Positions 1 through 64,000 of a DNA stretch of 64,000 bases are shown here, piece after piece. The stretch is from Alistipes indistinctus YIT 12060. Lineage in GTDB: Bacteria; Bacteroidota; Bacteroidia; Bacteroidales; Rikenellaceae. Numbering within the stretch: position 1 is the first letter of the stretch; each line of letters opens with the position of its first letter. Under the pieces are notes generated by a model. It saw only the letters and a program-made list of their open reading frames with translations. It was not told where the DNA came from and did no database searches. The translations under genes and the position numbers were made by a program. The DNA is taken from assembly GCF_025144995.1 (NCBI RefSeq), contig NZ_CP102250.1, forward strand, positions 186,001 through 250,000, read 5' to 3'.

Positions 1-859
1 TCCAATGAATCGCCTCGTCACGCCGGAACCAGGTCTCCTGGCGTTTTGCATAGCGCCGGCTGTTGCGTTGGATCAGTTCGATTGCCTTGTCACGCGAATG
101 CAGTCCGTCGAAAAAACCGAACCACTCCTGATAACCGACCGTTTGCAAGGCATTCAGGTGACGGAGCGGATAGAGCCCGCGGGCTTCCTGTTCCAGTCCG
201 GCTTCGACCATCAAGCCTACTCGCCGGTTGATGCGTTCGTAGAGCACTTCGCGCGGATAGCGGATGCCTAGCTTAATAATCCGAAAAGGGCGTTGTTTGG
301 CGGTTCCGCTGCGGATTTCGCTATAAGAACGTCCGCTTTGCAGGCAGACTTCCAGAGCCCGGATCACCCGTTGCGGATTGCTTCGGTCCACCGAAGCATA
401 GTATTCGGGATCGAGTTCGCTCAATTGCCGTAGCAGCGGGAAGAGTCCTTCTGTTTCGGCAGTACGGATAAGTCGTTCGCGCAGGGCCGGATCGGTTGCG
501 GGCATCTCATCCATCCCTTTGCAAACCGCATCGATATAGAGTCCCGATCCGCCCACCATGAACAGCGTGTCGTGTTTGTGGAAAAGTTGTTCCAACAGTG
601 CGAGTGCATCCGCCTCGTACCGGCCGCACGAATACTCTTCGGTGATGCTGCGCGAAGCGATGAAATGGTGAGGAACGGCCTGTAATTGTTCGGGTGACGG
701 AGCTGCAGTTCCTATCGGTATTTCACGGTAAATCTGGCGCGAATCCGCAGACAGTATTTCTGAACCGAACTCTGTTGCGAGCGCTACGCTGACATCTGTC
801 TTGCCCGTTGCGGTTGCCCCGAGGATGACGATCAGCGTTTTGTCCGGCTTATTCGTCAT
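1..859 (-). CDS. miaA: tRNA dimethylallyltransferase MiaA (3' end off the window)
   Basis: MiaA transfers a dimethylallyl group to N6 of A37 in tRNAs that read UNN codons. The reverse strand encodes a P-loop GATATGKT at residues 14-21, then the DSRQIY segment typical of the family. The ATG at 859 overlaps the stop of the upstream gene (849) by 11 bases, so the two are probably translationally coupled. About 286 codons are inside the window; the C-terminus lies beyond base 1, so the gene is partial only because of the window edge. It is the third gene of a leftward group with the pRiA4 ORF3-like gene and the LuxC-like reductase. No frameshift is visible. Confidence 0.95.
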   Translation of the reverse strand, partial: MTNKPDKTLIVILGATATGKTDVSVALATEFGSEILSADSRQIYREIPIGTAAPSPEQLQAVPHHFIASRSITEEYSCGRYEADALALLEQLFHKHDTLFMVGGSGLYIDAVCKGMDEMPATDPALRERLIRTAETEGLFPLLRQLSELDPEYYASVDRSNPQRVIRALEVCLQSGRSYSEIRSGTAKQRPFRIIKLGIRYPREVLYERINRRVGLMVEAGLEQEARGLYPLRHLNALQTVGYQEWFGFFDGLHSRDKAIELIQRNSRRYAKRQETWFRRDEAIHW

Positions 860-1364
860 CGGCATAGCTTTCATTTCCATCGAAATCATCGAAATCGCTC
901 ATGATCTCATCGAAGATGGAGCGGTTTACCGGAGATGCTGACGGATCGAACTGATCGGGAGCCTCACCGTTGGCCAACAGCAATTGCGGGCCGCCTTCTT
1001 CATCCCGCCGGGCGTCGACCAGTTCCAGATAGAAGGCCCGATCCCCCACTGCATCGAATTGATAGATTAACCGGTTGTGGTTTTGCCGGATCACGTCGGC
1101 CAGTGTCATGTCGCTCATTGCGCCGGGAACGGAGGTTCCTTCCACCCCTTCGTCCTCGCCTAATCCCAGGTCCAGGTAGGTGTATTCCGAGAGTCGGTTC
1201 CATTCCCGGTCGGAAGTGAAGAACGACGTCATGTTCTCTTTTTCGTATTTGAGATCGTCGCTGATAAAGACATGCAGGTCGGCCAGCGTCATCTCGGGCG
1301 GAAGCAGGTAGTCGCGCAGGAAGTTGTCATCCTCATCGCTAAGCATTCTGAATTGTAGCAGCAT
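849..1364 (-). CDS. Plasmid pRiA4b ORF3-like / IS1096 passenger TnpR-like family protein
   Basis: This 171-residue soluble acidic protein has the layout of the pRiA4b ORF-3-like family: an N-terminal FRMLSDEDDNFLRDY-type start, a central SFFTSDREW motif, and a highly acidic C-terminus rich in D and E. The family is often annotated as an IS1096 passenger although it is widespread on chromosomes, and its biochemical role is unknown. No transposase or inverted repeats are nearby, so I read it as a resident gene. It starts 10 bases after the LuxC-like gene ends and overlaps the miaA start. The family assignment is by sequence impression only. Confidence 0.75.
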   Translation of the reverse strand: MLLQFRMLSDEDDNFLRDYLLPPEMTLADLHVFISDDLKYEKENMTSFFTSDREWNRLSEYTYLDLGLGEDEGVEGTSVPGAMSDMTLADVIRQNHNRLIYQFDAVGDRAFYLELVDARRDEEGGPQLLLANGEAPDQFDPSASPVNRSIFDEIMSDFDDFDGNESYADDE

Positions 1365-1374
1365 ATTTGGAGCT

Positions 1375-2385
1375 TTATAGTTCGAGTAAAAATTTCATCA
1401 CGTCGATGCCATCCGGATAATCTGTCGGAGCGGGATGTTGGGCCTGTCCGAAACGCACCCGGCGAGGGTGGCGGATACGGTCCGATACGACGCATTGTAT
1501 TCGGGAGTCGTGCCCGGGGAGCCAATCTTCGACTTCGGAAAGCGAGTCGTAGCGGGTGCAGGCCAGTTCGCTTACCGTTTGAGCGGGTTCTCCGCCTTCT
1601 CGTAGCAGGAAAAAACCGCCATCCGTAAAAGGCTTGCCCTGCATCGTGTTCAACGCAAAAGCCTGACGATAATTGTGCAGGTATGGCGGATGAGTGACCG
1701 GGTCTTTTTGCAAAGCGCGCATGAGCGGCTCCGTATCGTAGTTTCGCGGAAGGAATAACTGGCTGACATTGCGGCACCCCATCCCGAAATAGGTGAAAAT
1801 GTCCTGTCTCAATTCAGCTAAATCTGCCGGGGTTTCGTCGCCGGTCAGCACGGCGATGCTGTGGCGGCTGCCCCGAAACAGGGCCGGCATATCGTGGTAT
1901 ATGGTCCGGAAATAACGGTTCGTATTGTCGCTCCCGGTGGCAATTACGGCATCCGGTCGTTTACCGTTCATGCGCTGCAACGGTAATGACGGATCGATTC
2001 CGGTGAGCAGTTCGGCGATGTGGTCGATCAGTACGCTGTCTTTCGACGAAGGTTTGTAGAGGCAGCCGTGCCCGCTGAGCAGTACGCACATCAGGTCGAA
2101 AAAACCGACCAGCGGAATGTTGCCCGCCATGATGATTCCCACCCTCCTGACCGTTTTTGTTCCCTGCTTTTGGTACGGTCGCAGCCATGTTTCGAGCAGC
2201 TCAGGTTGCAGCATATCGTTGCATATCGCCCGTATGGCGAAAGCGACCGATTCTGCGGTGAACCAACAATTCGCTTCAGTGGCCCGGCGGATTACGGGAT
2301 CGAGTCGGCCTTCGTCGAGCTCCTGTTGCAGGATTCTGCCTAACTCTACGAAGGGGCCGATCGGATATTTTGCAGCGGGATTCAT
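1375..2385 (-). CDS. LuxC-like acyl-CoA reductase / aldehyde dehydrogenase-fold protein
   Basis: A 336-residue protein resembling the LuxC acyl-CoA reductase family found across Bacteroidota. LuxC enzymes reduce activated fatty acyl groups to aldehydes using NADPH. Visible features are GIIMAGNIP around residue 84, the FGMGCRNVS segment with a probable nucleophile at Cys204, and RGSRHSIAVL before it. There are no lux partner genes here, so a bioluminescence role is not implied; the physiological substrate is unknown. Its ATG at 2385 lies only four bases after a perfect -7 element (TAGTTTTG), which implies a leaderless or nearly leaderless mRNA. Confidence 0.8.
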   Translation of the reverse strand: MNPAAKYPIGPFVELGRILQQELDEGRLDPVIRRATEANCWFTAESVAFAIRAICNDMLQPELLETWLRPYQKQGTKTVRRVGIIMAGNIPLVGFFDLMCVLLSGHGCLYKPSSKDSVLIDHIAELLTGIDPSLPLQRMNGKRPDAVIATGSDNTNRYFRTIYHDMPALFRGSRHSIAVLTGDETPADLAELRQDIFTYFGMGCRNVSQLFLPRNYDTEPLMRALQKDPVTHPPYLHNYRQAFALNTMQGKPFTDGGFFLLREGGEPAQTVSELACTRYDSLSEVEDWLPGHDSRIQCVVSDRIRHPRRVRFGQAQHPAPTDYPDGIDVMKFLLEL

Positions 2386-2389
2386 ACAA

Positions 2390-2420
2390 CAAAACTACAA
2401 AAAACTTACCTTTGCCCAAC
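2390..2420 (-). promoter_or_regulatory. Bacteroidota-type promoter for the LuxC-like gene
   Basis: On the minus strand GTTG (2420-2417) is followed by 19 bases and TAGTTTTG (2397-2390). This matches the TTTG-N19-TAnnTTTG consensus with one mismatch in the -33 box. The predicted start of transcription falls at about 2386, next to the ATG. Confidence 0.6.
2407..2414 (+). promoter_or_regulatory. -7 promoter element for kdsB
   Basis: TACCTTTG matches TAnnTTTG exactly and sits 32 bases before the kdsB ATG. No TTTG is found at the expected -33 position. It lies between the -33 and -7 boxes of the divergent LuxC-like promoter, so the two promoters interleave. Confidence 0.6.
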
Positions 2421-2445
2421 TGCATTACTCAAGAATCGCTGTATT

Positions 2446-3207
2446 ATGAAATTTCTCGCCCTAATCCCTGCGCGTTACGCGTCGACACGCTTCCCCGGCA
2501 AGCCGCTGGCCGACCTGATGGGAAAACCGATGATTCAGCATGTGTATGAAAAGGCGCATGCCGTGTTCGATGCTTGCTATGTGGCGACGGACGATCCGCG
2601 CATTGAACAGGCCGTGCTTTCGTTCGGGGGCCGGGTGGTCATGACCTCTTCCGAACATCCCAGCGGTACGGACCGCTGCCGGGAAGCGCTGGTGGAAGTG
2701 GAGCGGGAGACTGGCACGGCATTCGATGTGGTTGTGAATATCCAGGGAGATGAACCGTTCGTCTCGCGTGAGCAATTGGAACTGATACAGCAATGCTTTG
2801 AGGACAGCGGTACCGATATTGCCACTTTGGTTAAGCCTTTTGGTCCGCAAGAGGATGTTTTTAATCCCAACTCTCCTAAAGTGGTGGTCTCGGCACAGGG
2901 TTATGCACTCTATTTCAGCCGTTCGGTTATCCCTTACCGGCGCGGTGTCGAGCCACAGCAATGGCAGGAAGGATTCAAATACCTGAAGCATATCGGGATG
3001 TATGCCTATCGCACCGGTGTGCTGCATCGGATCACCGACCTTCCCCGCGGTGTTTTGGAACAGTGTGAATCGCTTGAACAACTGCGTTGGCTCGAGAACG
3101 GATTCAAGGTTAAAGTGGCAGAGACGCTTTCGGAAAGCCTTGCGATCGATACGCCGCAAGACCTCGAAGCGGCGCGGGCGTTTATGGTCCGGAATGGCGG
3201 CTTGTAA
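2446..3207 (+). CDS. kdsB: 3-deoxy-manno-octulosonate cytidylyltransferase (CMP-KDO synthetase)
   Basis: KdsB activates KDO with CTP to give CMP-KDO for lipid A inner-core synthesis in the cytoplasm. The 253-residue length is normal for the family. The N-terminus carries the nucleotide-binding ALIPARYASTRFPGKPL signature at residues 5-21, followed by ATDD around 47-50, TSSEHPSGTDR, and NIQGDEPF in the middle; the C-terminus has the usual LRWLENGFKVKV region. It stands alone on the plus strand between the divergent LuxC-like gene and rho, and rho has its own promoter. Identification is secure from the motifs. Confidence 0.97.
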   Translation: MKFLALIPARYASTRFPGKPLADLMGKPMIQHVYEKAHAVFDACYVATDDPRIEQAVLSFGGRVVMTSSEHPSGTDRCREALVEVERETGTAFDVVVNIQGDEPFVSREQLELIQQCFEDSGTDIATLVKPFGPQEDVFNPNSPKVVVSAQGYALYFSRSVIPYRRGVEPQQWQEGFKYLKHIGMYAYRTGVLHRITDLPRGVLEQCESLEQLRWLENGFKVKVAETLSESLAIDTPQDLEAARAFMVRNGGL

Positions 3208-3225
3208 TCTTTTCAGGGCCCGGGA

Positions 3226-3256
3226 TTTGGGAAATCGGGAAAAAACGGTATCTTTG
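3226..3256 (+). promoter_or_regulatory. Consensus Bacteroidota promoter for rho
   Basis: TTTG (3226-3229), a 19-base spacer and TATCTTTG (3249-3256) match the Bacteroidota primary-sigma consensus exactly. The expected start is near 3260, leaving a leader of about 70 bases before the rho ATG at 3332. Confidence 0.8.
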
Positions 3257-3331
3257 TCAAGTCATATCGTTCTTCTGCGGTTCGTCCGAATTGCACCGTG
3301 TGACCTCCTTATTTTGTAAATTCCTACCACC

Positions 3332-5131
3332 ATGTACGATAAAGATGCCCTTCAGGGTAAGACGCTTGCCGAATTGCGCGAGATCGGACGTCAGTTCGGG
3401 ATCAAGGCGCAGATGCGCAAGCAAGAATTGGCAGACAAGATACTCGAACTATCCGCCCGCCAGCAACCGGCCGTTTCTCAACCCTCATCCGATGCCGAAT
3501 TGTCGTTCGAATCGACAGGTGTGAAAACAGTCCGGCCGGTCGGAAGACCCAAAAAACAGACTGCTCCTCCCGCTGAAGAGCAAACTGCGGTGAGGATAGG
3601 CCGCGTTGTGCAGGGTGAACCCTACCGCAAACAGCGCGGACGGCGTCCTAAGGATAACCGGGACGGTGCGGAACAGCGAGATCCGGAAATTTCAGCAACG
3701 ACGGTTGAAACTGAAGTCGCCCGTCCGAGTACGCGTGAAATGCGAGGGGACTCGCAGGAGGGCATGAAACGTCACCGGCGGGACAGGATTACCGTTAACA
3801 AGGCGATGAAAAACGTTGCCGGGGAGACTGATCCCGAAGCCATATTGATACAGGAGGGAGGGACTGATTTTACGGATATACCCGAATTGCCCATCGCAGA
3901 GACGCCGTCGGCCGAATTCCGGCTCCAACAGGAGGCTCCTGTTGCCGTGAAAGAAGAGTCTGCTGTCAAAGAGGTTAAACAGCCGCATATCCGGCGCGAT
4001 GCCAAAGACGATTTCCTGGGCGATGTCGAAGGCGAAGGCGTGTTGGAAGTCATGCCTGACGGATATGGATTCCTGCGTTCTACCGATTATAACTACCTGA
4101 ATTCACCGGATGATATTTATGTTTCCCCATCGCAGATCAAACTGTTCGGACTGAAAGTCGGCGATACCGTACAGGGAATGATCCGTCCCCCGAAAGAGGG
4201 TGAAAAGTATTTTCCGCTTGTCAAGGTGAACCGGATCAACGGACTGAGTCCTGATGAAGTGCGTGACCGTGTGCAGTTCGAGTTCATGACCCCGTTGTTT
4301 CCTTCGGAGAAATTCAATCTGACCGGCAATGGGCATAATAACCTTTCATCGCGTGTAATCGACCTTTTCGCACCGATAGGCAAGGGACAGCGCGGCCTGA
4401 TCGTGGCACAACCCAAAACAGGTAAGACGATGCTGTTGCAGTCGATCGCCAATGCGATTGCCGATAACCACCCCGAAGCGTATCTGATCGTACTGCTGAT
4501 CGACGAACGCCCCGAGGAGGTGACCGAAATGGCGCGCCACGTGAAGGCGGAGGTGGTCGCCTCGACATTCGACGAGCAGGCGACGCGTCATGTGAAGGTG
4601 GCCGAAATGGTACTCGAAAAGGCGAAACGTATGGTCGAATGCGGCCATGACGTAGTGATTCTGCTCGATTCGATCACCCGCCTGGCCCGGGCTTACAATA
4701 CCGTTCAGCCCGCTTCGGGCAAGGTACTTTCCGGCGGTGTGGATGCGAATGCGCTGCACAAGCCCAAGCGCTTTTTCGGCGCTGCCCGCAATACCGAGGA
4801 ACGCGGCTCGCTGACGATTATCGCTACGGCGCTGATCGACACCGGATCGAAGATGGACGAGGTGATTTTCGAAGAATTTAAAGGTACCGGTAACATGGAA
4901 TTGCAGCTTGACCGCCAGTTGGCAAACCGGCGCGTTTACCCTGCTGTCAATATCGTGGCATCGGGTACGCGCCGCGAGGACCTGTTGCTGAGCAAGGAGG
5001 TGATGCAAAAGATCTGGGTATTGCGCCGCTACCTGTCGGATATGAATCCGACCGAAGCGATGGAAGTAATCAAAAAGCATATGGAATCGACCCGTTCGAA
5101 CGAGGAACTGTTGGTTACGATGAACCAATAA
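3332..5131 (+). CDS. rho: Transcription termination factor Rho with long disordered insert
   Basis: Rho is the hexameric RNA helicase that ends transcription. Domains in order: Rho_N helical domain (about residues 5-42), a low-complexity insert (about 45-225), the cold-shock-like RNA-binding domain starting near 229 ([11 protein letters not shown]), and the RecA-type motor with the P-loop QPKTGKT (Lys365) and [11 protein letters not shown]. At 599 residues it is about 180 longer than the E. coli protein, and the excess is the insert. The insert has basic clusters, including VGRPKK and RGRRPK, which resemble AT-hook cores, and acidic stretches. The B. thetaiotaomicron Rho has a comparable disordered insert reported to drive phase separation; by inference this one may do so too. 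Confidence 0.97.
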
Positions 5132-5232
5132 TCGTCAGGTTTATCGACCTGTTCGTTGCGATGATGCCGGGCGATAACGATAGATTGTGGGCGATGTACG
5201 GATAGATTCCGTCGAAAGTTTTGCCCCCATGT

Positions 5233-5272
5233 AAAGAGCGGGATGCCGTTGCAACGGCATCCCGCTCTTTTT
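5233..5272 (+). terminator. Rho-independent terminator after rho
   Basis: Bases 5233-5270 form a perfect 38-base inverted repeat (arm AAAGAGCGGGATGCCGTTG) that ends in a T-run. It lies between rho and the convergent hydrolase gene and could act on both strands, since the arms begin with A and end with T. Confidence 0.9.
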
Positions 5273-5318
5273 GGGTATGTATGTATTTTTGGGGTTGTCT
5301 ATCCGGGCCGGATCTGGT

Positions 5319-6614
5319 TTATGGATAGGCTGCTTGCAGGGTTTTCCAAAGGTTCAGGCGCAACTGCGATGCCGAGAGGCGTTTGTTCGTGCGTGTCGGA
5401 TGAATACTGTTTGAAAGGAAAACCATGAACAGTTTCTTGCTGCGGTCGATCCCAAAGATCGTTCCGGTAAATCCGGTGTGGCCGCAACAATCCGGACCGC
5501 CGAATGCGCTTGCCGTTCCACGCTTGTCGAAGCCCAATCCTCGATAGATACCTTTGGCCGACAGCGGGGATGACGTAAAGGTATCGATCGTGGCCGGAGT
5601 GATGATCTGCCGTCCGTTATAGGAACCGTTATTGAGAATCATTTGGCAGAAGCGGGCGATATCGGATGCCGTCGAGAACAGGCCGGCATTCCCCCCTGCC
5701 CCGCCGGAAACTGCGGCGAGCTCGTCGTGCACGAAGCCTTGGATTGGTCCCCGCCTCAGTAGTTTATCGTTTTCGGTCGGTGCAATACGCTCTCGCGAGG
5801 TCCATTCGAGCGGCCGGTATCCTGTGTCGGTACACCCCAGTTCTGCAAACAGTTCGGCGGTCGATTCTTCGAGTGTGCGACCGGTAATTCGTTCGGCGAT
5901 TAGCCGGAGCAGGTACATGTTCGTGTCGTTGTAGAGGTAGCGTCCACGCCGGCCGGGGTCGTAGCTGCGGATAATCTTGCGGGCCATGATCGTATCGACG
6001 GACGGATTGACCCACAGCGAATCTGCGATCTGCCGGTAACCGGGCCGGGGAACTCCGGAGAGATAGACGGAATCCTGAACGACATTACGCACCATGTAAA
6101 GATTTTGATCTACCAGATAAGGATATTGTTCGTTACGGTGGCCGTTGAACAGTTTCCCGCCGTGGGCCGGTTTGATCAGATCGGGATAAACGACGGTCGG
6201 TTTTAATCCCGATGTGTGCGTCAGCAGTTCCTGTATGGTGAGCGTTGTGAGAGGTGTCCCTGCAAATCGGGGCAGGAACTCCCCTACGGTTCGCTCCAGG
6301 CTTATTTTTTTTTGGTCGTAAAGGCGCATCAGAACGAAAGTGGTCGAGAGTACTTTCGTACACGAGGCTACGTCGTAAAGCGTACTGTCCGTTACCGGAA
6401 CCGTGTGAGTATAATCGAGGTCGCCGTAATTATGGGTGTAAAGAGTCTGGTCTGCGGTACCGCACAGAAACGCTGCACCGGGAAATGCGCGGGCAGAGAG
6501 CTCCCGTCGGATCATTGAATCCATCCGCTCCTCCTCTCTACGGGGCAATTCGCCGCTTCGTGTTGACAACACCGTACCCAGCAAGAGAAATATGGCGATC
6601 AATCCGGATTTCAT
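5319..6614 (-). CDS. Beta-lactamase-fold serine hydrolase (AmlC/YbbE-like), secreted
   Basis: A 431-residue exported serine hydrolase of the beta-lactamase/penicillin-binding family. It begins with a signal peptide (residues 1-20). The active-site SxxK is seen as SCTK near residue 85 and the YxN element as YND in RYLYNDTN; HTGF near the C-terminus replaces the KTG box. Its ATG overlaps the GH20 stop by four bases (ATGA), so it is the last gene of the glmS-namZ-GH20 operon. In B. subtilis a related protein (YbbE/AmlC) is encoded with NamZ and NagZ, which supports a cell-wall or muropeptide role here rather than antibiotic resistance. The substrate is not shown by sequence. Confidence 0.88.
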   Translation of the reverse strand: MKSGLIAIFLLLGTVLSTRSGELPRREEERMDSMIRRELSARAFPGAAFLCGTADQTLYTHNYGDLDYTHTVPVTDSTLYDVASCTKVLSTTFVLMRLYDQKKISLERTVGEFLPRFAGTPLTTLTIQELLTHTSGLKPTVVYPDLIKPAHGGKLFNGHRNEQYPYLVDQNLYMVRNVVQDSVYLSGVPRPGYRQIADSLWVNPSVDTIMARKIIRSYDPGRRGRYLYNDTNMYLLRLIAERITGRTLEESTAELFAELGCTDTGYRPLEWTSRERIAPTENDKLLRRGPIQGFVHDELAAVSGGAGGNAGLFSTASDIARFCQMILNNGSYNGRQIITPATIDTFTSSPLSAKGIYRGLGFDKRGTASAFGGPDCCGHTGFTGTIFGIDRSKKLFMVFLSNSIHPTRTNKRLSASQLRLNLWKTLQAAYP

Positions 6615-9154
6615 CGGGACGTATTTTGTGGTAGCGGTTCCAATTTAGGCAGAATGTGCAAATCCTGCAGGGCGACGATCGCTTCTCCGTTGTCGCCCAG
6701 AATGTTGATCCGGACGGCTTTAACAGGTTGTTCGGGGCAAAACGTTGCACTGCCGCTGTCGTCGAGCGGGCCACAGTCGGTGAAATGCGTTCCGTCGGTC
6801 GAATATGCTACCGTGCCCTGCGTGACGATGTAACGCGTGACGTTGGGAATACCGGTCTGGATGACGATAGCCCGGCACGAGACCGGCTCGGCGAAGGTGT
6901 ATTGTATGTAATCGCCTTTTTTGCACGCCCTTGAACTGCGGCTGTAACTGGTCAGGTTGTAATCGGTGAGTCGCTGCGAGGGAAATCGTGAGGAGAACGG
7001 CAGCGACGAAGTAATGGTGGTTTTCGGTTCGATACAGGGCGACGGCCGGAAACTGAACGAAACCGGATTGGCCGCAGAGCTGTTATTCGATATCGTCAGG
7101 ATAAGGTCTGCCGACTTGTTGCGGTTGTCTATATACAGGCGCAACGGAGAGAACGGGTTGGCCTTTTGTCCGTTACGGATGATGGCATACGTGGTGTCCG
7201 GTCCCGTTACATCGAGCCGGTTGATGACGGTTTCCGGGTCGCCGGGCGTAACGGTCAGGTACCAAATGCCGTTTCGGTCTGTATAGCGACTCAGCGGGAA
7301 GGTCAGCGTACGCCGGCTGCTGGCATGCAGCACTGTATCGAAAGTGGCGGCAGGCGGTACAACCGGGCTGTGTGCGTTGCCGTAGAATGCCCGGAACCGG
7401 TAGCGTTCGGGCAGCGTGTCCCGGATCGGAGCCGTGTAGCGTGGAGAACCGGCGGTCGGATCGGTGTCGTCGGCGGTATAACGGATCGTGGCGTGCGGCA
7501 ACGAGGCGGCAGAGATAACACCGTGATCGTATTTGATTTCCGGTGCGAACAAATGGAAGCCGATGCCCATGGCGTCAAGCCGGGCCAAATGAGTGCCGGT
7601 CAGGCGGACATAAAAATCGTTCCAATCCCGTACCTCCGGTCGGCTCCATCCCACCTCGGCCAATGCACACAGGCGAGGATAGGCCTGGTATTCGGCAATA
7701 CGGTCCGGATGGTCGAGCAACTCCGCCCACAGTGCGCCCTCTACTCCCCGGACGAGTTTGCTTTTTTCGGCGGAAGCGGTGACGGATGCAGGATCCAATG
7801 CATAGACCCGCCGCGTGTCGACAAGCCATGCCCATGTGTGTCCGCGGTCGAATGCATTTTGCTTCATGTCTATGTAGCAGTAAGATGCGGGCATCACGAT
7901 GACGGGTAGTCCCCTGTCTACCGTCTCGGTACAGGCTTTCAAATCGTGCCAGCCCGAAATTACCGTGCCGGCGGATAATCCGTTCGTTGCCGATGCTTCG
8001 TCCCAGAACATACACCGTTTACCCTCTTCATGAGCGATTTTTTCCAGGCGCAGGACGAAATAACTGAATATCTCTTGAGGGGATTTCATACCCTGTTTTT
8101 TCATCAACGCTTGGCAGTGCGGGCATTTTTTCCAGTAGCGTGTGCTGACTTCGTCACTGCCCAGGTGCAGGTAGTGCGACGGAAAGAGTTCGGCCACTTC
8201 GTGAATGATGTCGCGGATCATTTCGAAATTCTCTTCGCGGGCGGCGCAAAGCACATTGCCCGTTACTCCGTTCCCATTCGGATCCGGATCGTCCGTCGTC
8301 CGGCAGAAGGTCTCCGGGTAGGAGGCTGTCAGGGCGAGGGCGTGGCCCGGAAGGTTGATCTCCGGAATTACCTCGATGTTGCGGAATGCCGCGTAACGGA
8401 CGATTTCACGGATATCGTCCTGCGAGTAGTAGCCTCCGTAGCGCCGTTGTCCCGAGCCGTATGAGGGAGGTAGCACCTCTCCCGGTCCGCGCCAAGCTCC
8501 TTTGGCAGTCAGTTCGGGATATTTCTTGATCTCGATACGCCAGCCGTTGTCGTCGGTCAGGTGCCAGTGGAATTTGTTGAGCTTGTGACGGCTCATCCAA
8601 TCGAGGTATTGCATGACGGCCTGCTTGTCGAAAAAGGTGCGCGATACGTCGAGCATGGCTCCCCGGTAAGCGTACCGAGGACTGTCTTTGACCGATACGG
8701 CATCCAGTGTCAGTGGTTGCGGAGCCGAGGCGACCGATTGGCCGTACACTTCCGGAGGCAGCAGTTGAAAAAGGGTTTGCAATCCGTAAAATACTCCGCC
8801 GCGGTCTCCGCCCCGGATGATGATATGTTCCGGTTCGATCGAGAGCGTGTAAGCCTCGTTTCCCAAATGCCCTCCCCGGCGCAGCGAGATGTAATTGGTT
8901 TCCGGCGTATGCGGTACGGTTTGGAGCCGGAAACCGCAAACTCTTTCGATGTGATCGTTCAGATACCCGGCCAGGTCGTCCGACTCGTGCGGGACGATCA
9001 CCGTTTCCGGCGTAATGGTAAAACGCCCTTCCGCATAGGCCAGTTCCGAGGGCTGCGGGATCAATTGCTGCCCGTGTCCGGGGACAGCATGCAGGATCAC
9101 AAACGTCAGGATGGCCAGAAAACGGAAAGAATTTATCATCGGATTACTCTTCAT
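6611..9154 (-). CDS. GH20 beta-N-acetylhexosaminidase with C-terminal F5/8-type domain
   Basis: A secreted glycoside hydrolase family 20 enzyme expected to remove terminal GlcNAc or GalNAc from glycans or muropeptides. In order: signal peptide, GH20 N-terminal alpha/beta domain (about residues 30-140), TIM-barrel catalytic domain with KFHWHLTDDNGWR and the catalytic pair in HLGSDEVS, a chitobiase-type tail, and a discoidin/F5/8 carbohydrate-binding-like module near the C-terminus. I chose ATG 9154 (MKSNPMINSF), which overlaps the namZ stop by 11 bases; ATG 9139 is an equally possible start. An upstream in-frame codon at 9181 would put extra polar residues before the signal peptide and is unlikely. 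It is third of four genes in the salvage operon. Confidence 0.93.
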   Translation of the reverse strand: MKSNPMINSFRFLAILTFVILHAVPGHGQQLIPQPSELAYAEGRFTITPETVIVPHESDDLAGYLNDHIERVCGFRLQTVPHTPETNYISLRRGGHLGNEAYTLSIEPEHIIIRGGDRGGVFYGLQTLFQLLPPEVYGQSVASAPQPLTLDAVSVKDSPRYAYRGAMLDVSRTFFDKQAVMQYLDWMSRHKLNKFHWHLTDDNGWRIEIKKYPELTAKGAWRGPGEVLPPSYGSGQRRYGGYYSQDDIREIVRYAAFRNIEVIPEINLPGHALALTASYPETFCRTTDDPDPNGNGVTGNVLCAAREENFEMIRDIIHEVAELFPSHYLHLGSDEVSTRYWKKCPHCQALMKKQGMKSPQEIFSYFVLRLEKIAHEEGKRCMFWDEASATNGLSAGTVISGWHDLKACTETVDRGLPVIVMPASYCYIDMKQNAFDRGHTWAWLVDTRRVYALDPASVTASAEKSKLVRGVEGALWAELLDHPDRIAEYQAYPRLCALAEVGWSRPEVRDWNDFYVRLTGTHLARLDAMGIGFHLFAPEIKYDHGVISAASLPHATIRYTADDTDPTAGSPRYTAPIRDTLPERYRFRAFYGNAHSPVVPPAATFDTVLHASSRRTLTFPLSRYTDRNGIWYLTVTPGDPETVINRLDVTGPDTTYAIIRNGQKANPFSPLRLYIDNRNKSADLILTISNNSSAANPVSFSFRPSPCIEPKTTITSSLPFSSRFPSQRLTDYNLTSYSRSSRACKKGDYIQYTFAEPVSCRAIVIQTGIPNVTRYIVTQGTVAYSTDGTHFTDCGPLDDSGSATFCPEQPVKAVRINILGDNGEAIVALQDLHILPKLEPLPQNTSR

Positions 9155-10442
9155 ACAACAGGTAAGGTTTGCGCTGGACAAGGAAGCGTTCTACATCCCC
9201 TTTCCAGCGGCTTTTGATTTCGTCGGCTCCGGCTCCCGCGACGATCATTTCGCGGATGTAATTGACACCGGTCAGCTTGTCGAATATCGGCAGGAAGAAA
9301 CTCTCGCCTCCTCCGATTTGTCGGTAACTTTCGATCAGGTACGCGAGATTGATTCCGTTTTTCCAAAGTATGCTGTCCGGTGGCTCCCGGCGCAGGTCTT
9401 CGCCGTGGCATAACACGCCCCGTAGCGGCGGATTTTTCGCACCCGGATTACTCTGCGGTGTGAACGAGTAGCTGCTTTGGAGTTTCGGATGTCCGTAAAT
9501 CTGAAACGGGGCATCGGTACCCCGGCCTACGCTGAGAGGCGTGCCCTCGAAATAACACAGCGACCCGTAGAGGTAGATCGCCCGCATGTTGGGAAGATTC
9601 GGCGACGGTTTCACAGGCAGTGTGTATCGGGTTTGGTGCGTATAATTCAGACATGGAATTACCTTCAATGCACATTGTCCCCCGTTTCGGAGCCATTTTT
9701 CGCCGTTGATCATCCGGGCCAGTTCCCCGAGGGTCATGCCGTGTACGATCGGGATGGGATGCATGCCGACGAACGAACGGTTTTTCGGATCTAAAATCGG
9801 CCCGTCTACATAGAAACCGTTGGGATTGGGACGGTCGAGGACCAGGAAGTCGACACCGTTTTCAGCGCATGCCTCCATCATGTAGTGCATCGAGGAAAGG
9901 TAGGTGTAAAAACGTAAACCTACGTCCTGAATGTCGAATACGATCACGTCGATCCCGTTCAATTGTTCCGGTTTCGGCCGCTTGTTGGCACCGTAGAGCG
10001 AGACGACTTCGATTCCTGTCTTTTGGTCCCGGTAGCTCGCGACGCTCTCACCCGCATCCGCTTCGCCGCGGAAACCGTGTTCGGGAGCGAAAATCCGGCG
10101 GATCGCCACGCCGCGCGCGAGCAGCGTATCGACTAAATGTGTATGTCCTACTAGCCCGGTGTGGTTGGTCAGGAGCCCCACATTGCGTCCTGCGAGCAGG
10201 GGAAGGTAACGCTCCGTCTGCCCGGCGCCTACGATGACATCCGATGAACAGGGTGTGGCGGGGACATTGGATTTAAAACTAGTTGCCGGTTCTTCCCCGA
10301 ACGTTACGGAAGAACGGCGGGTGCCGGGATATTCGCCCGTTTCGTGGTCCCGGGAAGGTTTGGGCGCGGCGAATGCATCCGCTGTGCAGGCCGCGAGCAG
10401 CAACCCGCACAGCAGGTATTTATATGGTGTATTGTGCAACAT
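9144..10442 (-). CDS. namZ: Exo-beta-N-acetylmuramidase NamZ family (GH171, DUF1343)
   Basis: A 432-residue exported protein of the DUF1343 family, now GH171. The characterised B. subtilis member NamZ (YbbC) releases MurNAc from the non-reducing end of peptidoglycan fragments. Recognisable family segments are GLLTNHTGL, RIFAPEHGFRG, VVSLYGANKRPKP, VFDIQDVGLRFYTYLSSM and VLDRPNPNG. The N-terminus is either a lipoprotein signal (LAAC, Cys19) or a type I signal cleaved after AFA. It starts 4 bases after glmS ends, so the two are co-transcribed. Cutting MurNAc next to a hexosaminidase fits stepwise degradation of the glycan backbone. The family call is firm; enzymatic activity is inferred. Confidence 0.9.
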   Translation of the reverse strand: MLHNTPYKYLLCGLLLAACTADAFAAPKPSRDHETGEYPGTRRSSVTFGEEPATSFKSNVPATPCSSDVIVGAGQTERYLPLLAGRNVGLLTNHTGLVGHTHLVDTLLARGVAIRRIFAPEHGFRGEADAGESVASYRDQKTGIEVVSLYGANKRPKPEQLNGIDVIVFDIQDVGLRFYTYLSSMHYMMEACAENGVDFLVLDRPNPNGFYVDGPILDPKNRSFVGMHPIPIVHGMTLGELARMINGEKWLRNGGQCALKVIPCLNYTHQTRYTLPVKPSPNLPNMRAIYLYGSLCYFEGTPLSVGRGTDAPFQIYGHPKLQSSYSFTPQSNPGAKNPPLRGVLCHGEDLRREPPDSILWKNGINLAYLIESYRQIGGGESFFLPIFDKLTGVNYIREMIVAGAGADEIKSRWKGDVERFLVQRKPYLLYEE

Positions 10443-10446
10443 TCTG

Positions 10447-12291
10447 TTATTCGACGGTTACGGATTTGGCGAGGTTGCGTGGCCGGTCCACGTCGCGATT
10501 TTTGTTCACGGCGATGTGATAGGCCAGCATTTGCAACGGTAGCGAGACGACCAACGGAATCAGCCGTTCGTCGACCCGGGGAATTTCGATGACGTAGTCC
10601 ACCATCTTGCGCACGTCTTCATTGCCTTCGGTAACGATGGCGATTACCTTGCCCCGGCGCGCTTTGATCTCCTGAATGTTGCTGATAGTCTTTTCGTACA
10701 CGCTGTCGGCGGTGGCAATCGCTACTACGGGCATTTCGCTGTCGATCAGTGCGATCGGTCCGTGTTTCATCTCGGCGGCCGGATAACCTTCGGCATGGAT
10801 GTAGGAAATCTCCTTGAGCTTCAGTGCGCCTTCCAACGCGACCGGGTAATTGTAACCGCGGCCCAGGTAGATGAAATTATGCGCATAGGTGAAAATTTTC
10901 GCCAGGTCGCAGATTTCGGTATCCAGTTTCAGAACCCGTTCCATCAACTGCGGTATTTGTTGCAGGTCGTGCAGCATGGTGGTATATAATTCCGGCGAAA
11001 TGCTTTTTTTCAGTTTGGCGACACTCAGCGCGAGCATGATCAGGACGGTTACCTGGCCCGTAAAGGCTTTGGTCGAAGCCACGCCGATTTCGGGACCTAC
11101 GTGGATGTAAGAGCCTGAATCCGTCGCCCGGGCGATCGATGAACCGATGACGTTGCAGATACCGTATATGAATGCGCCGCTGTTGCGGGCCAATTCGACA
11201 GCGGCCAGTGTGTCGGCGGTTTCGCCGGACTGCGACAGGGTAATTACGATGTCGTTGGGGCGTATGACCGGATTGCGGTAGCGGAACTCCGAGGCGTATT
11301 CCACTTCGACGGGAATGCGGCATAACTCTTCGATCAGGTGCTCCCCGATCAGGCCTGCGTGCCACGACGTGCCGCACGCGACGATGATGATGCGTCCGGC
11401 TTTGAGAAACTTGTCTTGGTGGTCGCGTACGCCGGAAAGGATAACGTCGGTGCCTTCGGGGTTGATCCGGCCGCGGATACAGTCGATGATCGTGCGGGGC
11501 TGTTCGTAAATCTCTTTGAGCATGAAGTGCGGGAAACCTCCTTTTTCGAGTTGGCTGATATTCATCTCCAGCATCTTGATGTGCAGGGGCTTCACCACGT
11601 TATCGAGCGATACGACCTGGAGCGGTTCGTTTCGCCGGATGACGGCCACCTCTTCGTCATTGAGATACACTACCTCTTTGGTATGTTCGATAATCGGCGT
11701 GGCGTCCGAAGCGAGAAAACGCTCGTTGCCCCGGATGCCGATCACCAGCGGGCTGCTTTTGCGCGCTGCCACGATCAGGTCTGGATTCTCTTTCTCTATA
11801 ACTGCGATCGCATAGGCGCCGACCACTTCGTGCAAGGCCAGTTGCACCGCCGTGCAGAGATCGCAATGGTTAGTCTGCTTGATGTACTCGATCAGTTGTA
11901 CCAGTACTTCTGTATCGGTGTCGCTCTGGAAGGTGTAGTCGTGGTTGCGCAACATTTCGCGCAGTACGTTGTAGTTCTCGATAATGCCGTTGTGGATAAT
12001 AGCGAGGGTTTTCGATTGCGAATAGTGCGGGTGCGCATTTGCGTCGTTTGGTTCGCCATGCGTGGCCCAGCGGGTGTGCGCGATCCCGATGGTGCCCGAA
12101 ACGTCTTGGCCTTGGGTGGCGCGCTCTAGGTCGGCGACTTTGCCTTTGGATTTGAATACATCCAGCGTTCCGTTTTCGTGTACCAGCGCGACGCCCGCAC
12201 TGTCATATCCCCGGTATTCCAATCGGCGCAGACCTTGGATCAGCATCGGATAGGCCGGCCGGTCACCGAGGTAACCTACAATTCCGCACAT
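10447..12291 (-). CDS. glmS: Glucosamine-fructose-6-phosphate aminotransferase (isomerizing)
   Basis: GlmS makes glucosamine-6-phosphate from fructose-6-phosphate and glutamine, the first step toward UDP-GlcNAc. The start MCGIVGYLG exposes Cys2, the glutaminase nucleophile. The glutaminase domain covers about residues 1-220 (HTRWATHGEPNDANAHPH, DTDTEVL) and two SIS domains follow (ACGTSWHAG, TLSQSGETADT, EGYPAAEMKHGPIALID). At 614 residues it has the usual length. It is the first gene of the leftward operon with namZ, GH20 and the serine hydrolase. The leader of about 25 bases shows no glmS ribozyme. Confidence 0.97.
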   Translation of the reverse strand: MCGIVGYLGDRPAYPMLIQGLRRLEYRGYDSAGVALVHENGTLDVFKSKGKVADLERATQGQDVSGTIGIAHTRWATHGEPNDANAHPHYSQSKTLAIIHNGIIENYNVLREMLRNHDYTFQSDTDTEVLVQLIEYIKQTNHCDLCTAVQLALHEVVGAYAIAVIEKENPDLIVAARKSSPLVIGIRGNERFLASDATPIIEHTKEVVYLNDEEVAVIRRNEPLQVVSLDNVVKPLHIKMLEMNISQLEKGGFPHFMLKEIYEQPRTIIDCIRGRINPEGTDVILSGVRDHQDKFLKAGRIIIVACGTSWHAGLIGEHLIEELCRIPVEVEYASEFRYRNPVIRPNDIVITLSQSGETADTLAAVELARNSGAFIYGICNVIGSSIARATDSGSYIHVGPEIGVASTKAFTGQVTVLIMLALSVAKLKKSISPELYTTMLHDLQQIPQLMERVLKLDTEICDLAKIFTYAHNFIYLGRGYNYPVALEGALKLKEISYIHAEGYPAAEMKHGPIALIDSEMPVVAIATADSVYEKTISNIQEIKARRGKVIAIVTEGNEDVRKMVDYVIEIPRVDERLIPLVVSLPLQMLAYHIAVNKNRDVDRPRNLAKSVTVE

Positions 12292-12319
12292 GCTCTGAAT
12301 TTTTTAGTTTTACTCCTGA

Positions 12320-12327
12320 CAAAAATA
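12320..12327 (-). promoter_or_regulatory. -7 promoter element for the glmS operon
   Basis: Minus-strand TATTTTTG matches TAnnTTTG exactly and lies 28 bases before the glmS ATG. No clear TTTG is present at the -33 position. Confidence 0.55.
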
Positions 12328-12348
12328 ACGTTTTTCATAGGAATATCG

Positions 12349-12356
12349 TACCTTTA
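12349..12356 (+). promoter_or_regulatory. Probable -7 element for mazG
   Basis: TACCTTTA differs from TAnnTTTG only in the last base and sits 24 bases before the mazG ATG, on the strand opposite to the glmS promoter. Confidence 0.4.
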
Positions 12357-12380
12357 CAGGATCAATAAACCTGATGAGTT

Positions 12381-13184
12381 ATGAACAAAGATAAGCGTTT
12401 GGAGGCATTCGGGCGCCTGCTTGACGTGATGGACGAGTTGCGGGTGAAGTGCCCGTGGGACCGGGTACAGACCTTTGAATCGCTGCGTAGCAGCACCATA
12501 GAAGAGACCTATGAATTGGTCGATGCGTTGCTCGATCACGATATGAAGAATGTCAAGAAAGAGCTGGGCGACCTGTTGCTGCATGTGATATTTTATTCCA
12601 AAATAGCTTCTGAAGAGGGGGCGTTCGATATCGCGGATGTGGCCGATACGGAGTGTGACAAGCTGATTTTCCGTCATCCCCATGTTTTCGGTGCCGTGCA
12701 TGCCGATACGCCCGACGAAGTAAAACAAAACTGGGAAGACCTCAAGCTGAAGGAGAAGGAAAAAGAACACGAGAAGAAACGCGTGCTTTCGGGGGTGCCC
12801 CGGACACTACCTTCGCTGGTAAAGGCCTATCGTATCAGCCAGAAAGCGGCTTCGGCAGGTTTCGACTGGGAGACCAAAGAGGATATCTGGAGCAAGGTGC
12901 AGGAGGAGATCTCCGAAGTGCAGGCAGCTATGCAGAGCGGCGACGAGGTTAATAAGGAAGAGGAGTTCGGCGACCTGCTTTTCGCATTGGTCAATGCCGC
13001 GCGGCTCTATGGCGTGAATGCGGAGACGGCGCTTGAAAAATGCAATAAAAAATTCATTTCAAGGTTTACTTATATTGAGGAACAGGCCGAAAAACAGGGA
13101 TTGTCGCTGCGCGAACTTTCGCTTGCGGAGATGGAAAACTGGTGGTGTGAAGCCAAAAACAAGGCAAAAGAGAAAACGGAATAG
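12381..13184 (+). CDS. mazG: Nucleoside triphosphate pyrophosphohydrolase MazG
   Basis: MazG hydrolyses (d)NTPs to monophosphates and pyrophosphate and helps clear non-canonical nucleotides. The 267-residue protein carries two MazG repeats: the first starts CPWDRVQTFESLR and includes EETYELVDALLD and KKELGDLLLHVIFYS; the second includes KVQEEISEVQAA and EEEFGDLLFALVNAARL. The metal-binding ExxE and ExxD patterns are intact in both. The gene ends 2 bases before the start of the gamma carbonic anhydrase gene, and the pair is closed by the terminator at 13727. Confidence 0.95.
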   Translation: MNKDKRLEAFGRLLDVMDELRVKCPWDRVQTFESLRSSTIEETYELVDALLDHDMKNVKKELGDLLLHVIFYSKIASEEGAFDIADVADTECDKLIFRHPHVFGAVHADTPDEVKQNWEDLKLKEKEKEHEKKRVLSGVPRTLPSLVKAYRISQKAASAGFDWETKEDIWSKVQEEISEVQAAMQSGDEVNKEEEFGDLLFALVNAARLYGVNAETALEKCNKKFISRFTYIEEQAEKQGLSLRELSLAEMENWWCEAKNKAKEKTE

Positions 13185-13186
13185 TT

Positions 13187-13702
13187 ATGGCAATCATTAA
13201 ATCGGTCCGGGGATTCACCCCGGTAATTGGAGAGAATACCTTTCTGGCGGATAACGCCACGGTGATCGGCGATGCGACGATCGGGCGCGATTGCAGCATC
13301 TGGTTCAGCGCCGTGGTACGGGGCGACGTCAATAAAATTACTATCGGCGACCGGGTTAACATTCAGGACGGGGCGGTGATCCATACGCTTTACCAGCGTT
13401 CTGTGACCGAAATCGGCAACGATGTGTCGATCGGCCACAATGCGAATGTACATGGGGCGAAGATCGAGGACAAATGCCTGATTGGTATGGGAGCGACGGT
13501 ACTCGACCATGCCGTGGTCGGTACAGGGTCGATCGTGGCGGCCAATTCGCTGGTATTGACCGGTACGGTGATCGAACCCGGCAGCGTTTATGCCGGTGTG
13601 CCGGCGCGCCGCGTGAAGGGCGTGACTCCCGAGCAGGTGCGCGATATCATCGAACGCACGGCGCGCGATTATATGATGTACGCTTCGTGGTATAAAGAAT
13701 AG
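13187..13702 (+). CDS. Gamma-class carbonic anhydrase family, left-handed beta-helix
   Basis: A 171-residue hexapeptide-repeat protein of the gamma carbonic anhydrase (CaiE/YrdA-like) family. Repeats of the form [IV]GDxxxIG run from about residue 20 to 140, then a C-terminal helix packs on the trimer. The three family zinc ligands are present as His in AVIHTL, IGHNANVHGA (two His). Family members are proven or proposed carbonic anhydrases, but many YrdA-like proteins show weak or no activity, so the reaction is not certain. It follows mazG with a 2-base gap. Confidence 0.88.
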   Translation: MAIIKSVRGFTPVIGENTFLADNATVIGDATIGRDCSIWFSAVVRGDVNKITIGDRVNIQDGAVIHTLYQRSVTEIGNDVSIGHNANVHGAKIEDKCLIGMGATVLDHAVVGTGSIVAANSLVLTGTVIEPGSVYAGVPARRVKGVTPEQVRDIIERTARDYMMYASWYKE

Positions 13703-13726
13703 ACATAATGCTCCAGGGCAATTGAG

Positions 13727-13765
13727 GCGGATATTTCATGCATTTATCGTGAAATATCCGCTTTT
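13727..13765 (+). terminator. Terminator closing the mazG operon
   Basis: GCGGATATTTCA (13727-13738) and its exact complement (13750-13761) form a 12-bp stem with an 11-base loop, followed by TTTT. It precedes the real start of the next gene at 13833, which argues against the longer upstream reading frame there. Confidence 0.85.
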
Positions 13766-13832
13766 GATCGGTATGATAACGCCCTTTTGGGAAATTACGT
13801 CTATTTTGGCAACCGTAGCAAATGAACGGTCT

Positions 13833-16754
13833 ATGAAGATGAAATTGATCAAATCCGCCTTTCCCATATTTTTATTGTTTTTGTCGGTTTCGGCTTTTGC
13901 GCAGCAGGCAGGCTCGGTGACAGGCACATTGCAGGATGCGCAGACCAAGGAGCCGATGGCCGGAGCGATGGTCGAAATTTTTCCGGTATCCGATTCTGCG
14001 GCACGCCGGTACGTGACGGCCAATGCCCAGGGGCGGTTTTCCGTGACCGGACTACCCTATCGCGAATATGCCTATAACGTCACCTTTCTGGGGTACGATA
14101 CCCTTGCCGGCTCGGTCAAGGTGAACCGGGCAGCCGTTGCGCTCGGTGTACTGCAGATGGCGCAGAAGGCGCAGGATCTCGATGAAGTTCTTGTTTCAGC
14201 ACGGGCGATGCGCACGTCGTCCAAAGGCGATACCGTCGTTTACAATTCCGGAGCCTTTAAGGTAACGCAAGACGCTGCGACCGAAGACCTGCTCAAAAAG
14301 ATGCCGGGCATCAGTGTGCAGAACGGTACGGTAACCGCGCACGGCGAAACGGTGCAGAAAATCCTGGTGGACGGTAAGGAGTTCTTCGGCAGCGACGTGA
14401 CCACTGCGATCAAGAACCTGCCTGCCGAGGCGATCGATAAAGTCGAGGTGTTCAACAAACTCAGCGACCAGGCAGAATTCAGCGGAGTGGATGACGGGGA
14501 AGGTTACAAAGCGATCAACCTGGTTACGCGGAAAAATATGAACCGCGGGACTTTCGGCAAGTTCTATGCGGGTTATGGGTTCAACGACAAGTACAATGCC
14601 GGGGCGAGCCTGAACCTGTTCAACGACAAGCGCCGGTTTTCGATTATCGGCATGGCCAATAACGTGAATCAGCAAAATTTCGCCATTGACGACATTCTCG
14701 GCGTAGTCGGCACTTCGAATAGCGGCGGAGGCGGCGCGCGTCACCGGAGCGGTCGGGAGATGTCGAATTTCATGGTGGGCAACCAGAGCGGCGTTTCGAC
14801 CGTGTATTCGTTGGGAGTCAACTATTCCGAAGAGTGGAGCGAAAAAGTGAAGTTTGACGGCAGCTATTTCTTCAATTCGACCAAAACCCATGTGAATACC
14901 GTTACGAACCGCAACTATTATCTGGGCGACGACTCCACCCAGTATTACGATGCGTTGGGGATTCGCGATACGCGTAACTACAACCATCGTTTCAATGCGC
15001 GGCTCGATTACAAGATCAACGAGAACAATTCGCTGATGTTCCGTCCGAGCGTCAGTTTGCAGACGAACGATGCGTCGAGCAGCGATACATTGACCACGAT
15101 GCTGAGTGCGAACGCGATGGAAAACGCATTGGTCAACCTGTTCCGCAGTACCACATCGTCGCATACGGAGGGGTATAACATTTCGGGGAACCTGATCTAC
15201 CGGCATAAGTTCGGGGAAAAACTCGGGCGGACGCTGACGGTGATGTTTGGCGGCGGGGTGTCGAAAAACGACGGCAAGCAGGATCAATACTCGCTGACGC
15301 GCTATTTTAACCCCGATTCCGAATCGTTGCTGGATCAGTATATAGCCAATAATTCCCGTTCATACCGGCTCAGCGGCCATGTCATGTATTCCGAACCTCT
15401 GAGCGAAAAATCCCAGTTACTGTTCAGTTACAATGCGAATTACAGCTACTCCGACCGGGATAAGCGTTCGTACCAGCGCCCCGAGTACATAATGATCGAC
15501 AGTTTGTCGAATACTTACAACAGCGGCTACCTGACCCAACAGGTCGGTCCGGGTTTCCGGTACAACAATAAAAAGGTGATGGTCATCGGAAACCTTTCCT
15601 ACCAATATTCGACATTGGCTGGAGATCAGCAATTTCCGAAGGTAACCAAAACTTCTGCCGATTTCAATAATTTGGTTTACATGGCCTTGTTGGATGTGAA
15701 ATTCAATCCGACCAATACGCTTCGTGCGATGCTCCGCTCGTCGACGAACAATCCGTCCGTCACTCAGCTGCAGGATGTACTCGATGTGTCGAATCCGCTG
15801 TTCGTTTCCCAGGGCAACCCCAATCTCCGTCCGGTGTATGCCAACCGAATGTTTGTGCGGTATGTCAATACGAATGTTACGAAAGGCCGTACGTTCATGG
15901 CGATGCTGGGTGGTTCCATGCAGTCGAATTACATCTCCAATGCTACGGTGATCGCGGGCAAAAACGGCTACGAGGTCAAAGATCCCGCGGGCAATACGGT
16001 GATCGTGCTGAACCAGGGTGCTCAGTATTCGCGTCCCGTCAATATGAACGGTTACTGGAATGTGAACGGGATGATGAGTTACGGACTGCCCGTTTCGTTT
16101 CTTAAAAGCAACCTGAATGTCAATCTGGGCATTAATTATGCGGCGACCCCGAACATTTTCAACGAGGTCAAAAGCACGACCAATACGACGACCTATACTG
16201 CCGGAGCCGTACTGGGTAGCAATATCAGCGAGAAACTCGATTTTACGCTGGGCTATGATGTCGGTTATAACGTAGCGTCGAATAAGGTCCGCAAAGAGAG
16301 TAATAACCGTTATGTGAACCAGCAGGTATCCGGAAATTTCAAGTGGATTACCTGGGCCGGAATTACTTTGCAGGCCAATGGCTCTTATCTGAAATACAGC
16401 GGTATTACGGATTCGTTCGTTGAAGATTATTTCTTGCTGAATGCTTCGATCGGGAAAAAAATATTCAAACACCAGCGCGGTGAGATCAACGTATCGGCTT
16501 ACGACCTGCTGAACCAGAACAAAAGTTTCTCGCGCAATGTCACGGATATCTATATCGAGAACGTGAAAACCAATGTCCTGGGCCGCTATTTCAGTATTAA
16601 CCTGATCTATAACCTGAGGCGTTTCGGAGGCAAGAATGTAGACGCTTCGTCCACTCGTCGGGGGGAAACTCCGGATTCGCTTCACGACGGACGGCCACCG
16701 ATGGGACGCCCCCCAATGGGGCCGCCGCCGGGCGGACACCGGGGACCGATGTAG
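13833..16754 (+). CDS. TonB-dependent-receptor-like outer membrane beta-barrel protein (OMP_b-brl_3 type)
   Basis: A 973-residue outer-membrane protein. In order: signal peptide ending SAFAQ, a carboxypeptidase-regulatory-like beta-sandwich (about residues 25-110), a plug-like region with KILVDGKEFFGSDV and LPAEAIDKVEVFNKLSD, and a large beta-barrel rich in aromatic-ended strands. The barrel ends in a GRPPMGRPPMGPPPGG tail. This layout matches the barrel family common in Bacteroidota that lacks a separate SusD partner, and none is encoded nearby. The substrate is unknown. I start it at ATG 13833 because the terminator at 13727-13765 lies inside the longer in-frame extension and because the signal peptide begins there. 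Confidence 0.88.
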   Translation: MKMKLIKSAFPIFLLFLSVSAFAQQAGSVTGTLQDAQTKEPMAGAMVEIFPVSDSAARRYVTANAQGRFSVTGLPYREYAYNVTFLGYDTLAGSVKVNRAAVALGVLQMAQKAQDLDEVLVSARAMRTSSKGDTVVYNSGAFKVTQDAATEDLLKKMPGISVQNGTVTAHGETVQKILVDGKEFFGSDVTTAIKNLPAEAIDKVEVFNKLSDQAEFSGVDDGEGYKAINLVTRKNMNRGTFGKFYAGYGFNDKYNAGASLNLFNDKRRFSIIGMANNVNQQNFAIDDILGVVGTSNSGGGGARHRSGREMSNFMVGNQSGVSTVYSLGVNYSEEWSEKVKFDGSYFFNSTKTHVNTVTNRNYYLGDDSTQYYDALGIRDTRNYNHRFNARLDYKINENNSLMFRPSVSLQTNDASSSDTLTTMLSANAMENALVNLFRSTTSSHTEGYNISGNLIYRHKFGEKLGRTLTVMFGGGVSKNDGKQDQYSLTRYFNPDSESLLDQYIANNSRSYRLSGHVMYSEPLSEKSQLLFSYNANYSYSDRDKRSYQRPEYIMIDSLSNTYNSGYLTQQVGPGFRYNNKKVMVIGNLSYQYSTLAGDQQFPKVTKTSADFNNLVYMALLDVKFNPTNTLRAMLRSSTNNPSVTQLQDVLDVSNPLFVSQGNPNLRPVYANRMFVRYVNTNVTKGRTFMAMLGGSMQSNYISNATVIAGKNGYEVKDPAGNTVIVLNQGAQYSRPVNMNGYWNVNGMMSYGLPVSFLKSNLNVNLGINYAATPNIFNEVKSTTNTTTYTAGAVLGSNISEKLDFTLGYDVGYNVASNKVRKESNNRYVNQQVSGNFKWITWAGITLQANGSYLKYSGITDSFVEDYFLLNASIGKKIFKHQRGEINVSAYDLLNQNKSFSRNVTDIYIENVKTNVLGRYFSINLIYNLRRFGGKNVDASSTRRGETPDSLHDGRPPMGRPPMGPPPGGHRGPM

Positions 16755-16783
16755 TGTTAATTACTTGTTTCCGCAGGCCCATA

Positions 16784-16822
16784 ACACAAAAAAAGGGAGA
16801 ATTGTTCTCCCTTTTTTTGTGT
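16784..16822. terminator. Bidirectional terminator between the barrel gene and mscL
   Basis: An 18-bp perfect stem (arm ACACAAAAAAAGGGAGAA at 16784-16801) with a 3-base loop. The A-run and T-run flanking the GC part allow termination on both strands, which suits the convergent genes. Confidence 0.85.
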
Positions 16823-16871
16823 CCTTGTGTGGTCGTTTTATCCTTGCGTGATTAATTGAAGGAGTGTTCTT

Positions 16872-17309
16872 TTATTGCCGGGTCTCCTGTTTTTTCAGCA
16901 AGTCGCGGATTTCGGTCAACAGTTGTACGTCGGCGGGTGGAGCCGGCGGAGTCGCGGGCGTTTCGGTCTCTTTTTTCCGGTTGAGTCTGTTGATCAGTTT
17001 GATGAACAGGAAGATTGCAAAAGCGATGATGATGAAGTCGAAAGTCGCCTGAAGAAAATTCCCGTAGTTAATCGTCACGGCCGGGATGACTTCGCCCGAT
17101 GCGGCTGTCTGGGCCTGCTTGAGTGTGATGCCCAGATCGGTGAAATTGACTCCGCCGACCAACACGCCGATCGGAGGCATGATGACATCGGCTACCAGCG
17201 AAGAGACGATTTTGCCGAAGGCCGCACCGATTACGACACCGACGGCCAGATCGATCACATTGCCCCGCATGGCGAACTGCTTGAATTCGTCTATGAGTTT
17301 GCTTTTCAT
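16872..17309 (-). CDS. mscL: Large-conductance mechanosensitive channel MscL
   Basis: MscL opens under membrane tension to release solutes during osmotic downshock. The 145-residue protein has the family start [25 protein letters not shown]-like N-terminus with TM1, a periplasmic loop, TM2 ([20 protein letters not shown]) and a cytoplasmic helix ending EIRDLLKKQ. Length is close to the E. coli protein (136). A perfect -7 element (TAAATTTG, 17340-17333) lies 24 bases before the start. It is a single-gene unit, divergent from the S9 peptidase. Confidence 0.97.
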
Positions 17310-17332
17310 AATACAAGGTTTTGATATGGTAC

Positions 17333-17340
17333 CAAATTTA
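17333..17340 (-). promoter_or_regulatory. -7 promoter element for mscL
   Basis: Minus-strand TAAATTTG matches TAnnTTTG exactly, 24 bases before the mscL ATG. The -33 region (GTTT) is a weak match. Confidence 0.5.
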
Positions 17341-17460
17341 GTGAAATAAACTTAAAATGAAACCGGTGGCGACATTTCCCCTTTCATTTTGCGGCATTTC
17401 CCGGTATTTTTTGTACTTTGCGTACCATTTTATGCGTTTTATCTCTAAAATAGCTGAACT

Positions 17461-20253
17461 ATGAACTTAAAATCATTATGGATTCTGGTTCTGGCCTGCG
17501 TGGCAACTACGCTTTCGGCACAGAAGAAGCCGTTGGACCAGAGTGCATACGACGGATGGAAATCGATTGTTTCCCCTAAGGTTTCCGAAAACGGCGATTG
17601 GATTTGTTACGCGATCACACCGCAGCGCGGTGACGCCCTACTCGAGTTTTACAATGCGGGAACCAAACAAACGACGCGTATCGAACGCGGCGGCAGCCCT
17701 GCATGGTTTAACAACGATACGTGGGCTACCTTCAAGATCGCCGTACCGTTTGCCAAGGTACGCCAAGCCAAAATCGACAAGGTAAAGGCGGATAAGATGC
17801 CCAAAGACACCTTTGCCGTGATGAATCTTGCCGAGATGAAGGTGGTCAAACTGCCGGGCGCCAAAGAACTGAAAACGTCGGCGAAGGGGGCGCTCTATGC
17901 CTATACCTATGAGGTGACTCCGGTTAAAGATACGACCGTTAAGGATAGTGCTGCCAAAGGAAATAAAACCCCGGGCAAATACGACCGGCTGGTTGTCGTC
18001 GATGTCCGCACGGGCGACAGTACGGTCGTGGACAGTGTGAAGAATTTCACGGTGGCCGAGAACGGGAGGTCGGTGCTTTATACCCGTGAGGCCGATTCGC
18101 TCAAGGCGGTCTATGTCTACACCGTCGATCCGAAGCGAGGCGTCCTTCAGCGTGAACTTTGGTCGAGCAAGCTTGGTGCAGTCTCGCCTTCGCTGGTGCT
18201 GGACCGTTCCGGGGAGCAAGGTGCTTTTCTGGTGACGGCCGACACGGTGAAACATGCGCTGTACGATCTCTACTATTTTTCCACAACCGATCTGAAACCC
18301 CGCCAAGTGGCCGATGCGCAGATTATCGGGTTGCCGGGCGGATATGCCGTGAGCCGGTTCGGGAACCTTTCGTTCAATCACGAAGGGAACCGCCTGCAAT
18401 TCGGGATCGCTCCGAAACCGAAAGAGGTACCCAAGGATACGTTGCCTGCCGATGAGAAGTTTTCGCTGGACGTTTGGAGCTATCGCGATACCATGTTGAT
18501 GCCGACGCAATTGGTAAACAAAAAGAAAATCGAAGAGGCTTCCTATCCCGCGGTCTATTTCCCGAAAGAGAACCGTGCCGTAGCATTGGGCGACAAGGAT
18601 CTCCCGTCGGTGTCGTTTGCCGAGAACGGGGATGCACCCTATGCGATCGGTACGACCCGCTTGCCGTACAGCCTTTATACCGAACCTGAAATTCAGATGT
18701 TCGATCCGTCGGACTCTTATCTGATCGAACTGAAAACCGGCAAACGTACGCTGCTGCGCAAAAAAGGATACGGCGGGATGTATCTTTCCCCGTCGGCCAA
18801 ATATGCGGCTTATTACAACCTGCCGGACTCTTCGTGGTATTCGATCGACACGAAGACGCTGAAACATACGCGCCTGACGGCCGATATCCCTTATCCGCTC
18901 TATAATGTCGATGACGATCACCCGGGAACCCCGCCCCTGTATGGCATGTACGGTTGGACGAAAGGGGACGAGATGATGCTGATTCCCGACCAGTTCGATC
19001 TTTGGTTGGTTGATCCCTCGGGTAAAAAAGCTTCCCGGAACCTGACTAAGATCGGCCGCGAGACCAACACTCAGTTCAAGTTTGTCAACCAGAGCCGCAC
19101 CGAAGGTAAATCGGCGGTAGATATGACCCGGCCGATGATGTTCCTGTCGTTCAACCGCGGCAACAAGGAGAACGGTTATTATACGTTGCGTCCGGGCCAG
19201 GCGATCCAGAAGCTGGTGGAAGGCCCCTATATCTATGCGATTGCGGGTTTTGCCCGTAAAGGCGACCGGTTGATTTATACCCGTGAGAATTTCAACGAGT
19301 TCCGCGACCTATGGACCAGCAACGAGCGGTTCGGCGATTCGTTGAAACTGACCAATGCTAACCCGCAGCAGGCCGATTACAAATGGGGATCGGTCGAACT
19401 GTTCAAATGGACCGATTTCAACGGTAACGAATGCGAGGGTTTGCTGCACTTCCCCGAAGATTACGATCCGTCGAAACCCTACCCGACCATCGTCTATTTC
19501 TACGAAGTGCAAACTTTCTTGAAATACCGTTACAATACTCCGTCACCGAGCCGTTCGATCATCAATCCGGTTTATTGCACCAGCAACGATTACATCGTCT
19601 TTATCCCGGATATCAAATATCGCGACGGATTTCCGGCCAAAAGTTGCTACGATGTGGTAGTGAGCGGAACGATGGCGCTGATCGACCGCGGAATCGCCGA
19701 TAAGAACCGGATCGGTTTACAGGGGCAAAGCTGGGGCGGTTACCAGACCGCGCATCTGGTGACTCAGACCGACCTGTATGCGTGCAGCGCGCCCGGTGCC
19801 GCTGTCACGAACATGATTTCGGCATACGGCGGCATTCGTTATGAGTCGGGTTTTTCGCGCGCTTCGCAGTATGAAACGGGCCAGAGCCGTATCGGGGCTA
19901 CTCCCTGGCAGCGCCGCGATCTCTATATCGAAAACTCGCCCGTGTTCTTCGCCGACCGCGTCAAAACTCCGCAGCTGTTGCGCCATGACGATAACGACGG
20001 TGCGGTGCCCTGGACGCAGAGTATCGAATATTACATCGCTTTGCGCCGTTTGGGCAAACCGGTATGGTTGCTCAACTACAACGGCGAGCCGCACAACCTT
20101 GCATCGCGTGCCGCCAGTATGGATTGGGACAAGCGGATGTATCAGTTCTTCGACCACTACCTGAAAGGTGCGCCGATGCCCCGCTGGATGAAGGAGGGTA
20201 TTTCGGTAACCGAAAAAGGGATCGACCAGAAATACGAACTGGTCACCGAGTAA
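17461..20253 (+). CDS. S9 family (prolyl oligopeptidase-type) serine peptidase, secreted
   Basis: A 930-residue exported peptidase. A signal peptide ending LSAQ is followed by a beta-propeller-like region with many Asp/Ser-rich blades (about residues 30-640) and a C-terminal alpha/beta hydrolase domain (about 650-930). The nucleophile lies in GLQGQSWGGYQ, the Asp in HDDNDGAVPW and the His in NGEPHNLA, so the triad is complete. Such enzymes cut short peptides and are common periplasmic or outer-membrane-associated dipeptidyl or acyl-aminoacyl peptidases in Bacteroidota. A -7-like TACTTTG lies about 40 bases upstream. It is a single gene ending at the terminator at 20281. Confidence 0.92.
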   Translation: MNLKSLWILVLACVATTLSAQKKPLDQSAYDGWKSIVSPKVSENGDWICYAITPQRGDALLEFYNAGTKQTTRIERGGSPAWFNNDTWATFKIAVPFAKVRQAKIDKVKADKMPKDTFAVMNLAEMKVVKLPGAKELKTSAKGALYAYTYEVTPVKDTTVKDSAAKGNKTPGKYDRLVVVDVRTGDSTVVDSVKNFTVAENGRSVLYTREADSLKAVYVYTVDPKRGVLQRELWSSKLGAVSPSLVLDRSGEQGAFLVTADTVKHALYDLYYFSTTDLKPRQVADAQIIGLPGGYAVSRFGNLSFNHEGNRLQFGIAPKPKEVPKDTLPADEKFSLDVWSYRDTMLMPTQLVNKKKIEEASYPAVYFPKENRAVALGDKDLPSVSFAENGDAPYAIGTTRLPYSLYTEPEIQMFDPSDSYLIELKTGKRTLLRKKGYGGMYLSPSAKYAAYYNLPDSSWYSIDTKTLKHTRLTADIPYPLYNVDDDHPGTPPLYGMYGWTKGDEMMLIPDQFDLWLVDPSGKKASRNLTKIGRETNTQFKFVNQSRTEGKSAVDMTRPMMFLSFNRGNKENGYYTLRPGQAIQKLVEGPYIYAIAGFARKGDRLIYTRENFNEFRDLWTSNERFGDSLKLTNANPQQADYKWGSVELFKWTDFNGNECEGLLHFPEDYDPSKPYPTIVYFYEVQTFLKYRYNTPSPSRSIINPVYCTSNDYIVFIPDIKYRDGFPAKSCYDVVVSGTMALIDRGIADKNRIGLQGQSWGGYQTAHLVTQTDLYACSAPGAAVTNMISAYGGIRYESGFSRASQYETGQSRIGATPWQRRDLYIENSPVFFADRVKTPQLLRHDDNDGAVPWTQSIEYYIALRRLGKPVWLLNYNGEPHNLASRAASMDWDKRMYQFFDHYLKGAPMPRWMKEGISVTEKGIDQKYELVTE

Positions 20254-20280
20254 CCCTGAGTTTTTATTACGGGAAAATAG

Positions 20281-20314
20281 AAAACGGAGTGGATCTACAT
20301 CCACTCCGTTTTTG
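20281..20314 (+). terminator. Terminator after the S9 peptidase
   Basis: AAAACGGAGTGGAT (20281-20294) pairs with its complement at 20299-20312 around a 4-base loop and is followed by Ts. The rest of the gap to 20477 shows no further gene or strong signal. Confidence 0.88.
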
Positions 20315-20476
20315 TTTGGCGGCTTTACTCGGAAATATTCAAGCCCTCCGGTTTTATGCAGTGCAGTCCGGTTGGTTGGACTATGCGTTATTTCCAGCGT
20401 GCGTATGGCCGGTGTATGGTAATTTGCATGTCAAGTGTAGTACAGAATTCCTGCAGTGGAGCGCGTGGTATGTCGG

Positions 20477-21514
20477 TCAGATTTTGACCGTACAGCCGCT
20501 TCTGTGGCTTTCGAATGCGGCTTCGAGCATCCGGATATCGGTAAGCATCTCTTCGTGTGACACCGGTGTGGGCCCGCCGTCACGCAAAGCGCCGTAAACG
20601 GCATCGTAGTAGCCCAGGTAGTTCCCCGGGACGGTCGGGTATTTGCGGCGTCCGGCATCGGTATTCAGGATGCCCCACTCCGCTTCGCTTTCGGCGGCCC
20701 ACGCTTGGCGTGAAGGTGTGGCTTTGCCTGACCGTAGCAGATCTTCCTGCGGGTCGAGGCCGTATTTGACATAAGAGCCCTTTGTCCCGTGCACGGCGAA
20801 CCGGGGTCCCTCTTCCCGGATAATCATTCCGGCACGCAGGGTGACTGTCAGGTTCGGGTAAAGCAGCTGCATCAGGCTGTAGTCGTCGACTCGGCTGCCG
20901 TCCCGTTGTGAAGCCAATGTAGCCCAAACACCGTCAGGCCTGCCGAAGAGCGCGAGTGCCTGGTCGCTCAGGTGTGAACAGAGGTCGTAAGTGATTCCGT
21001 TACCGGGTAACGGTTCTTCCCGCCAAGGGGCCCGTGCTGCGGCCATATCGGGCCGGTAGCGCTGGAATGCGGATTGGAATTCGACGATGCGGCCCAACTC
21101 TCCCGATTGCAGGATTTGTTTGACGGTCAGAAAATCCCCGTCGAAGCGTCGGTTTTGAAAAACCGTCAGCAGCAGGCCTTTTTCCTCGGCCAACCGGATC
21201 AATGCTTGTGCTTCGGCAGAGGTGGGTACGAACGGTTTTTCCACGACTACGTGTTTGTCCGCTTCGAGGGCCTGCCTGCAATAATCGGCATGAGTCTGTC
21301 CGGGGGTATTGACCACGACCAGTTCGATATCCGTCGCGAGCAGGTCGTCAAACGAGCGAACGACCTGTACGCCGGGATAGGCACCCCGGGCCAGGTTGTT
21401 GCTTCGTTCGGCGATGGCCGACAGTTCGAAACCTTCGTGCACGTCGAGAAACGGTGCGTGGAACACTTGTCCCGACAGGCCGAAAGAGGCGATTCCGGTT
21501 TTGATCTTTTCCAT
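20477..21514 (-). CDS. Gfo/Idh/MocA family NAD(P)-dependent oxidoreductase
   Basis: A 345-residue dehydrogenase of the Gfo/Idh/MocA family. The N-terminal Rossmann region (GIASFGLSGQVFHAPFL) is a relaxed form of the dinucleotide motif, followed by VVVNTPGQTHADY and the conserved VVEKPF near residue 95, whose Lys is used in catalysis. The C-terminal alpha/beta domain carries the GITYDLCSHLSDQAL His. Substrates of the family are sugars, inositols or related polyols; the one here is not visible. It starts 11 bases after the second ABC permease and is probably the last gene of the TetR efflux operon, although a functional link to efflux is not obvious. Confidence 0.9.
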   Translation of the reverse strand: MEKIKTGIASFGLSGQVFHAPFLDVHEGFELSAIAERSNNLARGAYPGVQVVRSFDDLLATDIELVVVNTPGQTHADYCRQALEADKHVVVEKPFVPTSAEAQALIRLAEEKGLLLTVFQNRRFDGDFLTVKQILQSGELGRIVEFQSAFQRYRPDMAAARAPWREEPLPGNGITYDLCSHLSDQALALFGRPDGVWATLASQRDGSRVDDYSLMQLLYPNLTVTLRAGMIIREEGPRFAVHGTKGSYVKYGLDPQEDLLRSGKATPSRQAWAAESEAEWGILNTDAGRRKYPTVPGNYLGYYDAVYGALRDGGPTPVSHEEMLTDIRMLEAAFESHRSGCTVKI

Positions 21515-21525
21515 GACATTTGGGT

Positions 21526-22755
21526 TTAGGATTCAGGTTGGGCGGTCAGTTGTTTCAACCGCTCCTCCCGTTCGGTTTTACGCAGTACTCGGCGCATGCC
21601 GAGGCAGGCCAGGAGGAAGTAAACTGCCGTCAGTATCCAGAGTGTCCAGAATTGGGTGCTGACTTCGGCAAGCGTTGCCCCCATCGTCTGGATGCGGATA
21701 AAGCCGTCCACACCGCTGCCGCTCGGAATGAATTTGGTCCCGTAATAGAGCCATTGCGGGATACACTCCTGGGGAACGGAGGCGCCGCTGAGCATCAGCA
21801 CCGGGATGGAAGTGAACAGCAGCAGCAGCAGTGAGTTTTCACGGTGGCGGAACAAGGATGAGAGGGCCACGCCGAGGAATGTGCACGACAGCAGGTATGG
21901 GAGCAGAAACAGGACGATCGTGCCTGCGCTTCCGTTCATCGGGTAGCCGAATAGTTTGTAGTGGAAGCAGAGCAGGTACGAGAGCGTAATACAGTAAACC
22001 GAAATGAAAGCCGCCGATTTCCCCAGTACGATCGGTAATACAGACATGCGTCGTTCTCCGCTGGGAATCAATGTTTTGTAAAGGCCTTTTTCACGCCAGG
22101 TACCCCCGACCATACCGATGCCGATCAGCAGCGTCTGCTGGATGATGACCATCAGTATTGCCGGCATGATGAAGGTGGCGTAACCCAGATAGGGGTTGTA
22201 CATGTTCCGGACCGATATCGAGACGGGATTGCTCAGTGCTTCGGCCTGCTTGGATGAAACTCCTTTCGAGACGAACCGCAGCCATTCGACGTTGCTGTTC
22301 GAATGGCCTATGCTGCCCATGATGTCGAAAAAAACCTGCCGGTACATCAGGAAGTAACTTGCATCGGCATAGATGGCAAGGTTGACCTTTTCGGTCCGCA
22401 TCAATTTCTTTTCATAGTCGCCCGGAATGACGATGATGCCGTTTACCTTCCGTTCGAGAAAGAGTTTTTTCGCTTCGTCGAGGCTGGCCGGTTTGTAAAC
22501 GACGTTGACGTTGGGTGTGGCGTCGAACGAACGGATCAGTTGCCGGCTCGACGGCGTGCGGCTGTTATCGACTACCGCGACGGGTACGTCGCGCAGCACT
22601 TCGTTTTTATAGGCGAGCGAATAGGCCGTCGAGTAGATGAAAATGGCGCCCACGGCAATCAGCAGTACACCTGCATCGCAGAAGATGTTGCGATATTCGT
22701 TGCGCAGCACCGAGGCGAATTCGCGGAATTTCTTTTGAAAACGGGTTGTTATCAT
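21526..22755 (-). CDS. ABC-2 type transporter permease (second of pair)
   Basis: A 409-residue membrane protein of the ABC2_membrane_3 / YhhJ-YbhR type: one N-terminal membrane helix (VLLIAVGAIFIYSTAYSLAY), a large periplasmic domain of about 150 residues (VPVAVVDNSRTPSSRQLIRSFDA) and five to six C-terminal helices. It starts 1 base after the stop of the paired permease. Such permeases normally work with an ATP-binding subunit, a HlyD adaptor and TolC; no ATPase gene is present in this operon. Confidence 0.9.
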   Translation of the reverse strand: MITTRFQKKFREFASVLRNEYRNIFCDAGVLLIAVGAIFIYSTAYSLAYKNEVLRDVPVAVVDNSRTPSSRQLIRSFDATPNVNVVYKPASLDEAKKLFLERKVNGIIVIPGDYEKKLMRTEKVNLAIYADASYFLMYRQVFFDIMGSIGHSNSNVEWLRFVSKGVSSKQAEALSNPVSISVRNMYNPYLGYATFIMPAILMVIIQQTLLIGIGMVGGTWREKGLYKTLIPSGERRMSVLPIVLGKSAAFISVYCITLSYLLCFHYKLFGYPMNGSAGTIVLFLLPYLLSCTFLGVALSSLFRHRENSLLLLLFTSIPVLMLSGASVPQECIPQWLYYGTKFIPSGSGVDGFIRIQTMGATLAEVSTQFWTLWILTAVYFLLACLGMRRVLRKTEREERLKQLTAQPES

Positions 22756-22756
22756 T

Positions 22757-23932
22757 TTACAGTTTCCCCCAGTATTTTTCTTCGGTGCATATTTTCTTCA
22801 TTCGCGGCAGCATAATCAGCGGCAGCAACAGGAAGAGCATCATATAACCCAGATAGGCGAACGAATTGACGACCGGAGCGCCCCGCATCGCCTGATCGAT
22901 GAAAATTTCGACGTAGTAGGTCATCGGGAAAATGTATCCGAAAATTTGCAACGGCAGGTCCATCGCCATGAATGGAAAGGTCAGCCCCGAAAAGGTAAAC
23001 GACAGCACCGAGTAGCCGCCCCCGATCGAAAGCGCGAGGCGAAGGTTGCTCAGGGCCGCGATCATAAAGACCCCGATGGCTTGAGATACCATTACGTAAA
23101 CCAGTCCCGAGACGAAAAGCAGCATTACGTTTCCCTGCAACGGGACGCTCAGGAACTTGAACAGGCAGGTGTTCATCAGCATACACAGTGCAAAGAAAAT
23201 CACCGTGTAAGGCGCCAGTTTTCCCGCCAGGGCTACGAGCATGTTGCCGCCGCCGGTAGCGAGCCATTCGCGTGCGGTGCTGTTTTTCAGTTCGACGCCG
23301 ATCGTGAAGATCGTTGTCAGCAGCGTAAATAGCATCAGCATCAGCGGCAGGAAACTCGGCAGCAGGTAGTATTCGTAGTTCGAGAAGGGGTTGAACAGGA
23401 TGTGCTTTTCGAAATAAATCGGCATCATCAGGTCGTAGGCTTCTTTTTCAGAAATGCCCTGTTTCATCAGTGTCTGGATCTGAATGCCCGACGAAAATGT
23501 CATCACGACGGTTTGGATATCCCGGTTGAGCATGCCGTTTTTAACGAGGTTCAGGCCGTTGATGTACGCCACGACGTTCGACTGCTTGTTGCTGTAAATG
23601 TCTTTTTCCAAACTGCGCGGAATCGAAACGATCGCGTCGATCTTCCCCTCTTTCATCATCCGTTCCCCTTCGGCCAGATCGGTGATGTGGTAGGCTACGC
23701 GGGCCGACGGCGTCGCGTCGATCATCCGGCTTAGCTGCCGGGAAAGAGGCGTATTGCCCGGGTCGTATACGGCGATGGGAATGTCGTGGGGCACCCCGGT
23801 GCGGAACAGCAGGATGAAGACGACGAACGACAGGATGGGCAGTCCGATCGACAGCCGCGAGAAGGTCTTGTAGCTGTTGAACATCCCCAGTTCGCGCCGC
23901 AGTACGGCTATGAAATCCCGGATCAGTTTCAT
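22757..23932 (-). CDS. ABC-2 type transporter permease (first of pair)
   Basis: A 391-residue paralogue of the following permease with the same layout: an N-terminal helix (LSIGLPILSFVVFILLF), a periplasmic domain beginning DIPIAVYDPGNTPLSRQLSRMIDATPSARV, and a C-terminal bundle of helices. The shared NTPxSRQL and DATP segments suggest that the two permeases arose by duplication and pair as a heterodimer. It lies 6 bases downstream of the HlyD gene. By analogy with YbhG-YbhFSR the complex would export drugs or other hydrophobic compounds. Confidence 0.9.
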   Translation of the reverse strand: MKLIRDFIAVLRRELGMFNSYKTFSRLSIGLPILSFVVFILLFRTGVPHDIPIAVYDPGNTPLSRQLSRMIDATPSARVAYHITDLAEGERMMKEGKIDAIVSIPRSLEKDIYSNKQSNVVAYINGLNLVKNGMLNRDIQTVVMTFSSGIQIQTLMKQGISEKEAYDLMMPIYFEKHILFNPFSNYEYYLLPSFLPLMLMLFTLLTTIFTIGVELKNSTAREWLATGGGNMLVALAGKLAPYTVIFFALCMLMNTCLFKFLSVPLQGNVMLLFVSGLVYVMVSQAIGVFMIAALSNLRLALSIGGGYSVLSFTFSGLTFPFMAMDLPLQIFGYIFPMTYYVEIFIDQAMRGAPVVNSFAYLGYMMLFLLLPLIMLPRMKKICTEEKYWGKL

Positions 23933-23938
23933 GTGCGG

Positions 23939-24925
23939 TTATTTTATTTCGTCCCAGTTGACCGTGACGGTCATTCCCGGACGCAATCCTGCGATTCGTT
24001 TTACCGGACGTGCCTTCACTTCGAATGTGCGGATGTCGAAATCGCCGCGCGTTTTGGTGGCCGACCAGGTCGCGTATTCGGCCTGTGCGGCCATGTAATC
24101 GATTTTCAGTTGAATGGTTTTGGCCAGTCCCGGCACATAAGCGGTGAGGATCGATCCGATTTTCACTTTGGGTAACAGGTCTTCCTTGACGTTGAACGTC
24201 ACCCACAGGTCGTTCATGTCGAGCAGGGTGATGACCGGATAGCCGGAGCCGATCAGCTCGCCCGGTTCGGCGATCACCGTCGACACTTCTCCGTCGATCG
24301 GCGAATACTGGATGGCGTCGCTGGCGTACGATTCCACTTCGGAGACGGCTCCGGTAGCTTGTGCGACCAGTGCGGCCGCTGCGGTCTTGTCTTCGAGGCG
24401 CGCTCCTTCCACGGCCATGTTGTACTGAGATTGTGCGGCTTGCGCCGTCGTTTTCATCGCCTGCAGGTTCGCGGATGCCTCGTCGAATTTCTGGGCCGGC
24501 ACCACTCCGGACTCGTACAGGTTTTTGATCCGGTCATAACTCTTCTGTGCCAATTCCCGGCCCGCTTCCGCTTTTTTCCACATGTTGTATGCGGCCTCGA
24601 TTTCCTGTACCCGGGCGCCACGACGGGCTTTCTCGCTTTGTGCCCCGGCAGCCTGGCGGACGGCTTGTGCCTGTTGCAGTTTGGCTTGCACTTCCGGCGT
24701 GCTCAGCATAAACAGCTGTTGCCCTTTGGTAACTTGCTGCCCCTCCTTGACGTCCATCTGTTCGATGCGGCCGGGGACTTTAGACGAAATTTTGACACTC
24801 GTCGCCTCTACTTCGCCTTGGATGAAATTGGGAACGGGCTTGATCGCGAACCAGCAGATCAGCGAAACGGCGACGATGACTACGACGATGCCGATAGTCA
24901 GTCCGATTACATTGCTCTTTTTCAT
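23939..24925 (-). CDS. HlyD-family periplasmic adaptor of an ABC efflux system
   Basis: A 328-residue membrane-fusion protein. One N-terminal helix (about residues 7-27) anchors it in the inner membrane; a biotinyl-lipoyl half motif follows (VEATSVKISSKVPGRIEQMDVKEGQQVTKGQ is split around a coiled-coil), then an Ala/Gln/Glu-rich alpha-hairpin (about 75-190), the second half motif (YSPIDGEVSTVIAEPGELI) and a beta-barrel domain. It joins the ABC permeases to the TolC channel encoded just upstream. The gap to TolC is 55 bases. Confidence 0.92.
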   Translation of the reverse strand: MKKSNVIGLTIGIVVVIVAVSLICWFAIKPVPNFIQGEVEATSVKISSKVPGRIEQMDVKEGQQVTKGQQLFMLSTPEVQAKLQQAQAVRQAAGAQSEKARRGARVQEIEAAYNMWKKAEAGRELAQKSYDRIKNLYESGVVPAQKFDEASANLQAMKTTAQAAQSQYNMAVEGARLEDKTAAAALVAQATGAVSEVESYASDAIQYSPIDGEVSTVIAEPGELIGSGYPVITLLDMNDLWVTFNVKEDLLPKVKIGSILTAYVPGLAKTIQLKIDYMAAQAEYATWSATKTRGDFDIRTFEVKARPVKRIAGLRPGMTVTVNWDEIK

Positions 24926-24980
24926 ATAGGTGTTCTATTTTTATTGTCTTTGTTATGGGGTCATTGTCACGATCGACGGG

Positions 24981-26399
24981 TTATTCGTAACGGATCGGCA
25001 TTGCGGCCGGCCGCCGGGCATACTCCGTCAGCATTTCACTTTCTCCGCACGCTTCGAGCAGCCGTGCCAGCATCAGGTCGTAGTAATAGGCGGCCTGCAG
25101 GCGTTCGGTTTTGATCTTGGCCAGATTGAGCTGGGCATCGACCACATCCGAAGAAGGCGCAGCCCCTTCCTTGAACGCTTCCTCCTTGATACGCAGGTAT
25201 TCGGCGGCGAAGTTGTATGCCGCATCGATCGAGGGCAACTGCTCGTTGTAGGTCGTCATTTCGTTGTAAAGCTTGTCGATCAGCGTCAGGATATCATGCT
25301 GGGCCTTGACGTTCAGCGCTTCGACCTGGCGTACCTGCGACTTGGCGGCGCTGAACTTGTATTCCCGGTTCAATCCGTCGAAAATCTTGAACGAAACCCC
25401 AGCCCCGACAGCCCAGCGCGGCATGAGCGGAGTCACCTGATAATTATAGAACGAAGCGCCTCCCATCAGGGCTACTTGCGGAGCGAAGTCGGCCCGCTGG
25501 AGCCGGACTCCTTCTACGGCGAGGTCTTTTTTCAGTCCGACCTGCCGTAACTGCGGATTGTTGTTTAACGCGAGTTGTTTGAAATGGTCGACGTCTTCGA
25601 TTTGGCTGAGGATGAACATGGACGAGATCGGCTGATAGGTCGTTTCAGCGTTCAGGGTATTGCAGAGTGCACTGTTCAGTGTTGCGGCCGTTTTTTGTGC
25701 GGCGAGGTATTCCCGTTCGGCTTCGGCCGTGTGAACTTCAGCATAGAGCCGTTCGCCTTTTGCGATGATACCGTTGGCCTCAAGCGCTTTCGCATCGGCA
25801 AGATGGTGCTGCATCCCTTCGAGCACTTGGCGGCGCACTTCGACTACCTGCAGCGCCAGTGAGAGCCCGTAATAGCGTTCGGTCAGCTCGGAGACGAGCG
25901 AGTTGCGGGTTTGATACCCTTTCTGCTCGGTTTCGCTGATTTTGATCTTTGCCGCATTGTTTGCAGCGTTGATTTTGCCGCCGGTGTAGACCGGGACGGT
26001 AATCGTGCCCCCGACCGTTCCGAGGCTGCGGTCCTGCAACGGAAGCGCCCAATTCTGTTTCATCAGTGCCTGTGCCTGCTGAAGTACCGCCGGGGGCAGT
26101 ACTCCGCCCATGCCCCCGATCAGTCCGCCGACCGGTTCTTTCATTCCATTGAGGTCGATGTTGATGTCCTCCGAAAGATAAGCATAAGCGCCGGTTACCC
26201 CGATTTTCGGCAGGCGCAGGCCGTATGCTGCTTTACGTTCGCGCTCTGCGGCTTCTTGTTCATATGTTGACGCCTTGATGCTCGGGTTGTTGGTCAGCGT
26301 GAGGTTCAGCGCTTCGTCGAAAGAGAGCGTCTGCTTCGGTTGGGCTGCGAGACTCGAGGCAAGGCTCATGGCAAGTGCTGCAAAAACTATTTTTTTCAT
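24981..26399 (-). CDS. TolC family outer membrane efflux channel
   Basis: A 472-residue outer membrane factor. The signal peptide (MKKIVFAALAMSLASSLAAQ) fixes the start at ATG 26399 rather than the longer in-frame extension to 26450, which would overlap the TetR gene. Two OEP repeats of long helices follow: LSFDEALNLTLTNNPSIKAS opens the first, and LNNNPQLRQVGLKKDLAVEG opens the second. It begins 10 bases after the TetR stop and forms the exit duct for the HlyD/ABC permeases downstream. Confidence 0.92.
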   Translation of the reverse strand: MKKIVFAALAMSLASSLAAQPKQTLSFDEALNLTLTNNPSIKASTYEQEAAERERKAAYGLRLPKIGVTGAYAYLSEDINIDLNGMKEPVGGLIGGMGGVLPPAVLQQAQALMKQNWALPLQDRSLGTVGGTITVPVYTGGKINAANNAAKIKISETEQKGYQTRNSLVSELTERYYGLSLALQVVEVRRQVLEGMQHHLADAKALEANGIIAKGERLYAEVHTAEAEREYLAAQKTAATLNSALCNTLNAETTYQPISSMFILSQIEDVDHFKQLALNNNPQLRQVGLKKDLAVEGVRLQRADFAPQVALMGGASFYNYQVTPLMPRWAVGAGVSFKIFDGLNREYKFSAAKSQVRQVEALNVKAQHDILTLIDKLYNEMTTYNEQLPSIDAAYNFAAEYLRIKEEAFKEGAAPSSDVVDAQLNLAKIKTERLQAAYYYDLMLARLLEACGESEMLTEYARRPAAMPIRYE

Positions 26400-26409
26400 A
26401 TGGTTGGTT

Positions 26410-26994
26410 CTATTTGATTGCACACATGGATATTCTTGTAATCTTCTCAATTTCGGCGGCGATATCCCAGTCGTTCGCTCCGAAGCCGAATTTGTACCGC
26501 GCAGCGAGGTATTGCATCGGGATACCGACCAAAGCTATGTAAAAATCTTCGATACTCACATTTTTCCGAACCGATCCGTTTTCATGTCCTTTGCGGATCA
26601 GTGTCTCCCCGATCTGGCGAATCTGTTCGCGGATCGCCGGATCGATCTCGGTCGAAAAGTCGTTCAGCAACATAATCTGGAACTTCAACCGATACGGATT
26701 CAGGCTGGCGCTCTCAAAGATGAAACCGATGATTCCGCTGACAATCCTGTCGATACGGTCGTTTTCGCCGATCAGCGCATCGATTCGCTCCGTGATCGAA
26801 TTCAGTGCGTCATTGAGCAGGTCGTTCACCAACTTCACCTTACTCGGGTAATGGCGGTACAGGTAACCTGCCGACACCCCGGCCCGCTGGGCGATAGCTG
26901 CGACCGAACTGCCGGTGATGCCGCACTCGCTGATAATCTCGACCGATGCCTGCCGGATACGTTCGATTTTGGATGTGTCGATCTTTTTGGCCAT
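26410..26994 (-). CDS. TetR/AcrR family transcriptional regulator
   Basis: A 194-residue repressor with the N-terminal helix-turn-helix ASVEIISECGITGSSVAAIAQRAGVSAGYLYRHYPSK (split here around its recognition helix, about residues 12-48) and a helical ligand-binding domain. I start it at ATG 26994; the upstream in-frame codon at 27048 lies inside the promoter. A perfect 16-bp palindrome 10 bases upstream of the ATG is a likely operator, so the gene probably represses itself and the whole efflux operon. The effector is unknown. Confidence 0.92.
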   Translation of the reverse strand: MAKKIDTSKIERIRQASVEIISECGITGSSVAAIAQRAGVSAGYLYRHYPSKVKLVNDLLNDALNSITERIDALIGENDRIDRIVSGIIGFIFESASLNPYRLKFQIMLLNDFSTEIDPAIREQIRQIGETLIRKGHENGSVRKNVSIEDFYIALVGIPMQYLAARYKFGFGANDWDIAAEIEKITRISMCAIK

Positions 26995-27003
26995 TGCATT
27001 AAT

Positions 27004-27019
27004 GAATGAACGTTCATTC
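27004..27019. promoter_or_regulatory. Candidate TetR operator, perfect 16-bp palindrome
   Basis: GAATGAACGTTCATTC is fully self-complementary and lies just downstream of the predicted transcription start (about 27022) of the TetR operon, a classic autorepression position. Confidence 0.75.
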
Positions 27020-27025
27020 TTGCGG

Positions 27026-27056
27026 CAAAAATGGAAACAATTTTTCAAAACTCAAA
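27026..27056 (-). promoter_or_regulatory. Promoter of the TetR efflux operon
   Basis: On the minus strand TTTG (27056-27053), a 19-base spacer and CATTTTTG (27033-27026) match the Bacteroidota consensus with one mismatch. It is bracketed by two palindromes. Confidence 0.7.
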
Positions 27057-27057
27057 A

Positions 27058-27083
27058 AATAAATGAATAATTATTCATTTATT
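27058..27083. repeat. 26-bp perfect AT-rich palindrome upstream of the TetR promoter
   Basis: The arm AATAAATGAATAA at 27058-27070 is exactly complementary to 27071-27083. Its core TGAATAATTATTCA resembles the 16-bp operator downstream (GAAT...ATTC ends), so it may be a second repressor site. Confidence 0.6.
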
Positions 27084-27129
27084 AATGAAAAATTCGGACA
27101 AAAGTTGAATCGTATGCAGGTATTGTCGG

Positions 27130-28236
27130 TTATTTCGCGAGGTGTCGGTTGACATCCAGTGCTTTTTGTGCAAGGTCGCTGAGGATGGTAACCTCTATCC
27201 CGGCTTGCCGTAAAACTGCTTCCCCGAGGCAGGTGACGAAGGTCGGCGGTTCGTATGCGGCGAACACAACCCGTTTCATGCGGTGGAGGATGATCAGTTC
27301 GGAGCAGGAGGCCGGTTTGGACTTCCGTGTAGTACAGGGCTCCATGCTGGAATAGACAGTTGCTCCGGTGAGCCGGCTGCCGGCCCGAATGGCTTTGAGG
27401 ATGGCCTCTTCCTCTGCATGGTTGGTCGGGGCGGTTTCCCGGCTGTACCCGGTGAATACCTGCCCGTCTTCGGTTACGATTACGGCCCCTACCGAATAAG
27501 CGCCTTTCGACGGCGGGCACTGAGCGGCCAGTGTAATGGCCTGTTCCATGCGGGCATAATCTTCAGCGGAAGCTTTCAGCGCATAAATGGCAACGGACAT
27601 ATCCCCTACCGCCTGGGTGCTGAGCAGGTGCATCCGCCGATCTTTGTTGTGAGGGAACCTTCCTGCATGTACGAAACGTGGGGCGTGTGAGTCGCCGACA
27701 AAAAAAGGAGCCGTAGCCATACGCAAATAATCGATCGCATCTGCGGTGAGAAATTGGGTCAGGATACGGGTACCCCCTTCGATAAACAGCGTACGGATAC
27801 CCTCTTGCGAGAGAAGCTGCAGGATCGTTTCCGGGGTAATCGGGTCTGTTTTAGCGACGATTACCGTGGCGACGCGCCGTAATGCTGCCAAATGTTCCGG
27901 TGATGCTCCCGTTCCGACGATTACGATCTTTCGGCCCGTCCCTTCTGTGAAAAACCGGGCTTGCGGATCGAGCCGTCCACTCGCGCTGACAGTCACTTTG
28001 ACAGGGTCGGCAGGCTTGCCTTGCGCCGTACGTTTTTCGCGCAGTTTTTCACTGCGGGTGACCAATGCCGGATTGTCTTTGCGGATGGTCTCCGCACCCA
28101 CCAGCACCGCGTCGCATTCGGCCCGCAAAGCGCGGACCTGTTCCCAATCTTTTGTGCCAGAAAGCACAAGACGCCGGGAAGTGGTGTCGTCTATATATCC
28201 GTCGAGCGAGACGGCTGCCGAGGCCCATACGATCAT
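27130..28236 (-). CDS. Fused RibD-type reductase and cytidine-deaminase-like domain, reversed order
   Basis: A 368-residue two-domain protein. The N-terminal part (about 1-215) is a RibD_C/DHFR-like reductase (SLDGYIDD, VLVGAETIRKDNPALVTR, IEGGTRILTQFL). The C-terminal part (about 225-368) is a zinc deaminase: His273-x-Glu275 in HAEEEAI and Cys301-x9-Cys311 in PCTTRKSKPASC. Bifunctional RibD has the deaminase first, so the order is swapped. It probably acts on a pyrimidine ribosyl-phosphate as in riboflavin synthesis or on a related nucleoside, but this is inference. I use ATG 28236; the upstream codon at 28275 overlaps the -7 promoter box. Confidence 0.85.
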   Translation of the reverse strand: MIVWASAAVSLDGYIDDTTSRRLVLSGTKDWEQVRALRAECDAVLVGAETIRKDNPALVTRSEKLREKRTAQGKPADPVKVTVSASGRLDPQARFFTEGTGRKIVIVGTGASPEHLAALRRVATVIVAKTDPITPETILQLLSQEGIRTLFIEGGTRILTQFLTADAIDYLRMATAPFFVGDSHAPRFVHAGRFPHNKDRRMHLLSTQAVGDMSVAIYALKASAEDYARMEQAITLAAQCPPSKGAYSVGAVIVTEDGQVFTGYSRETAPTNHAEEEAILKAIRAGSRLTGATVYSSMEPCTTRKSKPASCSELIILHRMKRVVFAAYEPPTFVTCLGEAVLRQAGIEVTILSDLAQKALDVNRHLAK

Positions 28237-28265
28237 AGCCGGAAAAGTAGATCTGTTATACAAAA

Positions 28266-28297
28266 CAAAGATCATTTAAATTTTTCTAAATCACAAA
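28266..28297 (-). promoter_or_regulatory. Promoter of the reductase-deaminase gene
   Basis: Minus-strand TTTG (28297-28294), a 20-base spacer and GATCTTTG (28273-28266). The -33 box is supplied by the palindrome at 28292-28303, and the -7 box has one mismatch. Confidence 0.5.
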
Positions 28298-28303
28298 TTT
28301 GTG
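28292..28303. promoter_or_regulatory. 12-bp palindrome in a divergent promoter
   Basis: CACAAATTTGTG is self-complementary. It abuts the -7 box of the sigma-factor promoter on one side and provides the -33 TTTG of the reductase-deaminase promoter on the other, so a protein bound here could control both. Confidence 0.5.
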
Positions 28304-28311
28304 TACCTTTG
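28304..28311 (+). promoter_or_regulatory. -7 promoter element of the ECF sigma operon
   Basis: TACCTTTG matches TAnnTTTG exactly. No TTTG is found 19 bases upstream (TTTT instead). The leader to the GTG start at 28460 would be about 145 bases. Confidence 0.55.
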
Positions 28312-28328
28312 TATAAGGGAAAGTGTAC

Positions 28329-28430
28329 ATGAGGATGAATGGTGCGAAAATGTATGGTTTTCTGAAACATTTTATCATGTTTCACGTTATAGAAGCAACG
28401 AAAGACGAATCAAATCCATCTATCTGGTAA
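28329..28430 (+). CDS. Possible 33-codon leader ORF before the sigma factor
   Basis: An ATG about 14 bases after the predicted transcription start opens a 33-codon frame (MRMNGAKMYG start) that ends at a TAA at 28428. The TAA lies in the loop of a small hairpin (ATCTATC/GATAGAT, 28418-28437). It could be a regulatory leader peptide or simply chance; no similarity is recognised. Confidence 0.2.
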   Translation: MRMNGAKMYGFLKHFIMFHVIEATKDESNPSIW

Positions 28431-28459
28431 GATAGATCGGTATTTATCCTGCGAGTACA

Positions 28460-28993
28460 GTGACCGAAAGACAGTTGATAAAACGTTGTTGTCAGCATGA
28501 CCGCGTCGCCCAACAGAAGCTCTATGAAACATATGCCCCCAAGATGCTGGGCATATGCATGCGCTATGTGAAGGACTACCATGTGGCCTGCGACCTGATG
28601 CACGACGGTTTTATCACGGTGTACAGTAAAATCGGGGATTTCCGTTCGGAAGGCTCTTTTGAAGGATGGATGCGCCGTATTTTCGTCAATACCGCATTGG
28701 GATACCTGCGCAAGGCAAATGTGCTGAACGGCTCGGTACCCGTGGATGGCCTGGTTCAACTGGACAATCACGATGTCACGGTATTCGAACGGATGGAAGC
28801 CGCCGAACTGCGCCGGTGCATCGATCGGCTACCCGACGGATACCGGGTGGTGCTGAACCTTTTTGCCATAGAAGGTTATTCGCATAAGGAGATCGCCGAA
28901 ATGCTGGGCATTAACGAAGGTACTTCCCGTTCGCAGTACGCCCGTGCAAAGATCTATCTGCAAAAGATGTTGCAAAAAGCAGAGATGATGTAA
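28460..28993 (+). CDS. ECF-type RNA polymerase sigma factor
   Basis: A 177-residue sigma-70 family protein with region 2 (KLYETYAPKMLGICMRYVKDYHVACDLMHDGF; core near residues 22-50) and region 4 (DRLPDGYRVVLNLFAIEGYSHKEIAEMLGI with a helix-turn-helix near 130-160). The GTG at 28460 gives the usual short N-terminus of the family. It ends one base before the start of the membrane-barrel gene, which probably controls or responds to it. Target promoters cannot be named from this sequence. Confidence 0.93.
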   Translation: MTERQLIKRCCQHDRVAQQKLYETYAPKMLGICMRYVKDYHVACDLMHDGFITVYSKIGDFRSEGSFEGWMRRIFVNTALGYLRKANVLNGSVPVDGLVQLDNHDVTVFERMEAAELRRCIDRLPDGYRVVLNLFAIEGYSHKEIAEMLGINEGTSRSQYARAKIYLQKMLQKAEMM

Positions 28994-28994
28994 G

Positions 28995-30299
28995 ATGAAA
29001 CGAGACCGGTTTGATGACATATTGCACTCCAAGCTGCAGGACCCGGAAGCGGATTATGCGGTTCCGTCCTGGAATGAAATGGAGCGTCGGCTGGTCCTTG
29101 CTGAAAATGCGGCCGGGGTGGTTCGCAAGCGCTCACTCGGGCGTAGTGTAAAATACTCCATTGCTGCCGCTATAGCCCTTTTAATCGGATTCGGCGTCTA
29201 TCAATTCGGCCGGCACAGCGGGGAGATGGTTGCTTCTCTGCAGGAGGGCACGGTATCGAAAGGCGGTTCGCTGCCGGCCTTGGAACAGGCTATGAAAGCG
29301 GATATGATTGCCAACACGGAACCTTTGAACGATCCCGCTCTCGAAAAACTGTTCCGCTCGGTGCGGAGCGTTACCCCGGTTCAGCCGACTCAAAGTGCGC
29401 AGAATCCCCTTCATCGGGCAATGGTTTCGGCGGGGTTGAATGTCCCGCAGGAGCCGTCTGCATGGCCGGAACCGACCGTTTTGTCTCCCGATGAGATCGA
29501 AGGACCGGACCGGACGGATGAGCCATACCTGGCGCAAGGACCTCAAACATCGGATCAATCGCCGTTTACCCGGTCCCAGACCGACGGAGTGGATCGCAAG
29601 GCTTCGTACCGCAATGGTTTTGACTGGAATAGCGGACTTAAACCGCAGCGCCGTTCGTGGATGGTCTCGGCCTATACGAGCGCACATGCTTCCGGGGCAT
29701 CCGATGTAAAGTTGCTGAGGAGCCAAACGGCTTTCAACGCAGCGTTGGTGGAGTCGAATTACACGAAAAATGCCGTTACGTTCATTGGGCGTAATCTCAA
29801 ACACCGCTTCCCCATTTCGGTCGGGGTGAATGTGAAAAAACGGCTGACCGACCGTTGGGGTATCGAAACCGGGCTTGTATATTCCTATCTGGAATCCAGC
29901 GGCGATCTGGATGCTGAATATACTTATAGGTATAAACAGAAGATACATTATTTGGGCATTCCGCTCAATCTGAGCTATTCGCTTTACCAAAACAAACGGC
30001 TGGACATCTATCTGCAGGGCGGCGGTATGGCCGAAATGGCGCTTTCGGCGCATGGGTATACCCGTATCTTCAATCATGGGGTGTTTGCGTCCGACATCGA
30101 TGATAAATTGCCGGCCAGCGGTGTGCTGTGGTCGGTTGGGCTCGGAGCCGGTATCAGTTACGATTTTGTGCAGAATTTCGGACTCTATCTCGAGCCGGGG
30201 GCCAATTATTATTTCCCCAACAGCAACCAACCCCGCTCCTACCGGACGGACAATCCGTGGAGTTTCAACGTCCGTGTCGGTTTCCGGTTTAAATTTTAA
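28995..30299 (+). CDS. Membrane-anchored outer-membrane-beta-barrel-like protein, probable sigma partner
   Basis: A 434-residue protein with a cytoplasmic N-terminus (residues 1-50, PSWNEMERRL), one membrane helix (about 53-71), a disordered Pro/Ser/Thr-rich linker (about 75-210), and a C-terminal domain (about 215-434) with alternating beta-strands like PorT/OmpW-type barrels (VGLGAGISYDFVQNFGLYLEPG). Proteins of this shape follow ECF sigma genes in many Bacteroidota and occupy the anti-sigma position, but no ZAS-type zinc motif is visible. A role in sequestering the sigma factor is inferred from position only. Confidence 0.75.
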   Translation: MKRDRFDDILHSKLQDPEADYAVPSWNEMERRLVLAENAAGVVRKRSLGRSVKYSIAAAIALLIGFGVYQFGRHSGEMVASLQEGTVSKGGSLPALEQAMKADMIANTEPLNDPALEKLFRSVRSVTPVQPTQSAQNPLHRAMVSAGLNVPQEPSAWPEPTVLSPDEIEGPDRTDEPYLAQGPQTSDQSPFTRSQTDGVDRKASYRNGFDWNSGLKPQRRSWMVSAYTSAHASGASDVKLLRSQTAFNAALVESNYTKNAVTFIGRNLKHRFPISVGVNVKKRLTDRWGIETGLVYSYLESSGDLDAEYTYRYKQKIHYLGIPLNLSYSLYQNKRLDIYLQGGGMAEMALSAHGYTRIFNHGVFASDIDDKLPASGVLWSVGLGAGISYDFVQNFGLYLEPGANYYFPNSNQPRSYRTDNPWSFNVRVGFRFKF

Positions 30300-30329
30300 T
30301 GCGCCATGCAACATTTTGGGTTGTGGTAC

Positions 30330-30348
30330 CGTCTTTGTGTAAAAGACG
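30330..30348. repeat. Small hairpin before the NigD-like gene
   Basis: CGTCTTT and AAAGACG form a 7-bp stem with a 5-base loop. It has no T-run and could be a weak terminator of the sigma operon or part of the leader of the next gene. Confidence 0.35.
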
Positions 30349-30390
30349 TCTGAAATTCTAATCCTTAATGTACCTTTTAAGCTCTAAGTT

Positions 30391-31137
30391 ATGAAACGAG
30401 TATCAAAACTTTTCGCTTTACTGATAGCCGCGCTCTCGGTCGCTTTGGTCTCTTGCAATAAAGATGGTTCCAGTGACAATTTTTACGTGAGTTACGGCGT
30501 GATCGTGGGCACTCAGGATGCCTATACCATTAAAACGGACGGAGGCAATACCCTGACCGTTATCGAGAACCTGGTCCCTTCGTTTCCTGTGGTGGATGGC
30601 ATGCGTGTGAGGGTCAACTATACCATTGAAAAGCAGACCGCCAACGGTTTCGAAGTCCGGCTTAACGCTATTGAGAAAATTCTGAGCAAGGATCCCGTTT
30701 ATTCGACGAAACTGACTCCCGAAGAGTTGACGGCACTGGGCAACGACCCGATCGATGTCGAGGACGCCTGGTTCGGGGGAAACTATTTGAACGTGAATTT
30801 CTTCGTATTCCGTTTCGATCCTTCTCTGGCGCATTTTATCAATTTGCTGGTGGACGAACAGAATTCCACGGCGGATAATGTGGTGGTTATCCTTAAGCAT
30901 AACGCTTATGGAGACCCGGCGACTTCGCTTGCTTTCGGCCGCGTGTCGTTTGACATCAGCGGGTTGGTCCCGGCCGGGCAAAAATCGGTTAAGATTACGC
31001 TCAAATGGACCAATTACAACAATGTAGAGCGCAGCGATTCGGGTATTTTTACCCTTGACGATCCTGCTGCATCGACGACGCTTACCGGCGCAAAAGACGA
31101 ACAATCGACCGGTGCAGCCCTGGGGGCGATCAAATAA
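30391..31137 (+). CDS. NigD-like lipoprotein
   Basis: A 248-residue exported lipoprotein with a lipobox LVSC (Cys22). The first half is an OB-fold-like domain (YGVIVGTQDAYTIKTDGGNTLTV, GMRVRVNYTIE) and the second a beta-rich domain (AWFGGNYLNVNFFVFRFD, NVVVILKHNAYGD), the two-domain plan of the NigD family of Bacteroidales. NigD-like proteins occur near bacteriocin genes in some species, but the function is unknown and no bacteriocin gene is seen here. It is a single-gene unit closed by the strong terminator at 31193. Confidence 0.85.
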   Translation: MKRVSKLFALLIAALSVALVSCNKDGSSDNFYVSYGVIVGTQDAYTIKTDGGNTLTVIENLVPSFPVVDGMRVRVNYTIEKQTANGFEVRLNAIEKILSKDPVYSTKLTPEELTALGNDPIDVEDAWFGGNYLNVNFFVFRFDPSLAHFINLLVDEQNSTADNVVVILKHNAYGDPATSLAFGRVSFDISGLVPAGQKSVKITLKWTNYNNVERSDSGIFTLDDPAASTTLTGAKDEQSTGAALGAIK

Positions 31138-31192
31138 TAACAGGGCGAAAGCCCGGTTAGTTCTGTGGGTTATTTAATTAAGGTTAGCAAGT

Positions 31193-31227
31193 GAAGCGGG
31201 GCGCCATTAGGCGCCCCGCTTCTTTTT
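31193..31227. terminator. Strong terminator between convergent genes
   Basis: GAAGCGGGGCGCC (31193-31205) and its exact complement (31210-31222) form a 13-bp GC-rich stem with a 4-base loop and a T-run. It serves the NigD-like gene and could also stop read-through from the giant gene on the other strand. Confidence 0.9.
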
Positions 31228-31254
31228 GCTTTCAGAACCTTTTTTCCGAAACTT

Positions 31255-34200
31255 TTATTTGCGCTTCGGACCCGGTTTGGTTACTGTTTTGAGTGCTGTT
31301 TTATCGTTCTCCGGTTTGGCTGCCGCCGGTTCGCTTCCCTGTTTTTTGAGCGAATTCAGGTACTGCACTACTGCATATTTGGCAGCTGCGATCGTTTCCC
31401 GGTTTACCTTCTCGATTACGCTCCCCCGGGCCAGGTCGTCGCTGCTGATGTAGCCTTCGAGCATCAATAACTGTACGATCATATTGTTGATGTTCGTCTC
31501 TTCGCTGTAGCCTTCGGCGATGTAAAGTGTCGGTACTTTGGCCGCAAACTCCTCTGCGAAATCGGGATAGTTCGGAAAACTCATCAATTCCTCGAATGTT
31601 TCCCCGAAGCTCGTCAGTTCGATGTTCAGGTTGGGATTTACCAACAGCGGACTGAATTCGTGATTCGGGTCGGACGGATGGAAATTGACAAGGTTGGTGA
31701 TGTCCACCTTTTTGGACTTGTTGTCCATCCGGCGCAAATCGGCTTTACGCATGTTGTCGAGCTGGTAGAGGTAGAAGTTGTAGCGCCACAACTCGGAGCT
31801 GTTCATCTCTCCGTGGAAAAGATGTCGGTACTTTTCATTCAGCAACCGTTTTACCTTGATCTTGCCTTCGTTGATTTCGGGTTTGTTCACACGGACTTCC
31901 TGAATCAGTTGTTTGAGTGCGGCCGCCGCCTTCTGCGGGCCCGTGATTTCGCGGCCTTTCTTGCCGATTTCGGTTGACAGTACGCCGCACTGGATGTGGC
32001 GTGCCCCACCCTTGCCGTCTTTGCCGCCGCGCAGACAGGTGATAAGATTGTGAATACATTCTACCTGTCCCTCTTCCGAGATGAACGGCTGGCCGCCCGG
32101 CGTACTGGCCAGTGCATCGAATATCGCGCTGAACATTTTGCGGTCGATCTGTTTTTCATCGGTCAGCCTGTCATCGCCGAACCGGTACGAAACCGTTGCG
32201 ATGAAGCGGTTCTGGATCATGTCGAATGCCACATTTTCGATCGTGTAGGCTACCCCATCCCGGGTAAACGACCTGCCTGCGAAGATCATTTTCACCACTT
32301 CGGTGATATCTATCTTGTCGAGCAGTTTGAATGACGAAGCGAGGTAGTATTGTTGGTCGGCGGGAGAGAAATCCCAGTCGAGAATGTCGTCCAGGTAGTT
32401 GCCGTGACGTGAGATCACCTCGACGATATTCTTGTCGGCCGTGTAGCGTTTGAGCGTGCACTGGAAGTTCGGGCCGTCTCCGCTGGTTGCTTTCTCCTTG
32501 CGTTCACCGTGTGCATCGATATAGAGCAGAAAGTTTTCCGGATTGTCGATCCGTGTAATGCCGCCTTCGTTTTTCGAATAGTTACTGGCCGACAGCATGA
32601 TATCCACCTTGTAAGGCATCGTGATGTCGCACATGCCGCTCACGGTACTGCGGGCGTTGCGGTCGTCCACGTTGCTGTCCGCACTGCTTTCGAACAGGTA
32701 CTTGTAGTATTTGATATAGTCGGGATCGAAATCGGTCGTACGCGAGAAATCGCCCACTTCGGTACCGATGCCGTAAAGATTTCCGTCGGCGTCCTGGAAC
32801 TCGTGGAACATGTCGCCGGCGACCATCTTCACCGAGCGGATGCCTTCGAGATTGTTGCGCAGCCATTTGAGGACAAAGGCGGCGATCATTTCGCTCTTGC
32901 CTACCCCGCTGTCGCCGTTGATCTCGATTACGAAGACGCTGCCGTCGTTCTCTTCGACCATAAACAGCGATCCGTGGCGCGGCGTGCCACCCATCTCTTT
33001 CACCTTTTCGTTGATGACCGTCAGGCGCGGTTTTTTTACGTCGCCGAAATAATCGGCTTCCGACTTGAGCGGCGTGACGATCGTCTTGATGTTGCCTGCG
33101 GGACCTTTGATGTCGAAGTAACCGATCTGCGGGAATGAAATCAGTTTTTCCGGGGCGCCGAGCAGCGAAATGACGTCCGGCACGAAATTACGGATGTCCT
33201 GCAGGCTGATGTCTTCCGTATAATTGAGCCGGTAGTTGTCGGTCAGGTATTTCAGGTAACCCTTCTGGAAGATGACCAGCTCCTTGACAATGCCGTGCTT
33301 AACCACCTTGCAACGGTAGTCGTCCGAGTCCATGTTCGCGACGAAACGTGCGAGGCGGTGTACGAAGAACGACGGATCGGGCCGCAAGTCGATGTAGCGG
33401 ATGTATTCGGCCGGATAATCGGAAGGAATCTCCCCATCAGGCTTTTTGCTTTCCACCCGGTCGATCTTGTGGAACGGATATTCGCGTTTTTTTGCGTCGG
33501 TAACGATCCGCGTGTGTTCCTGTACGGGCTGTTCCGACGAGATTACGCCGCACTTGGTCATCAGTTCGTTAATCCAGTTGATACGGCCTCCGGCGAAGGT
33601 TTCGAGCGACTTGTTTTCCATTTCGAAACCTTTGTAAATCGAAATGCCGTGTTGTACCATTTCGTTTACGCTGGAATTTTGCTTCTTGAATGCCGTTTCG
33701 ACGATCCGTACGATCGTATGCGCATAACGGTTGTAATAGTCCGTACCCCGGGTGCGCTTGATCAGGCTGATGTAGAATCGCACGACGCGGCGGCTGACCG
33801 CATAGATTTCGCTTTCTGCGATCTTGATGTCTTTCTTGCGCATGATGTAGTTACTCAGTTCCTGCAACTGCATCGGCATGATGCTCGAAACGAACTCTTC
33901 GGTGAGCATCCTCACTTCCGTGTCGTCGCAGTCGCTGATGCGCTTGTCGAAATAGGCCAGTTTGTCGCAGACCATCTTGTAGAAAGACTTGTCGTTTTCG
34001 AGTAGGTACAGGTAGAGTATCTTGTCCGTGATTTCGGCTGCCCGGTCCACTCCTGTGCGCAGTACGTCTTCGATATAGCCGATGCTTTTTTGCGAGATGG
34101 TGAGGTTGCGGAACTCTTCTTTGTCACGCAGCGTGCGCATGAATTCGTCGATCCAGATATTCAGGTTCAACTGTAAAAGCTTGATACCGGTGATCTCTTC

Positions 34201-37200
34201 GAAGCATGCGCCGGCCATCTGGATAATTTCGCGGCGGCTAGGTTCGAGACTCTCCTTCTCGAACGGCAGGTTGAAGTGCAGCAAGATCTCCCGGATATAC
34301 TTTTTGATGATCGAGTTCAATCCTTCGAGCTTTGCCTTGTCGAGTTCGGGACTGCCCGTTGCGTTGATAGCCAGGATTTTCATTTTGCTGTCCGAGAAGA
34401 GCAAGTTCTCCATCTCGATCAGGATCTCCATCATTACACTCTTCTCCTCGGGGTTGTCGAGTACGTGGTGGTTCGGCTGGAAAGTCCGTTTGTTGGTAAT
34501 GTATTTCAGGATGACCGCTTTGCTGTATTTCGAACTGACCGTGTTGAAATCCAGGTCGGCCAGCGCCGGAACACGTTTGTAAACCTGTGCGAGCAGGTTT
34601 TCATAGATTTTGGTGAATGCCGAACTGCGGACGAATTCGAAAACGTCTTTGCAGGTGCCGACGATATCGCCGTGCAGCTCGATCACCGAGTTGGCCGACC
34701 TTCCGATTGTAGTGATCGTTACGCCGCTTTTTTCGGGAGAGGCGTGGTACAGCGAGCGTACGTCGCGGATTTGCAGCGACGGCGCTTTGTCTTTCTTGTA
34801 TTTCGCTGAAAGCGGATAATCCGCAATGATGCTCTCGATGAAATCTTTGTCTTTCGGATAGCGGAACATCTCATTCAGCAGGGCGCTGCTTTCACGCTCT
34901 TTGTTCGCCGAATCGGCACGCATGGCGGCAAATTGGTTCCAATACCGGATGAAGATCGAAAAGGCATCTTCCAATTCGGCCCCGAGAACTTTCAACCCCT
35001 CTTTCGATGCCGAGGTATAGCCGCCCAAAGAGAAGCGTACGAGTCCTGTCGGATACGGTACGGTGGCTACGCCTTTGTTCCGGGCCAGCATCTGGCAGAA
35101 CAGCAGCAGGTCGGGGTACGAATAGGGACCGGTGATCTTGAAGTTGAACAGGTAGGAACCGTCCGATTGGATGACTCGTAGTGCTGTCCCCGCCGGACTG
35201 TTGTCAAGCAGGCGCTGTCCGATCTCTTTGGCCATCTTCATACGCGTGAGCGATTCGTGGCGAAAGTTCTTGTTCACCCGGAAACGGTTCAGGTTTTCCA
35301 CCAACTTGCTTTGGTAGTAGACGAAAAACGGTTCGTCGTGGTATTTGAAATCGTCCGGCAGTCCCAGTACGTCTAGCTTGTCCAGGGCTACCAGTTCGTC
35401 GAGCAGGAACAGGTAGAGCGGCGACCCCTCGAAGCCGGCCGTTTTGTGCAACTGGCGGTTGGTTTTGCTGATCTCGTTGTTTTGCTGGGTCTTTTCGAAT
35501 TGGCTGACGATAAATTTGACGATCGCCTTTTTGATTTTCGAACGCGAAGCGTTTTTCGGCAGTTCGGCTTCGATCTGGTCTTTGATGCGCTTGGCTACCT
35601 GGGCGATCTCGAGCGTATTGTTGAGCATCAGCAACGAGTTGTTGTTGCCGTGTTCGGCGCTGTTGCAGGCCCGTGCGTATTTTGCGAAGTCCGTTGCCTG
35701 GGGAGTGACGGCTACGGCGCCGAGGCGTTCGCCCGTGGCGGCGAGGTTCTTCGTGGTCGAAAGCGACGAAATGGCCTTGATACGCGACTGCGCGTTAATG
35801 TTGTTCATGATGTAGCGAGAAAGCGTACGCCATTTTGGCAACTCGCGGTCTTCGATCTTGACGCTCTCTGCGTATGCTTCGTCGAGGAACAGCGTGATTT
35901 TGCAACTGTTCAGGAAACGCAGAAAGTTGTTGGCCGCCTCGCTGTTGAAATCGGTATAACCCGTGGGATTGTTCGGGTCGTTGACGATGATCGTCGTATT
36001 TTCGCAGAAAAGGTCCCACAGGCTGCCGCTGTCGTCGAATAATGCCAAGGTCGATTTGATCCGTTGCAACCGGTCGATCAGGCGGTCGTAGGCAAGCCTG
36101 CCTTCGTTGTCGTTCTCGATTTCGATGTCGAACGGATTGATGTCGAAACAGTCGTCCGGCAGCAGGTCTTTGTACTCCCAGGCCTGGATCGCATTGTAAA
36201 TGATATAGGGCTTCGGCCGGCCGTTCGGGTTGAACAGCAGGTCGCGGATGATCATCTGTACGGCATCCGATACCGAGGTCTGGTCGAGGTTGCCTAACGC
36301 GGCGAGGAAATTTTTGACGATCTCCTTGTCCTCTTCTTTGAGCGCGAAGTATTTGTCGCGGATGCCCAGGTCGATCAGGAACTTCTCGAAGCGCCCCTTG
36401 TTGTCGGCATCTTTGCCCGTTTTGGTTAGGTATTCCTGGTATTTCTCAAGGAACAGGTTGATGCCGAAATTCTTATGGAAATGATTGTGCAGCGTCCGCT
36501 CGTAGCAGCTCGGAATGATGTCGAGGATCAGCTGGCATGCATAGCGGATTTTGCTGTTCAGGTTGTTGAACGTTTTACTGCGCAGGTAGTCCCCGAAAGT
36601 CTTGATTTGGTGACGGCCACCGCCTTCGAGGATCGTTATGACGTCGATGAGTTTGTTGCCCGCATAGAAATAATTTTTCATGCGGCTTTCGAACTCGTCG
36701 ATCAGCTCCTGGGTCTGTACCTTCTTGGTTTCCTGTTTGTGGCAGTTCTCAAGGAAGAAGATAAAGTCGCGCAGCTTTTCGAGCGAGTATTTATCCTGTA
36801 CGACCTGCCGCGAGAAAGAGTCGAGTTTGAAGAGTGTGATCCGTTTCTCGATATCGTTCGGATCGCCCGTCTGTTCGTTGAGCAGCGTTTCGAGTTCGGC
36901 GGCGTACTCTCCGATCTGGGCTTCTATCTTTTCTCGGAACTCCTTGAGATAGGTCGGGTTGACATTTTCCAGGATCAGGCGCAGGTTCAGCTGTGTATTC
37001 GACGGCGAGCCGAGTTTTTTGGTGTGTACTTTGTTGAGCGTATTGATAATGCCGTTGTGGAAACAGAAGATCAGCGAGGTATTCGAGCTGCGCGACTCTT
37101 TCGAGTCGTCCACGATCACCAATCGCGTCAGCAGCGGGAACCATTTTTCACCGGCATAATGGTTGATGCGGGCGTGCTTTACCTTGACGACGAATACCGA

Positions 37201-37992
37201 AGTGGTGTCGGCCGTCATCTTTTCGTAGAGCAGTTCCGGGGCGGGCGATTCCATTACCACGACGCAGTCCTTGCTGAATACGTCGCCGCGCAGCAGGGAG
37301 ACGGCTTTGTCGGCGTTCCCGGACACGACTGTACGGATCATGCCGTTCATCCCTTTGAAATTCACGGCCCACTTGCTGCGGTGCAGGAAGTCGCAAATTT
37401 CGGCTTTTGTCGTGTAATGGGTGCTTTGGCTGATCATCTGTTCGAGCGTGTCCATCAGGTAGTTCCAGTGCGCTTCGTTGATGTCGCCCGTTACGCCGAT
37501 CACGTCGCGGTATTTGCGTAGGTCGCGAACGTGCCCGCCTAACTGGATTTGCGACATGAAGTCGATGTGATAACTGTTGATCGGCGGCGTGCCGACCGAA
37601 AGGTCATGGCTGTCGCGGATATTGATCAGGACATTTTTGATTTCGGTAGTCGTCCCGTCGGTATCGAGCACCGAATTGATCTTTTTGACGAATTCTCCGC
37701 GTTTGCTGCTCAGTTCGAATGCTTTCGAGTTGTTGTGAGGGATCAGCATCAGCGACACATCGGTATAACCGGGGATATCCTCGCGGAATTTGAGCAGGTA
37801 ACGGTTGATCTCGGCCTGTTGGCGGGCCGGATCGTCGGGCTCTTCCATACAGAGGCTGACGAAGCTGGTCAGATTATCGAAGATGTGGCGCGGCAGGAAG
37901 ATTTCGGCCCGCTCGCCCAACGATTCGTACAGGTTCAGCAGCTGGAGAGCCTCGTTGCTCAGGAATGCTTTCGGTTCGCCTACGATTTTCAT
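31255..37992 (-). CDS. Giant protein with aminotransferase-fold and PEPCK/HPr-kinase-like P-loop domains
   Basis: A 2245-residue uninterrupted cytoplasmic protein with no signal peptide. Three regions can be recognised. Residues about 580-1010 read as a fold-type-I PLP aminotransferase: NDPNNPTG (671-678), LDEAY (Asp704, Tyr707), SLSTTKNLAATGERLG with the Schiff-base Lys748, and LVRFSLGG with Arg986. Residues about 1640-2080 read as a PEP carboxykinase/HPr kinase-like domain: EINGDSGVGKSE with Lys1699, VAGDMFHEF, then VDIMLSASNYSKNEGG and a KKGREITGPQKAA segment. The flanks (1-580 and 1010-1640) are mostly helical and unrecognised, and the C-terminus is a basic Pro/Lys tail. Each enzyme core looks intact, so bifunctional catalysis is possible. 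No pathway partner lies next to it. The overall function is unknown. Confidence 0.85.
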   Translation of the reverse strand: MKIVGEPKAFLSNEALQLLNLYESLGERAEIFLPRHIFDNLTSFVSLCMEEPDDPARQQAEINRYLLKFREDIPGYTDVSLMLIPHNNSKAFELSSKRGEFVKKINSVLDTDGTTTEIKNVLINIRDSHDLSVGTPPINSYHIDFMSQIQLGGHVRDLRKYRDVIGVTGDINEAHWNYLMDTLEQMISQSTHYTTKAEICDFLHRSKWAVNFKGMNGMIRTVVSGNADKAVSLLRGDVFSKDCVVVMESPAPELLYEKMTADTTSVFVVKVKHARINHYAGEKWFPLLTRLVIVDDSKESRSSNTSLIFCFHNGIINTLNKVHTKKLGSPSNTQLNLRLILENVNPTYLKEFREKIEAQIGEYAAELETLLNEQTGDPNDIEKRITLFKLDSFSRQVVQDKYSLEKLRDFIFFLENCHKQETKKVQTQELIDEFESRMKNYFYAGNKLIDVITILEGGGRHQIKTFGDYLRSKTFNNLNSKIRYACQLILDIIPSCYERTLHNHFHKNFGINLFLEKYQEYLTKTGKDADNKGRFEKFLIDLGIRDKYFALKEEDKEIVKNFLAALGNLDQTSVSDAVQMIIRDLLFNPNGRPKPYIIYNAIQAWEYKDLLPDDCFDINPFDIEIENDNEGRLAYDRLIDRLQRIKSTLALFDDSGSLWDLFCENTTIIVNDPNNPTGYTDFNSEAANNFLRFLNSCKITLFLDEAYAESVKIEDRELPKWRTLSRYIMNNINAQSRIKAISSLSTTKNLAATGERLGAVAVTPQATDFAKYARACNSAEHGNNNSLLMLNNTLEIAQVAKRIKDQIEAELPKNASRSKIKKAIVKFIVSQFEKTQQNNEISKTNRQLHKTAGFEGSPLYLFLLDELVALDKLDVLGLPDDFKYHDEPFFVYYQSKLVENLNRFRVNKNFRHESLTRMKMAKEIGQRLLDNSPAGTALRVIQSDGSYLFNFKITGPYSYPDLLLFCQMLARNKGVATVPYPTGLVRFSLGGYTSASKEGLKVLGAELEDAFSIFIRYWNQFAAMRADSANKERESSALLNEMFRYPKDKDFIESIIADYPLSAKYKKDKAPSLQIRDVRSLYHASPEKSGVTITTIGRSANSVIELHGDIVGTCKDVFEFVRSSAFTKIYENLLAQVYKRVPALADLDFNTVSSKYSKAVILKYITNKRTFQPNHHVLDNPEEKSVMMEILIEMENLLFSDSKMKILAINATGSPELDKAKLEGLNSIIKKYIREILLHFNLPFEKESLEPSRREIIQMAGACFEEITGIKLLQLNLNIWIDEFMRTLRDKEEFRNLTISQKSIGYIEDVLRTGVDRAAEITDKILYLYLLENDKSFYKMVCDKLAYFDKRISDCDDTEVRMLTEEFVSSIMPMQLQELSNYIMRKKDIKIAESEIYAVSRRVVRFYISLIKRTRGTDYYNRYAHTIVRIVETAFKKQNSSVNEMVQHGISIYKGFEMENKSLETFAGGRINWINELMTKCGVISSEQPVQEHTRIVTDAKKREYPFHKIDRVESKKPDGEIPSDYPAEYIRYIDLRPDPSFFVHRLARFVANMDSDDYRCKVVKHGIVKELVIFQKGYLKYLTDNYRLNYTEDISLQDIRNFVPDVISLLGAPEKLISFPQIGYFDIKGPAGNIKTIVTPLKSEADYFGDVKKPRLTVINEKVKEMGGTPRHGSLFMVEENDGSVFVIEINGDSGVGKSEMIAAFVLKWLRNNLEGIRSVKMVAGDMFHEFQDADGNLYGIGTEVGDFSRTTDFDPDYIKYYKYLFESSADSNVDDRNARSTVSGMCDITMPYKVDIMLSASNYSKNEGGITRIDNPENFLLYIDAHGERKEKATSGDGPNFQCTLKRYTADKNIVEVISRHGNYLDDILDWDFSPADQQYYLASSFKLLDKIDITEVVKMIFAGRSFTRDGVAYTIENVAFDMIQNRFIATVSYRFGDDRLTDEKQIDRKMFSAIFDALASTPGGQPFISEEGQVECIHNLITCLRGGKDGKGGARHIQCGVLSTEIGKKGREITGPQKAAAALKQLIQEVRVNKPEINEGKIKVKRLLNEKYRHLFHGEMNSSELWRYNFYLYQLDNMRKADLRRMDNKSKKVDITNLVNFHPSDPNHEFSPLLVNPNLNIELTSFGETFEELMSFPNYPDFAEEFAAKVPTLYIAEGYSEETNINNMIVQLLMLEGYISSDDLARGSVIEKVNRETIAAAKYAVVQYLNSLKKQGSEPAAAKPENDKTALKTVTKPGPKRK

Positions 37993-38050
37993 GATTTTTC
38001 AGATAGTTTGCGTTTGTTCTTCTTGCGTTCGTTTATACACGATGACAGCA

Positions 38051-38058
38051 CAAATATA
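38051..38058 (-). promoter_or_regulatory. -7 promoter element of the giant gene
   Basis: Minus-strand TATATTTG matches TAnnTTTG exactly and gives a leader of roughly 55 bases. No TTTG lies at the expected -33 position (a T6 run is nearby). Confidence 0.55.
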
Positions 38059-38178
38059 CGGGTGTAGATGTAAAAAAGTGTCTTGATGTTAAAATTTTAT
38101 TTTATTTGTTTTAAAATATACAAATAAAAATAATTGAAAAGGCCCGGGTATAAGTAATTGGCCGTGATCAAAAATAAT

Positions 38179-38206
38179 AAAAAAGATTGATCCGCAGCTC
38201 AATCTT
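38179..38206 (-). terminator. Orphan terminator-like hairpin
   Basis: AAGATTGA and TCAATCTT pair around an 8-base loop, and on the minus strand the stem runs into six Ts. No minus-strand gene lies upstream of it, so it may be a relic of a lost or displaced gene. Confidence 0.5.
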
Positions 38207-38279
38207 CCGAACAGGTTATGAACAATTGAGCAATGATGCGGGAAGTCTTTTTCCGTGGGACCGGAATGTAAAATAGAGG

Positions 38280-38307
38280 TATATTAATAAATATATTTAT
38301 TAATATA
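38280..38307. repeat. 28-bp perfect AT-only palindrome
   Basis: The arm TATATTAATAAATA (38280-38293) is exactly complementary to 38294-38307. It lies about 75 bases upstream of the lipoprotein ATG and could be an operator or an upstream promoter element. Its simple AT composition lowers its significance. Confidence 0.5.
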
Positions 38308-38380
38308 TTGTTGATAATCAAATATTTAATGGTGTGATTTTTGCGGCGATTTTCGTACCAACCATTAAACCCTCAAACGT

Positions 38381-38938
38381 ATGAAAAAATTATTGTTATT
38401 GGCAGTTTGTATAGCGATGGCTTACGGCTGTTCACAATCAGATCTTTTGACGGAACCTGGCCTGATTCAGTCTTCAACCAAATCGGTTCAGCGGGTGGCG
38501 GGTTTGTTGCAAATCAATGCCGGAGGAGGTACGGTGCAAGCCCATGTCAGTCTGAATCCTGCAATTCCTCTCTATCTCGATGTCTATATCACCGTCCATA
38601 ACATCAATATTGATTTTGGCGGAGGTTCAGGTACGACGTATGGTTCTGCTACTCTTATAACTATGCTGGGATATAGTGGAAATGCCTATTCTGAAGTGTT
38701 GAACGGTAGCGCAACCTCTCACTCTTATGTAGACGTAAACAGTTTGAAAATAAGGCCGGACGTTCCAGATCTGTATCATATTGAGTGGACAGTAACCGGC
38801 TTACCTTATGAGGATCCTGATCCACCTTTTCCGATCAACCCGGGTGGTGGTGGCGGCGGAGACGGTTGTGATACGCTTTGTTTGGTCGTTACGTCTCCTT
38901 ATTTCCATATTCCTGCAAACAACGGTAAATTTGATTAA
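38381..38938 (+). CDS. Small hypothetical lipoprotein with glycine-rich C-terminus
   Basis: A 185-residue exported protein with a lipobox AYGC (Cys17). The mature part is Ser/Thr/Gly-rich with beta-strand character (QINAGGGTVQAHVSLN, YLDVYITVHNINIDF) and ends in a Pro/Gly stretch (NPGGGGGGDGCDTLC) carrying two further cysteines. I do not recognise the family. The coding sequence and its upstream region are more AT-rich than the flanking core genes, which suggests recent acquisition. It stands alone and ends at the palindromic terminator at 38943. Confidence 0.75.
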   Translation: MKKLLLLAVCIAMAYGCSQSDLLTEPGLIQSSTKSVQRVAGLLQINAGGGTVQAHVSLNPAIPLYLDVYITVHNINIDFGGGSGTTYGSATLITMLGYSGNAYSEVLNGSATSHSYVDVNSLKIRPDVPDLYHIEWTVTGLPYEDPDPPFPINPGGGGGGDGCDTLCLVVTSPYFHIPANNGKFD

Positions 38939-38942
38939 AAAC

Positions 38943-38973
38943 AAAAGAAGGCCGGAATTCCGGCCTTCTTTTT
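38943..38973. terminator. Bidirectional terminator between lipoprotein and RND operon
   Basis: Bases 38943-38972 form a perfect 30-bp palindrome (arm AAAAGAAGGCCGGAA) ending in Ts on both strands. It separates the plus-strand lipoprotein gene from the convergent efflux operon. Confidence 0.88.
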
Positions 38974-38995
38974 GGAATAATAGGGAATCGCGAAG

Positions 38996-40174
38996 TTACA
39001 GCTCGTAGCGGTAGATCTGGGCTGTAGCGGTGCGGTAATCCTTCTCCAGTTGCAGCAGCGTCTCGCGGCTTTGATACAGCGTACTTACCTCTGTGAAGTA
39101 TTCGATTACGGAAATTTGTCCTGCGTCCAGGGCCTTGTTCAGTAACTCGATGTTATTCTGGTTACGGAGCACTGCCTGTAGGGATTCCGCCGACTGGCGA
39201 AGGGTTTGCGCCTGTTCGTAAAGTTGCTTCAGAATCGTAACGCTGTTCAGTTTAGCGCTTTGCAGCTTCGTGTCGGAAAAGTAGCTTTGCGCCCGGGCGG
39301 CTTTCACCTTATTTTTATTTTCGAACATCGGGATCGACATGCCGACGAGTAAACCGTTGAAGCGTCCTTCGAGTCCGTAATTGTGCCGGTACCCTACTTC
39401 GAATTTGGGCAGTGCGAGCGCCTTGTTCAGCGTAATCGTTTTCAGGTTGACGCTGTGCTCGTCCGCCAAACGTTGCAATTCCGGGCTCTGTTCCATGTAG
39501 AGCGTTTCGAGCGTGGCATATTCGGGGAGTTCCGATTCCGCCGGATAGTCCGTGGCTGTGAAATTGACCGGCTCTCCACCTGCGAGGTTCGAGAGTTGTT
39601 GCAGCCGGGCTTTTAACGTTGTGGCATTCAGGTTCGCTGCAGTTTGTGCTGCGATCAATTCAACACTGATCTTGTTTGTTTCCAAAATATTGGCGGCTCC
39701 GGTCTCCAGTTTTTGTTTATATACAGACGAGAGGCGTTGTGCGTTGGACAGTCGTTCGCCGAGCAAAATCTGCTGTTGCCGCAGGTAGATGATTTCGATA
39801 CAGAGCTCTTTGGCCTGCAACAGTAATTGCTGGCGGAACTCGGCACCTTCGCTGTCGTACAGAGAGGCTTTGAGTTTCGCGATTTTATTACGGGCTGCAT
39901 AAGCTCCCGGAAAATCAAACGGCTGCGTGACGGTCAATTCGGAGTTGTTGCCCGGAACCGGCCGGCGCCAAAGGTTCTCGAACTCTACCGACGGATTCTC
40001 CAGCGAGTTACCGGTTTTGGCTTCGAGTTTTTGGGCTTCGGTCAGCTTGCGCTGGGCCTGCAACTCTTTTGATGCCTGTTCTACGAGCAACAGCACTTCG
40101 TCGATGCTCTCCTGCGCCCGCAGGGGACCGAAGCTCGCGAGGCACGCGGTTATGATTAGGATCGTACGTTTCAT
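38996..40174 (-). CDS. TolC/CzcC-type outer membrane factor of a metal efflux system
   Basis: A 392-residue outer membrane channel protein. A signal peptide ending PLRAQ is followed by two helical OEP repeats; the family-like NPSVEFENLWRRPVPG and MSIPMFENKNKVKAARAQ segments are seen. Its ATG overlaps the stop of the RND pump by four bases (ATGA), so expression is coupled. It is the last gene of the metal efflux operon and gives the pump its exit across the outer membrane. Confidence 0.9.
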   Translation of the reverse strand: MKRTILIITACLASFGPLRAQESIDEVLLLVEQASKELQAQRKLTEAQKLEAKTGNSLENPSVEFENLWRRPVPGNNSELTVTQPFDFPGAYAARNKIAKLKASLYDSEGAEFRQQLLLQAKELCIEIIYLRQQQILLGERLSNAQRLSSVYKQKLETGAANILETNKISVELIAAQTAANLNATTLKARLQQLSNLAGGEPVNFTATDYPAESELPEYATLETLYMEQSPELQRLADEHSVNLKTITLNKALALPKFEVGYRHNYGLEGRFNGLLVGMSIPMFENKNKVKAARAQSYFSDTKLQSAKLNSVTILKQLYEQAQTLRQSAESLQAVLRNQNNIELLNKALDAGQISVIEYFTEVSTLYQSRETLLQLEKDYRTATAQIYRYEL

Positions 40175-43100
40175 ACCTGTTCTTGTTTACGGTTGATAAT
40201 CAGATAGACGGTCGGAATGATAAACCCGTTGAGCAGTGTCGAACTGAGCAGGCCGCCGAGAATTACTTTGGCCAAAGGGCTCTGAATTTCGTTGCCGGCC
40301 AGGTTACCGCCCAGGGCCAGCGGAATGAGTGCGAGGGCCGAGCTCAGTGCGGTCATCAGGATTGGATTCAGCCGGTCGAGCGATCCCTGCACGATGCTTT
40401 CACGGAGTGACATTCCTTCACCCCGCAGGTGGTTGTAATGGGATACAAGCAGTATGCCGTTTCGCGTGGCGATACCCAGCAGCGAAATGAAACCGATAAT
40501 GGCCGGAATACTGATCTCACCGGATGTGATCCACAGGCTGAAGATTCCGCCGATTAGCGCCAGCGGCAGGTTGAGCATGATGATGCCGGCCATCGATACC
40601 TTTTTGAACTCCTGGAACAGCAACAGGAATATTACCAGCAGCGAGATGAGCGACGTGAAGAGCAAAATGCGCGAAGCCGCCTGTTCGCTCTCGAACTGCC
40701 CGCCGTATTCGATGTGGTAACCTTCCGGTAGCGGCACGTCGTTTTTCACGATCTTCTGGATGTCGTTCACCACTCCGCGCAGGTCGCGTCCGGCCACGTT
40801 CGCGGAAATGACTATCTTGCGTTGGGCGTTTTCACGGTTGATGGTATTGGGGCCCGATGAAGAAACCAGTTCAGCTATGTAATTCAGCGGGATTTTCTGG
40901 CCGTTTGCATCGATGGTGAGATTTCCGATCCGCTCCATTTCACTGCGGCTGTTGTCATTCATCTTGACCGTGACGTCGAACGAACGTCCCTGGTCGTACA
41001 CTTGGGACACTACCCTGCCGGCCAGCGCCACTTCGATGAATTCCGAAAATTCCGGCAGTGTGATGCCGTAACGCGCCAGCATTTCACGCTTGGGTTTGAT
41101 CTGCAACTGCGGGCGCTCTACCTGTTGCTCGACATTCAGGTCGGCGATGCCTTCCACCCCGGAAACGGCTCCTTTGATCCGGTTGCCGAGCGTGAAGAGT
41201 TCATTCAGGTCGGGGCCGAAAAGTTTGATCGCAATATTGGCCTTCGTACCCGAGAGCATTGCGTCGATACGGTGAGAAATCGGTTGTCCCAATTCGATAT
41301 TTACGCCGTGCAGGACGCTCAGTTTTCGGCGCACGTCGGCCGTAAATTCGTCTTTTGACCGCTTGGCCAGGATATATGGAGCTTCCAGCTCCGACACATT
41401 CACGCCGAGCGCGTGTTCGTCCAGTTCGGCGCGGCCTGTCTTGCGTACGACCGTCTGGATTTCAGGCACGGTCAACAATATCTCTTCCACGTTGCGCCCC
41501 ACTTTATCGGACTCTTCGAGAGAAATGCCGGGCATCGTGGCGACATTGATCGTAAATGACCCCTCGTTGAACGGGGGCAGGAAGCTGCGTCCCAGGCTGA
41601 AGAAAATAATCAGCGAAACGACGAACAGCCCTACCGTGCTGCCGAGTACGGCCCGTTTGTGGCCGAGTACCCATTCCAGTGCCGGACGGTAAATCTTTTT
41701 CAGCCAGCGCGCCAGGAACGGCTCTTTTTCGCTTTTACGCAGCACCTTGTCTCCGGTAAGCAGGTAACTGCACATGACGGGGGTCAGTGTGACCGCTACG
41801 ATCATCGATGCAAAAAGGGCTACGATGAACGAAATGCCCAACGGTCGAAGCATCCGTCCTTCCATCCCGCTGAGGAAAAAGAGCGGAATGAACGCGACGA
41901 TGGTGATGATCGTGGCATGTACGATCGAGGTGCGTATTTCGGTTGATGCGTCGTATACGACGTTCAGCGATGGACGCCGTTCGGCTTTCGGGAGCCGGAA
42001 ATTCTCCTTGAGCCGTTTGAAGACGTTCTCCACGTCGATGATCGCATCGTCCACCAGCGATCCGATGGCAATGGCCATACCACCGAGACTCATCGTGTTG
42101 ATGGTAAAGCCCATCAGTTTGAGCGCGAGAATCGATACGAGCAACGAGAGCGGCAGTGCTACCAGCGAGATGACTGTCGTGCGTACGTTCATCAGGAAGA
42201 AGAACAATACCACCACGACAAAAAACGCCCCTTCGAACAGGGCTTTCCGGATGTTGTCGATCGATCCTTCGATAAAGCGGGCCTGACGGAAACTGTCGGT
42301 CGACAAGTGGATGTCCGCCGGAAGCTGTGTCTGGATCTCGGCGATCGCTTTGTCGAGCCGTTCGGTCAGTTCCAGTGAGTTCGTGCTGGGTTGCTTGGTG
42401 ACGGTCATCAGGACGGCCGGTTTGCCACGCTCGGAAGCAACGCCCATTTTCGGGGTTTTGGCCCCGGTGCGTACGTTGGCTACATGCTCGAGCAGGATCG
42501 GGTTGCCGCCTGCCGTTTTAACGACGGCTTTTCCCATGTCGTCGGCCGAAGTGGTCGAAAGCATGCCCCGGATGATGTATTCGTTGCCGTACTGGTTCAG
42601 CACACCTCCGTTCGAGTTGCGGCTCAGGTCGTTCACGACGTTCATCACCTCGTCGAGCGAGACGTTGAAGTTTTTCATGCGGATCGGGTCGAGCAGAATC
42701 TGGTATTCCCGGATTTCGCCGCCGATGACGGTGACTTGCGCCACGCCGCCGGTGGAGAGCAGCCGCGGACGGATGTTCCAGTCTGCGATGGTTCGCAGCT
42801 CTTGCAGTGAAGTGCTGTCCGAGGTAAGGCCGACGATCATCAGCTCGCCCAGGATCGACGACTGCGGTCCGAGGGTCGGATTCCCAACGTTGTCGGGTAG
42901 CGTGGCGTTGACGGCGGCCAATTTTTCCGAGACGATCTGGCGCGCTTTGTAGATGTCCGTTCCCCAGTCGAATTCCACCCATACGACCGAAAATCCGGTC
43001 GTAGACGATGAACGCACCCTGCGTACGTCGGTAGCTCCGTTCACGGCGGTTTCAATCGGAAAAGTCACCGTGCGCTCGACCTCCTCGGAAGCCATACCCG

Positions 43101-43260
43101 GCGCCTCGGTCATCACGACCACAGTCGGGGCGTTAAGGTCGGGAAATACATCCACCTCCATCTGCCGGGCCGTATATGCGCCCACGAAGAGCAGCAATAC
43201 GCCCATAATCATTACCAACAATCGGTTGTGTAATGAGAAGTCGATTATTTTATTCAGCAT
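40171..43260 (-). CDS. Heavy-metal RND efflux pump (CzcA/CusA family)
   Basis: A 1029-residue proton-driven RND transporter of the HME branch. Twelve membrane helices and two large periplasmic domains are laid out as usual. TM4 carries VDDAIIDVENV with Asp404, Asp405, Asp409 and Glu411, the charged pattern typical of divalent-metal CzcA-type pumps. N-terminal DFSLHNRLLVMIMGVLLLFVGAY and VFPDLNAPTVVV also fit. The likely substrates are Zn, Co, Cd or Ni; a monovalent Cu/Ag pump cannot be excluded. It sits 12 bases after the adaptor gene. Confidence 0.95.
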   Translation of the reverse strand: MLNKIIDFSLHNRLLVMIMGVLLLFVGAYTARQMEVDVFPDLNAPTVVVMTEAPGMASEEVERTVTFPIETAVNGATDVRRVRSSSTTGFSVVWVEFDWGTDIYKARQIVSEKLAAVNATLPDNVGNPTLGPQSSILGELMIVGLTSDSTSLQELRTIADWNIRPRLLSTGGVAQVTVIGGEIREYQILLDPIRMKNFNVSLDEVMNVVNDLSRNSNGGVLNQYGNEYIIRGMLSTTSADDMGKAVVKTAGGNPILLEHVANVRTGAKTPKMGVASERGKPAVLMTVTKQPSTNSLELTERLDKAIAEIQTQLPADIHLSTDSFRQARFIEGSIDNIRKALFEGAFFVVVVLFFFLMNVRTTVISLVALPLSLLVSILALKLMGFTINTMSLGGMAIAIGSLVDDAIIDVENVFKRLKENFRLPKAERRPSLNVVYDASTEIRTSIVHATIITIVAFIPLFFLSGMEGRMLRPLGISFIVALFASMIVAVTLTPVMCSYLLTGDKVLRKSEKEPFLARWLKKIYRPALEWVLGHKRAVLGSTVGLFVVSLIIFFSLGRSFLPPFNEGSFTINVATMPGISLEESDKVGRNVEEILLTVPEIQTVVRKTGRAELDEHALGVNVSELEAPYILAKRSKDEFTADVRRKLSVLHGVNIELGQPISHRIDAMLSGTKANIAIKLFGPDLNELFTLGNRIKGAVSGVEGIADLNVEQQVERPQLQIKPKREMLARYGITLPEFSEFIEVALAGRVVSQVYDQGRSFDVTVKMNDNSRSEMERIGNLTIDANGQKIPLNYIAELVSSSGPNTINRENAQRKIVISANVAGRDLRGVVNDIQKIVKNDVPLPEGYHIEYGGQFESEQAASRILLFTSLISLLVIFLLLFQEFKKVSMAGIIMLNLPLALIGGIFSLWITSGEISIPAIIGFISLLGIATRNGILLVSHYNHLRGEGMSLRESIVQGSLDRLNPILMTALSSALALIPLALGGNLAGNEIQSPLAKVILGGLLSSTLLNGFIIPTVYLIINRKQEQV

Positions 43261-43272
43261 GGCGGTGTCGGT

Positions 43273-44514
43273 TTAGTGCTGGTGTCCGTGGGGAATGGCA
43301 CCCGAGAACGAAGCCATCTTGACTCGGTAAGCTCCGCGGCTGACGACGTTGTCGCCCGGTTCGAGGCCCGCAAGAATTTGTATGTTTTTTCCGTCGCTGG
43401 CACCCAGTTTTACTTCCTGTTTGCGATATCCATCCTCGTCGATCTGGACGAAAACCGAGTAATTGCCCTGTTCTTCGATCAGCGCCGTGACCGGAACGGT
43501 CAGCGTGTTCGGTTTGGGTGATGAGATCAGGAATACCTCGACGAACGATCCCGAGACGATCCCGCCTTTGTTGTCGAATTCGAACGTGACAGGAATGTAG
43601 GCCGATGCGCCGTCCGAAGCTTTCCCGACCGACACGAGCCGTCCGCCCAGATCTTTGAGCGAATAGGTTTTGTCGTCGTATGAGGTTTTGAAGTTCGCAC
43701 TCGAGATGGTCGGTAGTGCACCGTGATAGCGTTGCGAAACTTCGGCTTTGAGCTTCAGCCTGCGGTTTTGCGAAATAGTGGCCAGCAGCTGCCCGACTTC
43801 GACGAATTGCCCTTCGCTGACAGCTATGTTTTTGATAAAGCCACCGATAGGCGCCCCTACGCCCGTGCCTTTCGCTGTAGTCTTGTTCGCTACGGCCTCC
43901 TGCGCCGTTTTAGCGTTTTGGTAATTGAGTTTGGCCTGTTCGTATTCGGACTGCGAAATAATTTTGTCTTTGACGAGCTCCTCCGCCCTCTCGTAAGCTG
44001 CTTTTGCCTGTGCGAAGGCGGCTCGGGTGCGGGCCGTGTAGTCGCCTTCGGCGATATTCTTCGACGAAATATAGAAAAGATTTTCGCCTCGGCTTACCGA
44101 AGCGCCTTCGGACAGTTTTTTCGAAGAGAACGATACGACTCCGCTGACGGTGGCGACTACGGTCGCTTCGTCTCCCTGTGCGGCTAAGATTTGTCCGCTG
44201 GCCGGAATAACTTCATAGAATGTGGTCGGTTCGACTTTGTGAAGTGCGAAATCCGTTTCTGCAGCTTGTTCTTTGGTGAAGACGATTTCTCCGGCGGGAT
44301 GTCCGGCCTTACCTTCGTGTTGATGATCGAGGTTCTCCCTTTCATGGTCGTGACCTTCGGCTTCGTGGTTATGTCCCTCTGCCGCATGGTCGTGATCGTC
44401 GTGAGATTGACACGCTTCGTGCGCCTCATGGTCGTGCGTGTCCTTTGGAGTTTGCTTTCCGGTGCAGCCCGTAACGAGCGCGACGGAGATTAATGCTATC
44501 AATATTTTGTTCAT
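43273..44514 (-). CDS. RND metal efflux adaptor (CzcB/CusB-like) with His-rich N-terminus
   Basis: A 413-residue periplasmic adaptor lipoprotein (lipobox LVTGC, Cys17). Directly after the anchor comes a His/Asp/Glu-rich stretch with many HDH and HNH units (about residues 22-65), likely to bind divalent metal before hand-off. The barrel-sandwich, alpha-hairpin (about 140-215) and beta-barrel domains follow, and the C-terminus ends HGHQH. I start at ATG 44514 because it opens the lipoprotein signal; the frame extends to 44547. It is the first pump gene of the operon. Confidence 0.92.
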   Translation of the reverse strand: MNKILIALISVALVTGCTGKQTPKDTHDHEAHEACQSHDDHDHAAEGHNHEAEGHDHERENLDHQHEGKAGHPAGEIVFTKEQAAETDFALHKVEPTTFYEVIPASGQILAAQGDEATVVATVSGVVSFSSKKLSEGASVSRGENLFYISSKNIAEGDYTARTRAAFAQAKAAYERAEELVKDKIISQSEYEQAKLNYQNAKTAQEAVANKTTAKGTGVGAPIGGFIKNIAVSEGQFVEVGQLLATISQNRRLKLKAEVSQRYHGALPTISSANFKTSYDDKTYSLKDLGGRLVSVGKASDGASAYIPVTFEFDNKGGIVSGSFVEVFLISSPKPNTLTVPVTALIEEQGNYSVFVQIDEDGYRKQEVKLGASDGKNIQILAGLEPGDNVVSRGAYRVKMASFSGAIPHGHQH

Positions 44515-44621
44515 CGCTTGTTTCGATTGTAAATGGGACTTATACAATTACTCCGGTGAAGCTGTGCAAAATTGTACAACTTCCCGTCGGGCGCGTGTAC
44601 AACACTCGGTTGTAACGGCGC

Positions 44622-45059
44622 TTAAGCGATGAATGCAGGAGGGGCGCGGAGGGCTGCGGGGCCTTGGGATTCGGCTCCGTGTAAAGCGGCAACGAACGGC
44701 CGGTAATCTACCGGGCTGCCGTGGCCACTGAGTAATAGTGAAAGATCAGGATATACGTAATAGAAAAGCGTGAAAACGAAAGCGTCGGCCGGTTGCAGGT
44801 CATGCGTATGGCCTAGGCAGAACTGGTGGTCGCTGTCGTTACGGCCCGACATGACGAACAGCTGGCGCAGGTCGCAGTCATTGTCCGTTTCGGGATGATG
44901 GTGCGAAGCGGTAACCGGCGCCTGCTGGCATTCGGTGCATTGCTCTACAACCGAAAACCGGATCGAACCGTCGCAGTGGTGGTGGTGAGGCAACACCGAC
45001 AATACCAGCATGAGTATGCCGGTACAGAGCAGGATGATGCGGATGCCTGTTTGCCTCAT
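44622..45059 (-). CDS. His/Cys-rich membrane protein upstream of the metal efflux operon (DUF6769-like)
   Basis: A 145-residue protein with one N-terminal membrane helix (about residues 7-24), then PHHHHCDG, CTECQ, SHHHPETDNDCD and HQFCLGHTHD motifs, and a second hydrophobic stretch near residues 92-112. The His and Cys count and its position suggest metal binding or sensing for the efflux pump. I believe it belongs to the DUF6769 type, but that name is from memory. An AAGGAG run about 10 bases before the ATG is an unusually good Shine-Dalgarno for this phylum. The 107-base gap to the adaptor holds no clear signal. Confidence 0.75.
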   Translation of the reverse strand: MRQTGIRIILLCTGILMLVLSVLPHHHHCDGSIRFSVVEQCTECQQAPVTASHHHPETDNDCDLRQLFVMSGRNDSDHQFCLGHTHDLQPADAFVFTLFYYVYPDLSLLLSGHGSPVDYRPFVAALHGAESQGPAALRAPPAFIA

Positions 45060-45140
45060 TGTGTTGATACTCCTTTTTGAACGTTCAGTTTATCGGCAGG
45101 TCGATGTTATTTTATAAACGGTTATTCGCCGTAAAATATT

Positions 45141-46394
45141 TTAGGCTGCGATTTTAGGTGTTTCGGCATCGCCTTTTTTCAACATATTGCGGTAAATCTT
45201 GTCCATGATCACGGCGATGGCTCCCCCGCCCGTCACATTGCCGGCGGTGCCGAAGCTGTCCATCGTGATGTAGAGTGCAATCATCAGGGCCTGCAATTCG
45301 GCGTTGAAACCCAAAATCGATGCGAGCAGTCCGAGTGCCGCCATGATCGCTCCGCCCGGGACGCCGGGAGCGGCTACCATCGCGATGCCGAGCATGAAGA
45401 TAAAGCCTGCATACAATTCGAATGTGATCGGGAATGTGTCGGGTGTCATCCACATGATCGCCAATGCACAGGCGACGATTTTCAGGATGCTGCCCGAGAG
45501 ATGGATCGTTGCGCAAAGCGGTACCACGAAACCTGCCAGATCGGGATGTACACCCATTTTGATCGTTTGTTGGAGCGATACGGGAATGGTAGCGGCGGAC
45601 GATTGCGTACCGAGAGCCGTGGCATAGGCCGGCAGCATGATGCGCAGCAGCTTGAGCGGATTACGCTTGGCGATCGCTCCGGCAATGGCATACTGGATCA
45701 GCAGCAGTGCGATGTGCATGACGAAGATGATGATGATCACCTTCAGGAACAGCGACATTACCTGCACAGCCTGTCCTTCGGCGCCCATTTTCAGGAAAAT
45801 TCCGAAGATGTAAAGCGGTAGCAGCGGTACGATCACTTTGCCGATCAGCAGGTTGATCACTTCCCCGAATTCATTGAGCGCATCCTTGAACGTACGTCCC
45901 GGTAGCGCGGCCAACCCCAAGCCTAAAATGAAAGAGAAGACCAATGCGGAAACGACGTCCATAAACGGCGGCATGTCGATCGTAAAAAACGGAGGGATCG
46001 TCGCACTGGTGATCGATGCCAGCGGGTTGGTCGCTTCCACGGCGGCGGTACCGGCGGCTGAAACCTCGTGTACCCCGCCGCCCGGCAGCAGGTACGGGAA
46101 GGTCGCCAGACAGGTGAAATAGGAGAAAAAACCCGCAAACAGTGTCGAGATATATGCGACGAGTGCCGTAATGCCCAACAGTTTACCCGCCCCGGATCCG
46201 AGGTCGGCAATACCCGGAGCCACCAGGCCGACAATAATCAGCGGAATGGAGAAGCTCAGGAAATTGCTGAAGATGGAGTTGATGGTGACGAAAATGCGAA
46301 CGCCGGGCGTCGGAAGGAAGGTCGAAAAGGTTAAGCCGAGAACGATTGCGATGACGATTTTCAGCAACAGTCCGACTTTGAAGCGTCGTTTCAT
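45141..46394 (-). CDS. Dicarboxylate/amino acid:cation symporter (SDF/DAACS family)
   Basis: A 417-residue inner membrane transporter of the GltP/SstT class. Eight membrane helices and two re-entrant hairpins are suggested by hydrophobicity. The conserved TQSSAATIPVSL in place of the SSS hairpin and PGGAIMAALGLL near the C-terminus support the family. The substrate could be glutamate, aspartate, serine or a dicarboxylate. It is a single-gene unit, divergent from the SMR gene. Confidence 0.9.
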   Translation of the reverse strand: MKRRFKVGLLLKIVIAIVLGLTFSTFLPTPGVRIFVTINSIFSNFLSFSIPLIIVGLVAPGIADLGSGAGKLLGITALVAYISTLFAGFFSYFTCLATFPYLLPGGGVHEVSAAGTAAVEATNPLASITSATIPPFFTIDMPPFMDVVSALVFSFILGLGLAALPGRTFKDALNEFGEVINLLIGKVIVPLLPLYIFGIFLKMGAEGQAVQVMSLFLKVIIIIFVMHIALLLIQYAIAGAIAKRNPLKLLRIMLPAYATALGTQSSAATIPVSLQQTIKMGVHPDLAGFVVPLCATIHLSGSILKIVACALAIMWMTPDTFPITFELYAGFIFMLGIAMVAAPGVPGGAIMAALGLLASILGFNAELQALMIALYITMDSFGTAGNVTGGGAIAVIMDKIYRNMLKKGDAETPKIAA

Positions 46395-46492
46395 TAGGCG
46401 GTTTTTAAATTTGAGCGTAAATATAAATAAATTTTCCCAATGAAAAATGCTATCTTCGCCCTCTCTGTGGCATTTGCCGATAATTTAACGTT

Positions 46493-46810
46493 ATGGCTTG
46501 GATTTATCTGATTTTAGGCGGCCTGTTCGAGATGGGTTGGGCGCTGGGATTGAAACTCTCGGAAACCATGCAGGTCAAGGTCTGGGGGATCCTGCTGGCT
46601 GTCGTATCGATGGCGCTGAGCATGTTCCTGCTCTATATCGCACAAAGAAGCATCCCGATCGGCACCGCTTATGTGGTGTGGACCGGGATCGGTGCTGTGG
46701 GGACACTGCTGGTCGGAATTTTTCTGTTCGGTGATTCGGCCGGATTCTGGCGTCTTTTCTCCGCCGGACTGATCGTTATCGGGGTGATCGGTCTGAAAAT
46801 TGCGCACTAG
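46493..46810 (+). CDS. sugE: Small multidrug resistance protein, SugE/Gdx type
   Basis: A 105-residue protein with four membrane helices. Glu13 (LGGLFEMGW) is the essential proton- and substrate-coupling residue, and GTAYVVWTGIGAVGT is the family signature. SugE-type members export guanidinium or quaternary ammonium. No guanidine riboswitch is visible in the 98-base upstream gap. Its 3' end overlaps the 3' end of the metallophosphoesterase gene by 35 bases, an unusual tail-to-tail arrangement. Confidence 0.9.
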   Translation: MAWIYLILGGLFEMGWALGLKLSETMQVKVWGILLAVVSMALSMFLLYIAQRSIPIGTAYVVWTGIGAVGTLLVGIFLFGDSAGFWRLFSAGLIVIGVIGLKIAH

Positions 46811-48017
46811 CGCTGCGCAGTGTGATGAGCGTTAGTTCGGGATAGGTCCCGATGCGCATCGGATAGATCACATATCCCATCCCATCGTTGATGTAGAGGT
46901 GCTTGTCGCCTTCCGTGTACAGTCCGCTCCAGCGCGGGTACATCCATTGGGCGGGGGACCAGACCCACTTGCCGACATGGATTTTCATCTGCATCGCGTG
47001 GACATGGCCCGACAGCGTAAGGTCGGCTTTGCCTGTCGCGCGGACCGCATCCCAGTTCTGGGGCGTATGCGAGATCAGGATGTTGAATGCGCTGTCCGGT
47101 ACGTTGCGGTAAGTGGCCTCCAGATCGCAGCCTCCCAGTCCGGTCTCGTGTCCGTTGTGAAAACCGTCCCGCGGATAGTTGACTCCCGAGACCGTGATGC
47201 TGTCCGCACCCCGTCGGATTGCTACCGATTGGTTGTTCAGCAGGTGCCATCCCATCCTGGCTTGTTTTTCTTCCAATAATTTAACGCTTTCGACTGGGCC
47301 GAAACCGGCGCGTTCCCGCATGTAGAATCCGAGATCGTGGTTGCCGAAAACCGAATAGATCCCGTCGCGGTTGCGGATCGATGCGAGGGCGGCCATGTCT
47401 TTGCCGCTCAGTTCACGGGCGTTCGTGTTTACGACGTCTCCACCGTTGACTACCAGGTCGGCTTCCAGGGCGTTGATCTTTTCGGTCATATGCCTGATCA
47501 GCGTGTTGTGCGGTCCGTAGTTGCCCGTATGCAGGTCGGAAAACATCACGATTCGGTACCCGTCGAAAGCAGCAGGCAGTTTATCCGACGTGATCGTGAT
47601 CTCTTTGACTTCGATATGATTGCGCCCGCGCGTGGCCCCGTAAATCATGACGCCGAGGCAGTACAGCCCGACGATCAGTCCGGCAGCGGAAAACCAATGC
47701 ACGCGCCGTTTTTTCACCCGGCTGGCCGGGTAATCAAGCAAGGAAAAGAGCAGGTATATCAATTTCGGGACGATCGACATCATAAAGATGGCGATAACCC
47801 ACAGGATGATCTGTACGTAGCGGGGCGAGGCTGCATCGGGCGCCATCCGGTAGCAGGTCAGGGCGATGACGATCAGTGTGTCGAGGAGAAGGAACGAAGC
47901 CAGATAAATCCGGTGTATCCAGGGCCGTTCCGGAAAAGCTTTTTTCAGACGGTGCCGGATCAGCAGATCTTGCAGGATGGAGATCAGAGCGAGCAGGAGA
48001 ATAAAGATTTTAATCAT
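46776..48017 (-). CDS. Membrane-anchored metallophosphoesterase (YkuE/YaeI-like)
   Basis: A 413-residue protein with four N-terminal membrane helices (to about residue 145) and a calcineurin-like phosphoesterase domain: SDLHTG, NGGDVV, GNHD and SGHVHAMQ are present and give the full dimetal site. Related enzymes hydrolyse UDP-diacylglucosamine or other phosphodiesters, but the substrate here is unknown. The in-frame codon at 48053 falls inside the -7 promoter box, so I use ATG 48017. Confidence 0.9.
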   Translation of the reverse strand: MIKIFILLLALISILQDLLIRHRLKKAFPERPWIHRIYLASFLLLDTLIVIALTCYRMAPDAASPRYVQIILWVIAIFMMSIVPKLIYLLFSLLDYPASRVKKRRVHWFSAAGLIVGLYCLGVMIYGATRGRNHIEVKEITITSDKLPAAFDGYRIVMFSDLHTGNYGPHNTLIRHMTEKINALEADLVVNGGDVVNTNARELSGKDMAALASIRNRDGIYSVFGNHDLGFYMRERAGFGPVESVKLLEEKQARMGWHLLNNQSVAIRRGADSITVSGVNYPRDGFHNGHETGLGGCDLEATYRNVPDSAFNILISHTPQNWDAVRATGKADLTLSGHVHAMQMKIHVGKWVWSPAQWMYPRWSGLYTEGDKHLYINDGMGYVIYPMRIGTYPELTLITLRSASAQFSDRSPR

Positions 48018-48050
48018 GGGGCAACGTAAACTAGGTATTCGACAGCTCTG

Positions 48051-48058
48051 CAAAAATA
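48051..48058 (-). promoter_or_regulatory. -7 promoter element for the metallophosphoesterase
   Basis: Minus-strand TATTTTTG matches TAnnTTTG exactly. The predicted start near 48047 lies upstream of ATG 48017. Confidence 0.5.
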
Positions 48059-48237
48059 CGACAAATCCTTGAAGTACGTGGAAGTGCCGATGCTGCTGTA
48101 CGCATAAAAACGTATTTTCTACCCGTTTAGTACCCCTTGTGTGGCTTCCTTGACAGGTTTTATTATTTTCGCGGGGTATTTCGTTTTGTCCATCGACGAT
48201 ATGAATCAGGTTGTTAATTCAAAGCTTAAACCAGGAT

Positions 48238-49473
48238 ATGAGTAAGTCGTTTTTCCGGCAGTTCCAGAACGAGGACTGGATTGCTACACTGATGGGATTG
48301 TTGCTTGTCGTGACAGTGATCGTCCTTCCGGGACTGATTCCCGTGTTTCCCAAGGAACTGAATACAGTGGGAGCATGGCTCTCCATCCTCGGACTGCTGG
48401 TGGTCGCCCTGTTGGTTTCCGCATTGGGTGTCCGGTTGCTGGGTGAACGATTGAAGGGTTTTCTTCCGGCTTTCGTTGCGATTTTTGTCCTGTCAGTCCT
48501 GTGTATGTTGCTTTCGGGTATCCCTGCGATCAAACGCACCGGATTCGAGTCGGTTTTCTTTTCAGTGGCCCTCGGATTGCTGATCCGCAATACCGTGGGA
48601 TTGCCCGCGTGGCTTTCGCCCGCAGTCCGCAGTGAATACTACATCAAGATCGGGCTGGTGCTGCTGGGTACGTCGGTGCTGTTCGGTGAGATTTTGGAAG
48701 CCGGATTTTTTGGTATTCTGCAGGGCATCGTCGTCGTGTTCAGCGTGTGGTATTTTACCTTTTGGCTGGCCCGCAAAATGAAAGTGGACGAAGAGATGGG
48801 CGTTATGCTGTCGAGTGCGGTGTCGATCTGCGGCGTGTCGGCTGCCATCGCCACCTGCGGGGCGATCAAGGGAGACAGTAAAAAACTGTCGTTCGTCGTG
48901 TCGATCGTGCTGATCGTGGCTATTCCGATGATGTACCTGATGCCCTATCTGGCCAAGTTGATGGGTTTGTCGCAGGAGGTGGCGGGCGCGTGGCTCGGCG
49001 GGACTATCGATACGACCGGAGCCGTGGTTGCGGCCGGCAAGTTTTTGGGTGAAACGGCAGAAACTTACAGCGTCATTATCAAGTCGTCGCAGAATGTCCT
49101 GCTGGGCGTGGCTGCGTTTATTATTTCGATCTATTGGTCGGTGCGGGGCACTTCGAATACAGAACTGAAACCCACTCCCCGTGTCTTGTGGGATCGTTTC
49201 CCTAAATTCGTCGTAGGATTTATGCTGGCGTCACTAATTTTCAGTACCTGCTTCGATATGGGGCAGGCAAAAGCCCTCGGCTCTCTGGCCAAGGGCTTGC
49301 GTGAGGTGATGTTCTCCGTCGCTTTCGTCTGCATCGGGTTGGAAACCGATTTCCGTTATATTTTCAAGGCCGAAAACCGGCGCTATATCGCTACGTTCCT
49401 GATCGCCCAGTGCTTTAATATCGTTGTGACGCTCATTGTCGCGTGGTTGCTGTTCGGCTGGCTGGCGGTGTAG
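48238..49473 (+). CDS. YeiH/YadS-type putative sulfate exporter family protein
   Basis: A 411-residue integral membrane protein with about eleven helices. The family motif appears as SAVSICGVSAAIATCGAIK, and IKIGLVLLGTSVLFG also fits the Cons_hypoth698 (YeiH) type. The substrate is uncertain: sulfate export is the usual label but has little experimental support. ATG 48238 (MSKSFF) is preferred to the TTG at 48211. It is a single-gene unit converging on the NAGPA gene; no terminator is seen in the 101-base gap. Confidence 0.88.
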   Translation: MSKSFFRQFQNEDWIATLMGLLLVVTVIVLPGLIPVFPKELNTVGAWLSILGLLVVALLVSALGVRLLGERLKGFLPAFVAIFVLSVLCMLLSGIPAIKRTGFESVFFSVALGLLIRNTVGLPAWLSPAVRSEYYIKIGLVLLGTSVLFGEILEAGFFGILQGIVVVFSVWYFTFWLARKMKVDEEMGVMLSSAVSICGVSAAIATCGAIKGDSKKLSFVVSIVLIVAIPMMYLMPYLAKLMGLSQEVAGAWLGGTIDTTGAVVAAGKFLGETAETYSVIIKSSQNVLLGVAAFIISIYWSVRGTSNTELKPTPRVLWDRFPKFVVGFMLASLIFSTCFDMGQAKALGSLAKGLREVMFSVAFVCIGLETDFRYIFKAENRRYIATFLIAQCFNIVVTLIVAWLLFGWLAV

Positions 49474-49574
49474 GAAACGTAATGTCGATCGCAATATCAA
49501 TGGCTTCGGGGTGCTGATTCCGTTTCAGATCCTTGATTCCGTTCCGCTCGTCCGTTGAATTTCCGCTTGTTTTA

Positions 49575-50450
49575 TCAATTCGTTGCGCTGTTTGCCGGAA
49601 CGACTAGCACGGCATTTCCCACTTTACGCGGAATGCGGATAAAAGCCACTTTATCCGAAGGCCGGTTGATGACTCTGTGCTTGCGTGACCAAAGTGCCGA
49701 AGATCCGCCTCCGTCCAGATTCAGTGCCGAACTCATGTCCAGCATGCGGCAACTCCATGCCAGTTCGGCCGGAGACATGCCGTCCGCTCCTTCCTGTCGT
49801 CCGTCCACGACCATCAATATAATGGTACCGTCAGGGCGAATGCCGATCACCGTGCGCGGATGGCGTTTGGTATCGCCGTAATTCAGCGGGATCAATTGAA
49901 CGTTGTCGTACATCAGCATCGGGCCGGCCCCCATCACGTTCGGATAGGGCGTATGCCAGAGCGAATCGGCGGCAGCCACACCGGGCAGGTTTTTGATGAA
50001 ATGCAGTCTTCCTGCACTATCCAGAGCGATTGCACCATTGCCCCACCCGCCTCCGGCGGTCAGGATAACGCCGTCGATTTTGGTGAAATCGTTGGCAATC
50101 GCCTGTTTGGTTTTCGTGATAAAATAACCGCCGTTGACCGCCACCTCCGCGTTAGCCTCCTTTTTACCGAGCCGTTTGACCGTCTCGCGCTTCTCCCCCT
50201 GTTTGAGCTGCAGGCGGTGCAACTGCGGGTTGAATTCCACGCAATAGATTTGCTGGTCGGAGTCGAACAACCTCAGGTCTACACTTTTGATCGTCAGGCC
50301 ATTGTCTGTTTCAACCGTCTTCCATGCCGCACCGGTTAAGGCAATCGAATCTTCCGGAGTTTGTGCCTGTAAGGTTTCAATGACTGTTAAACTGCACAAT
50401 AACAGTCCGATATGCCGGAACCGGGAAGCGCAAGCGTGAGTCGGTTTCAT
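49575..50450 (-). CDS. Phosphodiester glycosidase (NAGPA-domain) family protein, secreted
   Basis: A 291-residue exported protein. A signal peptide ending LQAQ is followed by an NAGPA domain: AVNGGYF near residue 105, GAGPMLM, RTVIGIRPDGTIILMVVDGRQ and the C-terminal ALNLDGGGSSALW signature. The human namesake removes GlcNAc from phosphodiester caps; bacterial members act on glycan phosphodiesters or wall polymers. The actual substrate is unknown. It lies alone, downstream of the ABC-F gene on the same strand. Confidence 0.9.
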   Translation of the reverse strand: MKPTHACASRFRHIGLLLCSLTVIETLQAQTPEDSIALTGAAWKTVETDNGLTIKSVDLRLFDSDQQIYCVEFNPQLHRLQLKQGEKRETVKRLGKKEANAEVAVNGGYFITKTKQAIANDFTKIDGVILTAGGGWGNGAIALDSAGRLHFIKNLPGVAAADSLWHTPYPNVMGAGPMLMYDNVQLIPLNYGDTKRHPRTVIGIRPDGTIILMVVDGRQEGADGMSPAELAWSCRMLDMSSALNLDGGGSSALWSRKHRVINRPSDKVAFIRIPRKVGNAVLVVPANSATN

Positions 50451-50513
50451 AACGTTGAGTTTTAGGTAAACGGGTTTTAGACGAAAGAATAGAGTCTGTA
50501 AACAGTTCGGAGC

Positions 50514-53178
<2,665 letters not shown>

Positions 53179-53307
53179 ACGGTACGAACGAATTGGGTGC
53201 CGAAAAAGTTTGCCATTTTAAAACATGTGCAGCGGCAAGGAAAGAGGGTTCCCCGGTCACAATGAGAAACCTATGTTTGTCAAACCGATGTTCCGGGATG
53301 TTTGGGA

Positions 53308-54033
53308 TTAAATCCAGAACAGGGCAGCCTTGCAAGCGGCCTGGTCGCTTCCTTCCGGCCGGATTTCGAATTTGTCGGCTTCTTCGCTGTTCTCCATCGC
53401 GATGACGACCTGTTGACCGTAACGGGTTTCATGCAGGAAGTTGATATCGAGGCGCCGCAGGCGTTGTGAAGTCAACTTTTCGAGCGGCAGCATGTCGACC
53501 ATCCATTGCACGTATTTCATACTGTTCGTATGTTGGTTGAAATCGATGTCGCTGTAACGGATACGGTGCGTTTCGGCGGCCGTGCCGTTTACCTTGGCTA
53601 TCTTCGCCGGACGGTCTATCGGCGGATCGGTTGCGATAACCGCCGCCATGTAATGTTCCAAAGTGCGCAGGTCGAGCGGCAGCCGTGTTTTGAAGTCGAT
53701 CATCGACCAATGGGTACAGCCTTTGCCGATGGCGTTGCCCGCCCGGTCATGCAGGATGAAGTTACGGGTGGTCATCAGGCGGTTGATGTCGCTGACCCAC
53801 GTTTCGATTTGGTAATGCTCGTACTCATCGGGATATCGGTCCATTTCGATCGCCATACGCGAGAGTACCCATGTGGTATTGTTGCTCTGCATCCAGCGGA
53901 GGCCGAAGCCTAGCCGGTCGGCATCCTCTCCCGCTGCATGCAGGATATGGTTCCCGAGGGTGATAATCGATGCTTTTTGGGTCAGGTCCACATCTCCGGG
54001 CTGTACCCGGTAATCGTATTTTCCACACTCCAT
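53308..54033 (-). CDS. Acyl-ACP thioesterase, two hot-dog domains
   Basis: A 241-residue thioesterase of the plant FatA/FatB-like bacterial family. Two hot-dog repeats are seen; LGFGLRWMQSNNTTWVLSRMAIEMDRYP belongs to the first and the catalytic region SDIDFNQHTNSMKYVQWMVDM to the second (Asn and His in FNQHTN). It releases free fatty acids from acyl-ACP in the cytoplasm. It is a single gene between the CDF gene and carB on the same strand, and the 188-base gap before it contains the hairpin at 54121. Confidence 0.9.
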   Translation of the reverse strand: MECGKYDYRVQPGDVDLTQKASIITLGNHILHAAGEDADRLGFGLRWMQSNNTTWVLSRMAIEMDRYPDEYEHYQIETWVSDINRLMTTRNFILHDRAGNAIGKGCTHWSMIDFKTRLPLDLRTLEHYMAAVIATDPPIDRPAKIAKVNGTAAETHRIRYSDIDFNQHTNSMKYVQWMVDMLPLEKLTSQRLRRLDINFLHETRYGQQVVIAMENSEEADKFEIRPEGSDQAACKAALFWI

Positions 54034-54120
54034 AAGTCGGTCGGATTTTGATCGTTGGTTTGGTTGTTTTTTTGTTCCCGCACGAATCCTGCCATTTCCC
54101 GCATCATCCGGTGAGATGAC

Positions 54121-54158
54121 GCTGCCCTGAACCGGGCGATTCGACCGGTCAGGGCAGC
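54121..54158. repeat. Hairpin downstream of carB
   Basis: GCTGCCCTG pairs with CAGGGCAGC, and ACCGG/CCGGT extends the stem past a one-base bulge. No T-run follows on the minus strand, so it may be a Rho-dependent or processed 3' end of the carB mRNA. Confidence 0.5.
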
Positions 54159-54222
54159 TGTTTCATACATGTCACCTGTTCGTATCCCGACAAGCGGCCG
54201 GGTACGATAGCGGGTAGGATTA

Positions 54223-57200
54223 TTATTTATACTCGTCCCACGCTTTGATCGCGATATCGGTCATCTTCATGTTGCAGAAAGCATGGATGAACGAAGCCGC
54301 CAGGCGTGCGTTGGTAATCAGCGGAATGTTGTGGTCGATTGCCGCGCGGCGGATCTTGAAGCCGTTGGTAATCTCACGGGTGGTATGGTCGCGCGGGATA
54401 TTCACCACCAGGTCGAATGTTTTGTCCGCGATCAGACTCAGTACGTTATCCGTCTTGTGTTCGTCGGGACGACTGACAGCAATGGCGTTTACGCCGTTTT
54501 CTTTAAGGAACTCGGCGGTTCCGGCGGTAGCGTAGATCGTATAGCCTTTTTTGTCCAGTTCGCCGCAGGCTTCCAGCATATCGACTTTCGATTTGGCCGA
54601 TCCCGAAGAGATCATCACGTTCTTTTTCGGGATGTTGTATCCCACTGCGATCATCGAGTTCAGCAGCGCTTCGTTGAAGTCGTCTCCGAGGCATCCTACC
54701 TCGCCGGTCGAAGCCATGTCGACGCCGAGAATCGGATCCGCTTTCAGCAGGCGTGCGAACGAGAATTGCGCAGCCTTGACGCCGATGTAATCGACGTCGA
54801 ATTTGTCCGGTTTTGCGTAAGGAGCGTCTAGCATGATTTTCGTTGCCGTTTCGATGAAGTTGCGCTTGAGGATCTTCGATACGAACGGGAAGCTGCGCGA
54901 AGCACGCAGGTTGCACTCGATCACTTTGATGTCGTTGTTCTTGGCCAGGAATTGAATGTTGAGCGGTCCGCTGATGTTCAGCTCTTTGGCGATTTGGCAA
55001 CTGATCTTTTTGATGCGGCGTCCGGTTTCGAAGTAAATCTTCTGGGCCGGGAATACCAGTGTCGCGTCACCGGAGTGCACGCCGGCGAATTCGACGTGTT
55101 CCGAGATCGCGTAATCGATGATCTCACCGGCGTGCGCTACCGCGTCGAACTCGATCTCTTTTGCATTTTCGAGGAATTTGGAGATCACGACCGGATACTC
55201 TTTCGACACCTTCGCGGCGATGCCGAGGAAATGTTCCATCTCCTGTTTGGTGTGGCAGACGCGCATGGCGGCTCCCGAAAGCACGTAGGACGGACGGATC
55301 AGTACCGGGAAGCCTACGCGGTCGACGAATTCGTTCACGTCGTCCATCGACGAAAGCTCTTTCCACTGCGGCTGGTCGATGCCGAGGTTGTCGAGCATCG
55401 ACGAGAATTTGTGCCGGTTCTCTGCACGGTCGATCGAAACGGCCGACGTCCCGAGGATGGGTACATTCTGGCGCTGGAGTTTCATGGCCAGGTTGTTCGG
55501 TATCTGGCCGCCGACCGAAACCATCACGCCGTTAGGCTGTTCGAGGTCGATTACGTCGAGTACGCGTTCTTCGGACAGTTCGTCGAAATAGAGCCGGTCG
55601 CACATGTCGTAGTCGGTCGAGACCGTCTCCGGGTTGTAGTTGATCATGATCGACGTGTAACCGAGCTTGCGTGCGGTTTGCACGGCGTTGACCGAGCACC
55701 AGTCGAACTCGACGGAGCTGCCGATGCGGTAAGCGCCCGAACCGAGTACCACGACCGATTTTTTATTGTGGTAGTAAGAGATATCGTGTTCGGAACCGTC
55801 GTAAGTCAAATAAAGGTAGTTGGTCAGTTCGGGATGCTCCGAAGCGACAGTGTTGATGCGCTTGACCGACGGCAGGACACCGAGGCGTTTGCGGTGGTTG
55901 CGTACGGCGATCATCTCTTTTTCGAGGTTGCCATTGGGCGCTTCGACCAAACGTGCGATCTGGAAATCCGAGAATCCGAGTCGCTTTGCCTCGCGCATCA
56001 CGTCGGCGGGAATTTCGGCGATCGTACCGTATTTTTTCAGCACGAGCGAGTATTGGTAGATGTTTTCGAGTTTGGAGAGGAACCACGGATCGATTTTGGT
56101 CAACTCGTGGAGTTTTTGTACGCTGTAACCTTTCTCAAAAGCAGCTGCAATGGCGAACATGCGCATATCGGTCGGATTGGCCAGTTCGTCGTCGAGGTTC
56201 TCGAAGGTGATGTCGCTGTTGCAGACGAAACCGTGCATCCCCTGCCCGACCATACGCAGACCTTTCTGGATGATTTCCTCGAAACTTTTGCCGATCGACA
56301 TGATTTCGCCGACCGATTTCATGCTCGATCCGATCTGGCGCGATACGCCTGCGAACTTGCTTAGGTCCCAGCGCGGGATTTTGCAAATCATGTAATCGAG
56401 TTGCGGCGCTACATAGGCCGAGTTCGGGGTGTTCATCTCTCCGATTTCGTCGAGCGTGTAGCCCAGGGCCAGTTTTGCGGCCACGAAAGCCAGCGGGTAG
56501 CCGGTCGCTTTGGATGCCAGTGCCGAGGAACGGCTCAGGCGTGCATTTACCTCGATTACGCGGTAATCGTCGGTGTCCGAATTGAATGCGTACTGGATAT
56601 TGCATTCACCGACGATGCCCAGATGGCGGATCGTCTTTTTCGAAAGTTCTTGCAGGAAACTCAATTCTTTCTCGTCGAGCGAGCAGGTCGGCGCCACGAC
56701 AATACTCTCACCGGTATGGATGCCCAACGGATCGACGTTTTCCATGCTGGCCACCGTGAAGCAGTGGTCGTTTTTATCGCGGATTACTTCGAATTCGATC
56801 TCTTTCCATCCTTTGAGCGATTCCTCGACCAGAATCTGCGGGGCGTACGAGAAAGAATTTTCAGCCCGGGCTTTGAGTTCATCCATGTCGTAGCAGAAAC
56901 CGCTGCCCATACCGCCCAGTACGTAGGCCGAGCGTACCATGACCGGGAAGCCGATCTTCTCGGCGGCCTGGATCGCCTCGTCCATCGTGTTGACTGCGAT
57001 GCTGCGCGGCGTTTTGATCTCGATTTCGTTCAGCTTCTTGACGAACAGGTCGCGGTCTTCGGTGTACATGATTGCTTCTACGGAAGTACCCAGTACCTCG
57101 ACACCGTATTTTTTCAGGATACCGTTCTGATACAACTCGGTGCCGCAGTTCAATGCGGTTTGGCCTCCAAAAGCGAGCAAAATGCCGTCGGGACGCTCTT

Positions 57201-57432
57201 TTTTGATCACTTCCTCGATAAAATAAGCGTTCAGCGGCAGGAAGTAAACCCGGTCGGCGATACCTTCAGAGGTTTGGATGGTTGCCACATTGGGGTTGAT
57301 CAGGACGGTGGAAATCCCCTCCTCTTTCATCGCTTTTAGAGCCTGAGAGCCGGAGTAGTCGAATTCGCCGGCCTGTCCGATTTTGAGTGCGCCCGAACCC
57401 AGCACGAGCACCTTAGAGAGTTGTTTCTTCAC
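54223..57432 (-). CDS. carB: Carbamoyl-phosphate synthase large subunit
   Basis: CarB builds carbamoyl phosphate from bicarbonate, ammonia and two ATP, feeding pyrimidine and arginine synthesis. The 1069-residue length is standard. Two homologous ATP-grasp halves are visible (GSGALKIGQAGEFDYSG in the first, GSGAYRIGSSVEFDWC in the second), each with VRPSYVL-type or VRSAYVLGGMG motifs, and the C-terminal MGS-like allosteric domain follows (GYTIYATAGTAEFLKENG). carA is not in this window. Confidence 0.97.
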   Translation of the reverse strand: MKKQLSKVLVLGSGALKIGQAGEFDYSGSQALKAMKEEGISTVLINPNVATIQTSEGIADRVYFLPLNAYFIEEVIKKERPDGILLAFGGQTALNCGTELYQNGILKKYGVEVLGTSVEAIMYTEDRDLFVKKLNEIEIKTPRSIAVNTMDEAIQAAEKIGFPVMVRSAYVLGGMGSGFCYDMDELKARAENSFSYAPQILVEESLKGWKEIEFEVIRDKNDHCFTVASMENVDPLGIHTGESIVVAPTCSLDEKELSFLQELSKKTIRHLGIVGECNIQYAFNSDTDDYRVIEVNARLSRSSALASKATGYPLAFVAAKLALGYTLDEIGEMNTPNSAYVAPQLDYMICKIPRWDLSKFAGVSRQIGSSMKSVGEIMSIGKSFEEIIQKGLRMVGQGMHGFVCNSDITFENLDDELANPTDMRMFAIAAAFEKGYSVQKLHELTKIDPWFLSKLENIYQYSLVLKKYGTIAEIPADVMREAKRLGFSDFQIARLVEAPNGNLEKEMIAVRNHRKRLGVLPSVKRINTVASEHPELTNYLYLTYDGSEHDISYYHNKKSVVVLGSGAYRIGSSVEFDWCSVNAVQTARKLGYTSIMINYNPETVSTDYDMCDRLYFDELSEERVLDVIDLEQPNGVMVSVGGQIPNNLAMKLQRQNVPILGTSAVSIDRAENRHKFSSMLDNLGIDQPQWKELSSMDDVNEFVDRVGFPVLIRPSYVLSGAAMRVCHTKQEMEHFLGIAAKVSKEYPVVISKFLENAKEIEFDAVAHAGEIIDYAISEHVEFAGVHSGDATLVFPAQKIYFETGRRIKKISCQIAKELNISGPLNIQFLAKNNDIKVIECNLRASRSFPFVSKILKRNFIETATKIMLDAPYAKPDKFDVDYIGVKAAQFSFARLLKADPILGVDMASTGEVGCLGDDFNEALLNSMIAVGYNIPKKNVMISSGSAKSKVDMLEACGELDKKGYTIYATAGTAEFLKENGVNAIAVSRPDEHKTDNVLSLIADKTFDLVVNIPRDHTTREITNGFKIRRAAIDHNIPLITNARLAASFIHAFCNMKMTDIAIKAWDEYK

Positions 57433-57480
57433 AAGTAGGAAATTTTATCTGTTAATGCGGTTGATTGTCTTCCGGAGGAT

Positions 57481-57516
57481 CTACCTCTGAGGTAGGTATT
57501 TCATCGGGCGAAGGTA
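57481..57516 (-). promoter_or_regulatory. carB leader: 7-bp inverted repeat and -7-like box
   Basis: CTACCTC-T-GAGGTAG (57481-57495) is an inverted repeat in the carB 5' region. Just upstream, minus-strand TACCTTCG (57516-57509) differs from TAnnTTTG by one base. The repeat would overlap the early leader and might bind a regulator. Confidence 0.4.
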
Positions 57517-57672
57517 CGAAATATATTTGAGAATCGGGGCGTGGTGCGATTGTTGTTTGTTGAAAAATAAAATTAATGTTAAGTTTGATTCCCAGGGACA
57601 ATATAGATCGCCGTCCCCGCGTTTAAATTGCGAATATAAGATTGTCGTATCATCAAATTAATTAATATTATT

Positions 57673-57918
57673 ATGAAAAAGAAAGCTCTGATCCTCATGT
57701 CGTTTTTCGCAATGGCCATGACCGTTGCCCTGGCTCAGAACCCCGATAAGGGAAATGGGACATGTCCGAAGGCCAAAACCGAATGTTGCGCCAAATCCTG
57801 CGCGGATAAAAAATGTGATCTTGCCTGCACGAAGGACGGCAAGAAAGCCTGTGTCAAAACCGGGGACTGCAAAGCAACCTGCCAGAGTAAATGTACGAAT
57901 GGGAATGCAAAAAAATAG
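57673..57918 (+). CDS. Small cysteine-rich secreted protein
   Basis: An 81-residue protein with a signal peptide (MKKKALILMSFFAMAMTVALAQ). The mature 60 residues hold ten cysteines, including ECC, CADKKC, and regularly spaced CT/CV/CK/CQ, with many lysines. It could bind metal or form a disulfide-stabilised knot in the periplasm. No family is recognised. It is a single gene with a strong terminator, convergent to the M24 peptidase operon. It has no recognisable promoter match in the AT-rich 150 bases upstream. Confidence 0.75.
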   Translation: MKKKALILMSFFAMAMTVALAQNPDKGNGTCPKAKTECCAKSCADKKCDLACTKDGKKACVKTGDCKATCQSKCTNGNAKK

Positions 57919-57941
57919 CGGATTTCCACTAAATGAAATAT

Positions 57942-57975
57942 CGCGCGGTGTGCATTTGCACACCGCGCGTTGTTT
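57942..57975 (+). terminator. Terminator after the Cys-rich gene
   Basis: CGCGCGGTGTGCA (57942-57954) pairs with 57957-57969 around a 2-base centre and is followed by TTGTTTT. Confidence 0.85.
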
Positions 57976-58042
57976 TGGCTCGTTGTTTTGGATATGAAGC
58001 CTGACCAAGAAATGAGGTCGTTTTAAGTTTTTAGACTGCATG

Positions 58043-58070
58043 ATGAAATAGGCTGCGCAGCCTATTTCAT
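58043..58070. terminator. 28-bp perfect inverted repeat after the M24 peptidase gene
   Basis: The arm ATGAAATAGGCTGC is exactly repeated in reverse complement. It lies 7 bases past the stop on the minus strand. It lacks a T-run, so it is a stability hairpin or an imperfect terminator. Confidence 0.55.
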
Positions 58071-58076
58071 TCCTGC

Positions 58077-59255
58077 TTAGCCCAGCGGCAGGATTTGCTC
58101 TTCACAAAGGGTCAATTTCTCGATTCCGTCAGCTGTGACGGCAAAGGTATTCTCAATTCCTACAGCTCCGGTCTCCGGGATGACGAACTTGGGTTCCAGC
58201 GCGAAGACCATTCCCTCGGCGAGAATGTCGCGTGAACGCGGTGCCAGCACGGGCGATTCGTTGATCTCGATACCGATTCCGTGGCCGATGAAACCCGCCT
58301 TCTGGCGGTGTCCCATGAAATAGTCGCCAAGGCCGGCTTCCTGCGCGATTTCGATGGCCATGTTGTACAAATCTTTGGCAGGTACTCCCGGCCGGGCTGC
58401 TTCGGCGATGCTGCGCTGAATCTCGATCGAGGTTTCGTGTGCCTTGTAGGCCAATTCCTGTAAATCCCCTATGGCGAAAGTGCGGGTCATGTCGGTCATG
58501 TAGCCGGTGAAGTTGCCGCCCAGGTCGACCATGACGCTCATCCTCTCTTCGAGCATGGTGCCGTTGCAGCCTACCGGCAACGAATCATCGAGTCCGGCCC
58601 CGCCCATCGCGAAGTCATACGGCGAAGGATTATCCGCATTGTCCCCGGCGATTACGCTACCCATGAAAATCTCCATGCTCTGGCCGAAAATGCGGAAGAT
58701 GCCGAGCGATCCCAGCAGGCGGCTTTCCCGTTCGATCTCGACCGACAGGTCGAGGTCGGTCATCCCTTTTTTATATAACGAGGGAATTTTGGCGTAAACT
58801 TCCGCATGCAGGATACCTGAACGGCGAATCTGTCCGATCTCGTAAGGGGTTTTAATACTGCGCACGCTGCGGAGCACAGCAGTGCCGTTTTTGATCGTTG
58901 CCGGTTTGAAAATGGCTTCGTAGCGCAGGAATTCGTTGTGAGTGATCGAATCGTTTTCGAGCATCAGCGTTTGCGGAAATGGAAGCCCCTGCTCGCGCAG
59001 GTAGTCGCCGATCTCTTCCGGTTTGCGGATGTACACGATGTTGTCGCCGTCGAGTCCTACCGGCCGACGAACGAAAAAGAGCGGTTCCCTGTCCGCAGGC
59101 AGGTAACAATAACCGCTGAATACGCGACCGGATACATAATAAAGATTGACATTATCGGTAACTAGCATTGCATCTGCCCCTTGCTGGAGCATGGATTTAC
59201 GGATCCGCTCCCAGCGCTGGGAGAATTCGTCGGCAAGAACGGAAGGATGGATCAT
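58077..59255 (-). CDS. M24 family metallopeptidase (Xaa-Pro aminopeptidase-like)
   Basis: A 392-residue peptidase with the creatinase N-terminal domain (residues 1-145, LVTDNVNLYYVSG) and the pita-bread catalytic domain. Metal-ligand segments are seen as MVDLGGNFTGYMTDMTRTF (two Asp), GHGIGIEINESP (His), and Glu in FALEPKFV and GIENTF. Enzymes of this type cleave X-Pro bonds or Pro-containing dipeptides in the cytoplasm. It is the last gene of a four-gene leftward operon. Confidence 0.93.
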   Translation of the reverse strand: MIHPSVLADEFSQRWERIRKSMLQQGADAMLVTDNVNLYYVSGRVFSGYCYLPADREPLFFVRRPVGLDGDNIVYIRKPEEIGDYLREQGLPFPQTLMLENDSITHNEFLRYEAIFKPATIKNGTAVLRSVRSIKTPYEIGQIRRSGILHAEVYAKIPSLYKKGMTDLDLSVEIERESRLLGSLGIFRIFGQSMEIFMGSVIAGDNADNPSPYDFAMGGAGLDDSLPVGCNGTMLEERMSVMVDLGGNFTGYMTDMTRTFAIGDLQELAYKAHETSIEIQRSIAEAARPGVPAKDLYNMAIEIAQEAGLGDYFMGHRQKAGFIGHGIGIEINESPVLAPRSRDILAEGMVFALEPKFVIPETGAVGIENTFAVTADGIEKLTLCEEQILPLG

Positions 59256-59277
59256 GGATGTTGTTGCGTTGTGAAGG

Positions 59278-59814
59278 TTATTTATTGGTCTGTCTGTCGA
59301 AAAATGGATTTTTGGAGCTGATGCTTAGTGGAAGGGCAAATACGGAGCGGCATCCCGGCAATAGTCCCAGTTTACGGGCAGCGTAGCCTGCCGAAAACAT
59401 GATGCGGTTATCGATATGCAGCTCGGCGGCGGTCGCGGCCATCGATCCGAGTGCAATACCTAAATCGACCGAATTCAGTGCACAGGGAGCATCGGCATTT
59501 CCCCCTTTGGCGATACAGGTCGCATAGCCGCAATACCCGCAATTGAGTCCCATCGGCGAGGTGCGCGATCCGACCAGGATTACTGCTTCGGCCAGCTCGA
59601 TATTGTCGGCATCGCGCAGGAAAAATTTCAGTCCGGTCTCCTCGGCTGATACCCGCAGTGCACCGGCTACCTCGAGAATCGAGTTTTGGGTCAGTGCGAC
59701 AATTTCGATATTGTCTATCCCCTTGCCTTTGGGGGCGGTGCGTCCGGCAGTCATGATCTGGCGGGCGGCATCCACGATGTAGTCGTGTCGGCTCTCTCTT
59801 TCGTCTATCACCAT
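59278..59814 (-). CDS. DUF2148 ferredoxin-like domain protein
   Basis: A 178-residue cytoplasmic protein of the DUF2148 family. A Cys cluster NCGYCGYATC near residues 95-104 and a further Cys in DAPC probably bind an Fe-S centre. The family resembles a nitroreductase-like or ferredoxin-linked redox protein but no reaction is known. It sits 12 bases after the GNAT gene and 22 bases before the M24 peptidase gene. Confidence 0.85.
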   Translation of the reverse strand: MVIDERESRHDYIVDAARQIMTAGRTAPKGKGIDNIEIVALTQNSILEVAGALRVSAEETGLKFFLRDADNIELAEAVILVGSRTSPMGLNCGYCGYATCIAKGGNADAPCALNSVDLGIALGSMAATAAELHIDNRIMFSAGYAARKLGLLPGCRSVFALPLSISSKNPFFDRQTNK

Positions 59815-59826
59815 CGCTTTATAGGA

Positions 59827-60312
59827 TTAAAGTGTTTGTTGCGCCAATTGGTGTAGCTGCTCTTCTGTGAGCCTGAAAACGGTCCATTCATCCATCGGAA
59901 CCGCCCCCAGCGATTTGTAAAATGCGATCGAGGGGGCATTCCAGTCGAGCACCACCCATTCCATCCGGCGGCATTGCCTTTGGACGGCGATCCGGGTCAG
60001 GTGCAGCAGCAATGCTTTGCCGTAACCTTTCCCCCGGTGCTCCCGGTCGACGAAAAGGTCCTCAAGATATAGGCCACGTTGTCCGCGGAAGGTGGAAAAA
60101 TTATGAAAAAACAGGGCGAATCCTACCGGAATCCCGTTTTCTTCTCCGATTACCACTTCAGCCTGCCGTTCGTCGAACAAAGCCCGGCGCAGGGCCTCTT
60201 CCGAAGTATCCACTTCGCTTTCCAGCTTTTCGTAACGTGCCATTTTCAGGATAAACCCGTAGATCAATCCGGTGTCCTGCGGAGTTGCATTGCGTATTGT
60301 GAATGTGCCCAT
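59827..60312 (-). CDS. GNAT family N-acetyltransferase
   Basis: A 161-residue acetyltransferase. The acetyl-CoA loop appears as LFVDREHRGKGYGKALL (about residues 88-104), followed by NAPSIAFYKSLGAVPMDEW. The layout fits diamine (SpeG/SAT-like) or small-molecule acetyltransferases. The acceptor is unknown. It begins 1 base after the stop of the DMT transporter gene. Confidence 0.9.
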   Translation of the reverse strand: MGTFTIRNATPQDTGLIYGFILKMARYEKLESEVDTSEEALRRALFDERQAEVVIGEENGIPVGFALFFHNFSTFRGQRGLYLEDLFVDREHRGKGYGKALLLHLTRIAVQRQCRRMEWVVLDWNAPSIAFYKSLGAVPMDEWTVFRLTEEQLHQLAQQTL

Positions 60313-60313
60313 A

Positions 60314-61231
60314 TCAGGTATGTTTTACAAATAATCTTTTTACAAAAGGGATGGAACCTCCGTTCTCGGCCACATAAACGCCTCCGAGAATCATCATGGC
60401 GCCGGTCAGCGCCACGGGTGTGATCCGTTCGTGCAGCAACAGCGCCGAAGAGATCATTGTAACCAACGGAACGAGGTAAATGTAATTGCTGGTGGCCAGG
60501 GTGCCCAGGTGTTTGACTGCAGCGTTCCACACTGCAAAACAAAACAGCGATGCGACCAGGCCGAGAAAAAGCAAATTGCTGAATACCATCGGGCGGAGCA
60601 GTATCGCTGTATCCGTGGTCAGTGGACGAATCAGAAAGACCGGCAGCAGGGTCAGCACGCCATAGAAAAAAACTTTGCGGGTGATATATAGCGTATTGTA
60701 TTTGCCGTCGAGTTTTTTCAGGAAAATGTTGTAAAACGCCCAGGTCAGCGCTGCGGTGAAACTGAGCAAATCGCCCAACGGGTGTACCTGCAGGATGACA
60801 CTGCCGTTATAAACGACGCACGCCACGCCGAGCAGTGCGATGAACGATCCTGCGATCAGGCTGTTGCGCAAACGTCCGGATTTGAGCAACAAGCGTGTCA
60901 GGATGACGGTCAAAATCGGGGCAGTGGCGACCAGCAGCGCTACGTTTGAGGCCAGTGTCAACCCGAGCGCGCTGTTTTCGGTCAGGAAATAGAGCGATCC
61001 CCCGCTGATTCCGGCTCCTACGCACAACAGCTCGTCCCGCCAGTTTTTCGGCCATCGGATGCGCGGGGAGCAGATCCACATCACTCCGTATGCCAGCAGG
61101 AAACGGTAAAACATGATGTCGGCGGGAGTTAACCCCGCCTCTAACAATTTTTTTGTCGAAACGAAAGTCGTTCCCCACAGCACGACCGCTGCGAGCGCCA
61201 TCAGGTGATATGCCCCGTTTTTATTCTGCAC
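60314..61231 (-). CDS. EamA/DMT-superfamily transporter
   Basis: A 305-residue inner membrane protein with ten helices and two EamA repeats (AAVVLWGTTFVSTKKLLEAG opens the first, SFTAALTWAFYNIFLKKL the second). It probably exports amino acids or metabolites. The GTG at 61231 lies only four bases after a perfect -7 box (TACTTTTG), so the mRNA may be leaderless; the ATG at 61201 is the alternative start but would cut into the first helix. It is the first gene of the operon with GNAT, DUF2148 and M24. Confidence 0.9.
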   Translation of the reverse strand: MQNKNGAYHLMALAAVVLWGTTFVSTKKLLEAGLTPADIMFYRFLLAYGVMWICSPRIRWPKNWRDELLCVGAGISGGSLYFLTENSALGLTLASNVALLVATAPILTVILTRLLLKSGRLRNSLIAGSFIALLGVACVVYNGSVILQVHPLGDLLSFTAALTWAFYNIFLKKLDGKYNTLYITRKVFFYGVLTLLPVFLIRPLTTDTAILLRPMVFSNLLFLGLVASLFCFAVWNAAVKHLGTLATSNYIYLVPLVTMISSALLLHERITPVALTGAMMILGGVYVAENGGSIPFVKRLFVKHT

Positions 61232-61235
61232 GACA

Positions 61236-61243
61236 CAAAAGTA
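61236..61243 (-). promoter_or_regulatory. -7 promoter element for the DMT operon
   Basis: Minus-strand TACTTTTG matches TAnnTTTG exactly, four bases before the GTG start. The -33 region is not a clear match. Confidence 0.5.
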
Positions 61244-61372
61244 TCAAAATTTAGCAAATAAAATTCGTTTCCGCCCACTCCTCTATCATAGTGTTTACAA
61301 CTTTTTTCGCCGCATTTCAGCGGAGTTCGCCCGAATCCGAAATTCACCCGTGGAGTATTTGTGGTACGGTTT

Positions 61373-61429
61373 ATGAAATTCCTTTTCATGAATTTTCCTG
61401 ATATCGCCATCAATTATCTATTGCGATAT
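61373..61429 (+). promoter_or_regulatory. Hairpins in the glutamate decarboxylase leader
   Basis: Two inverted repeats precede the gene: ATGAAA/TTTCAT (61373-61389, 5-base loop) and ATATCGC/GCGATAT (61401-61429, 15-base loop). They lie 28-84 bases upstream of the ATG and may be structured leader elements or operators. No confident promoter match was found. Confidence 0.35.
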
Positions 61430-61456
61430 ATATCTAATCTTTTAAAACTTTACGTT

Positions 61457-62902
61457 ATGAGCACAGCAGACAAAAAACGCGTGAACATTGAAACTCCGGT
61501 TTACGGTTCGACAGCAATGGCATCTCCGGCACCCACCGACACGATTCCGATGGAGCCTACCTCTCCGGAAATCGCCTACCAAATGGTCAAGGACGAAACC
61601 TATCCGCAGACCCAGCCCCGGCTGAACCTGGCTACTTTTGTAACCACATACATGGATCCGTATGCCACCAAACTGATGAACGAGGCGATCGATATGAACT
61701 ATATCGATGAAACGGAATATCCCCGTGTAGCGGTGATGACCGGACGTTGTATCAACATTGTGGCGAATCTGTGGCACTCCCCGGAAAAAGCGCAGTGGAA
61801 GGCAGGTGCACTGGCGATCGGTTCTTCCGAGGCCTGTATGCTGGGCGGTGTGGCCGCGTGGCTGCGCTGGCGCGAAAAACGTAAAGCACAGGGCAAACCC
61901 TACGACAAACCGAATTTCGTAATATCTTCCGGTTTCCAGGTGGTATGGGAAAAATTCGGCCAACTCTGGCAGATCGAGATGCGTACCGTGCCCCTGACGT
62001 TGGAGAAAAATACGCTCGATCCCGAAGCTGCCTTGGCTATGTGCGATGAGAATACGATCTGTATCGTTCCGATCCAGGGCGTGACGTGGACCGGACTGAA
62101 CGACGATGTGGAAGCCCTCGACAAAGCGCTGGACGTTTACAATGCCAAGACGGGTTATGACATTCCGATCCATGTGGACGCGGCGACCGGCGGTTACATT
62201 CTGCCGTTCCTCAATCCGGACAAGAAATGGGATTTCCGCCTCAAGTGGGTGCTTTCGATCAGTACTTCCGGCCACAAGTTCGGTCTGGTATATCCGGGTC
62301 TGGGCTGGGTAGTATGGAAGGATAAGAAATACCTGCCGGGCAGCATGGCTTTCAGCGTGAATTACTTGGGGGCGAATATTACGCAGGTGGGTCTGAACTT
62401 TTCACGTCCCGCCGCGCAGATTCTGGGTCAGTATTACCAGTTTATCCGTTTGGGATTCCAGGGGTACAAGGAAGTTCAGCAGAACAGCATGGACATTGCC
62501 AAATACCTGCATGACCAACTCGACAAGATGGCCCCGTTCAAAGTGTACAGTAAAGATGTAGTCAATCCGCTCTTTATCTGGTATATGAAACCGGAATATG
62601 CCAAGAAGGCCAAATGGACCCTTTATGACCTGCAGTACAAGTTGCAGGAGAGCGGCTGGATGGTGCCTGCCTACACCCTGCCGGACAATCTGGAGAACTT
62701 TGTCGTGATGCGTATCGTGGTACGCCAGGGCATGAGCCGCGATATGGCCGACATGTTGCTGGGCGATATTGCCAACGCGATTGCCGAATTCGAAAAACTG
62801 GAATATCCCACCCAGGCCCGCATTGCGCTTGACAAGAACCAGAAAGTGGTCGGCAAGGTATTTACCCATACCCACACTCCCACCGCAAAAGCCAAGAAGT
62901 AG
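61457..62902 (+). CDS. gadB: Glutamate decarboxylase (PLP-dependent)
   Basis: GAD converts glutamate to GABA and CO2, consuming a cytoplasmic proton. The 481-residue protein resembles E. coli GadB in length and order: GRCINIVANLWH near residue 95, GSSEACMLGG, the PLP region HVDAATGGYILPF and the Schiff-base Lys in SISTSGHKFGLVYPGLGW. I start at ATG 61457 (MSTADKKR), because the in-frame extension to 61361 is hydrophobic and lies in the leader. It is followed by the antiporter gene, so the pair forms an acid-resistance module. Confidence 0.95.
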   Translation: MSTADKKRVNIETPVYGSTAMASPAPTDTIPMEPTSPEIAYQMVKDETYPQTQPRLNLATFVTTYMDPYATKLMNEAIDMNYIDETEYPRVAVMTGRCINIVANLWHSPEKAQWKAGALAIGSSEACMLGGVAAWLRWREKRKAQGKPYDKPNFVISSGFQVVWEKFGQLWQIEMRTVPLTLEKNTLDPEAALAMCDENTICIVPIQGVTWTGLNDDVEALDKALDVYNAKTGYDIPIHVDAATGGYILPFLNPDKKWDFRLKWVLSISTSGHKFGLVYPGLGWVVWKDKKYLPGSMAFSVNYLGANITQVGLNFSRPAAQILGQYYQFIRLGFQGYKEVQQNSMDIAKYLHDQLDKMAPFKVYSKDVVNPLFIWYMKPEYAKKAKWTLYDLQYKLQESGWMVPAYTLPDNLENFVVMRIVVRQGMSRDMADMLLGDIANAIAEFEKLEYPTQARIALDKNQKVVGKVFTHTHTPTAKAKK

Positions 62903-62922
62903 CGTGATGGACGATTGAGAAC

Positions 62923-62964
62923 AAGGCTGTCTGGATATGTCAATATTCCGGATAGCCTTTTCTC
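62923..62964 (+). terminator. Terminator after the glutamate decarboxylase
   Basis: AAGGCTGTCTGG (62923-62934) pairs with CCGGATAGCCTT (62948-62959) through ten Watson-Crick and two wobble pairs, followed by TTCTCTT. It suggests that the antiporter has its own promoter or relies on partial read-through. Confidence 0.65.
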
Positions 62965-63104
62965 TTACCTCTTTTCCCATTATGTGGTGAAAATCTATCC
63001 CTTGTTTTGAACAGGGAATGAGGTGCTTCGCAATCGTTGCACGCTTTTTGCGAACGACACCTACGTAATCGAATCCATTCAACTTAATTTTAAATACTAA
63101 TAGT

Positions 63105-64000
63105 ATGGCAACAACTAAAAGCACAGGGTTCAAATTGAGTGTCATGACACTTGCAATTATGAATATCACTGCCGTTGTGAGCCTGCGTGGACTGCCTGCA
63201 GAGGCGGTTTACGGACCCTCTTCGGCTTTTTACTATCTGTTCGCCGCGCTGGTTTTCCTGATTCCTACCGCATTGGTGGCTGCCGAGCTGGCCGCCATGT
63301 TCGCCGACAAACAGGGCGGTGTGTTCCGCTGGGTCGGTGAGGCTATGGGTGCCCGGACAGGCTTTCTGGCCATTTGGCTCCAGTGGATCGAGAGTACGAT
63401 CTGGTATCCGACCGTACTGACCTTCGGCGCGGTATCGATCGCCTTTATCGGCATGCATCCGACGGCCGATATGGCTTTGGCTTCCAATAAAATGTATACG
63501 CTGATCGTCGTGCTGGTGATCTACTGGGCAGCTACATTCATCGCCCTTAAGGGTCTGGGCTGGGTCGGTAAAGTAGCCAAGATCGGCGGTCTGGTCGGTA
63601 CGATCATTCCTGCGGGTTTGCTGATCGTGCTCGGTATTATCTATTTGTCGACCGGCGGCCATAACAATATGGATATGAGCCAGGGATTCTTTCCTGACCT
63701 GACGAAGTTCGACAACCTGGTACTGGCGTCCGGTATCTTCCTCTTTTACGCCGGTATGGAGATGATGGGTATTCACGTGATGGATGTGAAGAACCCGAGT
63801 AAGAACTATCCGAAAGCCATCTTTATCGGATCGGCGATTACCGTGCTGATTTTCGTGCTGGGTACTTTTTCGTTGGGTTTCATCATTCCCGCAAAGGATA
63901 TCAATCTGACGCAAAGCCTGCTGATCGGTTTCGACAACTACTTCCAGTACCTGCGTATGAGTTGGGCTTCCCCGATCATAGCCGTTGCGCTGATGTTCGG
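63105..64000 (+). CDS. gadC: Glutamate:GABA antiporter GadC-like APC permease (3' end off the window)
   Basis: About 298 codons of an amino-acid-polyamine-organocation permease are in the window. The N-terminus (SVMTLAIMNITAVVSLRGLPAEAVYG) and AAMFADKQGGVFRWVGEAMG are typical of the glutamate:GABA antiporter branch. Several membrane helices follow, as does FLFYAGMEMMGIHVMDVKNPSKNYPKA. With the decarboxylase just upstream it would bring in glutamate and export GABA across the inner membrane. The C-terminal plug region, which closes E. coli GadC at neutral pH, is beyond the window. Confidence 0.93.
   Translation, partial: MATTKSTGFKLSVMTLAIMNITAVVSLRGLPAEAVYGPSSAFYYLFAALVFLIPTALVAAELAAMFADKQGGVFRWVGEAMGARTGFLAIWLQWIESTIWYPTVLTFGAVSIAFIGMHPTADMALASNKMYTLIVVLVIYWAATFIALKGLGWVGKVAKIGGLVGTIIPAGLLIVLGIIYLSTGGHNNMDMSQGFFPDLTKFDNLVLASGIFLFYAGMEMMGIHVMDVKNPSKNYPKAIFIGSAITVLIFVLGTFSLGFIIPAKDINLTQSLLIGFDNYFQYLRMSWASPIIAVALMF

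Follow-up and report, generated by a model that had tools for sequence, protein, structure and literature searches.

A conserved Bacteroidota protein of 2,245 residues combining an aminotransferase core with a divergent PEPCK/HPrK-superfamily P-loop domain

The described systems closest to the protein reported here are class I/II aminotransferases, phosphoenolpyruvate carboxykinase (PEPCK) and HPr kinase/phosphorylase (HPrK). In aspartate aminotransferase the pyridoxal phosphate (PLP) lysine and the C-terminal arginine form a pair spanning positions 258 to 386, and the aminotransferase fold has a precedent as a sensor in regulators of the GabR/PdxR type. Arg65 is the substrate arginine of PEPCK, and an HG motif followed by a GxxGxGKSE P-loop is the signature of HPrK-type proteins. 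The phosphoenolpyruvate (PEP)/oxaloacetate node is where fermenters of the kind considered below fix CO2. Both kinds of core are known, but a fusion of the two with about 1,090 further residues and a mixed PEPCK/HPrK site was not described in the literature searched, at the level of titles and the opening parts of abstracts. A study of how canonical PEPCK is expressed in Bacteroidetes mentions neither Alistipes nor Odoribacter (PMC11204068).

The gene lies in a 64,000-nucleotide stretch of Alistipes indistinctus YIT 12060 (the window; positions 186,001 to 250,000 of NZ_CP102250.1), within a 2.86-Mb single-contig genome that holds one match to the protein. An earlier note, made from the sequence, had described one continuous 2,245-residue frame; this is present on the minus strand and conserved at full length in relatives, and the motif positions then listed (NDPNNPTG at 671-678, K748, R986, GDSGVGKSE at 1693-1701 and K1699) were correct when the numbering was checked. 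In window coordinates, the gene and its regions are as follows.

31255..37992, minus strand: complete gene, two-core protein of 2,245 residues from an ATG, supported by the open reading frame, homologues and dN/dS
36553..37992, minus strand: N-terminal region, residues 1-480, conserved
34858..36555, minus strand: aminotransferase region, residues ~480-1045, fold type I, class I/II, with an inferred start
33643..34857, minus strand: middle region, residues 1046-1450, largely helical
31873..33642, minus strand: PEPCK-like region, residues ~1451-2040, its core (1554-1838) common to a stand-alone family of ~580 residues
31258..31872, minus strand: C-terminal region, residues 2041-2245, conserved to ~2210 and followed by a variable tail

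Residues 1-480, 1046-1450 and 2041-2245 gave no Pfam match above cut-off, with the C-terminal part covered within the whole-protein scan; at about 1,090 residues they come near the roughly 1,200 that had been called unrecognised. In the AlphaFold2 model the N-terminal region consists predominantly of helices, apart from an alpha/beta stretch at ~218-327. The protein is probably cytosolic. DUF4125 was considered for the middle region and rejected (11 of 38 members at E ≤0.1, best 1.1e-4; 21.2 bits for the protein itself against a cut-off of 25). A role as a defence system was likewise rejected, the only PADLOC match being DpdH at E 0.051, and the model of the N-terminal half found nothing at E 0.001 or better in a viral structure library.

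A homology survey recovered full-length colinear homologues in several Bacteroidota families, 49-87% identical over the best segment; 61 of the 70 loci in this collection scan had matches that start at or before residue 5 and end at or after residue 2181. The fusion was matched in all nine sampled genomes of the genus (its own included) and in 23 of 37 from the family, with some of the matches in pieces on short contigs. Among 61 relatives searched, 28 matched, one by the kinase part only (G055) and one by a 97-residue fragment only (G053). Across the order at least 36 of 393 genomes matched, comprising 25 with the full or near-full protein, one with a C-terminal piece (G785) and ten with a stand-alone relative of the kinase part only; two first-look candidates were scored per genome, so these counts are lower bounds. 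An even sample of the phylum held the full protein in three of 392 genomes, including its own, with weak aminotransferase matches in two more. Phage records gave no match and plasmid records a single one, to a Limosilactobacillus fermentum relative of the kinase part.

Conservation extended over the whole chain, with 472 positions invariant among 39 representatives. Of 30 positions counted in 63 distinct sequences, 29 were invariant, the exception being T572 (62 T, 1 S). Whole-protein dN/dS was 0.056-0.127 in five pairs, figures that are rough because synonymous sites are near saturation. In a FastTree phylogeny of 49 sequences, Rikenellaceae, Marinilabiliaceae and Marinifilaceae each formed one well-supported group and Odoribacteraceae one group with low support, while two rows labelled Porphyromonadaceae were split; the labels Calditrichaceae and Chlorobiota belong to metagenome bins, which were placed beside or inside Bacteroidota groups. 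Together, the distribution, the conservation and a tree that largely follows taxonomy suggest that the gene is old and mostly vertically inherited, with losses. Since the join is kept intact in distant relatives, the fusion is real.

Two peculiarities were seen among the homologous loci. About 1.5 kb downstream of a full copy in a single-contig 4.4-Mb genome (G796), a 51-residue piece (L121 8838-8990) is 78% identical to residues 1456-1506 and looks like a partial duplication. Very long antisense frames lie opposite the gene at L010 (2965-9693, minus strand; 2243 codons to the locus end), L019, L040 and L067 (2644 codons), and these are probably an effect of codon usage rather than genes.

The aminotransferase core was recovered by sequence and by structure. 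Pfam Aminotran_1_2 (PF00155) matched at E 3.7e-10 (40 bits against a cut-off of 19.7) over residues 664-805 only, and hhalign against two ordinary Bacteroidota aminotransferases gave a probability of 96.8. Among solved structures, a protein-only sequence search found no match and a profile search found weak aminotransferase matches (best E 4.8e-4). An AlphaFold2 model of residues 1-1045, built from 50 sequences (pLDDT 81.6, pTM 0.80), matched PLP fold-type-I enzymes in all 50 Foldseek matches listed (best E 2.1e-6) and reached Z 15.3 in VIA (380 residues, rmsd 3.5 Å). The main active-site features are:

35959..35982, minus strand: NDPNNPTG, residues 671-678, identified by motif
35749..35751, minus strand: K748, the PLP lysine in SLSTTKNLAATGERLG, identified by motif and hhalign and kept in 63 of 63 sequences
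35035..35037, minus strand: R986, the position of the substrate-carboxylate arginine, identified by motif and kept in 63 of 63 sequences

By motif, N675, D704, Y707 and S745 match Asn194, Asp222, Tyr225 and Ser255 of aspartate aminotransferase, and K748, R756 and R986 match its Lys258, Arg266 and Arg386; all seven are conserved throughout the 63 distinct sequences. The core thus resembles class I/II aminotransferases in its fold and in all seven PLP- and substrate-contact positions checked; unlike them, it sits inside a 2,245-residue chain after some 480 residues with no assigned family. The stretch from the PLP lysine to the C-terminal arginine is also ~110 residues longer than usual. VIA rows disagree on the start of the domain (75, 143, 183 or 396, among others); those at 75, 143 and 183 are probably stray helices, and we placed the start near 480 because helices at 496-586 would suffice for the usual N-terminal part. 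A second, degenerate aminotransferase within residues 1-500 was not supported by sequence (hhalign against 500-1045, probability 0.1). NCBIfam matches below threshold are scattered over PLP enzymes of very different kinds, CobD (threonine-phosphate decarboxylase) and histidinol-phosphate transaminase among them, so that sequence does not fix the PLP chemistry.

The second core is more divergent. Its AlphaFold2 model (residues 1046-2230, 49 sequences) had a pLDDT of 72.7 and a pTM of 0.62, and model residues 704-825 (protein residues 1749-1870, inside the PEPCK-like domain) fell below a pLDDT of 50. All 50 Foldseek matches listed were PEPCK, the best at E 2.7e-3 with a probability of 1.00, and none reached E 0.001 or better. 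In VIA, PEPCK accounted for 47 of the 50 matches listed, with a best Z of 7.3 (291 residues, 4.7 Å, residues 1453-2038); this is in the middling range, where values below 8 can reflect a common arrangement, and two unrelated helical chains scored higher (Z 8.2 and 7.7) by matching model helices 230-344. Profile searches gave less, with no PEPCK (PF01293/PF00821) or HPrK (PF07475) model among the Pfam matches of the fusion up to E 1 and no PEPCK or HPrK model among its NCBIfam matches. Compared with the PEPCK of the same genome, hhalign gave a probability of 11.6 for the fusion and 30.7 for the stand-alone family, weak but colinear through YxGxxKK, the metal histidine, the P-loop and part of the N-terminal domain, while global alignments failed. 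Three elements mark the site:

33031..33051, minus strand: YFGDVKK, residues 1648-1654, counterpart of PEPCK YGGEMKK
32974..32976, minus strand: H1673, counterpart of the PEPCK metal histidine and of the histidine in the HPrK HG motif
32890..32916, minus strand: P-loop GDSGVGKSE, residues 1693-1701, a conserved motif

K1653, K1654 and H1673 represent Lys212/213 and the metal-binding His232 of PEPCK and are conserved in all 63 distinct sequences. The P-loop G, G, K, S and E that were checked are likewise kept in 63 of 63, and V1697 is nearly invariant. At the kinase-2 motif, one aspartate of two is kept (D1727; GDM versus DDM, in an alignment ambiguous by one residue), and no counterpart of Arg65 could be placed in the alignment with the genome's own PEPCK. 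The domain resembles PEPCK in its best whole-domain structural matches and in the order of YxGxxKK, histidine and P-loop, but differs in its loop (GDSGVGKSE, with GKSE for GKTT, rather than G-x-S-G-T-G-K-T-T), apparently in one kinase-2 aspartate, in having no Pfam match and in being fused to an aminotransferase. It resembles HPrK in H1673-G1674 followed by GDSGxGKSE at 1693-1701, yet PF07475 does not match the fusion. With the lysine pair and histidine of PEPCK but a loop of the HPrK type, we place it in the PEPCK/HPrK superfamily as a divergent member, outside both families.

The two-core reading of the earlier note, an aminotransferase core and a PEPCK/HPrK-superfamily P-loop domain on one conserved chain, is thus supported. 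Structure prediction, which it had named as a check, returned the aminotransferase fold clearly and the PEPCK fold more weakly, and the active-site residues checked are retained in all 63 distinct homologues. The functions it had suggested, a metabolic megasynthase or a sensor tying amino-acid state to phosphorylation, are both possible. Canonical PEPCK is present in the same genome, which rules out a replacement for a missing PEPCK there, and in 12 of the 14 further genomes with the fusion that were tested (all except G541 and G547).

Residues 1554-1838 are shared with a family of stand-alone proteins of ~580 residues (hhalign 99.6; BLASTP E 2e-21 for one member), and with this family as intermediate a sequence link from the fusion to PEPCK is supported. 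One member, AYP99509.1 of L. fermentum, annotated as phosphoenolpyruvate carboxykinase, matched PF01293 at E 2.1e-5 (23.9 against a cut-off of 26.5); two stand-alone relatives matched the HPrK model PF07475 only at E 0.053 and 0.13. The fusion shares most motifs of the family, including GDSGxGKSE preceded by HG. By contrast, the stand-alone proteins are unfused, have a different N-terminal region and DDM in place of GDM, and lack an insert that the fusion carries after residue ~1838. When the stand-alone profile was run against 345 genomes sampled evenly from the phylum, it picked up only the fusion itself, in two of them, and three weak places. None of the 36 matching genomes of the order held both proteins among the matches listed, although chance predicts about as few.

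Overall, nine of 13 stand-alone copies examined lie beside or near genes for PEP carboxylase, aldolase or other central-carbon enzymes. PEP carboxylase adjoins four (L096, L110, L112 and L113; Pfam-confirmed as the neighbour for L096 and confirmed in the genomes of the others), and an aldolase adjoins three (L097, a Pfam-confirmed DeoC/LacD type, with L114 and L115 named by likeness only). SucD lies two genes from the copy at L119, and a pyruvate/2-oxoacid:ferredoxin oxidoreductase subunit adjoins that at L120, both Pfam-confirmed; the remaining four (L111, L116, L117 and L118) have no central-carbon neighbour. A fifth PEP carboxylase pair, in G810, was recognized from coordinates alone, bringing the pairing to five of five genomes tested in family f20. 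PEP carboxylase is rare, being found in two of the 61 relatives (G055 and G038), and is missing in five of ten genomes with a stand-alone protein. PF01293 is missing in eight of these ten, versus eight of the 61 relatives and two of the 44 well-completed ones (G055 included), which is suggestive rather than a test because the eight genomes fall in three families (f20, f142 and f164). The stand-alone family is itself a candidate, either as a regulator or as a non-canonical carboxykinase.

The L. fermentum protein annotated as phosphoenolpyruvate carboxykinase is encoded on a plasmid (L135 5290-6999; CP033373.1 88508-90217). Judged by its PF01293 match just below the cut-off, that annotation may be over-confident.

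Two intact-looking active sites on one chain most simply suggest a bifunctional enzyme, and our tentative proposal, to which we give somewhat less than even weight, is an enzyme encoded by one gene that links transamination with phosphotransfer at the oxaloacetate/PEP node. Oxaloacetate is put forward because it is the one metabolite commonly handled by both enzyme types. The first core would exchange the amino group between an amino acid and a 2-oxo acid, with aspartate/oxaloacetate as the obvious candidate pair. The second would pass phosphate to or from a nucleotide, using that metabolite or a neighbouring one as partner, in the way PEPCK acts on oxaloacetate. Placing both on one chain might allow a labile intermediate, for example oxaloacetate, to be handed on or controlled, and the large conserved N-terminal and middle regions could keep the two sites close and provide the dimer interface required by aminotransferases. 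The sole functional lead is the set of stand-alone kinase relatives, several of which lie beside central-carbon enzymes. The HPrK-like P-loop, the single kinase-2 aspartate, the unplaced Arg65 counterpart, the weak profile and structural links, the lack of a Pfam match, the low-pLDDT stretch and the canonical PEPCK of the same genome all count against a bifunctional enzyme of the PEPCK type. A more specific form, in which a transaminase and a non-canonical, HPrK-like carboxykinase would link an amino acid directly to PEP, in either direction, via oxaloacetate, strikes us as quite improbable; it would imply a channelled link from nitrogen to carbon around PEP in gut and sediment Bacteroidota and an enzyme that belongs to a third branch of the PEPCK/HPrK superfamily.

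The same features can be read differently. A serious rival, though in our judgement rather unlikely, is a regulatory protein kinase/phosphatase of the HPrK type whose aminotransferase-fold half serves as an amino-acid sensor, with a ligand in the PLP site switching phosphorylation of a target. The HG-preceded GDSGxGKSE of both the fusion and the stand-alone family fits such a regulator, as does the placing of stand-alone paralogues next to PEP carboxylase in every f20 genome tested and next to an aldolase in three f20 genomes, since paralogues beside different enzymes would suit a dedicated kinase for each target better than an extra PEPCK. It has to contend with the PEPCK lysine pair and metal histidine retained in the fusion, with PEPCK as the best whole-domain structural match, with the half of the stand-alone genomes that lack PEP carboxylase and with a fusion beside which no partner gene is conserved. 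Slightly less likely still is biosynthesis of a phospho-amino compound outside central carbon, where the kinase would phosphorylate a hydroxy acid or amino acid and the PLP core would transaminate or decarboxylate the phospho-compound. The spread of NCBIfam matches, CobD and histidinol-phosphate transaminase among them, leaves room for such chemistry, but all these matches lie far below their cut-offs, and although the gene is patchy (23 of 37 genomes of the family; at least 26 of 393 of the order, one a fragment), no biosynthetic cluster is evident among its neighbours, a minority of which were scanned for families. We give next to no weight to the idea that an accident of annotation or assembly joined two ordinary proteins, a PEPCK and an aminotransferase; this reading draws on the presence of both folds and nothing beyond. 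The same full-length frame recurs across many genomes that were assembled independently, single-contig ones among them, it is under purifying selection and its tree largely follows taxonomy; the full-length homologues and dN/dS refute the accident.

The bearers, some of them in gut genera such as Alistipes and Odoribacter, spend 6.7 kb on two intact-looking sites and ~1,090 residues outside the cores, which are mostly conserved in a protein under purifying selection across families. If, as in the proposed bifunctional enzyme, the two sites share a metabolite, the protein would represent an undescribed link from amino-acid nitrogen to the PEP/oxaloacetate node; if instead the PEPCK-like domain is a regulator, HPrK-type control would extend to a new form. 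In either case, the fusion points to an uncharacterised family of PEPCK-like stand-alone proteins, in which one member carries the plain annotation PEP carboxykinase.

Around the gene lie an RND efflux operon, a small gene whose product has a lipoprotein-like start by eye and no Pfam match, and a convergent NigD-like gene. Three elements were noted in the flanks:

38943..38972, minus strand: terminator-like hairpin closing the upstream operon
38051..38058, minus strand: TATATTTG box, a possible but weak promoter element
31193..31222, plus strand: terminator-like hairpin lying between the 3' ends of the two genes and assigned to the convergent one

The gene had been credited with its own promoter and terminators, which holds in part. 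The upstream hairpin does close the preceding operon. The box has the sequence of the Bacteroidota -7 motif, but three such boxes occur in the window, where about one is expected by chance, no exact -33 partner was found for the one at 38058-38051, and a scan for sigma-70-type promoters gave three sites versus 3.2 expected. The downstream hairpin at 31193-31222 belongs to the convergent gene, because its T-run is on the plus strand.

We compared 46 locus sets, with the gene called in 45 and displaced in L067 by the long antisense frame. No conserved operon was found among them: apart from two large clusters (12 and 41), found immediately upstream in both L084 and L090, direct neighbours recur in small groups only, and the most widespread neighbour cluster, of 177-210 residues, occurs in 12 of the 46 sets at differing distances. 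The fusion thus seems to function independently of any fixed partner gene.

Elsewhere in the window, positions 27130-28275 of the minus strand encode a RibD-like riboflavin enzyme with permuted domains, the reductase (16-224) preceding the deaminase (240-339). Canonical RibD has the reverse order, deaminase then reductase. This gene is the sole RibD_C match found in the genome, and it has clustered homologues in L021, L030, L033 and L036.
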